From: a virus
Reading direction: 5' to 3' (one strand)
IMG/VR virus record: IMGVR_UViG_3300037264_001335
Location: 1-34,783 of that record
Length of the DNA stretch: 34,783 bases
The position numbers and the translations under genes are program-made. The notes under the pieces are model-generated. The model did not search any database. It was not told the origin of the DNA and saw only the letters and a program-made list of their open reading frames with translations. Of this stretch, positions 1 through 34,783 are shown piece after piece. Within the stretch, counting starts at the first letter, position 1. Each line of letters starts with the position of its first letter.

Positions 1-236
1 CATGAGTAAAAGGCATTTAAAGAATGGCCGTTTTCATTAATCCAATCGTTTGTGTCAGTTCTTACAAACACATCCCATAAAGCCATCATCTGCCATTCTG
101 GAAAATTTCTGGTCATATTTTTCAATTCTTTAAAATCACGCCCTCTAAATGGATAGTTGAAACCTTTTAGCTTCTTCCAAGTAAAGTTTATGTGTTCGAT
201 CATGTGATGGAAATATGGTGACACTTTCTCTTTCAT
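1..236 (-). CDS. Partial gene of unknown function, C-terminus outside window
   Basis: An open frame starts at an ATG at 236 and runs off the left edge after about 78 codons. It begins MKEKVSPYFHHMIEH and is rich in aromatic and basic residues. The ATG overlaps the TGA of the upstream DNA methyltransferase by four bases (ATGA), which argues that it is a real, translationally coupled gene. The segment around ALWDVFVRTDTNDW is vaguely like the C-terminal region of some phage replication-associated proteins. That resemblance is weak, so I leave the function open. Confidence 0.6.
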   Translation of the reverse strand, partial: MKEKVSPYFHHMIEHINFTWKKLKGFNYPFRGRDFKELKNMTRNFPEWQMMALWDVFVRTDTNDWINENGHSLNAFYS

Positions 237-877
237 TTGAACTCCAAGGGGATGATTTCTTGCCTGAGTCTTTTAACTGCGATCTCGCAATACTTCTCCT
301 CAATTTCTATCCCGATGGCTTTACGGCCCAGGTCTTTGGCGGCTCTTAGGGTTGTTCCGGAACCCATGAATGGGTCCATAACCATTTTTTCATCATCACG
401 CAAACCGCGCACCATAATTCTTTTCCAAATGTTATATGGCTTAGGACATGGATGATCGAAATCATTGTCATCTGATGCTGATTTGTAATCAATAAAAACA
501 TCAGGCTTAGATCCAAGATGATTTGTCGGATCATTTCCATATGCAATAATTGGTTGCCAACAATTAAAACCCCACGGCGATCTTGAATGACCGTTTGGAT
601 AAACCCATGCCAGACACCATTTATATTGCGGATACATCCATATATTCGAAACGCCTACTGTCATCAATATTCTTGTGGCCTTTTCTTTTAATAAAGGCAG
701 AACCGATATAATCAATTCAGACAAATTTTCTTTCGTATCTTGATATTGACCATAATCGAGATTTAACGCGTAAGGTGGATCAGTCAAAACCAGGTCAACC
801 TTTTCCAGTTGCGGCAAAACATCTCTACAATCCGCATTGTAAATGGTTATTCCTGGTTCTTCGTAATAGGGCTTCAT
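233..877 (-). CDS. DNA adenine/cytosine-N4 methyltransferase (DPPY type)
   Basis: This 214-residue protein should transfer a methyl group from S-adenosylmethionine to an exocyclic amino group in DNA. The catalytic motif DPPY is at residues 33-36 and the SAM-binding motif DPFMGSGTT is near residues 168-176, followed by an IGIEIEEKYCEIA stretch. The order catalytic motif first, SAM motif second is that of the beta class. DPPY is more usual for N6-adenine than N4-cytosine enzymes, but that is only a tendency. The protein is short and has no obvious separate target-recognition insert, as in phage orphan methyltransferases. No cognate restriction endonuclease is visible, so I infer protection from host restriction or a regulatory role. 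It overlaps both neighbouring genes by four bases. Confidence 0.93.
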   Translation of the reverse strand: MKPYYEEPGITIYNADCRDVLPQLEKVDLVLTDPPYALNLDYGQYQDTKENLSELIISVLPLLKEKATRILMTVGVSNIWMYPQYKWCLAWVYPNGHSRSPWGFNCWQPIIAYGNDPTNHLGSKPDVFIDYKSASDDNDFDHPCPKPYNIWKRIMVRGLRDDEKMVMDPFMGSGTTLRAAKDLGRKAIGIEIEEKYCEIAVKRLRQEIIPLEFK

Positions 878-1047
878 TTTTGCATTATCTTCGAATAAGC
901 TTCTCTACATTTACATGGCCAGCAGGGTTCTTCTCCACCTCTTAAATCTATCCTGGAGCAATTCATCCCAGCCGGTTCTTCGCAGTCGATGCAGGAAACC
1001 CATTCCACCAAATCTTCTAAGAATTTAACCCACTCAGGAAGATTCAT
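874..1047 (-). CDS. Small cysteine-rich protein, possible zinc ribbon
   Basis: A 57-residue protein starting MNLPEWVKFLEDLVEW. It has cysteines at 19, 22, 30, 42, 45 and 47, in CIDC and CWPCKC clusters, which suggests a zinc-binding knuckle. Both ends overlap neighbours by ATGA: its start with the stop of the 83-residue gene upstream, and its stop with the ATG of the methyltransferase. That packing is the main evidence that it is expressed. I do not recognise the family. Confidence 0.7.
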   Translation of the reverse strand: MNLPEWVKFLEDLVEWVSCIDCEEPAGMNCSRIDLRGGEEPCWPCKCREAYSKIMQK

Positions 1048-1295
1048 TTATTTTTCATCCCCGATGTCTCAAGAAGATCGTCTGCATCCAAACAATATTT
1101 GCAATCGCCATAGTCACATACGCAAGGAGAATTCAAAAGAAAATCAACATCTTTGCTTATCCATTTTCTTTGCTCGTCGCAAACATCGGTGGCAAATTCA
1201 TATTTTTTAACCAACTCATCCATCTCGGATTGGATGATATGCGTTCCCTGACAATCGGGATTTATTTTATAGATCGCTATGTCCGGCACAACCAT
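1044..1295 (-). CDS. Hypothetical small phage protein with Cys cluster
   Basis: An 83-residue acidic protein beginning MVVPDIAIYKINPDC. Near residues 58-68 it has a CVCDYGDCKYC cluster that could bind a metal. It starts one base after the stop of the 76-residue gene upstream and overlaps the next gene by four bases, so it belongs to the same compact operon. No family is recognised. The Cys pattern recurs in the two flanking small genes, which may reflect a run of small zinc-ribbon proteins. Confidence 0.65.
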   Translation of the reverse strand: MVVPDIAIYKINPDCQGTHIIQSEMDELVKKYEFATDVCDEQRKWISKDVDFLLNSPCVCDYGDCKYCLDADDLLETSGMKNK

Positions 1296-1296
1296 T

Positions 1297-1527
1297 TTAA
1301 ATCTCCCCTAGCGCATGGCTAAACTGCTCGTGGATATTGTCAATCCATGCCTCCCATAGCTCTTGTGGAGCTTTAGAAGCATGGTAACAGGTCAAGGCAT
1401 GGCGCATCAGTTCTTTCAATTTCTCATTTGCGATAAGTTGTTTTTCGTAAAGAACTTTATATTTTTCCGTTTCAGATACCGTCTCCGGTGGAACATATTT
1501 TCCCCAGTCACTCCTTGGCATACTCAT
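1297..1527 (-). CDS. Hypothetical small phage protein
   Basis: A 76-residue, probably helical protein: MSMPRSDWGKYVPPET followed by a helix rich in Lys, Glu and Leu, ending HEQFSHALGEI. It overlaps the upstream gene by four bases (ATGA) and is followed after one base by the next gene, consistent with one polycistronic message. No signal peptide, membrane segment or catalytic motif is visible. It may be a small DNA- or protein-binding accessory protein, but nothing in the sequence decides this. Confidence 0.65.
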   Translation of the reverse strand: MSMPRSDWGKYVPPETVSETEKYKVLYEKQLIANEKLKELMRHALTCYHASKAPQELWEAWIDNIHEQFSHALGEI

Positions 1528-1763
1528 TTGTACCTCCCATACCCTTTAACCCAGAACATTTTCTGCGCTGGCTTATTCTTATTGTTTCTCCACCATGAAA
1601 GCCAAACCCCTGTTCGACATTTACATTTCGGACATTCCAAGCAAGTGTCTTTTGTGATTCCATTGGTCAGAATAGCCATCCACATATACCGACATCTCCT
1701 CGACATGGAAACCATGTTTAGGCAAATGGCCTTGTCAGTGTAGAAACCTTTAATCGCTCGCAT
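1524..1763 (-). CDS. Small zinc-ribbon-like phage protein
   Basis: A 79-residue protein read from the ATG at 1763 (MRAIKGFYTDKAIC). I prefer this ATG over one 14 codons upstream because a strong ribosome-binding site, GGGAGAG, lies eight bases before it. Around residues 40-47 it has CLECPKCKC, typical of a zinc ribbon, then an aromatic-rich stretch with WLSWWR. Its ribosome-binding site lies in a short inverted repeat (see 1774-1796), and the roughly 230 noncoding bases upstream look structured, so expression may be controlled at the RNA level. Function unknown. Confidence 0.65.
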   Translation of the reverse strand: MRAIKGFYTDKAICLNMVSMSRRCRYMWMAILTNGITKDTCLECPKCKCRTGVWLSWWRNNKNKPAQKMFWVKGYGRYK

Positions 1764-1773
1764 GTTAAAATCT

Positions 1774-1796
1774 CTCCCTGGGGAGCCTATTACCCC
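1774..1796 (-). promoter_or_regulatory. Possible ribosome-binding-site sequestering switch
   Basis: Just upstream of the ATG at 1763, two four-base-pair helices compete. One pairs 1774-1777 with 1782-1785 and covers part of the GGGAGAG ribosome-binding site (complement of 1772-1778). The other pairs 1780-1783 with 1793-1796 and would free the site. They cannot form together. The helices are short, so this is suggestive only; it matters because a long structured noncoding region lies directly upstream. Confidence 0.3.
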
Positions 1797-1803
1797 TATC
1801 TGC

Positions 1804-2035
1804 ATTTAAAGTCTATGTTGGCCGATGCGTAAGTCTTCAACCCTTGTGATTGCTGGTCGTGGAACTGCTCTCCACTAAACAAATGGCATCTTAAAGTTTT
1901 GCCCTACTCCGAGTTTATTAAAACAGGTTGCCTATTCTCCCCAGTTATCGGCAAGGTGAACCTATAAACCCCACTTCAATCGGTCTTACCCGATCTCTGT
2001 TTCTTTTATGTGGAAACAGCCTTAGCACATAATAA
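1804..2035 (-). ncRNA. Candidate structured noncoding RNA or long 5' leader
   Basis: About 230 bases between a terminator and the gene at 1524-1763 carry no open frame beyond about six codons on either strand. Read on the minus strand they form local hairpins: CTGTTTC with GAAACAG (1997-2019, seven pairs), ATCGG with CCGAT (1979-1994), and GTGGA with TCCAC (1859-1875). A longer-range match joins 1947-1954 with 1818-1826 and would close a domain of roughly 130 bases. The 1979-1994 hairpin gains a sixth pair only as G-U on the minus strand. I do not recognise it as tmRNA, 6S, RNase P, a group I intron or a common riboswitch. It could be a free RNA or the leader of the next gene. Confidence 0.45.
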
Positions 2036-2068
2036 AAAAGCCAAGATCAATTTTCTGATCCTGGCTTT
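2034..2068 (-). terminator. Rho-independent terminator
   Basis: Minus-strand stem of 13 pairs, 2056-2068 with 2037-2049, loop 2050-2055, followed by six T. One pair is a G-U wobble only when read on the minus strand, which fixes the direction. The TGA of the small gene at 2047-2226 forms the first bases of the 3' arm, so the terminator begins inside the coding sequence. Confidence 0.85.
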
Positions 2069-2226
2069 ACTTTTGATTCCGGTATGGCTATCCAAATCGT
2101 ATCGACCAATTTCCAAGTTTGTCCTGTCTTATGGTCAATCCTGAAAAGTCTGTTCCCTTTATCTTTGTCATGCTCAAGCATGAGGCTGAACCTGATGTCT
2201 TTTGAGGCTTGGATTTTAGTTGTCAT
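2047..2226 (-). CDS. Small phage protein with TGxTWxL motif
   Basis: A 59-residue protein if started at the ATG at 2226 (MTTKIQASKDIRFSL). A TTG eight codons upstream is in frame but lies inside a terminator hairpin, so I reject it. The core FRIDHKTGQTWKLVDTIWIAI has the layout of a widespread family of very short proteins in which Arg-x-Asp-x-x-Thr-Gly-x-Thr-Trp is followed by a second Trp; its role is not known to me. The gene is bracketed by two intrinsic terminators, so it is probably made only by readthrough of the upstream one. No good ribosome-binding site is visible before the ATG. Confidence 0.6.
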   Translation of the reverse strand: MTTKIQASKDIRFSLMLEHDKDKGNRLFRIDHKTGQTWKLVDTIWIAIPESKVKPGSEN

Positions 2227-2230
2227 ATAT

Positions 2231-2266
2231 AAGAAAAACCCCAGCTCCAATTAAGGAACCAGGGTT
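2231..2266 (-). terminator. Intrinsic terminator directly before a start codon
   Basis: Minus-strand stem pairing 2255-2266 with 2237-2248 around the loop 2249-2254, followed by TTTTT-C-TT. Three of the twelve pairs are G-U wobbles only on the minus strand and would be mismatches on the plus strand, so it acts leftward. It ends about five bases before the ATG at 2226, the position of an attenuator or riboswitch terminator, or of the 3' end of a small RNA. Confidence 0.8.
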
Positions 2267-2355
2267 CTCCAGTGAAAATGTCCGAGCGCATGAACGGGCA
2301 AGTCCAAGGATCACTCGGCATTAAAATTGATTGTATAAAAATTGCCCGGTTCATG
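2231..2355 (-). ncRNA. Candidate pseudoknot small RNA or attenuator leader
   Basis: Two strong helices interleave. Helix B pairs 2342-2355 with 2289-2301 (13 pairs, one bulged base). Helix A pairs 2314-2322 with 2277-2286 (nine pairs, one bulged base). The order B', A', B, A is that of an H-type pseudoknot; the two-base joint between arms B and A is short for a 13-pair helix, so they may instead be alternative states. The predicted transcription start from the promoter-like pair at 2361-2389 falls at the first base of helix B, and an intrinsic terminator closes the unit, giving a transcript of roughly 120 bases. It contains no open frame. It resembles no riboswitch or ribozyme consensus that I can recall. 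Confidence 0.55.
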
Positions 2356-2360
2356 TGAAC

Positions 2361-2389
2361 AAATTAGTTTAGTTGGTTTTTAAAGTCAA
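2361..2389 (-). promoter_or_regulatory. Sigma-70-like promoter candidate for the pseudoknot RNA
   Basis: On the minus strand TTGACT (2384-2389) is followed after exactly 17 bases by TAATTT (2361-2366). The -35 matches consensus at five of six positions; the -10 is weak, at three of six. Transcription would begin near 2353-2355, where the structured RNA starts. It sits immediately after the stop of the 31-residue membrane protein gene. Confidence 0.45.
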
Positions 2390-2397
2390 GGAGTTTT

Positions 2398-2493
2398 TTA
2401 CTTAATTATCAGCCTGTATAAAGTCGATACAACTAGAAAACCTAAACCTGCGAATACGCCCATTAAGAACCACTCGAGTATTTTACTTGTCAT
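2398..2493 (-). CDS. 31-residue single-pass membrane protein
   Basis: A tiny gene with a strong ribosome-binding site, AAAGGAGA, seven bases before the ATG. The product starts MTSKILEWFLM, has one hydrophobic segment at about residues 9-24 and ends with the basic tail YRLIIK. Small proteins of this type occur in phage early regions and can affect membrane enzymes or lysis timing, but no family can be assigned. The clear ribosome-binding site and placement between two genes in the same direction are the evidence. Confidence 0.65.
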   Translation of the reverse strand: MTSKILEWFLMGVFAGLGFLVVSTLYRLIIK

Positions 2494-2532
2494 TTTGTTC
2501 TCCTTTTACACTAAAATATAAAATATCAAAGG

Positions 2533-3006
2533 TCATTCTTTCCTCATGTACCTTTTGTCGAGGGCTTGGATAAGTTTTTCTTTCAACGACCAAATTCTCA
2601 TGCACCCAAGATCCCGCAATAGATTCATTTCTGAATCCGTTAATTTTACCGCTGACTTATTTGGCTTTGGATACCTCACCTTTGTTACTTCCGCTATCTC
2701 GGTGACAGTGATTAACCCAGCATGGACAGGGATATTCGCCAATGCAAAATCCCTCATCTTTTCAGGTACAGCAAAATAGAAGTTCTTTATTTTATTACTC
2801 TCATGCTGATGTCGCTTATCTTTATCTCTCTTGAGATCACCATTTGAAATCTTGATTTCGACCTCGGTGGCGTAGCCATTGCCAGAAACAACCATCAAAT
2901 CAAGTTCGTGTTTAAAGTGGAAACCCCAGGACACATTTGGCACTATCAGGTTTTGCCTATAACCAAAGAACTTAGCGACTGCGACCTCAATAAAGGTTGA
3001 GTTCAT
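2533..3006 (-). CDS. MmcB-like PD-(D/E)XK nuclease-fold protein
   Basis: A 157-residue protein. The segment ELDLMVVSGNGY followed by TEVEIKIS gives Asp36 and Glu50-x-Lys52, the arrangement of PD-(D/E)XK nucleases, with Glu7 as a possible extra metal ligand. The following D-L-x-x-D-x-x-K-H pattern and NFYFAVPE resemble the MmcB family of DNA-repair-associated proteins. The expected role is binding or cutting DNA during repair or phage replication. The last 45 residues (after KPNKSAVKL) are outside the nuclease core. A ribosome-binding GGAG lies about 11 bases before the ATG. The family call rests on motif layout only. Confidence 0.7.
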   Translation of the reverse strand: MNSTFIEVAVAKFFGYRQNLIVPNVSWGFHFKHELDLMVVSGNGYATEVEIKISNGDLKRDKDKRHQHESNKIKNFYFAVPEKMRDFALANIPVHAGLITVTEIAEVTKVRYPKPNKSAVKLTDSEMNLLRDLGCMRIWSLKEKLIQALDKRYMRKE

Positions 3007-3031
3007 TATTGAATATGCTCCAGGCCGAGTT

Positions 3032-3223
3032 TCATTTCATTTCCTTGTCGTCTTTGAATATCCTTACCTTCCCCGATTTTGTGACGTAGATTTTAAAAAT
3101 AGGTTTCTTCTTAGTCAGGATTTTGACCCAAACCCACCCTCTTTTACTATCTGAAAAAAATCTGTTTATTTTAGCTGGCCCCCATTCAAAACCATGATCA
3201 ACCAATTTGTAATGAAGTTTCAT
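3032..3223 (-). CDS. Conserved-type small phage protein
   Basis: A 63-residue basic protein. Its core GWVWVKILTKKKPIFKIYVTKSGKVRIF looks like a small beta-strand unit of the kind seen in short phage proteins of unknown function, where Tyr-Val-Thr-x-x-Gly-Lys precedes a final strand. It overlaps the gene upstream by four bases (ATGA). No enzymatic motif is visible. The next 25 bases downstream are noncoding and lead to the nuclease gene. Confidence 0.65.
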   Translation of the reverse strand: MKLHYKLVDHGFEWGPAKINRFFSDSKRGWVWVKILTKKKPIFKIYVTKSGKVRIFKDDKEMK

Positions 3224-3456
3224 TTCTTTATCATTTTGTAACGTGGTTTTTCTGCTTTCCAGGCTTTTATTGGTTCGTCCATTCGTTCAATCTCTTGTCG
3301 CATAATCATATAGGCATCAAAACAGGCTTGCGGGATGTAAGCTGACCCCCACTCAAACCTTTGCAATGCGCTTTTAAGGGCAAAGTAATCCTGCTGTTTT
3401 TTATGGACCCAATCGGGATCGCTCATTTCTTTATTAACGCAGTAACGTCTTTTCAT
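3220..3456 (-). CDS. Hypothetical small phage protein
   Basis: A 78-residue, likely helical protein beginning MKRRYCVNKEMSDPDW, with several Trp and Tyr residues and a basic C-terminus (PRYKMIKK). It starts directly after the stop of the gene upstream and overlaps the next gene by four bases. It is strongly charged and has no membrane segment. I cannot assign a family. Confidence 0.6.
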   Translation of the reverse strand: MKRRYCVNKEMSDPDWVHKKQQDYFALKSALQRFEWGSAYIPQACFDAYMIMRQEIERMDEPIKAWKAEKPRYKMIKK

Positions 3457-3702
3457 TTATTCCACCTTCTCTTTGGAAACCGCTTCTTTAAAGGTTTGGA
3501 GAGCGCCGTGTGCTAATTCGATACATTCTAACCAAGCCCCTTCGTAATGTTCCGAACCTACGATTTGACCAAGACCAGGATCGAGCTGTACAGATCCTAT
3601 TTTCTCCAACGCCTCGACCAAGATTTTTATTTGGGATCTGAGAAAAACAATCTCATCGTCCCGTTTTTTAATTGCTCTATTTGCCAGTTCTTCTAGACTC
3701 AT
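3457..3702 (-). CDS. Hypothetical coiled-coil small phage protein
   Basis: An 81-residue protein whose first 35 residues (MSLEELANRAIKKRDDEI and onward) form a heptad-like amphipathic helix. The rest ends in an AWLECIELAHGALQTF helix. The pattern of an N-terminal coiled coil followed by ALEKIG and an Ala-rich helix is common in short accessory proteins of phage early regions. It overlaps the upstream gene by four bases. No function can be given. Confidence 0.6.
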   Translation of the reverse strand: MSLEELANRAIKKRDDEIVFLRSQIKILVEALEKIGSVQLDPGLGQIVGSEHYEGAWLECIELAHGALQTFKEAVSKEKVE

Positions 3703-4007
3703 GGCTTCTCCTCTTTTTGTGAAGAGACGGTTTCTGGGGGGTTTAAGAGGGCGAGGATCTTTCCTTTTGTTTCTGCCCTCTGTATTTCCCTCACCTTCAG
3801 AATCAGATCCATGTTTTTCACTTCATCATCAGTAAAAAACAAGATCGCCTGTTGGTCACAAATATCTGAACATTCTTTAATAGTTTTCAATCGTACTGTT
3901 AAGAGGTTTTTGGCAATTAAAACCTTAAGCATCTCTTGGAGATTTTTTCCCAGAAAATCATCAAGTTCTGGTTGTATTATTTCTTCCGCCATTTTCCTTA
4001 AGTTCAT
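3699..4007 (-). CDS. Hypothetical helical phage protein
   Basis: A 102-residue, mostly alpha-helical protein: MNLRKMAEEIIQPELDDF, then a helix leading into KECSDICDQQAILFF, and a charged C-terminus (SSQKEEKP). Two Cys three residues apart (CSDIC) are unlikely to bind metal alone. It is the first gene of a tight run continuing leftward to 3032, and about 50 noncoding bases separate it from the secreted-protein gene upstream. Confidence 0.6.
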   Translation of the reverse strand: MNLRKMAEEIIQPELDDFLGKNLQEMLKVLIAKNLLTVRLKTIKECSDICDQQAILFFTDDEVKNMDLILKVREIQRAETKGKILALLNPPETVSSQKEEKP

Positions 4008-4056
4008 TTCAGTACCCTTTTAACCCCATCAAGAATAGTTCCCAAGGCTCTGATTT

Positions 4057-4644
4057 TCATTGCCGTTCATAACGAATGCTGTCGATATAAAATGTGGCCC
4101 CATTCGGATTATAATTACTATTAAGAACGAACCCAAAACCGCCGATAATATTTGAGAGATCCATTTTTGTCAGATCGATTTCATGTTCGACCCATTCTTT
4201 TGTAAGCGTCATTTCTCCGGTGTCATTAGAATCTGAGTCGCCCTCAAACCCTTGGCCTGTTATTCCGCCGATCATAATCTTGTCGATAACCTCTGTACCC
4301 TTTTCGCCTCGAATTAAAAATTTCAATTTTGTGTAACCACTTAAATCATAGCCGCCTTTCCGATCCCCCCAGTTGTTCGCAGGATGGGTTGCGTACACGC
4401 CACTCCACCCAGCCCCTTGTCTCTTCTCAGCGGTATAAACAATTTTCATGCAAGTGTTATCTTCGCTTACGATGGACTTTGGGTCTATCTTTATGTCGGC
4501 ATAATCCGCCATGTAACCACTGAAAATGTAATGATGTTCTCTTATGTCTTTCATGTTTTTGTAAACATAAAAAACAGAATCCATTGGTTTAATTGCGGCT
4601 ACAGCTATTTGTGGAATGAATAATAAGGCTAGTATGTATTTCAT
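4057..4644 (-). CDS. Secreted protein with carbohydrate-binding-like jelly-roll
   Basis: A 195-residue protein with a short Sec signal peptide (MKYILALLFIPQIAVA, cleavage likely after residue 16). The mature part reads like one galactose-binding-type beta-sandwich of the CBM11 or discoidin kind: YDLSGYTKLKFLIRG in the middle, then EWVEHEIDLTKMDLSNI, and the closing strand ATFYIDSIRYE. Such domains bind glycans or sit beside glycan-acting enzymes; no catalytic domain accompanies it. An exported protein outside the virion cluster is probably an accessory gene acting on the host cell surface or surrounding glycans. A GGGGAC ribosome-binding site precedes the ATG. Confidence 0.65.
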   Translation of the reverse strand: MKYILALLFIPQIAVAAIKPMDSVFYVYKNMKDIREHHYIFSGYMADYADIKIDPKSIVSEDNTCMKIVYTAEKRQGAGWSGVYATHPANNWGDRKGGYDLSGYTKLKFLIRGEKGTEVIDKIMIGGITGQGFEGDSDSNDTGEMTLTKEWVEHEIDLTKMDLSNIIGGFGFVLNSNYNPNGATFYIDSIRYERQ

Positions 4645-4645
4645 G

Positions 4646-4870
4646 TTAGTCCCCTTTTTCTCTCTCTTTTAAAATAGGTGGTTTTGGTAGGTCATTTCGA
4701 CCTCGACCCCGACCTCGACCTCGACCACGACCTCGACCCCGACCACGACCCCGACCCCGACCACGACCACGACCCCGACCCCGACCCCGACCTCGACCCC
4801 GACCACGACCTCGACCTCGACCTCGACCCCGACCCCGACCTCGACCTCGACCCCGACCCCGAATTTTCAT
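4646..4870 (-). CDS. Arg-Gly repeat protein (candidate)
   Basis: In this frame the hexamer repeat at 4700-4861 codes for 27 consecutive Arg-Gly pairs, preceded by MKI and followed by the unique tail RNDLPKPPILKEREKGD. The single variable base of each hexamer is the third base of the Arg codon, so every unit difference is silent here; frames reading Ser-Arg/Gly/Trp (minus) or Asp-Leu/Pro/His (plus) would change residues. Arg-Gly tracts usually bind nucleic acid. Against it, the ATG has no good ribosome-binding site. A rival frame starts at an ATG at 4898 that overlaps the upstream stop (TAATG) and ends at 4692. One of the two is probably expressed; I cannot be sure which. Confidence 0.4.
   Translation of the reverse strand: MKIRGRGRGRGRGRGRGRGRGRGRGRGRGRGRGRGRGRGRGRGRGRGRGRGRGRGRGRNDLPKPPILKEREKGD
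4700..4861. repeat. 27 tandem hexamers, CCNCGA on the plus strand
   Basis: Twenty-seven perfectly phased six-base units differ at only one position. On the plus strand the variable base is C in 12 units, T in 10 and A in five, and never G. The mixed order of variants argues against a very recent amplification of one unit. The array is a likely slippage hotspot. Confidence 0.97.
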
Positions 4871-4897
4871 ATCCGAGTCTTAATAATGATTGATCCA

Positions 4898-5263
4898 TTA
4901 TTTCACCGATAAAATCAAAGATGGCTTATATTCAGTCATGTCAATAATCGAACCACGCCCGACAATAACGATAGACCCTTCTGGAAAAGGTTCGCTTTCG
5001 TTGACCTTGCCTTTATCTTTAAGAAATTCGTTGAATCGACCAGTGTCAGAAATCCAACAAGCCGATGAAATGGCGATTTCTTTTTCTCCAACCCATTCCA
5101 AAAGACCAGTAAAATAATGCGTCACCGTCCTGATAAAATAAACTTTACCAACTTCCAGGAATGGGTTGGATTTATCCCCTTTTGGAACAACTATTTTTTC
5201 TTTTTGTTTGATGCTCGATTTAAGAATGTACTTCTGCCCTTCGATTGTTATTTCTTCTTTCAT
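4898..5263 (-). CDS. Conserved hypothetical phage protein
   Basis: A 121-residue beta-rich protein. The central part, VYFIRTVTHYFTGLLEWVGEKEI followed by SSACWISDTGRF, and the EPFPEGSIVIVGRGSI strand near the end, match the layout of a small protein found in many tailed phages, in which an N-terminal strand pair leads to an Asp-Thr-Gly-Arg-Phe motif. Its role is unknown. A strong AAAGGGGGAC ribosome-binding site precedes the ATG. It is the first gene after the terminator at 5284-5333, and its TAA overlaps an ATG into the repeat (TAATG). Confidence 0.75.
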   Translation of the reverse strand: MKEEITIEGQKYILKSSIKQKEKIVVPKGDKSNPFLEVGKVYFIRTVTHYFTGLLEWVGEKEIAISSACWISDTGRFNEFLKDKGKVNESEPFPEGSIVIVGRGSIIDMTEYKPSLILSVK

Positions 5264-5283
5264 TTAAAGTCCCCCTTTAATTT

Positions 5284-5333
5284 AAAAAATAAACCCAGGC
5301 CGACAACCCTCACAAATTGACAAGCCTGGGTTT
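5284..5333 (-). terminator. Rho-independent terminator
   Basis: A perfect ten-base inverted repeat, 5291-5300 with 5324-5333, with a 23-base loop. On the minus strand it is followed by a run of six T (5284-5289). It lies four bases after the stop of the lipoprotein gene and would end the recombination operon. Confidence 0.75.
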
Positions 5334-5336
5334 AAA

Positions 5337-5537
5337 TCATTCAACGTATCGAAATTCATTTTCAAAACTGTTATATCTCATTTCAGCTTTTGGTGAGGCG
5401 AGTTCCCACCTTTGTTGGTAAACATTCCACCTGTGCATGGGTTCATAATATTGAAGTGACGCGCATCCCGTTAAAAGAAATATTGCCGTTATCAGCAATG
5501 TAATTAAGGCCAGGAATGTTATTTTTGAAACGCTCAC
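5337..5537 (-). CDS. Small lipoprotein
   Basis: A 66-residue protein with a basic-hydrophobic N-terminus (KITFLALITLLITAIFL) followed by LLTGC, a lipobox, so Cys25 would be lipidated after signal peptidase II cleavage. The mature part of about 40 residues is rich in Tyr, Trp and Glu. Phage lipoproteins of this size act in superinfection exclusion or, as Rz1-type spanins, in lysis. It sits after recT rather than beside a holin, so exclusion or an envelope role is the better guess. The GTG start overlaps the TGA of recT. Confidence 0.8.
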   Translation of the reverse strand: MSVSKITFLALITLLITAIFLLTGCASLQYYEPMHRWNVYQQRWELASPKAEMRYNSFENEFRYVE

Positions 5538-6400
5538 GGCTCGATCCCATCAAAAGATTGTTCCGCCTCTTTTTTTGTTTCCTCAATTTGCTTGACTTCT
5601 TCTTTATCCCAATTGGTAACGGAGGGTAGATCTAAAGCATTATCAACCCCTGGCCTATAGTCGCGGCTTGTTTCATCGGCTTGGATCGCGCTTTGAAGTT
5701 CGATAGACAAGGGCAGAAGTTTTGACAACTGGATCAAAACTGTTTTAAGACACATGGATTCAGGATCTTTAAACCAAGGTGATTGCTCGTAGAAATTGTT
5801 CGTTTTTCGATCATAGGTTTTCGAGTGTTTCATCCCATGTTCGATACATTCCAACTCGGTCATATAGTGAAACATTTTTCCACCATTTTGAAGTTCTGCG
5901 ATAACGTAATATCCAATTGTTTTCCCCCGTTCTCCGTCGAAAGGAATATGTTTTAAATAAGCATTGGTTCCTAGTTCAATTTGGAAATTATCCTTTTCTT
6001 TACGAACACCCCAAGCCAATTTTACGGACTTTTCATGACGATAAAAAAGATCCACCAAACCCCTATAACCCATTATAAATTGGGCCTCTTTTAATGTGTG
6101 CCAGGTGTTATCGGGTTTCTTTCGTTTATTGTTAAAGGGAAGGATATACGCGCGCCCCGCGATAGGCTCAACCCCTAATTGGGCGGAGGTAAATAAAGCA
6201 CCCAGAAACGAGGCGGGTGTGCATTTTCCAAGCTCAGGGTTTAAGCGGATACACGTTAAAGCAATTCTTACCAGGCGTTCCGGCTTGAGGTGGGAAGGTA
6301 GGGCGCGGGATAATTCCTTGGAAGATTTTTCTATTAATTCTTGAAGCCCCGTGTTTTCCGTCGTCGATAAGGCTTTGTTCGCATCAGTCTGTGTTGCCAT
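5534..6400 (-). CDS. recT: RecT family single-strand annealing protein
   Basis: A 288-residue protein of the RecT/Redbeta family, which anneals complementary single strands after exonuclease resection. Family features are the N-terminal helix ending LPSHLKPERLVRIALTCIR, then the conserved core PASFLGALFTSAQLGVEP and AYILPF, EAQFIMGYRGLVDLFYR, and a C-terminal core ending KTVLIQLSKLLPLS. The acidic tail (about 250-288) is typical of the part that binds host proteins. It overlaps the YqaJ exonuclease gene upstream by 17 bases and has a strong GGAGGG ribosome-binding site. The pair forms a complete two-component recombination system. Confidence 0.95.
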   Translation of the reverse strand: MATQTDANKALSTTENTGLQELIEKSSKELSRALPSHLKPERLVRIALTCIRLNPELGKCTPASFLGALFTSAQLGVEPIAGRAYILPFNNKRKKPDNTWHTLKEAQFIMGYRGLVDLFYRHEKSVKLAWGVRKEKDNFQIELGTNAYLKHIPFDGERGKTIGYYVIAELQNGGKMFHYMTELECIEHGMKHSKTYDRKTNNFYEQSPWFKDPESMCLKTVLIQLSKLLPLSIELQSAIQADETSRDYRPGVDNALDLPSVTNWDKEEVKQIEETKKEAEQSFDGIEP

Positions 6401-7319
6401 GTTGTCCCTCCATCAAGGACTTTATTTTGAATATCCGTATGTTGTGTTCTTTAGCATATTTATTATATAAAACGATATCATCGAATTTCAACTTCTTTGA
6501 GTCTAAAGTTTTCCGCATTTGGTTCGTCCAGTATATTTTGTTAAGAGATGTTGCGCCGCTTTCCGCATCCCCAAGCAAGGCTTTTAACTCGTTTTCATTT
6601 TGTTCAATTATGCCTTCCAAGTTCTTCCTATCTTCCTTCATGGCCTCCATGTTTTCGCACAATTGATTGGCCTTTTCAGGTAGGGTTATTTCCTTCCCTT
6701 CTTTAGCGATAGGGAACAAAGCATCAAGGGTGTCCGCATCATGTTTGGAAATGGTGGTCGGCATGACATTGGGGACCACAAAGGTATTCCAGAAATGGAC
6801 TTCTTTTTTCTCCAATTCTTCCAATGCTTTTTTATCGGCGAATATTTCCTTTATCTTAAAATCTTCGTTCCCAATTAAGATGCCTAAGTATCCCTTTTCC
6901 ATTCCTGTAACCATTAATTGATGATAGACCTGAATGATCATATCCATGGGAACAGAATCATCGTTAAATTCCTTTTTCCTCCATGCTGATACGGTCTTTA
7001 TCTCAAGGACGGAATTTTCCCCCACGACTCTCCTATCTATATTGGCGGCGATAAATTTATATTTTTTGTGGTAGATAGTTTCGTTGGCGCGCCTAACCTT
7101 TTTGCCAGTTTGTTCTTCAAATAATTCTGCGACGGTTTGCTCCATCTTGTGACCCAGTTTCACCTGTAATTTGTCGGATATATCCTCCGGTTTTATCTGA
7201 CCAGTTTTTATGGACCAGACATACAATGGTGTCTGGAATTGAGATACACCTACGACTCCTGGCGAATCGCTCGAACCAATGTAAGACAGACGCTCAGATA
7301 ACTGTTTATTTGTCAGCAT
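6384..7319 (-). CDS. YqaJ-like phage recombinase exonuclease
   Basis: A 311-residue protein of the YqaJ/lambda-exonuclease group, a 5'-3' exonuclease that makes the single-stranded tails used by RecT. It shows the PD-(D/E)XK core: IGSSDSPGVVG near the N-terminus, Glu60 in GHKMEQTVAELFEE, Asp95 in AANIDRR, and Glu106-x-Lys108 in LEIKT, followed by a helix with Gln in IQVYHQLMVTG. The C-terminal 100 residues are helical and probably oligomerise. I chose the ATG at 7319 with GGGAG 11 bases upstream; a GTG six codons earlier is possible. It directly precedes recT. Confidence 0.92.
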   Translation of the reverse strand: MLTNKQLSERLSYIGSSDSPGVVGVSQFQTPLYVWSIKTGQIKPEDISDKLQVKLGHKMEQTVAELFEEQTGKKVRRANETIYHKKYKFIAANIDRRVVGENSVLEIKTVSAWRKKEFNDDSVPMDMIIQVYHQLMVTGMEKGYLGILIGNEDFKIKEIFADKKALEELEKKEVHFWNTFVVPNVMPTTISKHDADTLDALFPIAKEGKEITLPEKANQLCENMEAMKEDRKNLEGIIEQNENELKALLGDAESGATSLNKIYWTNQMRKTLDSKKLKFDDIVLYNKYAKEHNIRIFKIKSLMEGQHGNTD

Positions 7320-7358
7320 AAATGTATTTACTCCCACGCATCGCTACTGCCGATGAAT

Positions 7359-7535
7359 TTAGTTCTGTCCATTTCCTGTTTCTAAGCAGATATTATTTGT
7401 GTTACCAGTATTGTGATCTACGCCTACTTTATAAACGGTTCCATAATTTATTTTCTTGGTATCTTCAATTAATATGGCCCCACTGTAACCAAACACAAAT
7501 GAAACCCATAAAGCTATTGCACTTATCGTAATCAT
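7359..7535 (-). CDS. Small exported or membrane protein
   Basis: A 58-residue protein from the ATG at 7535, which has a strong AAGGGAGG ribosome-binding site; an earlier in-frame ATG lies inside the operator-like repeat. The N-terminus ITISAIALWVSFVFGYSGA is a signal peptide or signal anchor. The remainder is short and polar with an internal KINYGTVYKVGVDHNTG strand pair. It leads the exonuclease-recT operon and starts right after the inverted repeat at 7545-7566, so it may be the first gene of a regulated early transcript. Function unknown. Confidence 0.6.
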   Translation of the reverse strand: MITISAIALWVSFVFGYSGAILIEDTKKINYGTVYKVGVDHNTGNTNNICLETGNGQN

Positions 7536-7544
7536 GTTCGCCTC

Positions 7545-7566
7545 CCTTATATCTATTGATATAAGG
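7545..7566. promoter_or_regulatory. Operator-like perfect inverted repeat
   Basis: CCTTATATC and GATATAAGG form a perfect nine-base inverted repeat around the centre TATT, just before the ribosome-binding site of the 58-residue gene. Another TTATATC lies at 7577-7583. The symmetry and position fit a repressor operator in an early promoter. As RNA it would instead make a hairpin that includes the AAGG of the ribosome-binding site. No clear -10/-35 pair could be placed. Confidence 0.45.
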
Positions 7567-7604
7567 TTACCTTTATTTATATCAAATATCAAGGTCTATT
7601 TTCA

Positions 7605-7650
7605 CAAAAAATTGGCCCCCACCTCTCGCTTGGAAAAGAGATGAGGGCCA
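7605..7650 (-). terminator. Strong Rho-independent terminator
   Basis: A 14-pair stem, 7637-7650 with 7613-7626, loop 7627-7636, followed on the minus strand by six T (7605-7610). Two pairs are G-U only on the minus strand. It closes the late transcript before the early recombination genes. Confidence 0.9.
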
Positions 7651-7655
7651 CGCAT

Positions 7656-7752
7656 TTTCAGCGTTTCCGGCCTGGATGGATCAGGTTATGGAAATTTCAC
7701 CCCACCGAAAAAGGGGACTTAATCGGTGAGGGATTATCCTGGGAGGATAAAT
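7656..7752 (-). ncRNA. Structured 3' untranslated region or small RNA candidate
   Basis: About 100 noncoding bases between the holin-like gene and the terminator fold into consecutive minus-strand hairpins: TTATCC with GGATAA (7734-7750, six pairs), a nine-pair stem joining 7723-7731 to 7700-7708 with one G-U pair, and a short CCTG with CAGG hairpin. The terminator at 7605-7650 follows. This could be a stable 3' end of the late messenger or a small RNA processed from it. No open frame is visible. Confidence 0.4.
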
Positions 7753-7938
7753 TTACTTTGTTGGGGTCGTTTCGTTTCCTTTAACAAATGCTCTGGCAAT
7801 GGTGTAAACCCCATTTAAGCAAGCCAGGATGATGGTGGCGGTCTTTGGATCAAGATTCCCCTGCAATGATTGAACAATGGTAATCGCCGAGGTAATCAGC
7901 GTCAACCAGAACTCAGAACTTTTCATGCCTTTGGTCAT
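7753..7938 (-). CDS. Holin-like small membrane protein
   Basis: A 61-residue protein from the ATG at 7938, chosen for its strong AAAGGAGA ribosome-binding site; an in-frame ATG at 8010 would add 24 residues. It has two hydrophobic segments, SEFWLTLITSAITIV and TATIILACLNGVYTIARAFV, separated by a short polar turn (QGNLDPK), and a polar basic C-terminus. That two-segment layout and size suit a class II holin, which times lysis by making holes in the inner membrane. No endolysin is visible in this window, so the lysis role is inferred from topology alone. Confidence 0.55.
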   Translation of the reverse strand: MTKGMKSSEFWLTLITSAITIVQSLQGNLDPKTATIILACLNGVYTIARAFVKGNETTPTK

Positions 7939-8095
7939 ATATTTCTCCTTTATTGTTGCGAATATCGTTTTGAATTTTAGAAGCGTCTTTATCTTTTCTA
8001 TTATTCCCATGGCCACCCCCAAACTTAAATTTGATCTTGATCCAAATTTCTCTAGCCTTTAATTTTTCAAGCCAAGCGTTAATCTGCCGACTCAT
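7913..8095 (-). CDS. Small basic phage protein
   Basis: A 60-residue, Lys-rich protein beginning MSRQINAWLEKLKAREIWIK. Its first half is an amphipathic helix ending in KFKFGGGHGNN. It overlaps the cyclase-like gene upstream by four bases (ATGA) and the holin-like gene downstream by 26 bases in another frame. The coupled start supports it, though the overlap means an extended form of the holin-like protein (from 8010) competes for the same DNA. No family can be given; a membrane-associated or lysis-accessory role would fit the position. Confidence 0.5.
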   Translation of the reverse strand: MSRQINAWLEKLKAREIWIKIKFKFGGGHGNNRKDKDASKIQNDIRNNKGEIYDQRHEKF

Positions 8096-8652
8096 TTCTT
8101 TATTTCAAACTCCCAAAGCTCTTTCATATCTTCCTCAAAAACGCCGTCTAAAGCCATTTTGGGCTTGTTTATTTTTGTAAACGTGAATCCGAACTTTTTA
8201 ATGTGCGCGTCAATTAGGACTTCTTTAATAGAAGCGTGGCAAATAAAGGGGATGTGTTTGTCCACTCTAAGGAGTTTCGCCGTCATCCCGATATGATACC
8301 CCCTATAGTCTACGTCTCCGTCTTTGTGCATCTTTTCTTCGACATAGCCACAAGAAACTCTCATTCTGAAACCTTCTGGCCTGGGGTTTGGATGTTGTTT
8401 GATCCATTTCGCCATTTTCTGTTTGAAGTCCCATAATGTAATTAAATAATCAGAGACTTGAAGCGAGGAGGCATGGTCTAAATTTAGAATTATCATAAAC
8501 CCATCCCCCAGCCGCTTGACCCAAAAGTTTTGGATCTTCTTCAAGTTTGAAATAGTGTCGTCCATTTTGTCTATCAAAGCGAGATATTCTCGCCCTTGAT
8601 TGTTCACTCTTTGAAGCCATGTAGACGATCCCTCGATGTCCCCAAACGCCAC
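8092..8652 (-). CDS. Class III nucleotidyl cyclase-like protein
   Basis: A 186-residue stand-alone domain of the class III nucleotidyl cyclase fold, which makes cyclic nucleotides in the cytoplasm. Counting from the GTG at 8652, FGDIEGSS carries the first metal Asp (5), VKRLGDGF carries Lys46 and the second metal Asp (50), MRVSCGYVE is the later core strand, and DYRGYHIGMTAKLL matches the D-x-x-G-x-x-V-N-x-A-x-R motif. The Asn and Arg that stabilise the transition state are replaced by Gly122 and Lys126, so activity is uncertain. The frame is open upstream to 8712, adding LKRKRSTQQQISRNIKVAVA (completing the first strand) but with only CTG (8706) or ATT (8709) as start codons. It lies between a coiled-coil membrane protein and a holin-like gene. 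Confidence 0.75.
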   Translation of the reverse strand: MAFGDIEGSSTWLQRVNNQGREYLALIDKMDDTISNLKKIQNFWVKRLGDGFMIILNLDHASSLQVSDYLITLWDFKQKMAKWIKQHPNPRPEGFRMRVSCGYVEEKMHKDGDVDYRGYHIGMTAKLLRVDKHIPFICHASIKEVLIDAHIKKFGFTFTKINKPKMALDGVFEEDMKELWEFEIKK

Positions 8653-8712
8653 CGCTACTTTGATGTTTCTCGAAATCTGTTGTTGAGTTGATCGTTTCCG
8701 TTTCAGAATGCC

Positions 8713-9183
8713 TCACTTTTTTAAAGCTATCGCCTTAATGTTAGGGACATCATCCGTTTGTTTTTTGAACGCTTTTTCAATAATTCGGTTCGATCCGAAG
8801 GCGACGACGGCAATGACAAAACCGCTTACGATACTCCAAACCCAAATGTTTTGAAATTTGTCTTTCCATTCCACTATTTTGTCGATGTCTTTTTTGACCA
8901 GTTCAAATCCGGTGTCGACTTCTTCTTTCATTTTCATTTGGTTAATTTCAAATTTATGGTCCAAGTTTGTAATCGCCAACTTGATCTCGGAGTTTTCCTT
9001 TCGCACATCATTCACGCTTGGTGAGAGACCGTTATCTATCCTCCCGATCATATATTTAATCTGGTCCGTTATTTCCTGAAAAGACCTTGAAAACTCAGCA
9101 TGTTCTTTTTCATGCGCATTTAAGCGAGAATCGTGAACCTTCCACACATCTCTTTCAATCTCACTGGACACTATTTTCCCCAT
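8713..9183 (-). CDS. Coiled-coil protein with C-terminal membrane segment
   Basis: A 156-residue protein from the ATG at 9183 (MGKIVSSEIERDVWK); a GTG at 9171 and an earlier ATG at 9204 are alternatives. Roughly residues 10-115 are charged and helical with heptad-like spacing. One membrane segment follows, at about 112-134 (IWVWSIVSGFVIAVVAF), then a short basic tail. This architecture recurs in small tailed-phage proteins next to lysis genes. Its stop is followed by GGC, after which the frame of the cyclase-like gene continues, so the two may be translationally coupled. It overlaps the 51-residue gene upstream by 23 bases. Confidence 0.7.
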   Translation of the reverse strand: MGKIVSSEIERDVWKVHDSRLNAHEKEHAEFSRSFQEITDQIKYMIGRIDNGLSPSVNDVRKENSEIKLAITNLDHKFEINQMKMKEEVDTGFELVKKDIDKIVEWKDKFQNIWVWSIVSGFVIAVVAFGSNRIIEKAFKKQTDDVPNIKAIALKK

Positions 9184-9316
9184 TCTCCAAGAGCCATTCT
9201 GCATCGTCTCTTAAATTGACTAGTTTGAGCCTTAAGCCTTCATCAATTCCTTTGGTTTGTAGAACCTCGTGAATTAATTGAATCGTTCGCTCGATTAAGG
9301 TTTTTTCGTCGATCAT
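9161..9316 (-). CDS. Small helical protein
   Basis: A 51-residue acidic, fully helical protein beginning MIDEKTLIERTIQLIHEV and ending AEWLLENGENSVQ. Its ATG lies two bases after the TAA of the C1q-like fibre gene and its 3' end overlaps the coiled-coil gene by 23 bases. Such tiny genes are common between tail fibre and lysis genes. No function can be assigned; the dense spacing and the amphipathic helix are the only support. Confidence 0.6.
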   Translation of the reverse strand: MIDEKTLIERTIQLIHEVLQTKGIDEGLRLKLVNLRDDAEWLLENGENSVQ

Positions 9317-9318
9317 AT

Positions 9319-10224
9319 TTAACCAATCATGCGGCCCATAAAAAATGATCCGCCACTACCTAGAATAGAAACATTATCCGATCCCCTAGAGCTAACTTGA
9401 GCAACAGCATAAACAGTATCTCCGGCGGTTAATGAAAACATGGACTCTATGCTTCCACTTGGTGAGGTAACAACTGTTGATGATGTAACACTCGTATTTG
9501 CATATGTTTGAAAAGATGCTTGATTGACGCCATTTAAAAATAGGCGACAATCGTAAATTGTCATTGTATTGGAAGTCGTTGTATTTGAATGAGAAAATGT
9601 AAACTGAGCGCGAAATAAATATATGCCTGTTACTGGTGCTGTGAATTTTCCAGTGCTTGCATCATAGTCTGAATTATTATCAAAGAATTCATTCCCAGCG
9701 GTAAATGTATAAGCTGTCCCATTTCCTGTAACATTGCTAGTCGGTGTGCTTAATTCGGCATAAAAACAAGGCTGTAATGGCCAATTAGTTTCGCCAGTAG
9801 ATTTAACGTCTAAAAATTTAGCTCCCGTAACGGCACCACCTAAATTATCCGCCCCGATTCGATAAAACCCTGTTGTTGGAGAATTTAAAAATGTTATCGA
9901 AGGCGCGCCAACCGCCCCATTCTGTGCGGCATAAGGTTTTGATGTACTTATTAAACTAGAGGAAGGAAAATAAACTCCATTGTCTGTTGCACTTGCATAT
10001 GAAAAAGAAGGGACTGTGACGGAACCTGCTGGCCCCAACCATTGCCTTGAGACATAGCCATCTCTAAAACGAAATGCAGATTGCCCCAAATCATAGGTGG
10101 CGTCTGTTTTTGTTCCACCAGACATGGGTACAATATCACCCTCGATCCAATCGAATTTCGATTCAACCTCAGATGCTTTCGCGCGCGCACCCGCGACCAA
10201 TGTAGGCCAAACTGTTCCTGCCAT
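9319..10224 (-). CDS. Tail fibre with C-terminal C1q-like domain
   Basis: A 301-residue virion protein that probably contacts the host surface. The N-terminus (residues 1-60) has the pattern YDLGQSAFRFRDGYVSRQW, common at the attachment end of phage fibres. The middle has short beta repeats. From about residue 160 to the end there is a C1q/TNF-like jelly-roll: DYDASTGKFTAPVTGIYLFRA, then TIYDCRLFLNG, SLTAGDTVYAVAQVSS, and the closing strand GGSFFMGRMIG. C1q-like domains trimerise and bind varied ligands, including glycans. It is the last of the tail-tip genes and the likeliest receptor-binding protein in the window. Confidence 0.8.
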   Translation of the reverse strand: MAGTVWPTLVAGARAKASEVESKFDWIEGDIVPMSGGTKTDATYDLGQSAFRFRDGYVSRQWLGPAGSVTVPSFSYASATDNGVYFPSSSLISTSKPYAAQNGAVGAPSITFLNSPTTGFYRIGADNLGGAVTGAKFLDVKSTGETNWPLQPCFYAELSTPTSNVTGNGTAYTFTAGNEFFDNNSDYDASTGKFTAPVTGIYLFRAQFTFSHSNTTTSNTMTIYDCRLFLNGVNQASFQTYANTSVTSSTVVTSPSGSIESMFSLTAGDTVYAVAQVSSRGSDNVSILGSGGSFFMGRMIG

Positions 10225-10232
10225 AAATCCTC

Positions 10233-11621
10233 CTATCCTTCAGCTTCACGCAAGCGAAGCGTTGTTACGAAAGAATCAAGGTTCGTTTTGCGCGATATAA
10301 TTTTAAAATTCTTTTGTGTGAAATCGATGGTAGCGGATGTTTCCGAAGCCCAGAATAAAACATTAGGACCATCGGAAGTGGTAGTGTCCGCCGCCCAATC
10401 CCACCTATCCCAAACATAGACAGAACCGATATCTCCTTCTCGATAAGACACATCTATTCTATCCAACAATTCCAAGTGTGGCATGAACAAGCAATCAACT
10501 TCCACTTCTGATCTTAAATTAGAGAATTCATTAAATATCTTTGAAGCTACCTGTTGAGCAGTTCCCGTGTCTGAAAATAATGTGTTTTCTAATTCATAAG
10601 TTCTACGGCCATATTTCCAAGCATCGGAGCGAGGATCAACTGTAGTGATAGTCCCAGCTTCGATAAAACTTGTTTCAGTATCAGACTCCAGGAATTTAAA
10701 CCTGATATGCGTGAACAATTTGTCAACCGCTTCTTTGTAGGAAGTTATTTTTATGATGTTCGGTTCTCTATACCCGGCACCATAGAGTGAAAACGAAGGA
10801 TCGATTGTATTAGGGAGCCTATCCCCAAAAACCACACCCCCGCTTTTAGTGATATGAACCACATAATTTTCAGCTTCGGCCAAGGCCACCATGAGTTCCC
10901 AAACGGAATAAGGTTCGAGTGATGTTGAAGTCACAAGATTATCAACGAGGGTCGAGGTGGTTTGTATGCTCCAAGACGAAGTGGTTATGAATGTTCTAAA
11001 AAGAAAATTTCCAGATCCATCTGTAGCGTCTCTTATTTTTTCTACTATTTCAGAGGCCGTTAATGATCCATTTATCCCCGCGACTTCGACGGCTCTTGTT
11101 TCTTGGAATATCGAATTAAGGCTTTTACAGTTTAAATTAACACGGTTGTTTGATGAAATCACATTGATTTCACCAGTCATAATGAATATGCCCTGAACCG
11201 CATCGGTTGGGAACTGATTCCCCGCCCCATCCGTATATCCTGCCGTGATACGAACAAGCGTGCGCACGCGCGTGAGGTAACCATAAAACATACTCTGACC
11301 GTCCCATTCTGGATTGAATTCTCCGTGATCATTTTTAACGGCCAAATTAACACCGGAATGGACGAATACATTTACTCTTTGATCATCTAAACTTGTTTGA
11401 AGGGTGCCATATTGTTCGACAAAATCAGTTATTTCAAACCAATCAGTTTCATAGAGTCCAGTCGTTAATGATCTACGTTTTATTTCTACTTTTCTGAAAG
11501 GATAATGGATGCTATTCCTAATTACAGAGGCGAGATTTAAAGGGGCGGTAGGGTACGACCATGCGTTAAACGGTGCAGAATTAAATTTAAACTCGTTAAA
11601 TTTAATGGATGGGTCAGACAT
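10233..11621 (-). CDS. Tail tip / baseplate protein
   Basis: A 462-residue protein following the structural tail genes. The first 70 residues contain strands with RKVEIKRRSLTTGLYETDWFEITDF, and the centre holds a domain reading like a phage tail hub or minor tail protein (GEINVISSNNRVNLNCKSLNSIF, then TASEIVEKIRDATDG). The C-terminal part returns to beta structure (SEVEVDCLFMPHLELLDRIDVSY). I infer a baseplate or distal-tail role from length, position between the tape measure and the receptor-binding fibre, and beta-rich composition. Its ATG shares one base with the stop of the fibre gene upstream. Confidence 0.65.
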   Translation of the reverse strand: MSDPSIKFNEFKFNSAPFNAWSYPTAPLNLASVIRNSIHYPFRKVEIKRRSLTTGLYETDWFEITDFVEQYGTLQTSLDDQRVNVFVHSGVNLAVKNDHGEFNPEWDGQSMFYGYLTRVRTLVRITAGYTDGAGNQFPTDAVQGIFIMTGEINVISSNNRVNLNCKSLNSIFQETRAVEVAGINGSLTASEIVEKIRDATDGSGNFLFRTFITTSSWSIQTTSTLVDNLVTSTSLEPYSVWELMVALAEAENYVVHITKSGGVVFGDRLPNTIDPSFSLYGAGYREPNIIKITSYKEAVDKLFTHIRFKFLESDTETSFIEAGTITTVDPRSDAWKYGRRTYELENTLFSDTGTAQQVASKIFNEFSNLRSEVEVDCLFMPHLELLDRIDVSYREGDIGSVYVWDRWDWAADTTTSDGPNVLFWASETSATIDFTQKNFKIISRKTNLDSFVTTLRLREAEG

Positions 11622-12583
11622 TATCTAGCTCGCCTACATTTTAAAGCACCTTGGACTTGTGGATTTCCGGCTGTGTAGGTGACTTGATATTTCAAATAAA
11701 CGATGGAAGCTGTCGTCGTCAAGAATCTTCTGAATATCGTATGTGCATCACCTTCGACGTTTGATGCCGTACTTGACCATCCAGAAAATGCGCGGTCACT
11801 CCCTGATACCATACTGCCAGAAGTATTCCCTGGTTCCGTACCAATTCCAGTTCTTATGGCACTCCAAGTCCCCGTATTTCTCGTGAAATTAATGAAACCA
11901 ACAAGATTCCAGTCACCTGATGTTAAAGTTAATGATGTTAGATCCCCCCACTCTGCCGTGGTCGTGGCGTTTTGAGCCACTGATACGACAGACTCCGTGT
12001 ACTCGCCAATAAACCCCGCCGCCGCATTATCGTTAGTAATTGTTCCTTTGATCGCCGTCGCTGTGTTAAATGTTGCATCACCTTGGAAAATTGTAGTCGC
12101 GCTGAATGTGGTTGACGTTTGGAATTTAGTAATGCCATTAAAAACTGTTGTTGTGTTTGAAGTCATGGTCCCGTTGAATGTCGCGGATCCAGAGAAAACT
12201 TGATTGACAGAAACGCCCGTTGTCGTATTTCCAAAACGACTCGCTATATTTGTTTCAATAGCGATCACTTCATCTTTTAAAGCGTTGTGATGCCTGGCTT
12301 GCATATGCACGAAAACGGCTGTTCCATCCGCGTGAATAACGGCTGTAGTCGAATCGGCCCCGCGAGTTAAACCTGATAAAACGGATGTGGCGGTATCATT
12401 TCCCGTATAAAGGATGGCTTCGCTTTCAACTGTTATTCCACCCTTTACTGGAAAATGAACGGTTGAAGCCATCGTCGCCGAGACAGCTACGGCTGATAAT
12501 CCACCGTTTAGAGTCGAAGAAACATTATTTGCGGCAATTAAAAGTGAACCATCAGAAGCTAAATTCCCTGGAAAATCAGACAT
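11621..12583 (-). CDS. Tail fibre / tail-tip protein with beta-repeat region
   Basis: A 320-residue Thr/Ser-rich protein. Residues 1-110 form an attachment-like region with SEAILYTGNDTATSVLSGLTRG and a short helix with HMQARHHNALKDEVIAIE. Next come short beta repeats (FSGSATFNG, FNGITKF, FQGDATFNTATAIKG) like the stalk of a trimeric fibre. The C-terminal 120 residues make a separate beta domain ending YTAGNPQVQGALKCRRAR. It probably trimerises and forms a short fibre at the tail tip. Neighbours on both sides are tail-tip genes. Confidence 0.65.
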   Translation of the reverse strand: MSDFPGNLASDGSLLIAANNVSSTLNGGLSAVAVSATMASTVHFPVKGGITVESEAILYTGNDTATSVLSGLTRGADSTTAVIHADGTAVFVHMQARHHNALKDEVIAIETNIASRFGNTTTGVSVNQVFSGSATFNGTMTSNTTTVFNGITKFQTSTTFSATTIFQGDATFNTATAIKGTITNDNAAAGFIGEYTESVVSVAQNATTTAEWGDLTSLTLTSGDWNLVGFINFTRNTGTWSAIRTGIGTEPGNTSGSMVSGSDRAFSGWSSTASNVEGDAHTIFRRFLTTTASIVYLKYQVTYTAGNPQVQGALKCRRAR

Positions 12584-12591
12584 ACTTCCTC

Positions 12592-13347
12592 CTATGCAAC
12601 TTCTTCTAAGTTAATCATTCCGCCGTATCCTGCGTCTTTCGCATTGTCGGAATGTCGAAAATCAAAATCGTTTGTCCAAAGTGTTTCGTAAGCCTTCCCG
12701 TCCCAAGCCGTTGTGGTTCCAAAAGGAACAAAGTGTATAGCCGTTCCCGTTTCGTAAATATTGAGAAGTTGTGTGGTAAAACTTTCCGTCACAAACTTCC
12801 ATGATATTTGCCCTCTGAATTTATTCGCAACAATGAATTGGGAAACACCCCCATTTGGCATTTTATGTACGACTTGCTGACGATCTACTAATGGTTTATA
12901 AGAAGCCGCATTGGGGTTTCTTTCAAAGGCAAGCATTAAAGATCCGAAATATATTTCGCCTATCTTTTTTTCTGTATCTGTTGTGGTCGCCAGATCCACT
13001 TGAATTTGAACCGAAGAAACGGTTGTGGTCCCAAAGGTGTAGTAATTCGCGGTCGCTGAATTGGTTGTTTCTGAAATGTTCGGTGTGAAAGTATTGGCTG
13101 TTACAGAATTATAAAAGACTCTGAACTGTTTTAAATTGTGGTTAAGTAAATAGAATTTATCTAAAGCCGTAGCCGTTGTGAATTCAATTGAAAAAACAGT
13201 TGAAGTCGTTGTCCCATATCCCACGGTTTCCCATCTTGTGTTTTTATCACGATCAAAGGCATAAGAAATGGTCAAGGTATTTACCGCATCCACCTTAATC
13301 ATGGTGGTCGTGTCCAATTCATTTGGCCTGAAAAATTGCATGGTCAT
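12592..13347 (-). CDS. Tail protein with discoidin-like N-terminal domain
   Basis: A 251-residue protein. The first 130 residues read like a discoidin-type beta-sandwich (SYAFDRDKNTRWETVGYG, then LDKFYLLNHNLKQFRVFYN and KKIGEIYFGSLML), and the remainder as a tail-tip domain ending in FVPFGTTTAW and the Gly-rich tail. I place it as a minor tail or baseplate protein because it directly follows the tape measure in the usual order. The ATG at 13347 has an AGGA ribosome-binding site. It overlaps the 29-residue membrane gene by ATGA. Confidence 0.6.
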   Translation of the reverse strand: MTMQFFRPNELDTTTMIKVDAVNTLTISYAFDRDKNTRWETVGYGTTTSTVFSIEFTTATALDKFYLLNHNLKQFRVFYNSVTANTFTPNISETTNSATANYYTFGTTTVSSVQIQVDLATTTDTEKKIGEIYFGSLMLAFERNPNAASYKPLVDRQQVVHKMPNGGVSQFIVANKFRGQISWKFVTESFTTQLLNIYETGTAIHFVPFGTTTAWDGKAYETLWTNDFDFRHSDNAKDAGYGGMINLEEVA

Positions 13348-13433
13348 AAGTTTTTCCTATTGTGCCACAGGAAATAAATAACCATGAGAACGATGATAAC
13401 CAACCACGGTATAGCGGGGATGTAATCATTCAT
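13344..13433 (-). CDS. 29-residue membrane protein
   Basis: A very short gene between the tape measure and the discoidin-like tail gene, overlapping both by four bases (ATGA). The product MNDYIPAIPWLVIIVLMVIY has one hydrophobic segment from about residue 8 to 23, then a basic end (HNRKNL). Double ATGA coupling makes translation likely, although very short genes cannot be proven by eye. Its role could be a small inner-membrane factor for tail-tip assembly or infection. Confidence 0.5.
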   Translation of the reverse strand: MNDYIPAIPWLVIIVLMVIYFLWHNRKNL

Positions 13434-15040
13434 ATTGATTCCAGGGCTACGCTTTCATTATTTTTTCTTAGTGAAAATAATTCTTGGTCAATCACCTTAG
13501 CGAATTCACGCATTCCGTCTGATCCAACCAAAGTCCCGACATTAATATTAAACGTATGTCCGCCTATTCCCGCTTCCTGCAATTGTTCTTTGGCTCGTTC
13601 ATTTCCTAAAGGAATAACCGCTTCCGCTTGTCCGGCTTCTGCAATGGTAGCTTGAACGCCACCCATGCGTGGCATGACAATCCCGCCTTCGGCCAATTGA
13701 ACACCAGATATTTTTGCTACATTCGCCATTCCAGCGGCATAAATTAATCCTGCCAGTGCTTGTCCAAAAGGCGGAGGGATTGTTGCCATAGCCAAATTAG
13801 CGGCCCGAATGGCATCGATAGTCGCGCTTGCAATTGCCGCCGCCTTACCGATAGCCGCTAGCTCTTTGTTTTTGGAAGTCGATAAAGAAGAAATGTAGTT
13901 TAGACTTGACGACCAAGCCGCCATAACTTCTTGCCTATTCTTTTTTTCTCCTTCTGTCTTTTTAATATCATCAGAGACTATTTCTGCATTTATTTTTTTA
14001 TTGTAGGCAGATTCGGACGCCATGTCCTTTTTCCACTGTTCAAAAGACTTTTTCTCATTTGCTCTTGTTTTTTCTTTAGCTAAGTTATATGTAACTTCTG
14101 CCGCAGTTTTTTTCTCTTGATTCAATAGCTCTTGTTGCGATGCCAAACCTTCCTGTTCCATTTGCAAAGTCAGAGCATCAACTTGTTGCGTTATCATGGC
14201 GATTCTGGCAACTTCTTTTTCAGTCAAATAACCCCTGGCCGTTGAAACGGCAATGATCATATCCCGTTCTTCTTGCAATTTAATAATTCCAAGCTCTGAT
14301 ACACTTAAGTCAGCATTTTTGGCCCCAGTGAATCTCTCTGCTATATCAATTGCCTTTTGCATCCATCCAAGCCACGATTGCAAAACTGGCAAGAGTTCTG
14401 AGCCGATCTTTTCTTGAAGATCATTAAATGCGTTTTTTAGAGCAATGATTCTCCCTTCGGTTGTATTTAGGTTCGCTTCTGCCTGACCACCGAATCTTTT
14501 ATTTAATTGTTCTAGGACAGCACTAAATCGTTCCGCTACGGGGATTGTTTCATCTATTTTTACTCCATAACGCGCCAATGTCCCCGTTTCTCCGACGAAG
14601 GCTTTCCCAAGAAGGAGGGTGGCCGTATTCAAATCAATCCCCATCCCAATGGATAAATCCCTGGCCGCCGCCGCCGCTTGTTTCATCTTATCGCCAACCA
14701 AACCGAAGGATGTCAATAAGGCCGCTTGTTTAATAACTGCCGTATCTGAAAAAGTTGTTGTTTTTTGTATTTCTGATGCGTATTCTCGAATCTGTTTACT
14801 AGCGAGTTGAGAAGTAATGCCCTGATTCTTGAGGGCTTGATTTAATTTATTTATCTCTTTTTCTTCTTCCGCGTACGCGGCGATGGCCTTCGCCCCAATA
14901 GCAATGGCCCCTGCCACTGCAGCCGTAACGCCAAGCCATGCGGCTTTAAATTTATCGAGCGTTCCTCTAAGACTTGTTATGCCTTTGGACGCTTCGTCTT
15001 TTAAACGAATTATTAGTGATGCTTCTTCTTCAGATGCCAT
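13430..15040 (-). CDS. Tail tape measure protein
   Basis: A 536-residue protein of the tape measure type, which sets tail length and is ejected ahead of the DNA. It begins with charged helices (DEASKGITSLRGTLDKF), has a hydrophobic segment near residues 32-55 (AAWLGVTAAVAGAIAIGAK), then long helical repeats, a second Ala-rich region near 390-425 (AAIGKAAAIASATIDAIRAANL), and ends in a globular region with GGIVMPRMGGVQ and AEAVIPLGNERAKEQL. At about 1.5 angstroms per residue the tail would be near 80 nm. It is shorter than lambda gpH. Its ATG shares one base with the stop of the chaperone frameshift product (TAATG). Confidence 0.9.
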   Translation of the reverse strand: MASEEEASLIIRLKDEASKGITSLRGTLDKFKAAWLGVTAAVAGAIAIGAKAIAAYAEEEKEINKLNQALKNQGITSQLASKQIREYASEIQKTTTFSDTAVIKQAALLTSFGLVGDKMKQAAAAARDLSIGMGIDLNTATLLLGKAFVGETGTLARYGVKIDETIPVAERFSAVLEQLNKRFGGQAEANLNTTEGRIIALKNAFNDLQEKIGSELLPVLQSWLGWMQKAIDIAERFTGAKNADLSVSELGIIKLQEERDMIIAVSTARGYLTEKEVARIAMITQQVDALTLQMEQEGLASQQELLNQEKKTAAEVTYNLAKEKTRANEKKSFEQWKKDMASESAYNKKINAEIVSDDIKKTEGEKKNRQEVMAAWSSSLNYISSLSTSKNKELAAIGKAAAIASATIDAIRAANLAMATIPPPFGQALAGLIYAAGMANVAKISGVQLAEGGIVMPRMGGVQATIAEAGQAEAVIPLGNERAKEQLQEAGIGGHTFNINVGTLVGSDGMREFAKVIDQELFSLRKNNESVALESI

Positions 15041-15629
15041 TAATGTCTAGACCTCTTTAATCTACTCTGCATTTTTTTTGATTCTTGATTTTCTATTTCT
15101 ATGGATTTGATAAGGATAAATAGATCAAATAATTGTCTTTCCATCACGCTGATGTCTCCTTCGGCAAAGACCACACGGCTAGGCGTTTGACCATACCGCT
15201 TGCATAGTGCATCAACAATCCGTACTTTATCCCTATCGAAAAAAAAACCTTACTCAATCCTTTGAACTTATTTAGAGAATGTTCAATGATCACGTGGTAG
15301 AGTTTGACGCCTAAGGTCGGATCTCTGAACATATCTTCTGGCGTAAACCCGCCGTCTTTTCCATTCGGAACCATTTTAGGATCGACGACTCCGGCCAAAA
15401 TAATATCGTACATATCGCCCTGGACTTTTTTTAGGGCTTCGGAGGCGGAGGTAGGAAGTGGTTTTTCTCTTACAGATTCATAATCTGAAAAGATTTGCGG
15501 CATTCGGTCGGAATGGAAATCAAGCAAAGGATTGACGCGCTTAATTGTAAAGCGCATCCCGTTGATGGTTATTTTCTTATAACCGCGTAGATCCTCAACC
15601 GTTGGTTGTTTTTTGAAAGGCCACACCAA
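15040..15629 (-). CDS. Tail assembly chaperone, apparent -1 frameshift fusion
   Basis: The unshifted frame (15144-15629) gives a 161-residue product starting MVWPFKKQPTVEDLRGYKK. At the run of nine T (complement of 15239-15247) a -1 slip after GTT TTT TTT enters another frame with FDRDKVRIVDALCKRYGQTP and onward, ending QSRLKRSRH at 15040. The joined product is 196 residues. The shifted tail contains DALCKRYGQTPS, the motif expected of tail chaperones of the lambda G/GT type, while the unshifted tail reads like noise. Such chaperones coat the tape measure protein during tail assembly, and a frameshift here is the known arrangement in siphoviruses. An ATG at 15144 could also start a 34-residue protein in the shifted frame. 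A miscounted homopolymer would mimic the same pattern. Confidence 0.75.
15239..15249 (-). other. Slippery run, probable -1 frameshift site
   Basis: GG followed by nine T in the coding strand, read GTT TTT TTT TCG in the zero frame. A -1 slip gives TTC GAT AGG and continues for 66 codons in the chaperone extension. This is just where the G/GT frameshift would be expected, between the chaperone and the tape measure gene. Confidence 0.7.
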
Positions 15630-15637
15630 ACGCCCCC

Positions 15638-16660
15638 TTACAGGTTCGCTGAAAGGACATTCGATTGGATGGTGGTAACAATAGCGTATCCAGTTGTCGT
15701 TTGAGGATTTGAGGTGATTACGTCAAAGGTAATTTCACTTTGAAGTAAATCCCCTGCACCAGACAGTTCTGGATCTGGCGAATTCATGAGAACCTTTGGC
15801 ATATCTATCTGCCATTTGTAGGTTAAAGCCGACGTAGAGGTGACAGCGGACCCTGTAAATTCGAGTCTAATGGCCCCTTCTGTGGCTTGCATGAACCTGG
15901 AATAGTTCGTGGTGGTGTCCCATCTTTGACCAATGGTCAATTGAATATCCCTTTGGGTAGCAGGTAGAACACTTGGGAGTTGGCTTCCTAGCTGTCGCGC
16001 AGGCGCGTCCGAAATGATCCCGTTATCAATAACCAACTCAAAGGATTGAATCGGTTCGGCATTGGTTGTGGTTAAGCTCGACGTTCCGGCGGCGTAGATA
16101 TACTGACCTTGATGATAAACGAAGGGGGCAATGGTGGAAACAGATAGGGCTGTTCCAATATCATTCGTTCCCAATGTGGCATCCTTAAAGACCATTTCAA
16201 CCGACATTTTAATTGGTTCCCCAACCTCTGCGGCCAAGGTTACGACCGATGGGCGGCCCCCTGAATACTCCCACACGTGCGCGGTCCCTTTCCTAATGTT
16301 AAAGCACACGGATGCGGGCGAGGTATCAAAGTTTCCGGCGGTAATGGTATGGATAGAAACACCTGACTGAGAACTGGTAGATATTCCACCCCCCATAGCG
16401 GTCGCGTAAAGAAGGATAGATTCGATTGGGTGTAGGTAGGTTTCAAGATTCCCTGTTACGTTCTGATTGGTTTGAACACGCTTAGAAAAATCTCTTGCCT
16501 TGTTCAGTGTTTCAAGTTTCATGCTCTCTTTTTCAACTTTAAAGCTACATGAAATGGCTTCCACGGCCACCGATACGCTTGCATAAGTTCCGAAAGTCGA
16601 TTCTTTTCCATAGGCGATATAACTTCTAATCGCCGCTTGCGCTTGATCTCCTACTGCCAT
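15638..16660 (-). CDS. Major tail tube protein
   Basis: A 340-residue beta-rich protein, the tube subunit through which DNA passes. It opens with SYIAYGKESTFGTYASVSVAVEAISCSF and shows the strand-rich Thr/Ser composition of tail tube proteins, with FVYHQGQYIYAAGTSSLT and IQSFELVIDNGI in the middle and a GDLLQSEITFDVI strand near the end. It is followed by the chaperone and tape measure genes, the expected order. The length exceeds the roughly 150-250 residues of simple tube proteins, so it may carry an additional surface domain. It overlaps the DUF115-like gene upstream by ten bases. Confidence 0.85.
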   Translation of the reverse strand: MAVGDQAQAAIRSYIAYGKESTFGTYASVSVAVEAISCSFKVEKESMKLETLNKARDFSKRVQTNQNVTGNLETYLHPIESILLYATAMGGGISTSSQSGVSIHTITAGNFDTSPASVCFNIRKGTAHVWEYSGGRPSVVTLAAEVGEPIKMSVEMVFKDATLGTNDIGTALSVSTIAPFVYHQGQYIYAAGTSSLTTTNAEPIQSFELVIDNGIISDAPARQLGSQLPSVLPATQRDIQLTIGQRWDTTTNYSRFMQATEGAIRLEFTGSAVTSTSALTYKWQIDMPKVLMNSPDPELSGAGDLLQSEITFDVITSNPQTTTGYAIVTTIQSNVLSANL

Positions 16661-17625
16661 AATAGTGCCTCCTTGGATGTGAAAAAGTTTCGCTCAGCTT
16701 GTTTGTTCGCCTCGTATGATTGACGCCAACCGAGATAAGCATTTTTCACGATATCAATATTCTTGGTATTGACCTTGTTCAAAATTATTTTTAAGTCCGC
16801 CTTCAAGGGTATTTCTAAAAGACCCCTAAGTGAGCAATTGTAAACAGGGAGATCAAATGTGGTTACATAACTGATCAACCATTTACACGAAAAAAGAAGG
16901 TTCTCCGACGTAAAGCAAACATCGCCCCTCATGTCTATCATGGTTCGATGATTCATGTAATAACGCTTCGGAATCGGGTTATCCCAGGCGTAGTAATTCC
17001 CATCTTTGGGCCATGAATAATCGTAACCAACCAGGAAATAATTTTCGTATCCACCCCAATTTTCGTTTTTCTTCCCTTCGCAATTTGTCCATAAAACAAG
17101 CATCGCGTTAGATACGTTTGAAGAAGCGGGAATGACTCTTAATTGATTCCCCATTATTTTTAAAAAAACTTGCTCAGTTTCGATGGCATCTTGATTAATG
17201 TAGAAACCAACTGGGCCTTTCCAATTGGTTGTCCATTCTGGGTTTGCATAAGGGGTGGAAAGAAGTTTCACTCCGTCAGTATGTTGGATATATTTTTCTA
17301 TGAAACGGTAAGGGATACTGGCATCGGCTACCACCACATAGTCCGCTTTTACCCCATGTTCAAACAAAGCTCCAAAGGCTTTATCGCAACATATAACATC
17401 AATTTTATTCCGATATTTTTTAATGGTTTCTATGTTTTCTTCAACGCTTGAACCCATCGCTACCAAAACTGCGAATTTTCCAATACCAGAGTGTTCTAGT
17501 TTGCGAATATCAAAACTTTTAATTTGCTTATTCTTGTTCGCATTTTCTACCCAGAGTTCTTTAAACTGACCCCAGACAGAATTGCTTTGGCTTCTTACTT
17601 CGTCGGAATTAAGCAATACGCTCAT
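16651..17625 (-). CDS. DUF115/MptE-like protein
   Basis: A 324-residue protein unlike any core tail component. The middle matches the DUF115 family (MptE-like; in bacteria related to the motility-associated Maf glycosyltransferases): VLVAMGSSVEENIETIKKY is a Rossmann-type nucleotide-binding loop, then KIDVICCDKAFGALFEHGVK and ADYVVVADASIP follow, with PASSNVSNAMLVLW and the YFLVGYDYSW segment later. Known relatives transfer phosphorylated pterins or glycosylate surface proteins. Lying between the tail terminator-like gene and the tail tube, overlapping both, it is most simply a modifier of virion protein, but no substrate can be read from sequence. No signal peptide is visible. Confidence 0.8.
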   Translation of the reverse strand: MSVLLNSDEVRSQSNSVWGQFKELWVENANKNKQIKSFDIRKLEHSGIGKFAVLVAMGSSVEENIETIKKYRNKIDVICCDKAFGALFEHGVKADYVVVADASIPYRFIEKYIQHTDGVKLLSTPYANPEWTTNWKGPVGFYINQDAIETEQVFLKIMGNQLRVIPASSNVSNAMLVLWTNCEGKKNENWGGYENYFLVGYDYSWPKDGNYYAWDNPIPKRYYMNHRTMIDMRGDVCFTSENLLFSCKWLISYVTTFDLPVYNCSLRGLLEIPLKADLKIILNKVNTKNIDIVKNAYLGWRQSYEANKQAERNFFTSKEALLWQ

Positions 17626-18107
17626 GAGTAAAAGTACCTCACCGATGTTTCAATTTTCAATACCTTGATCAAATTGTTCTCCCTTCGCTCCGTGAAGGAC
17701 GTAGAGACTGGGCTGACCAATAATGCAGTTCCAGATAGGGAGGATTCTCGTTTAAGGACCGATTCGATGTTAGAGGCCATTTGGTAAAAGTCGGTAAGCT
17801 GTTGGGAATGATTTTTCGAGATCCCTTCCTTTTTGTAAAAACCCCAAACATTGAACGTAACGTCTTTAATTTTTCTTCGATTCGTGAAGTCGCCGATTTG
17901 CGTTTCTTCTTCATTGGCGTTGGCGAGTTCGACCATGATAAGTGGGAAAAAGCCATGTCGGGATCCGATGAGATCAGGCTCAGCCGCCGTAATCGTCTGT
18001 ATTCGTGTTGTGAGACTGGCCGATAAATCGGGGGTGGCCGTAGTCGTGTTATGCGCGCTAAGGAGTTGAATAAAAGTATTAATTTTTGAAACATAATCAA
18101 TTGCCAT
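17622..18107 (-). CDS. Tail terminator / tail completion-like protein
   Basis: A 161-residue alpha-beta protein beginning MAIDYVSKINTFIQLLS. The layout of an N-terminal helix, a strand with GFFPLIMVELANANEE, a paired KDVTFNVWGFYKKE strand, a long helix (LTDFYQMASNIESVL), and the final KVLKIETSVRYFY strand fits the gpU-like tail terminator fold, which caps the tail tube and joins it to the head. Position between the morphogenesis gene and tail tube genes agrees. The assignment is by fold order and location, not by a conserved motif. It overlaps the DUF115 gene by four bases. Confidence 0.6.
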   Translation of the reverse strand: MAIDYVSKINTFIQLLSAHNTTTATPDLSASLTTRIQTITAAEPDLIGSRHGFFPLIMVELANANEEETQIGDFTNRRKIKDVTFNVWGFYKKEGISKNHSQQLTDFYQMASNIESVLKRESSLSGTALLVSPVSTSFTERRENNLIKVLKIETSVRYFYS

Positions 18108-18108
18108 G

Positions 18109-18543
18109 TCATTTTGTCAGTAAACCTAAAACGATTTTCGCCATGTCCGATAATGCCTGTTTTGATAACCACATAAAAGATCTTTTGGGAATATTTTTAC
18201 CTTCCGACCCACGATCATGGATGCCGCTATAAGGAGCCGCCGCGAAAACTCTTATCCCATCACTTTCCTTTTTGTAATTTGTTGGCGTAATGCTTTGCCT
18301 TAAATTTCCTGTGTCTTGAAGTATCCTAGCCCCAGGCCCACGCTGTCGAAGTCTCGCGGGGGAGAGTTCTTGCCAAGCCCCTTTCGGCCCTTCTTCGTTT
18401 CTGAAATGATCCTGAATGTCCCTAAAGCCTCTTGTGGCATAAGCCGTGGCCAGAATCTTTTCTGGGTTATGGATATTCTTATCCAATTTCTTAAAGAAGA
18501 TCTGCCATTGCCTATCGTCTAAGATCGCTTGCGCTTCAGCCAT
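18109..18543 (-). CDS. Virion morphogenesis protein (HK97 gp10 / Mu gpG-like)
   Basis: Read from the ATG at 18543 (MAEAQAILDDRQWQIFFKKL), which overlaps the stop of the previous gene as TAATG, this is 144 residues. An upstream in-frame start would add 17 residues but would lie inside the neighbour. The pattern of a long N-terminal helix, RGFRDIQDHFRNEEGPKGAWQELS, then ILQDTGNLRQSITPTNY and AAPYSGIHDRGSEG fits the head-tail completion proteins of the HK97 gp10 and Mu G group. Such proteins bind at the portal side to join the tail. Confidence 0.8.
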   Translation of the reverse strand: MAEAQAILDDRQWQIFFKKLDKNIHNPEKILATAYATRGFRDIQDHFRNEEGPKGAWQELSPARLRQRGPGARILQDTGNLRQSITPTNYKKESDGIRVFAAAPYSGIHDRGSEGKNIPKRSFMWLSKQALSDMAKIVLGLLTK

Positions 18544-18983
18544 TATTGCCTCGATGTTTCTAAGTCGTCCAACCTGTCTTGATCGACCTTCCAAGCCGTT
18601 GAGGTATCCACATCAAAGATGGCCCCCTGGCCTTCCCTGTTTGATGAAATTAGGCTTGAAACTGCTTGAGAGATAATGCTTCCATCTGTTAATGCGAGCT
18701 TTAAATCCCCTTCTTCCAATGCTTTAAGATCATCGAAAACAGTTTTGTAATCGTCCAGAAGTTCAAGTCTATTGGGCCAATCTCGCGTACCAAAGGCTCT
18801 TAAAGTCCAGTAAGCGGCCAGGTCAAATGAGATCTCGCGCGCGAGGGGAGGAATTTGTCCGGCAGGAAAAGGAAGGCTGTAATGCTTGGAGGCAACCGCA
18901 TTAAAATGGGTTTCCCCCTTATCAATAAATGAAGCGAAAACCGTCGTCAGGGTACCATCAGACGTGGTGGTGTCCCCTATCAT
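18543..18983 (-). CDS. Head-tail connector protein (DUF1320, Mu gp36-like), start uncertain
   Basis: A 146-residue product from the first ATG, of the connector type related to Mu gp36. The typical N-terminal segment, SYATVSTISLRLPGL, lies upstream of this ATG in the same frame, from about 19019, where no standard start codon exists. Just upstream is the end of an HNH endonuclease gene, and the bases TCATAGGTTCATA suggest a short duplication that would have broken a GTG-CAA-TCA-TAC start. The rest (ISFDLAAYWTLRAFGTRDWP, and the helical C-terminus) fits the family. I infer that the mobile HNH gene damaged or replaced the original start. Confidence 0.75.
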   Translation of the reverse strand: MIGDTTTSDGTLTTVFASFIDKGETHFNAVASKHYSLPFPAGQIPPLAREISFDLAAYWTLRAFGTRDWPNRLELLDDYKTVFDDLKALEEGDLKLALTDGSIISQAVSSLISSNREGQGAIFDVDTSTAWKVDQDRLDDLETSRQ

Positions 18984-19030
18984 TAAGCCAGGGAGACGAA
19001 GGCTTATAGTTGATACGGTTGCGTATGAAC

Positions 19031-19540
19031 CTATGATTGCACCCCCACAAATCTGAACTTGTAATTCTGTTTATTTTTTCTATATAACCCGTAACATTGA
19101 TTACGTATTGTCGTTTTTGGTATCCCTGTCAATTCTGAAGCATTAGAACAACAATTCGCAATCATTTCCTGGCCTGTTATTAGATTTTTTATTTTTATTG
19201 GTTTATTTGGAATGGAAGGGCCACATCTTTTCTGTCGTTCTTGAGAATTTTCAATCCTTTCTTGTATTTGTATATTATCCAATGAATAATTTTTATTATG
19301 GTTAATTCGACCTATCGTTGGATCTAAAAACGATTCCCCATTGGACTCATTTATATACCAATCAATCAATTCTTCCAGAGAATATTCAACTTTAATGCCT
19401 TTGCCGCCATATGTTTTATAACGCCCATTTGAAGGATTACCACATCTTGATTTTTGATTGAAAAAGGCATAGTACGGACGTTTAATGTTGTCTGGAAGTT
19501 TAGTTCTATTGAGTCCAAACATACCCTGATACTTATTCAA
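19031..19540 (-). CDS. HNH endonuclease-like mobile gene
   Basis: A 169-residue protein of the HNH homing endonuclease type. FFNQKSRCGNPSNGRYKTYGGKG gives the Cys-containing N-terminal part; the catalytic-region candidate is ESFLDPTIGRINHNKNYSLDNIQ with the later NCCSNASELTGIPKTTIRN segment reading as a NUMOD-like DNA-binding helix. The TTG start at 19540 lies six bases after a GGAG ribosome-binding site. It is codirectional with its neighbours, lies between head genes, and immediately precedes the gene with the damaged-looking start. No intron core is visible, so it appears to be a free-standing homing gene. Confidence 0.75.
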   Translation of the reverse strand: MNKYQGMFGLNRTKLPDNIKRPYYAFFNQKSRCGNPSNGRYKTYGGKGIKVEYSLEELIDWYINESNGESFLDPTIGRINHNKNYSLDNIQIQERIENSQERQKRCGPSIPNKPIKIKNLITGQEMIANCCSNASELTGIPKTTIRNQCYGLYRKNKQNYKFRFVGVQS

Positions 19541-19541
19541 C

Positions 19542-19916
19542 TTAAGCTCCTGGTATTTCCATATTTCTTAAATATTTTCTGATCTGAACATGAAGTGGTT
19601 TCGCTTTTTTAAATATCCACCAAAGCTTTCTTTTCTTCCCACCAAGACCAAGATAGACCTGAATCAATTCGTTTTCATTAAAATAATATCTTGGTTCCCC
19701 GACTTTTTTCAGGACTCTCATCCCGCGCCTATTTATGGATACTGTAGGTTTAGGTAAAGGGTCGTTTTCTCTATAACCCTTCATTCCATCAAGCGTCGCA
19801 AAATCAAATCCTGTTTGTTCAACCACGCCTTCACCTCTGTTCGTTTTAATAATTCTTGATCGAGGCAGAACGGGATCCATCACTTGAACTCCATCATCTT
19901 TTAATTCTCTAGGCAT
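19542..19916 (-). CDS. Hypothetical protein between capsid and connector genes
   Basis: A 124-residue basic protein (MPRELKDDGVQVMDPVLP) with a central RRGMRVLKKVGEPRYYFNENELIQV and a Lys/Arg-rich, Trp-containing C-terminus. It follows the major capsid gene after an 18-base-pair-class hairpin at 19939-19973, has an AAGGAG ribosome-binding site, and ends two bases before the HNH start. The position fits a head completion or connector protein, but I recognise no motif. Confidence 0.55.
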   Translation of the reverse strand: MPRELKDDGVQVMDPVLPRSRIIKTNRGEGVVEQTGFDFATLDGMKGYRENDPLPKPTVSINRRGMRVLKKVGEPRYYFNENELIQVYLGLGGKKRKLWWIFKKAKPLHVQIRKYLRNMEIPGA

Positions 19917-19938
19917 TTTTATCTCCTTGATTTGCTCT

Positions 19939-19973
19939 GGCCAGGGTGGAGCGAGACTTACTCCACCCCAGCC
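19939..19973 (-). promoter_or_regulatory. Strong hairpin after the capsid gene
   Basis: On the minus strand GGCTGGGGTGGAG pairs with CTCCACCCTGGCC around nine bases, 13 positions with two imperfect. No T run follows, so it is not a typical intrinsic terminator. A stable hairpin between the capsid gene and weaker downstream genes would suit RNA processing or 3'-end protection of the abundant capsid message. Confidence 0.6.
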
Positions 19974-19985
19974 ATAAGCGTATAT

Positions 19986-20912
19986 TTACAGCGTATTAAC
20001 TATGTTGTAGGCGCAGTCAGATGAAACAATACGATGTTGATAAAGAGTGGCGACTTCAATCCAGTCTCCATTTCTTTCTTCTTCACGGTATGTTTTGACC
20101 TTATAAGGTCTGGTTCCACCATCTTGAGCAAACGTATAGAACGCACTTGGTTTTCTTAGTCCTGGGCTTCTTTCAACATAAGTGACAAGAGCCGAATCCG
20201 TGGCGAAATCCGCCAAGACTTCAAACCCTTCGTCAGCCGTATTTTGAATTCCACCAGAAACCAAAACCTGTTCCAAATTAAATAATTGGGCAACAAGTTC
20301 TGGACCAACAGACTGAGCGGACGTGTACTTAATCCGATCAACTATTGAGGTGTGTTCTTTAACGGCTTTCCATGTCGGATCTCCCATGACAATCGTGTTG
20401 GCCTTCATACCAGAACGTCTACGAATAGACGTGGTGGCAGAATCCACGAAGGTAATAGGATTTGAGATGGTCGTATTTTGACTCCAAGCCTGTGTTGAGG
20501 ACAAAGAAGTCTCATTGGCCCAATTGGCTTCGGTGTTGATCAAAGTGAAAAGATCAAGTTCCATTCGAAGTTTAATTTGGCCTGTGAGAGCTTCCGTGGT
20601 GTCAACTGAGGGACGAACAGCAGAATCAGCATTGGCAACTGTTCGATCTGTGACAATATCCCTTAAGGCGTGTTCTTGCAGGGTATAAGTCGCGGTCGAA
20701 AGGTTCCAGATCGACTGATTTGCAACATCACCGTCACCGCGAATGGTTGAAAGAACTCGCAGATTGTCCTTGGAATAAACGAAATATGTGTCACTTTCGT
20801 GTTTTACAGGAACGACGGGTGAGGCTTGCTGAGCGATAAGACCTTGAGGCATGTAAGCAATGGAGATATTTTCCAATGCTTTTGAGACGTGTACTTGTGA
20901 TGGGCGTGGCAT
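19986..20912 (-). CDS. Major capsid protein
   Basis: A 308-residue HK97-fold-type capsid protein, the most abundant virion component. It opens MPRPSQVHVSKALENISIAY with PQGLIAQQASPVVPVKHESD, followed by YFVYSKDNLRVLSTIR, the long helix region (EALTGQIKLRMELDLFTLIN), the ANTIVMGDPTWKAVKEHTSI segment, NLEQVLVSGGIQNTAD, and the closing strand WIEVATLYQHRIV. Length and layout fit gpT-like and related capsid proteins. It follows the protease-scaffold and decoration genes, the standard order, and has a strong GGAGGT ribosome-binding site. Confidence 0.92.
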   Translation of the reverse strand: MPRPSQVHVSKALENISIAYMPQGLIAQQASPVVPVKHESDTYFVYSKDNLRVLSTIRGDGDVANQSIWNLSTATYTLQEHALRDIVTDRTVANADSAVRPSVDTTEALTGQIKLRMELDLFTLINTEANWANETSLSSTQAWSQNTTISNPITFVDSATTSIRRRSGMKANTIVMGDPTWKAVKEHTSIVDRIKYTSAQSVGPELVAQLFNLEQVLVSGGIQNTADEGFEVLADFATDSALVTYVERSPGLRKPSAFYTFAQDGGTRPYKVKTYREEERNGDWIEVATLYQHRIVSSDCAYNIVNTL

Positions 20913-20931
20913 TGTTATTTACCTCCTTGCA

Positions 20932-21318
20932 TTAAGAGTTCGTAATCCACTGAGGATTTACGAGTACTGGAATCACACTTCCATTGGTACCAGGGGCCAA
21001 AGCAGATCCGATAGCGAATACCGTAATGGTAGCCGCATCTGAGATAGGCATGACTTGACCTGTTGCTGTTTGCCAGGTTAAAAGCGCACCGGCGGCTGTG
21101 GTTGTCGCGGCTAAAGCTCTTGCGAGTCCACAAGTGCGGACATCGGCTGAGCCTTCCGGCTGAGCGATATCTTGAATAATTCCAATCCCGCGTGAAGTCG
21201 AGGTATCAGCTATTTCGATTCTCAATTCCTGAGTAGTCGAAGAAGCGTTTATCGCAACACACACAAAGGCTGGAATGGTTTCGTTTGCCCGAAAACCAGG
21301 GCCTTGTTGAATAGACAT
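20932..21318 (-). CDS. Head decoration / capsid cement protein
   Basis: A 128-residue Ala/Thr-rich beta protein: MSIQQGPGFRANETIPAF, then FVCVAINASSTTQELRIEIAD, RGIGIIQDIAQPEGSADVR, and a C-terminal strand ending VLVNPQW. It resembles DUF2190-type decoration proteins, small trimeric proteins that stabilise the capsid. It lies between the scaffold gene and the capsid gene as expected, and an AGGATG ribosome-binding site precedes its ATG. Confidence 0.7.
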   Translation of the reverse strand: MSIQQGPGFRANETIPAFVCVAINASSTTQELRIEIADTSTSRGIGIIQDIAQPEGSADVRTCGLARALAATTTAAGALLTWQTATGQVMPISDAATITVFAIGSALAPGTNGSVIPVLVNPQWITNS

Positions 21319-21407
21319 TTTTTCATCCTAAATGGATGTAATTTAAACCGTTCCCTTATCCCCGTGAAGGTCATTCACGAAATTGAGAAACGGACGTACA
21401 AATATTT

Positions 21408-21944
21408 CTATTTGGACTCCGAAAGTTTAATCATGGCGTCTTTGACAGACACCTTGTTATCTTTCGCATATTTGTTGACTTTTACAACAAAAGCATCTTC
21501 ATCGTTGGCTCCACCGATGATGGTTTTGCTTTCACCTTCGGCGTCGATATCAACGTGAGCATCAATGAAACCACGAACAAGACTTTTCACGTCGGAGAAT
21601 TTCTTTTCTCCAATGGTGAATTCCTTGGTTTCTCCGTCCATTCGAGCGTTCTTTAAGAGAGCTGTTAAGAAGGGAGCTTGGGCAGGTACGATCTTCCCCT
21701 TCTCTGTTAACTCTTTTATTTCAGCATCAATTTCTTTTTCAAACGATTCTTTTTTCTGGTTCTGGATCTCAGATTCAAGTTTCTCGGATTTGTCCTTGAA
21801 TTCTTTGATCTGGCTTTGAGCCGATTTGAGGTTTTCTTCTGAGAGCTTCAAATCTTTTTCAAGGGCGGCGTTTTCATCTTGAAAAGATTTCATCTCTGCT
21901 TCTAACTTCGCATTTTGTCTCATCACTTCTTCTAGGGTGGCCAT
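21408..21944 (-). CDS. Internal-start scaffold protein
   Basis: Inside the protease gene, in the same frame, an ATG at 21944 is preceded by a strong ribosome-binding site, GGAGGTG, six bases away. It would start a 178-residue scaffold, MATLEEVMRQNAKLEAEM to the shared C-terminus, corresponding to the coiled-coil part only. Mu Z and lambda Nu3 are made the same way, from an in-frame start within the protease gene, so this is likely a separate product. Confidence 0.75.
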   Translation of the reverse strand: MATLEEVMRQNAKLEAEMKSFQDENAALEKDLKLSEENLKSAQSQIKEFKDKSEKLESEIQNQKKESFEKEIDAEIKELTEKGKIVPAQAPFLTALLKNARMDGETKEFTIGEKKFSDVKSLVRGFIDAHVDIDAEGESKTIIGGANDEDAFVVKVNKYAKDNKVSVKDAMIKLSESK

Positions 21945-22481
21945 GTCGGCACCTCCATTATTTTTATTGATCTCATGATCAAACTCATAAGACCTGGTTG
22001 ATTCAACTTCAAAACTGGTGGGATCGGTATGCTCAAGGGAATAGAGATTCAATATTTCTTTCAGGCTATGAACGGCAGGAGTGGCCCCGCCCAAGAGAGC
22101 GACGGCCTTTAAGGCATACGGATACGTCTTTCCATTGGACTTGAAATTGACGAATATCTCGGATGAAACCTTGCTATAGGCGCGATTCTTAATGAGTTCG
22201 TATATCTTTTGTGGAATACTAACGAAGTCGGCCAGGATCTTTTTCCCTTCACGGTATATACGCGATATATACCCTGCGGCGGGTAGTTCATCTTCGGCGA
22301 GCAGTTTCTGTTTAGATCCGTGACCTAGCTTAAGGTAGGGTTTGGTTATTTCCTTCGTTTCATTAAAAGCATTCACCAATCCATCGAGATCGGTTTCAGA
22401 ATATTTGTCCCCGTTCCATTCTCCGGCTTCAAATATTTCAACCGCTTGAATGTCGGCGTATTCTTTAATTTCTTGTGGCAT
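21408..22481 (-). CDS. Prohead protease and scaffold (Mu gpI-like)
   Basis: A 357-residue protein with two parts. Residues 1-150 are a prohead protease domain of the Mu gpI type: MPQEIKEYADIQAVEIFEAGEW, KPYLKLGHG with a candidate His, and AYSKVSSEIFVNFKSNGK with a candidate Ser, ending ALKAVALLGGATPAV. Residues 180-290 are a long scaffold-like coiled coil starting MATLEEVMRQNAKLEAEM. The C-terminal 60 residues (KFSDVKSLVRGFID and onward) may bind capsid protein. Proteolysis would remove the scaffold during maturation. An internal start at 21944 would make the scaffold alone. Confidence 0.85.
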   Translation of the reverse strand: MPQEIKEYADIQAVEIFEAGEWNGDKYSETDLDGLVNAFNETKEITKPYLKLGHGSKQKLLAEDELPAAGYISRIYREGKKILADFVSIPQKIYELIKNRAYSKVSSEIFVNFKSNGKTYPYALKAVALLGGATPAVHSLKEILNLYSLEHTDPTSFEVESTRSYEFDHEINKNNGGADMATLEEVMRQNAKLEAEMKSFQDENAALEKDLKLSEENLKSAQSQIKEFKDKSEKLESEIQNQKKESFEKEIDAEIKELTEKGKIVPAQAPFLTALLKNARMDGETKEFTIGEKKFSDVKSLVRGFIDAHVDIDAEGESKTIIGGANDEDAFVVKVNKYAKDNKVSVKDAMIKLSESK

Positions 22482-22482
22482 A

Positions 22483-22893
22483 TTACCTTCCCACCATGCC
22501 TTTATAGCTTGTATTAATTGTCGTGCTACTGGCTGAAGGGATGACTTTTAAAGTCATGGACGTTGCCGCTGAACCGCATAGAGGGGGGTTAAAATTTGGA
22601 TCATGCGTTATCGTGGAAGGGAAAGTTAAAGAATAAGCAGTTGTATTTCCATTTAAAATATAAACGGTGTAGGTGTTGGTTGAGCTGACATGAAAATAAT
22701 CTAAGCAATTATAATTTCCAGATCCTGCTGAGCTTAATGTGACTGCTGTTCCCGACGTTACCGCAATTCCAGAAACCCAGGCGGGGCCAATATCACCAAC
22801 CGCTTCTTTTGTTCTATCTCCCGCGCGCGCGATAGAAAACATTGTTGCCAAAAAGGTGAGTGCAATTAAACCGTTTGAAATTTTCTTTATCAT
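22483..22893 (-). CDS. Exported small protein of unknown function
   Basis: A 136-residue protein with a clear Sec signal peptide (MIKKISNGLIALTFLATMFS, cleavage likely after ARA near residue 24). The mature part is Thr/Ser-rich and beta-like (GIAVTSGTAVTLSSAGSGNYN, then TYTVYILNGNTTAY and MTLKVIPSASSTTINTSYKG). An exported product inside the head operon is unusual. It has a strong GGAGG ribosome-binding site and a promoter-like pair upstream. It may act on the host envelope; no known motif is visible. Confidence 0.65.
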   Translation of the reverse strand: MIKKISNGLIALTFLATMFSIARAGDRTKEAVGDIGPAWVSGIAVTSGTAVTLSSAGSGNYNCLDYFHVSSTNTYTVYILNGNTTAYSLTFPSTITHDPNFNPPLCGSAATSMTLKVIPSASSTTINTSYKGMVGR

Positions 22894-22925
22894 ATGGCCT
22901 CCGTAATATTAACACAATTAACTCT

Positions 22926-22954
22926 CATATATACTGAAATTGAAATATTTGCAA
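22926..22954 (-). promoter_or_regulatory. Promoter candidate for the exported protein gene
   Basis: On the minus strand TTGCAA (22949-22954) is followed after 17 bases by TATATG (22926-22931) in an AT-rich gap. It would transcribe the exported-protein gene and the head genes beyond. Neither hexamer matches the consensus exactly. Confidence 0.3.
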
Positions 22955-22958
22955 TCTC

Positions 22959-23207
22959 TTAACTCAAATTAATATTCGATTCAACGTCAGAATCAACTGC
23001 GCTCTGAGCGTTTTCCTGGGAATTTCTTAAAGCAATAATGGCTTGTTGCGTTTCATATTGTTTGACCCAAACTTTGATCTGTTTAATTATTTGAGCCTTG
23101 GCCCAATTAAGCTTTGTCCCTACTCCGTCATAACCTGTCACCGAACAAACGGCTTCTAGAACTCTATTCGCTATCGCATCCGGGACCGTAATTGTTACCT
23201 GAGCCAT
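22959..23207 (-). CDS. Conserved small phage protein
   Basis: An 82-residue protein beginning MAQVTITVPDAIANRVLEA. The pattern of an opening strand with VTVPDA, then a predicted helix with WAKAQIIKQIKVWVKQYETQQA and an acidic Ser/Asn-rich tail, resembles a small protein seen beside head or tail genes of many phages. It may act in virion assembly or as a minor structural factor. An AGGAGAA ribosome-binding site precedes its ATG. Confidence 0.65.
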   Translation of the reverse strand: MAQVTITVPDAIANRVLEAVCSVTGYDGVGTKLNWAKAQIIKQIKVWVKQYETQQAIIALRNSQENAQSAVDSDVESNINLS

Positions 23208-23219
23208 AAAATTTCTCCT

Positions 23220-25832
23220 TTAATACAACCTAGTTGCTACCAAACTCGATTGAGTTGCTTGAAAACTGCCCGCCGCTGGCGTTGCCGTAATTGATCCGTG
23301 AATGGACAAAACATCATTTGTATTTGTAGTTGTGTAATAGATAGGCGGAATATTAAATTGACCGAATTGATTGGTGATTGTTGTAACAACCCCTGTTTCT
23401 TCTGAGATTTGGGAATTGGTAATAACCCCAGGCGTATTATTTTGTCTATAAAGGTTCAACGTCACAAATTGATTTGCGGCGAAAGTCGCTCCGGTGTACC
23501 TCAAATCAATCATTCCGTCGATTCGGTATGTTCCTGAGGAAGTCAAAGTAATAGTGGAGCTTGAAGTCCCGACAGCGATTGTAGCTGTCGCAGTGGTAAA
23601 ACTATAAGCACCAATCGGAGAATAAGTTGAGATGACAAGCCCAACCCTAGCTCCATTAGTATTTAAAACCCCATCATTCGGGAGATCTATACCGCTAGTT
23701 GAAAGATAAACCTTTTTCGTCTCGGTCCCTACCGAAACAGATCCCGCTGTCACTAAGTTAGCGTTGCTATCTAAGTAGAACACGGTCCCTTTGTTTTTCG
23801 TGACATTATAAATGCGTTTTGTCCCCGATCCGGCGGATGTTTCTGTAAAACTTGTTTCAAAAAGAGTATATCCTGCCGTTCCCGACATGGCGATACTTGG
23901 ATGACTCAAAGTAAATAATGTGTTTGAACCACTTGATGCTGTCCATGAATTATGAATAATTCTAAAAAAGTTAAGTCCACCGTTAGAAGTACCTGGTTCA
24001 GTAAATTCGTACCAACCCGCTGGAGCCGTTGCCCCTCTTAACATACTGATTGAAAGTTCCGTCGAAGATCCGATATCAGACCCAATTTTTAGTTGCCTTG
24101 AAGTAGATGCCGTTCCTCTTTTAAACGTCCCCCATTCCCAGACGTTAGAATTCCATCTTCCCCCACCCCACTCTGGATTTAAACTTTCGTCTGTGGTATT
24201 AAAATGAGCAAATCTGTATTGATTAAAACCTATCCCTGAAGGGTTAGCGGGTATTTGAATCCCGGCCCACCTACCTGTAAGCCTTATCTGACCTTCCTGC
24301 CAGATGTCGATAACCCGGTCACCTTTTTCATTGTAAATATGCCCGCCTGTGTTATTCCCATAAGCAGAAGCCGCAGTCCCATCGTCGGCTCTCCAAGGGC
24401 TTGCACCGAAACCACAACAAGGTGTCGTGTCTGTGTAAACCGTGGCGGTGTTATTGTTTATGGTATGAAACGCAGCCGGGGTGGCTTGACCAGATTGGGC
24501 ACTCCTGTAAATTTTCCTTCCCGAAACTCTTGCCGTTCCCGTAGGGATATTGGTTAAAGAAACAGACGACGTGGCGGCGGTGGTGATAGCTGTGGCGTAA
24601 GTCGCCGTGCTGTGTTCAGTCTCAGTCCCATCTTCCATCACAAAGCTGACTGAGTAGTTCCAAGTCCCCGCTCCCATAAATCCGCCTGTCCCTGAATTCG
24701 TCGCCGTCACATTTGTATTTGGAGGTCTCACATATTCAAAGGTAATCCTAGAGTCTGAGCTTTTCCCCATTTGAAATGAGTTAGATTCTGTGTTTTTATC
24801 TATCACCAAATTCATATTTGAAATAGTTATTGAACTAACTCCCGAAGTCGTGTAAAGCATCGCCGTATTGGTCATGGTCGATTTGAAATTAAGGTTTTCA
24901 TCGGTTGGACCAAGACCAGTAATCGTGACAGTCGGAGAGTTGATCGCAAACCCAGCGGGAGTTTGGATCTGATTCCCACCATAAGTCGTGATAACGCCAG
25001 TACTCCTAATATGGACGTATCCTTCCGTGTTAATATCCCCTTTGACGTATTCATTTCCGACAATAACGGATACAGTACTGAAGTAAAGCGTAGGGGAAGA
25101 GGGTGTAAAAACAGGCGTGGCAACAACTCTCCCTGGGTCGATCTCGTAGCTGTTGTCCAGAGCCGTCGTCGTAATATAGGCATCGCCAGCAAAACCGTTC
25201 CAACTATCTTCAATAATCACAAGCAAATAACCCGATGCCCCCGAAACCGCTTCCCAAGTTAATTCCCAATAATAATTGTCAGTGCTTGTACCAGGATCAC
25301 AGGCAGAGATAGAGTTCTCAGTCGCTGAATAAACTGTGATATCTTCAAATGTTTTAAAAGCGTAAATATCAAAAGCAAAGCAATATCCACCATTAAAAAA
25401 AGTCCCAGAAGAGGGTGCTATAACGTAAGTCATAGAAGCGGCGGATACGTTTCCAATACTTAATGTGCTTTGAGCCCCTATGGTTTGAGAAGATCCGACA
25501 TAATGATAGGCAGGGTAAGCCGTGGCCCCGGTTTGGAGGGTGTTTCTGTTTTGAATGTATTGGGTGGAACCGGTGGGGAGAGTGCCGGAAGTGACAACAG
25601 TGACAAAATCTAATTTTCCAGTAAAAGGAGAATATATTGTTTTGTATGTTTCACCATGTGAGATTGTAATCCATGTACATATTAATAAGGTAGAATATGC
25701 AATATGCCGATAGGTAAAAATAATGGGAATTGGAAAGGTGGAAAATTTAAAAGCACGCAAGGCTATGTACTTATAACAGTGTACCCATACAGAAAACCAT
25801 TTCTTGAACATCGTTATACAATGTCTAAACAT
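23220..25832 (-). CDS. Large fibre-like protein with an interrupted N-terminus
   Basis: A Thr/Ser-rich beta protein of up to 870 residues. Residues 1-43 of this frame are antisense to the HNH gene at 25704-26231, so the listed start is doubtful. Immediately after that lies IAYSTLLICTWITISHG, a signal-peptide-like segment with no ATG or GTG in frame, leading into GETYKTIYSPFTGKLDFV and TLPTGSTQYIQNRNTLQTG. The rest has beta repeats, a fibronectin-like segment near residues 380-440 (TNSGTGGFMGAGTWNYSVSF, TARVSGRKIYRSA) and a C-terminal jelly-roll-like domain (AFTTATATIAVGTSSSTITL, VTLNLYRQNN, DVLSIHGSITATP). It is probably a large fibre or surface protein. An in-frame-start candidate on the far side of the HNH gene (ATG at 26242) suggests that the insertion split the original start. 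Confidence 0.7.
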   Translation of the reverse strand: MFRHCITMFKKWFSVWVHCYKYIALRAFKFSTFPIPIIFTYRHIAYSTLLICTWITISHGETYKTIYSPFTGKLDFVTVVTSGTLPTGSTQYIQNRNTLQTGATAYPAYHYVGSSQTIGAQSTLSIGNVSAASMTYVIAPSSGTFFNGGYCFAFDIYAFKTFEDITVYSATENSISACDPGTSTDNYYWELTWEAVSGASGYLLVIIEDSWNGFAGDAYITTTALDNSYEIDPGRVVATPVFTPSSPTLYFSTVSVIVGNEYVKGDINTEGYVHIRSTGVITTYGGNQIQTPAGFAINSPTVTITGLGPTDENLNFKSTMTNTAMLYTTSGVSSITISNMNLVIDKNTESNSFQMGKSSDSRITFEYVRPPNTNVTATNSGTGGFMGAGTWNYSVSFVMEDGTETEHSTATYATAITTAATSSVSLTNIPTGTARVSGRKIYRSAQSGQATPAAFHTINNNTATVYTDTTPCCGFGASPWRADDGTAASAYGNNTGGHIYNEKGDRVIDIWQEGQIRLTGRWAGIQIPANPSGIGFNQYRFAHFNTTDESLNPEWGGGRWNSNVWEWGTFKRGTASTSRQLKIGSDIGSSTELSISMLRGATAPAGWYEFTEPGTSNGGLNFFRIIHNSWTASSGSNTLFTLSHPSIAMSGTAGYTLFETSFTETSAGSGTKRIYNVTKNKGTVFYLDSNANLVTAGSVSVGTETKKVYLSTSGIDLPNDGVLNTNGARVGLVISTYSPIGAYSFTTATATIAVGTSSSTITLTSSGTYRIDGMIDLRYTGATFAANQFVTLNLYRQNNTPGVITNSQISEETGVVTTITNQFGQFNIPPIYYTTTNTNDVLSIHGSITATPAAGSFQATQSSLVATRLY

Positions 25833-26231
25833 CTAAATAGGCCGCTTTCTAAAAATGAAATTGTCCATCATATCAATGGGGATAAAACTGACAACAGAAT
25901 TGAAAATCTTGAAATTCTTAGCAGATCTTCTCACGCGAGAATCCATTCCATTGGTAGAATATTTTCTAAAGAATCTAGAAATAAAATGAGATTAGCTCGT
26001 TTAGGTATAACGCTCTCCGATATAACCAAGATAAAAATTAGCAAGGCTTTAATTGGCAGAAAACCAACGGAAGCAACTAGAAAAAAACTTCGCTTGGCCA
26101 GGACCAAAAGAGTATTTACAAAACAGACAAGAGAAAAAATGAGCGCATGGCAAATAGGTAGGAAGATGTCTAAAGAAGCTAAATCGAAAATGTCTTTAGC
26201 TAAAAAACGATATTGGTCATTAAGAAAATAA
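25704..26231 (+). CDS. HNH homing endonuclease with NUMOD3-like repeats
   Basis: A 175-residue homing-type endonuclease and the only gene on the plus strand. The N-terminal domain holds GKNNGNWKGGKFKSTQGYV, then EHRYTMSKHLNRPLSKNE, the catalytic HHINGDKTDNRIENLE region, and SRSSHARIH. The C-terminal half has three NUMOD3-like DNA-binding repeats (FSKESRNKMRLARLG, PTEATRKKLRLA, MSKEAKSKMSLAKKRYW). It is AT-rich compared with its neighbours, as is common for recently acquired homing genes. It lies across the 5' end of the fibre gene, on the opposite strand. There is no room for a group I intron core around it. Confidence 0.9.
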   Translation: MPIGKNNGNWKGGKFKSTQGYVLITVYPYRKPFLEHRYTMSKHLNRPLSKNEIVHHINGDKTDNRIENLEILSRSSHARIHSIGRIFSKESRNKMRLARLGITLSDITKIKISKALIGRKPTEATRKKLRLARTKRVFTKQTREKMSAWQIGRKMSKEAKSKMSLAKKRYWSLRK

Positions 26232-26243
26232 ATTTTTCCCATA

Positions 26244-26507
26244 TTAGGAAAACGAATATGACGCGCGGTCATTCCAAACATAACTAAATGAGTTGTCACC
26301 ATTGGGCCATTGGATGTCGGAGACTAGTCCATTTGCATCATAGGTTAGTTTCTGTATTTGCCATTTGGCAGTCGTTTTAGCATTCCCAGGTTTTGTTTTA
26401 CCAATATAAATCGTGGCATTGTTTGTACCTGAATTATCCATGGCTTGTGTGAATGGAACCCCTAGATCATAATTTCTTATTCCCCTACCAGGTTCAAATA
26501 CTGCCAT
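26244..26507 (-). CDS. Conserved small phage protein
   Basis: An 87-residue protein beginning MAVFEPGRGIRNYDLGVPF. It ends in a repeated-strand unit (TAKWQIQKLTYDANGLVSDIQW, then SFSYVWNDRASYSFS) that looks complete, as in a small protein encoded beside portal genes of other phages. It overlaps the portal gene by 14 bases. Its role is unknown, perhaps head-associated. Its TAA lies one base before the ATG at 26242 discussed with the fibre gene. Confidence 0.7.
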   Translation of the reverse strand: MAVFEPGRGIRNYDLGVPFTQAMDNSGTNNATIYIGKTKPGNAKTTAKWQIQKLTYDANGLVSDIQWPNGDNSFSYVWNDRASYSFS

Positions 26508-29148
26508 CTGGGCCTACTTCTGGATATTCAGGTTTAATTTCCTCAATCGGTGATTGATTTAATTCTTGTGGCGTTGGAATTGGTGGAGGAGGTGGAAGCT
26601 CATTACTCTTAACAACATATTTGCAGGTATAAGACAAATTCGTATAAGGGGATAAGCACCCAATAATTAACCCCATCCCTTCTGGGACGTCTACATCTTT
26701 TATTTTTGTGCTATCCGTTGGCCTTAATATCTTTTCATAAAACTTTCGATCATCATCCGTGAACCCAACCCAGATGGCCATGGTTTCATTTTTGCTGACG
26801 TTGGAAATGTAGATCTCGCTGATAACGTAATATTTTCCTTCTCCTATCTCCGGTAAAACCACATTCATTCCTGGCTCGGTTATGATTTCAGATTCATATA
26901 AACTGGAATCTTGGGCGAAAATGAGATTCCCGCCTTTATCTTTTAAACTATCCAGGCTTGGTTGTTTGTCGGTTTCGTATTCCTCAAACTTGGTGATAGG
27001 GATAAGTAATGATCGGCAATTAAAGTGTAAGGGCGGAACAATGTGATTGGTAAAGTTCCCCTTCTCGTAAACATTCCCATCTAAGCTCGCGCAAACTTCA
27101 CTGGTACGATCATCCATGATGGCACTGAACTGATAGGCTTCGACAATCTGTTTAGCGAGTTCATCAGTTTCCCAATACGCCTTTCGGCCCCTGTTAAACA
27201 TTTCCGTGGTCTTGGTACGAATGACAGTTTTTAACCATTTGTCTGTTTCTTCGGCCCCCAATTCCTTTAAGCTTTTAAGTAATTCCCTCTCACCTATCCC
27301 GTTCTTAATCCCTTGCATGAGTTCGTTTTTCATCTTGTTGGTGACATGGATGGAGTAATCCCCAACGATCTTAAAGGCTTCGGCCTCAATAATTTCTAGG
27401 AATTCTTCTGGTAACAATTCCTCTATCTCTTCGAACTTTTTATCCTTCCTGGGAAAGATCTCTTTTTGGGCTTGGTTATAAGCATTTGAATATGTGCCTT
27501 TCATGAAGTTTTTAAACTCAACATTCAAAGGTTTCAATTGTTTAGGTGTAAGCTCATTAATTAGGTCTGGCTTGAAACGCGCGAGTAGGTTTCTGGATCG
27601 TATCTGTTCGATGAAGTCCAGGTAGATGTCTTTCGCTAAAGGCTTGGTTCTATTAAAGGCCACCTCGTCAATTCGTGTAAGTGTTTTCTTAAGCTCACCG
27701 AAATTGACCAATTTCTCAAATTTGGTTTCTTCTCGATAAGTCCTTTTATTAAAAAGATCCGCCTTGGCCTGGTCATCTCGTTTGTTTTTATCCTGGTCGG
27801 GATTTGGTGATTTGGTTGGTGTTCTAGGTTGGCCAGGCTTCGGCGGGAATTGGTTATCAAATGGGTTTGGTTCAGGCTTGGTAATGGTGATGCTTTCAGG
27901 GACGGGGAATTTAAGCCCTTCAAGTAAGTGTTTAATTTCCTCTTCTGAGGTGTCCCATATCTTTGACTTCGTGGCTTCTACCCATAGTTTATAGGATTCA
28001 AGCGCGTCGTCCTTTGATCTAGGTTTAAACTCAAAAGCGCATGATTCCTCGCCCCAATTCGCTCTTACCATGGGAGTAATTATCTTCCTGGTTATGGCCC
28101 TGGAAAGAGATTCTTGTTCGCGTCCTATCATTCCCATAAACAATTCAAATTGTACCTCGCCTAGCGCGCGCGAGCCTGAACTTGACTGCGCCCCAGAGAC
28201 ACCCATAAGGTCAGGCATGAGGACGGATCTGGCAATCATGGTGTTCATGACATTAATGGCATTCTCATAAACATTCGAGCTGTCCCTATTTGCCATTTTG
28301 AAATCCAATTTAACACCTTGAGGGATGATGATATTCGTTGAATTTTGAATGGTGTTCATGATGGTTTGGAGGCGGGCGGCCAGGGTTGGATCAAATTCAT
28401 CGGTGTATTCTGCCACTACGGTAGGGGCGGCGAATCGTTCACAATAGATAGCCCAAAACCTGAATATGAACTTTTTGGCCTTCCATGAAGTGTGCGCGGC
28501 GTTTAAATCAGACCGACCAAATGGGTTTCCGAATTCAGGTTGGTAAACATGATGTAAGAAGTAGTCAGGCTTAAACTCAAGGTTATCTTGGGCGGCATTC
28601 TGCATGATCTTTAAGACATCGCCTTTGTCGTCAAGGTGGAATTCAAACCCATGCGGCGGGCGGGTTTTTAGTTCTTTGAGTTCGATGATCCCATTCTCAA
28701 TTCGTCTGTAAATAGGTTCTGTAAGGCTGAATCCGTACTCAAACGAGGAAAGGATATCTCTTAAGCTATTCTCGAAATTGTTATTTAAAGTTTCCTTTAA
28801 GTTGCGTTCAACCGTTTCAACAATTTCTTCGTTCTCGCATTTGATCTGCCAGCCCGGACCTATGATCTGATCCTTTTTAAAGGATATCGCGGCCTTGACC
28901 TGATCATCCGTTTTCATTTCATCATAGATCGAGTAATTGTTATTTGACGCTAGAGGATCAGGGTTATATGGGAAATCGTAAGACTCTGGGAAGTAGCTTG
29001 AAACGTAGGCAGACTTAGCGTCTAGGGGAAATACGTCATTGGCTTCCAACGACTTTGATGAAATCGGGATGTCAAAAGGATCTTTTTTTGATCCGTTGTT
29101 TTTAGGAGAAACAATTTGCTTATTAGGTGAAAGTTCTGGGGGCACCAA
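26494..29148 (-). CDS. Portal protein fused to a Mu-F-like domain
   Basis: An 884-residue protein combining functions usually split in two genes. Residues about 30-430 fit DUF935 portal proteins (Mu gp29): AISFKKDQIIGPGWQIKC, FENSLRDILSSFEYGFSL, PEFGNPFGRSDLN, RFAAPTVVAEY, and MTMIARSVLMPDLMGVSG. A Pro/Lys linker follows (PNPFDNQFPPKPGQP). Residues about 480-760 fit the Mu F/SPP1 gp7 minor head domain, including RTKTTEMFNRGRKAYWETD and DDRTSEVCASLDGNVYEKGN with PPLHFNCRSLL. The last 120 residues form a separate beta domain ending in a Pro-rich tail. The portal forms the DNA entry ring. The start codon (TTG at 29148) is uncertain. Confidence 0.88.
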   Translation of the reverse strand: MVPPELSPNKQIVSPKNNGSKKDPFDIPISSKSLEANDVFPLDAKSAYVSSYFPESYDFPYNPDPLASNNNYSIYDEMKTDDQVKAAISFKKDQIIGPGWQIKCENEEIVETVERNLKETLNNNFENSLRDILSSFEYGFSLTEPIYRRIENGIIELKELKTRPPHGFEFHLDDKGDVLKIMQNAAQDNLEFKPDYFLHHVYQPEFGNPFGRSDLNAAHTSWKAKKFIFRFWAIYCERFAAPTVVAEYTDEFDPTLAARLQTIMNTIQNSTNIIIPQGVKLDFKMANRDSSNVYENAINVMNTMIARSVLMPDLMGVSGAQSSSGSRALGEVQFELFMGMIGREQESLSRAITRKIITPMVRANWGEESCAFEFKPRSKDDALESYKLWVEATKSKIWDTSEEEIKHLLEGLKFPVPESITITKPEPNPFDNQFPPKPGQPRTPTKSPNPDQDKNKRDDQAKADLFNKRTYREETKFEKLVNFGELKKTLTRIDEVAFNRTKPLAKDIYLDFIEQIRSRNLLARFKPDLINELTPKQLKPLNVEFKNFMKGTYSNAYNQAQKEIFPRKDKKFEEIEELLPEEFLEIIEAEAFKIVGDYSIHVTNKMKNELMQGIKNGIGERELLKSLKELGAEETDKWLKTVIRTKTTEMFNRGRKAYWETDELAKQIVEAYQFSAIMDDRTSEVCASLDGNVYEKGNFTNHIVPPLHFNCRSLLIPITKFEEYETDKQPSLDSLKDKGGNLIFAQDSSLYESEIITEPGMNVVLPEIGEGKYYVISEIYISNVSKNETMAIWVGFTDDDRKFYEKILRPTDSTKIKDVDVPEGMGLIIGCLSPYTNLSYTCKYVVKSNELPPPPPIPTPQELNQSPIEEIKPEYPEVGPDGSI

Positions 29149-30685
29149 CCATTACCTTTTCCAAGCCATTACGTCCCATCAATTTGCCTCGCATTTTTAG
29201 ATACATCTGAAACGCTATCGCTGTGGCAATAACGGTATCATCGTGTTTCCCTTGTGTGGCTTCTAATTTAACACCATTTCTCTGTAAAGTCAAACACTCT
29301 GATAAAAAATCCAAATCCCTAATGTGAAATTCGGGATGAAAAGTGTTTTCATCTTCGAGCGCGTCACCCTCTACCGCCATTTTAAGCGCGTCAAGCATCA
29401 TGGCCTTTGAGTTAGCGGTTGTGTTCCATCCGAGTTTAGGTTCAGCACGTGGTTTACTCAAGTCAATAAATATTGGGATGTCTTTAACTTCCTGGTACAA
29501 GTTTGGATAACCATAGGCAGACTTTAACCATGCCAAGACCGCGTGACCGTGGTTGTTTCGTTCAACACCCAATAAACATCGGTTATAAGCCCGCCCCCAT
29601 TTGTTCAGTTCTTCTGAAAAGCTGTCAATCCTTACACGGCCTCGAAATGACATGGCTTCACGCCGACAATGACAACAAAGGACTTTAAAAGCGCAATAGT
29701 CCCCATCTATCCCTTCCGCTGGATCTGCGCCAATGACATACACATGATCTCGATCTGGTTCTTCCCAAATGGTGTAAAGGTCAGTCATTTGTTTGGGTGG
29801 ATCGACGTTATCCATTTCCCGCGCTTCCCGCGCGAGTGCGATAATCTTCCTAGAATCAAAGAACATGGTATTTGATGAACCCCAACAATCAAGTTCATCC
29901 TCAGGGTATTCAATAAAGAAATCTGTTTTAAGTTTGGACATCATCTGCCTACGATAGTGGATCTGCTCTTGGCTCAATTTGAATTGTTTCTCGCGGCTAT
30001 CAGTCCTTACGTATTCAGGCGCGCCATCCAAGGGCAAGCTGTATTCATTGTGAGCAAACCAAGGGATAAACCTGTTTCGGTATTCGTTCTTCCCTTCCCT
30101 AGAATCCATCCAAGTGGTGTAGAAATCGTTTCCCATGCCGTTTCCCGTTGATTCCCCTGTAATATTGGCCGTCTTTGACGTAGCGGCAAGCGTGGCCCAT
30201 ATCTTTGCGTTTTCGCAAAAGGCCCATTCTGATATGTGAAGGTTATGAAGGGGGGTGGAACGGAATTCAAGATCAATCAGGATGGTGGAATCGTTGTAAC
30301 CAAAGGAAATGCGTTTCTGGTTATCTTCTTTGAGTTTTACGGGGAAGGGCATATTATCCAGGGCGAATTTAACTATTGATGCTAGATGTTGAAGTGAATC
30401 TAATTCATGGGCCATGATTCCTGTAATGACACCTGGCCGGAAAAGCGTATCATCCAACCAAAACAAAATCCAAAGCGTGCTGAGTCCTACCTGCCTACTC
30501 TTTAGGGTGATGTGCCGGATCGGTTTCATCCCCTGGCAATCTTCCATTATTTTGGTTTGGAGGGGGTTCAATTTGAATCTCTGAATGCCCGTTTTTGAGC
30601 GTATCTTGAATAGATTGTTCAAACGCCAGATCTTGTCTAAGTACGGCTCTTTCGGGAATATCGTAGACACCTGAGTTTGATCCAT
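29123..30685 (-). CDS. Terminase large subunit
   Basis: A 520-residue packaging motor. The ATPase part has FKLNPLQTKIMEDC, then the Walker A variant LKSRQVGLST (residues 61-70) and the Walker B-like LHISEWAF. The nuclease part has VIGADPAEGIDGDYCAF, LLGVERNNHGHA and the late DDTVIATAIAF, which supply the acidic metal-binding residues. The length is normal for the terminase_6 type. It hydrolyses ATP to pump DNA through the portal and cuts the concatemer. Its first 64 codons overlap the small terminase gene in another frame. Confidence 0.94.
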   Translation of the reverse strand: MDQTQVSTIFPKEPYLDKIWRLNNLFKIRSKTGIQRFKLNPLQTKIMEDCQGMKPIRHITLKSRQVGLSTLWILFWLDDTLFRPGVITGIMAHELDSLQHLASIVKFALDNMPFPVKLKEDNQKRISFGYNDSTILIDLEFRSTPLHNLHISEWAFCENAKIWATLAATSKTANITGESTGNGMGNDFYTTWMDSREGKNEYRNRFIPWFAHNEYSLPLDGAPEYVRTDSREKQFKLSQEQIHYRRQMMSKLKTDFFIEYPEDELDCWGSSNTMFFDSRKIIALAREAREMDNVDPPKQMTDLYTIWEEPDRDHVYVIGADPAEGIDGDYCAFKVLCCHCRREAMSFRGRVRIDSFSEELNKWGRAYNRCLLGVERNNHGHAVLAWLKSAYGYPNLYQEVKDIPIFIDLSKPRAEPKLGWNTTANSKAMMLDALKMAVEGDALEDENTFHPEFHIRDLDFLSECLTLQRNGVKLEATQGKHDDTVIATAIAFQMYLKMRGKLMGRNGLEKVMVGAPRTFT

Positions 30686-31160
30686 TTTTCCTTATCTCCG
30701 CGAAGATGAACCCTTGAATTTCTTCTTTTGTAATTCGTTCTTCGATATTTTCTGTGGATTCACCGTGAATCAGCCTTTCAGACTTTAAGGCAGTTTCTAT
30801 TGAATTGGTCAGATTTACAAGGTCCGTGGGCCGCATGGGAACAATGGTCCCGTCCTTTTGCCTTGTCTTATTCAGGATTGCCGCCGCTTGGGCTTTGACA
30901 GCTTTCCAAAGTCTTGAGTAGTCATCCCACTTGTTAACTATTGAGTTTACGGCCTTTTCCTCAATCCTTTGTATCGCTCTCTTATCTATCTTGGCCCTGG
31001 TTTCTATCCATTCCTCAGCATTTATAGTTCTATAAAAATGGGCTTGAGCTATCCCTTTTGAAAGCCTAAATTGGTTGAGTGTTACGTTGCTTGATTGGAG
31101 CCATTCTCTTTTAAGGGCCTCCCAATCGTATTTCTTACCTTGAGGCTTCGACTTTCCCAT
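30495..31160 (-). CDS. Terminase small subunit
   Basis: A 221-residue protein. Its N-terminus has the helix-turn-helix layout of small terminases: KKYDWEALKREWLQSSNVTLNQ, then RLSKGIAQAHFYRTINAEEW. A helical middle (ERIEEKAVNSIV-like, with LWKAVKAQAAAILNKT and LVNLTNSIETALKSERL) would oligomerise. The last 55 residues are Pro/Asn-rich (EIQIEPPPNQNNGRLPG) and overlap the large subunit gene by 191 bases in another frame. It recognises the packaging site and loads the large subunit. It overlaps the gene upstream by 26 bases. Confidence 0.85.
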   Translation of the reverse strand: MGKSKPQGKKYDWEALKREWLQSSNVTLNQFRLSKGIAQAHFYRTINAEEWIETRAKIDKRAIQRIEEKAVNSIVNKWDDYSRLWKAVKAQAAAILNKTRQKDGTIVPMRPTDLVNLTNSIETALKSERLIHGESTENIEERITKEEIQGFIFAEIRKNGSNSGVYDIPERAVLRQDLAFEQSIQDTLKNGHSEIQIEPPPNQNNGRLPGDETDPAHHPKE

Positions 31161-32397
31161 CTATTTTTTCAGCTTTTTTGCCAGTGAAGTTTTCCCAGCG
31201 TTTAACAGTCACGTCGCAATAGGCTGGATCAATCTCCATTAAATATGCTGACCGTCCAATCTTTTCACAAGCTATCAGCGTTGATCCACTACCACCGAAC
31301 AAATCAACGACGATATCACCAGCCTTTGAACTGTTCCTTAATGCCCTCAAAATAAGTTCCACAGGCTTCATGGTCGGGTGTAGCTTGTTAGCCGATGGTT
31401 TGTTTTCCTGCCAGAGTGTAGATTGTGATCTGTCTCCGTACCAAGGATCTGTTTGCCCATCTATATAGGCATAGAAGATGGGTTCATGTTGAAATTTGTA
31501 CCGCCCATGGCCCCAAGCGAACGTGTTCTTGGCCCATATTATTTGACAGCGAACCTTGAACCCATTGGATTCGATGGCATCTTGAAACTCACGCTGATAA
31601 CTGGATGGATGGCAGATGTAGAGAGAGCCTCCCCCTTTGATAGAGGTGCGGTAAGAGGCAAAGGCGGCCAAGAGGAAAGATTTGAATTGGCCATCTGTCA
31701 TTTTGTCATTTTTTATCCCACCGAGTCTTTGCGTACTTTTGTGGAGTCGCCGACTCTCCTCAATTGTTCTTTCGGCACTATCATCTTCATAGGCCACGTT
31801 ATACGGGGGGTCGGAAAATACCATATCGGCTTGTTTTTTAGACATTAATCTATCAACATCCTGAATCTTAAGTGCATCTCCACACAAGAGTCGATGGTCG
31901 CCCATGGCCCATAGATCTCCGGTCTGCGTGATGATAGATCCCTTGTCTGGCAAGGGAGGGGCATCGTCGTCCTCCGTATTTCCTTTCAGCCCGTCGAAAT
32001 CGATTAGTTTTTTAAGTTCGTTTTCATCAAATCCAGTTAATGAAATATCGAATAAGCCATCATCAAGATCGACGAGGAGTTCTTTAAGTTTTGGATAGTC
32101 CCAATCTCCTTGGACTTTATTAAGGGCGATATTGAGAGCTTTTTCTTTTTGGAGATCTTCTATTTTAACGACACTGACTTGGATTTCAGACACGCCCATT
32201 TCTTTTAACACTTTCAGGCGTTGATGACCGCCAATGAGCGTCCCGTTTATTTCATTCCATACCAGTGGTTCAACAAGATCGAATTCTTTAATTGATCTCT
32301 TAATCTTTTCATATTCTTGATCCCCAGGTTTTAAATCTAGCCTTGGGTTGTAAACGGCAGGATTTATCTGCTCAATTGGAATTGTTTTAATTTCCAT
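31135..32397 (-). CDS. ParB-like domain fused to a DNA methyltransferase
   Basis: A 420-residue fusion. Residues 1-110 form a ParB/Srx-type nuclease-like domain, with PAVYNPRLDLKPGDQEYEKI and the GGHQRLKVLKEMG motif. Residues about 165-410 are an amino-methyltransferase: WAMGDHRLLCGDAL, the catalytic MVFSDPPYNVAY near 195, IIWAKNTFAWGHGRYKFQ, and the SAM motif DIVVDLFGGSGSTLIAC followed by YLMEIDPAYCDV near 370-395. DPPY first and the SAM motif second indicate the beta class. ParB-methyltransferase fusions are known in phages and are thought to protect phage DNA or prime it for packaging. Location next to the terminase fits this. Confidence 0.92.
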   Translation of the reverse strand: MEIKTIPIEQINPAVYNPRLDLKPGDQEYEKIKRSIKEFDLVEPLVWNEINGTLIGGHQRLKVLKEMGVSEIQVSVVKIEDLQKEKALNIALNKVQGDWDYPKLKELLVDLDDGLFDISLTGFDENELKKLIDFDGLKGNTEDDDAPPLPDKGSIITQTGDLWAMGDHRLLCGDALKIQDVDRLMSKKQADMVFSDPPYNVAYEDDSAERTIEESRRLHKSTQRLGGIKNDKMTDGQFKSFLLAAFASYRTSIKGGGSLYICHPSSYQREFQDAIESNGFKVRCQIIWAKNTFAWGHGRYKFQHEPIFYAYIDGQTDPWYGDRSQSTLWQENKPSANKLHPTMKPVELILRALRNSSKAGDIVVDLFGGSGSTLIACEKIGRSAYLMEIDPAYCDVTVKRWENFTGKKAEKIDGKVEASR

Positions 32398-32419
32398 TAA
32401 ACCGCTTTAAATTATCCAT

Positions 32420-33811
32420 TCATGCCGTTTTGACTTCTTCCTTCTTTTCAACCCCATTGCCATTCCCGTTTGTTTCAAACATCGGATCGTGCGGGTTTAT
32501 TTCAACCTCGGCTTCTTTGAACAATTTTTCCTTTATCTTTTCTGTGGCCACTTCTTCCCAGTGAGGAATGTCGGTGGCGGTCTTACACAACCACACCATT
32601 GCTTCTCCCCATTTCAACGGATCAAGGATACTCGCTTCATGGAAAGCCTGCATGGCTTGTTTCATCTGGCCCAAGTGACGATGACAATATCCTTTGAACA
32701 TGAGTATATCCGCGTTCACTTTTGTTTTCGATAGGTACTCAAAATCTTCCAAGGCTCCGGCGTATTCTTGGTTTTGATACAAGAAATAAGCACGAATGAT
32801 ATGGAGCTTCGGATAGCGCGGCATAAGTTTCATACACTCATCAATAAGTTCTGCCGCTTTTCCACGGTCCTTTTTCTGCTGACTGTTTAGAACCCAGTCA
32901 TAATAAGCGTCTGGAAATTTAGGCCATGTGTTTATGGCTTCACGAAACTTCATTTCCTTCCCTGGGGACGTGCTGGCTTCTTTAAATAGTTCGATGGCTT
33001 TTTTTGTTTTTTCCAATTTAGCGAGGACTTCTTTCCAATCATCAAATGGATACTCTGGAATCTTCTCACCTGGTTTGGCTTTTCTTAGCAAGTAAGACTG
33101 ACCATAAATGAGTCGGTCTGAATGTTCAACAATCAAACCGTATTTAGAAAACATCCTGTTTAATGATTCGTAGGTAAAGACGTTAATGTGATCTTTATGG
33201 AAAAGATTTTGGAAAGTTGTGACACGACCAACTCCTGACTCATCCAATATGTGAAGCCATTCTGGGGTGGCGATAAGCATATGACCATCATCGGCCATCA
33301 TATCGATGTAGCGTTGTAGCTTTTTGTTTGGTTCAACCAAATGTTCAAAAACGTGATACATGATAATCAAATCGTATTTATGCTTCGTTGGCAATTCTTC
33401 GGTGACTGGAATTCCGTAAAAGTGCTCTGCGAATCTTCGCATGGTCACGGTCCATTCTGAACCCGTGGCCTTATGCCCTCTTTGCCTGAACCAATTAGGA
33501 ATATATCCCGTGGCACATCCCACGTCTCCCACAATTAATTTTCTTCCCAACTTTTCTTGTTCGGTGAGCCACGGATCAATAAAGTTCTTGATATAGTTTA
33601 GTTTTCGTGATGTCGTTTGAAGGTTGGATGGCCCGATTTGCCCCCTGTACTCCTTTCGGTAATAGTCTTTTACCTTTTGTTCTTCGGTGGGATCTATTTG
33701 ATAAGCTATGAGGCCACATTTTTTACAAATTCCTAACTGCCTTTCCTTCCATCCTGTGAACTCAAAAGGCATTAAATGCCAATCGTTTGAATCACATCCA
33801 AAACAAGTCAT
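32420..33811 (-). CDS. Zinc-ribbon SAM methyltransferase with TPR tail
   Basis: A 463-residue protein in three parts. Residues 1-35 hold a zinc ribbon (Cys3, Cys6, Cys29, Cys32), as in the zinc-binding N-terminus of sugar C-methyltransferases. Residues 85-245 are a class I methyltransferase with the SAM-binding VGDVGCATGYIPNWF and the MYHVFEHLVEPNKKL motif. Residues about 290-430 are TPR-like helical repeats (AAELIDECMKLMPRYPKLHII, AGALEDFEYLS, MQAFHEASILDPLKW). The likely substrate is a sugar or a surface group, inferred from the zinc ribbon and from the neighbouring aldolase. It overlaps the aldolase gene by four bases. Confidence 0.82.
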   Translation of the reverse strand: MTCFGCDSNDWHLMPFEFTGWKERQLGICKKCGLIAYQIDPTEEQKVKDYYRKEYRGQIGPSNLQTTSRKLNYIKNFIDPWLTEQEKLGRKLIVGDVGCATGYIPNWFRQRGHKATGSEWTVTMRRFAEHFYGIPVTEELPTKHKYDLIIMYHVFEHLVEPNKKLQRYIDMMADDGHMLIATPEWLHILDESGVGRVTTFQNLFHKDHINVFTYESLNRMFSKYGLIVEHSDRLIYGQSYLLRKAKPGEKIPEYPFDDWKEVLAKLEKTKKAIELFKEASTSPGKEMKFREAINTWPKFPDAYYDWVLNSQQKKDRGKAAELIDECMKLMPRYPKLHIIRAYFLYQNQEYAGALEDFEYLSKTKVNADILMFKGYCHRHLGQMKQAMQAFHEASILDPLKWGEAMVWLCKTATDIPHWEEVATEKIKEKLFKEAEVEINPHDPMFETNGNGNGVEKKEEVKTA

Positions 33812-34710
33812 GTGTGGCTCCTGGTGTCTGACGTAACAAATTCTATTTCGGCATTGGTCATTAAATATTTTGCCGCGATGTCGTTGCCTTTAATGCCTTG
33901 AACTGCCGCACGAACCATATCAATTTTATTTTTGAGATTGCCAAAGTTTTCAAGTGGATAAGCTTGATCGGCATCACTTAGGCTTTTTTCTGGATTTGGA
34001 TGGACTTCCACCAAGAACCCATCGGCCCCTGCCGCTACGCCAGCCAGTGTCATTGGTTCCACCAGATCCCTTCTTCCCGTCCCGTGGCTGGCATCGATGA
34101 TGATCGGTATTTTGGTTATGGATTTGACAGCGGGAATCATAGATATGGAGGCATCCCATCGCACATGGGTGTGATATGTAGAAGATCCCCTCTCGATTAG
34201 AATCGGATCGCATAATCCCCCTGACAATAAATGTTCTGCCGCGCCGAGAAATTCATCAATATTCGCTCCCATGTTTCTTTTTAAAAAGACGGTTCTTTTC
34301 ATCGAACCAAGGATTCTGAGTAATGGATAGTTTTGCATCTGCCTGGCCCCGACTTGGAACGCGTCCGCATACTTAAAGGCCATATTTAAAAACGTGGGAT
34401 CATAGCTTAAAACTTCGATAATGCACTTCATTCCATTTTCATGGGCGGCCCTGGAATATTCTTGAATGGCAATTTCAGGGATCGAACCAAAGGCCGCGCC
34501 AGGATAAGTTCCGGCACGAAAAACTCCGCCTCGTAAATATTCGACTTTGTGTTTTTTTAACTCACTGGCAATGGCATGGATTTGATCGACGCTTTCAACC
34601 GCACAAGGTCCGACAATGGATATGAACGGTCTTTCGGGAGGATGATATTTCTCGACTCTGTGATACTTAGGAACTGGCCCCCATTGGCGTCGGAATGAGA
34701 ATTCATTCAT
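33808..34710 (-). CDS. DAHP synthase-family (class I aldolase-type) enzyme
   Basis: A 300-residue enzyme of the DAHP/KDO-8-phosphate synthase family, which joins phosphoenolpyruvate to a sugar phosphate. It shows ISIVGPCAVES near the N-terminus, AFQVGARQMQNYPLL, TVFLKRNMGA, ILIERGSSTY, IIIDASHGTGRRDLVEP and GFLVEVHPNPEKSLSDADQ, all in order. The usual Lys-Pro-Arg-Thr-Ser-Pro PEP loop is changed to RGGVFRAGTYPGA, so substrate use may differ. I chose the ATG at 34710 because it overlaps the stop of the preceding gene by eight bases and has GGAGAG upstream; an ATG at 34761 would add 17 residues. In a phage this is an acquired metabolic gene; DAHP feeds aromatic compound synthesis. Confidence 0.85.
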   Translation of the reverse strand: MNEFSFRRQWGPVPKYHRVEKYHPPERPFISIVGPCAVESVDQIHAIASELKKHKVEYLRGGVFRAGTYPGAAFGSIPEIAIQEYSRAAHENGMKCIIEVLSYDPTFLNMAFKYADAFQVGARQMQNYPLLRILGSMKRTVFLKRNMGANIDEFLGAAEHLLSGGLCDPILIERGSSTYHTHVRWDASISMIPAVKSITKIPIIIDASHGTGRRDLVEPMTLAGVAAGADGFLVEVHPNPEKSLSDADQAYPLENFGNLKNKIDMVRAAVQGIKGNDIAAKYLMTNAEIEFVTSDTRSHT

Positions 34711-34783
34711 GGTAAATTCGCTCTCCACATTTGGGGCATTTTTGCTTGTAGATGTTTCCATTCACGCCCGCAACCATGGGAGT
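34703..34783 (-). CDS. Partial small zinc-ribbon gene at window edge
   Basis: The right edge carries the end of a small gene in the frame with VNGNIYKQKCPKCGERIYHE and a TGA at 34703. CPKCG is a classical half zinc ribbon. The frame is open to the edge, so the true start is outside or at the ATG at 34777. Its overlap with the aldolase start (ATGAATGA) suggests coupling. Confidence 0.6.
   Translation of the reverse strand, partial: TPMVAGVNGNIYKQKCPKCGERIYHE

Follow-up and report, generated by a model that had tools for sequence, protein, structure and literature searches.

The window analyzed here (34,783 bases, an IMG/VR virus record) is a tailed-phage genome or a fragment of one, and its minus strand holds most of the genes. 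The longest stretch of the record without large genes, positions 1764-2532, contains a structured element. Along the minus strand, a gene for a 31-residue hydrophobic peptide (2493-2398) is directly followed by the element, then by a gene of 59 residues (2226-2047), by a second intrinsic terminator of 14 pairs at the end of that gene (2068-2037) and by about 270 gene-free bases. This last stretch (1764-2036, minus strand) holds no convincing gene, and its RNA fold is unremarkable (z -1.19). Every feature of the element (promoter-like pair, helices, terminator and gene) is on the minus strand; an earlier sequence-only reading of this DNA had given plus-strand coordinates only.

By sequence comparison, none of the collections that we searched contains a close relative of the phage. 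A RecT search returned 80 loci with a best identity of 64%, and the relatives of the major capsid protein reach at most 37%. The three nearest RecT records, compared fully or largely, have only RecE/RecT and a short methyltransferase stretch in common with the window. In the records of the eleven best RecT loci, several of which are fragments, neither the RNA nor the 59- or the 157-residue protein is present at detectable similarity. Searches of viral contigs, phage records, plasmids and genome patterns revealed no homologue of the RNA region, and exact-pattern scans for the RNA in viral and genome collections gave nothing beyond chance.

Elsewhere in the record, a DAHP synthase-like gene (33808-34761, minus strand; PF00793, E 5.5e-44) is a possible auxiliary metabolic gene; its best genome matches, 36-46% identical, are scattered over many phyla and point to no host. 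Other features include a protein with an MptE-like domain amid the structural genes (16651-17625, minus strand; PF01973, E 1.5e-19), a homing-endonuclease-like gene with HNH_3 and NUMOD3 domains on the strand opposite to its neighbours (25704-26231, plus strand) and a weak match to a nucleotide cyclase catalytic domain, under the curated cut-off (8092-8652, minus strand; PF00211, E 0.00095). About 27 CGACCC hexamers stand in tandem at 4697-4862, where several frames are open, encoding (GR)n or (DPDLDP)n. A tRNA search found none.

The element is built on two long complementarities. In helix A, the 5' arm CATGAAC(C)GGGCAA (2355-2342) pairs with the 3' arm TTGCCCGTTCATG (2301-2289) through 13 pairs with one bulged C. 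In helix B, the 5' arm AATGCCGAGTG (2322-2312) pairs with the 3' arm CGCTCGG(A)CATT (2288-2277) through 11 pairs, with one bulged A opposite. The helices interleave; their loops measure 19 and 10 bases, and the fold spans about 79 nt; the 3' arm of B abuts the 3' arm of A with zero bases between them. The sequence-only reading had recognized this order and the 13 pairs of helix A, and the nine pairs that it gave for helix B are extended here to 11 around the bulged A. A 16-mer of the A3'/B3' junction has 22 matches in the exact-pattern scans, approximately the estimated chance number, and matching partner arms accompany none of them.

With a simple helix score, the interleaved pair reaches 53.8, a value attained by none of 40,000 dinucleotide shuffles (shuffle maximum, 48.8). 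Across 2,314 overlapping sliding windows on both strands, no other two interleaved helices are as strong. The same holds for the 185 terminators of the window and of about 1.58 Mb of fetched phage DNA: none of the others has an equally strong pair just upstream; the runner-up there scores 49.0 and includes a G-U-rich helix. The interleaved helix pair is beyond chance, and as a sequence feature the element is real. Its 131-nt minus-strand RNA folds at z -5.05, to which the terminator contributes much. We rejected the plus-strand RNA, which folds more weakly (z -1.60) and has no terminator at the right place. The sequence-only reading had named no matching RNA family and had asked for an Rfam search. 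That search agrees with it: nothing in the window matches at the gathering threshold, and a permissive scan of 2030-2540 yields only sub-threshold, chance-level matches.

Just upstream of helix A is the promoter put forward in the sequence-only reading, a -35-like TTGACT (2389-2384) and a -10-like TAATTT (2366-2361; 3 of 6 consensus bases) with a 17-base spacer and a predicted start near 2354. The sequence, the spacing and the predicted start are as claimed, but the strength is not: the pair has 8 of 12 consensus matches, and pairs this good occur 11.6 times per kb per strand, which is not above chance. Because they are so frequent, it is no surprise that one of them predicts a start only a few bases from helix A. 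Our promoter scan, with a threshold of at least 9 of 12 matches, leaves this pair unlisted and lists another candidate, TTCACA-18-TACAAT (2359-2330; 10 of 12 matches), which overlaps the 5' arm of helix A. Its predicted start near 2323 falls inside the loop, and a transcript beginning there would lack that arm. Thus, of the 'complete unit' proposed earlier, the structure, the strand and the terminator stand, and the promoter half does not rise above chance.

A palindrome, GTTCACATGAAC (2360-2349), overlaps the candidate start, and both the use of a promoter here and any conservation are putative. These points fit a reading in which the arms are a coincidence or a DNA-level feature, such as repressor operators, ahead of an ordinary terminator. 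However, one inverted duplication cannot give the interleaved order, no shuffle reaches the helix score, and both the palindrome (18 found, 17.9 expected) and the A-arm motif (13 found, 10.5 expected) recur in the window at chance. With no excess of either motif, we rejected repressor-operator repeats, and we regard coincidence or a DNA-level role as improbable.

Below the helices lies an intrinsic terminator (2270-2233) with a 16-pair stem, a 6-nt loop and a U-rich tail, at -23.8 kcal/mol. As the sequence-only reading had noted, several of its G-U pairs are valid on the minus strand alone. The complementarities, the terminator and the position of the gene behind it are all legible in the sequence itself.

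Whether helices A and B could exist together bears on what kind of RNA ends at this terminator. As separate duplexes they are worth -17.9 and -13.2 kcal/mol, and the best nested structure of this segment comes to -19.8 kcal/mol; in terms of energy a true pseudoknot is thus possible, provided that the loops and the joint permit it. Since A3' and B3' adjoin directly, a strict pseudoknot with the full 13 + 11 pairs is sterically unusual. One explanation is that the locus makes a stand-alone, pseudoknotted small RNA of about 120 nt, acting in trans or with a protein, while the 59-residue gene is expressed through leak-through or an unseen promoter. The candidate start, the structure and the terminator would make a compact unit, the energies given above would let A and B coexist in principle, and structured RNAs are known in phages, for example pseudo-ToxI, the ToxI mimic carried by phage PhiTE (PMC3475682). 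Against this explanation stand the weak promoter and the unusual joint, and the placement of the 59-residue gene is left unexplained. The top antisense duplexes in the window are also no stronger than those of shuffled queries, and an antisense role against other phage genes was rejected. Overall, we consider a stand-alone small RNA somewhat unlikely.

A third pairing, new here and absent from the earlier note, connects the helices to the terminator. A candidate antiterminator arm within the 5' arm of helix A, GAACCGGG (2352-2345), can form 8 bp with CCTGGTTC (2263-2256) in the 5' arm of the terminator. This pairing encloses helix B and is compatible with it, but neither helix A nor the terminator can form alongside it. 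When either arm is shuffled, about 0.5% of the sequences pair as well (107 and 115 of 20,000); this test was conceived after the pairing had been spotted. An upstream pairing of at least 7 bp with the terminator 5' arm is found for 20 of 189 phage terminators, about 1 in 10, and given this frequency the competing 8-bp pairing may be due to chance.

Folding of growing transcripts predicts a change between folding states, with the caveat that the equilibrium model used takes no account of pseudoknots. In transcripts that begin at 2355, helix A is predicted until the end reaches 2260 (probability 0.97). For ends at 2256-2248, the antiterminator together with helix B replaces helix A (probabilities 0.99-1.00), and from 2240 onward helix A and the terminator are restored and the antiterminator is displaced. 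At full length the terminated state is the more stable by 9-14 kcal/mol in this model; therefore, some additional factor would be needed to keep the antiterminator in place. The sequence-only reading had suggested that the two helices may be alternatives that act as a switch. The model lends this some support, in that the pairing of the A 5' arm with the terminator arm would fit helix B and exclude helix A.

The 59-residue gene starts 6 bases beyond the terminator stem, which agrees with the earlier description of a gene beginning right after the terminator; a program-made list of open reading frames opens its frame at an earlier TTG. Its codon score of 0.207 is within the range of the phage's genes and above the alternative frames, and AlphaFold2, run from the sequence alone, models the protein as a four-strand sheet with a mean pLDDT of 73. 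With a typical codon score and this model, the gene is probably real. Searches of PHROGs, Pfam, NCBIfam, PADLOC and PDB sequences gave no match to the protein, and no convincing relative emerged among phages, plasmids or viral contigs. Its predicted fold gives no structural match at E ≤ 0.001, and a motif search returned two matches, both unrelated.

The best Shine-Dalgarno match of this gene lies inside the 3' arm of the terminator, farther away than in most other genes of the phage. Since its start codon has poor ribosome-binding spacing, the true start may be later, for example at the ATG at 2181. Because the start is only 6 bases past the stem and the Shine-Dalgarno sequence is in the terminator 3' arm, expression would require both read-through and opening of the terminator hairpin. 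The 6-base gap leaves no room for a convincing promoter of the gene's own, so expression would be by read-through only. We also considered a 43-residue open frame (2354-2223, minus strand) that crosses both helices and the terminator and overlaps the 59-residue gene at an ATGA. We rejected it as coding: its Shine-Dalgarno match is only -1.5 kcal/mol, its codon score of 0.051 is just under the 5th percentile of true genes, and its frame is not the best-scoring among its frames. A leaderless leader peptide might be envisaged, since the 31-residue peptide scores low too, but the frame is not supported as coding.

The upstream side of the element allows a different role. The 31-residue peptide gene has a low codon score and a good ribosome-binding site (Shine-Dalgarno match of -8.7 kcal/mol), the genes above it are closely packed on the same strand, and it has no terminator of its own before 2233. 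The element could thus be a 3'-UTR element of the upstream operon, in which the terminator would simply end the peptide-gene transcript, with the helices protecting or tuning that 3' end. This would leave unexplained why the 59-residue gene lies directly past the terminator and why a second terminator follows at 2037-2068, and we judge it unlikely.

Taken together, these observations lead us to prefer, tentatively and at a little under an even chance, an attenuating leader: a structured RNA that would give a terminated transcript of about 120 nt and occasional read-through expression of the 59-residue gene, in a layout like that of IsrK or of type III toxin-antitoxin operons. As in an attenuator, an intrinsic terminator sits between the leader and the gene. 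RNA polymerase would start just upstream, or read through from the operon above. Helices A and B would form, the terminator would then usually stop the polymerase to leave the short RNA, and the 59-residue gene would be on only upon read-through. The 5' arm of A would choose between A3', giving helix A and a state compatible with termination, and the terminator 5' arm, giving the 8-bp antiterminator around helix B. Anything that favors the antiterminator, for example a ligand, a protein, a pause of the polymerase or another RNA, would switch the gene on. In such a leader A and B need not coexist, as A goes with termination and B with the antiterminator. The tight joint between A3' and B3' would then be explained, because the two helices would act in different states. 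We infer transcription of the element, switching in the cell and any signal that would act on it.

In favor of the attenuator we count the helices above chance, the strong terminator before a coding-like gene, the 8-bp arm pairing, the exchange during transcript folding and the Shine-Dalgarno sequence in the terminator. Against it we count the absence of homologues from the collections searched, the weak promoter, the poor start-codon spacing, the 9-14 kcal/mol gap, the 20 of 189 terminators with a similar pairing and a folding model that leaves pseudoknots aside.

Comparison with known systems shows which parts of this arrangement are familiar. At the IsrK locus of the Salmonella prophage Gifsy-1, a fraction of transcripts passes the terminator of the small RNA toward a 45-residue ORF (PMC4825925). 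Like the element, IsrK is a short phage-borne RNA with an intrinsic terminator at its end, a small ORF downstream (45 residues there, 59 here) and an involvement of alternative structures. In contrast, the targets of IsrK in its own locus, an anti-repressor gene and a Q-like antiterminator (PMC4825925), are not seen here. The likeness is one of layout, with no claim of a sequence relation, and read-through at our locus would be its counterpart by inference.

In the type III toxin-antitoxin operons ToxIN, CptIN and TenpIN, a terminator sits between a pseudoknotted RNA and the toxin gene (PMC5086642). The same order is found here, with an RNA that could form a pseudoknot, a Rho-independent terminator (2270-2233) and a protein gene (from 2226). 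However, the element is a single unit, its fold of about 79 nt holding 13 and 11 pairs, whereas a ToxI unit is 36 nt long and belongs to a tandem repeat array. We looked for both the repeat array and the toxin and found neither: no array is present at the element, the sole tandem array of the window being the one at 4697-4862, and the 59-residue protein has no toxin-family match and no fold match at E ≤ 0.001 that would suggest a ToxN-like endoribonuclease. For these reasons, the element is not a member of the type III toxin-antitoxin systems. By analogy, it may work like IsrK or like the type III operons.

Attenuators and pseudoknotted terminator riboswitches, such as those for fluoride and preQ1 (PMC11077080, PMC11625349), resemble what is proposed here, in that an upstream pairing would rival an intrinsic terminator before a gene and the upstream domain may be pseudoknotted. 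The element differs from them in having no Rfam match, a downstream gene that matches no known family and a terminator far more stable than the alternative pairing.

It is very likely that the element acts as an RNA, and it is probably a switch or a small RNA of a familiar kind; nothing that we found requires a new kind of system. A new class of phage RNA, in which a pair of long interleaved helices and an antiterminator contend for a single arm, so that termination would yield a stable RNA and read-through a 59-residue protein that possibly binds it, is in our view decidedly unlikely. Should the element be no more than a decorated terminator, its importance would be small. Were it to work as an attenuator or a small RNA, it would add a structured RNA with no Rfam family, from a phage without close relatives in the collections searched, and would provide a precise and readily mutated test case with three arms, two exclusive pairings and one gene.
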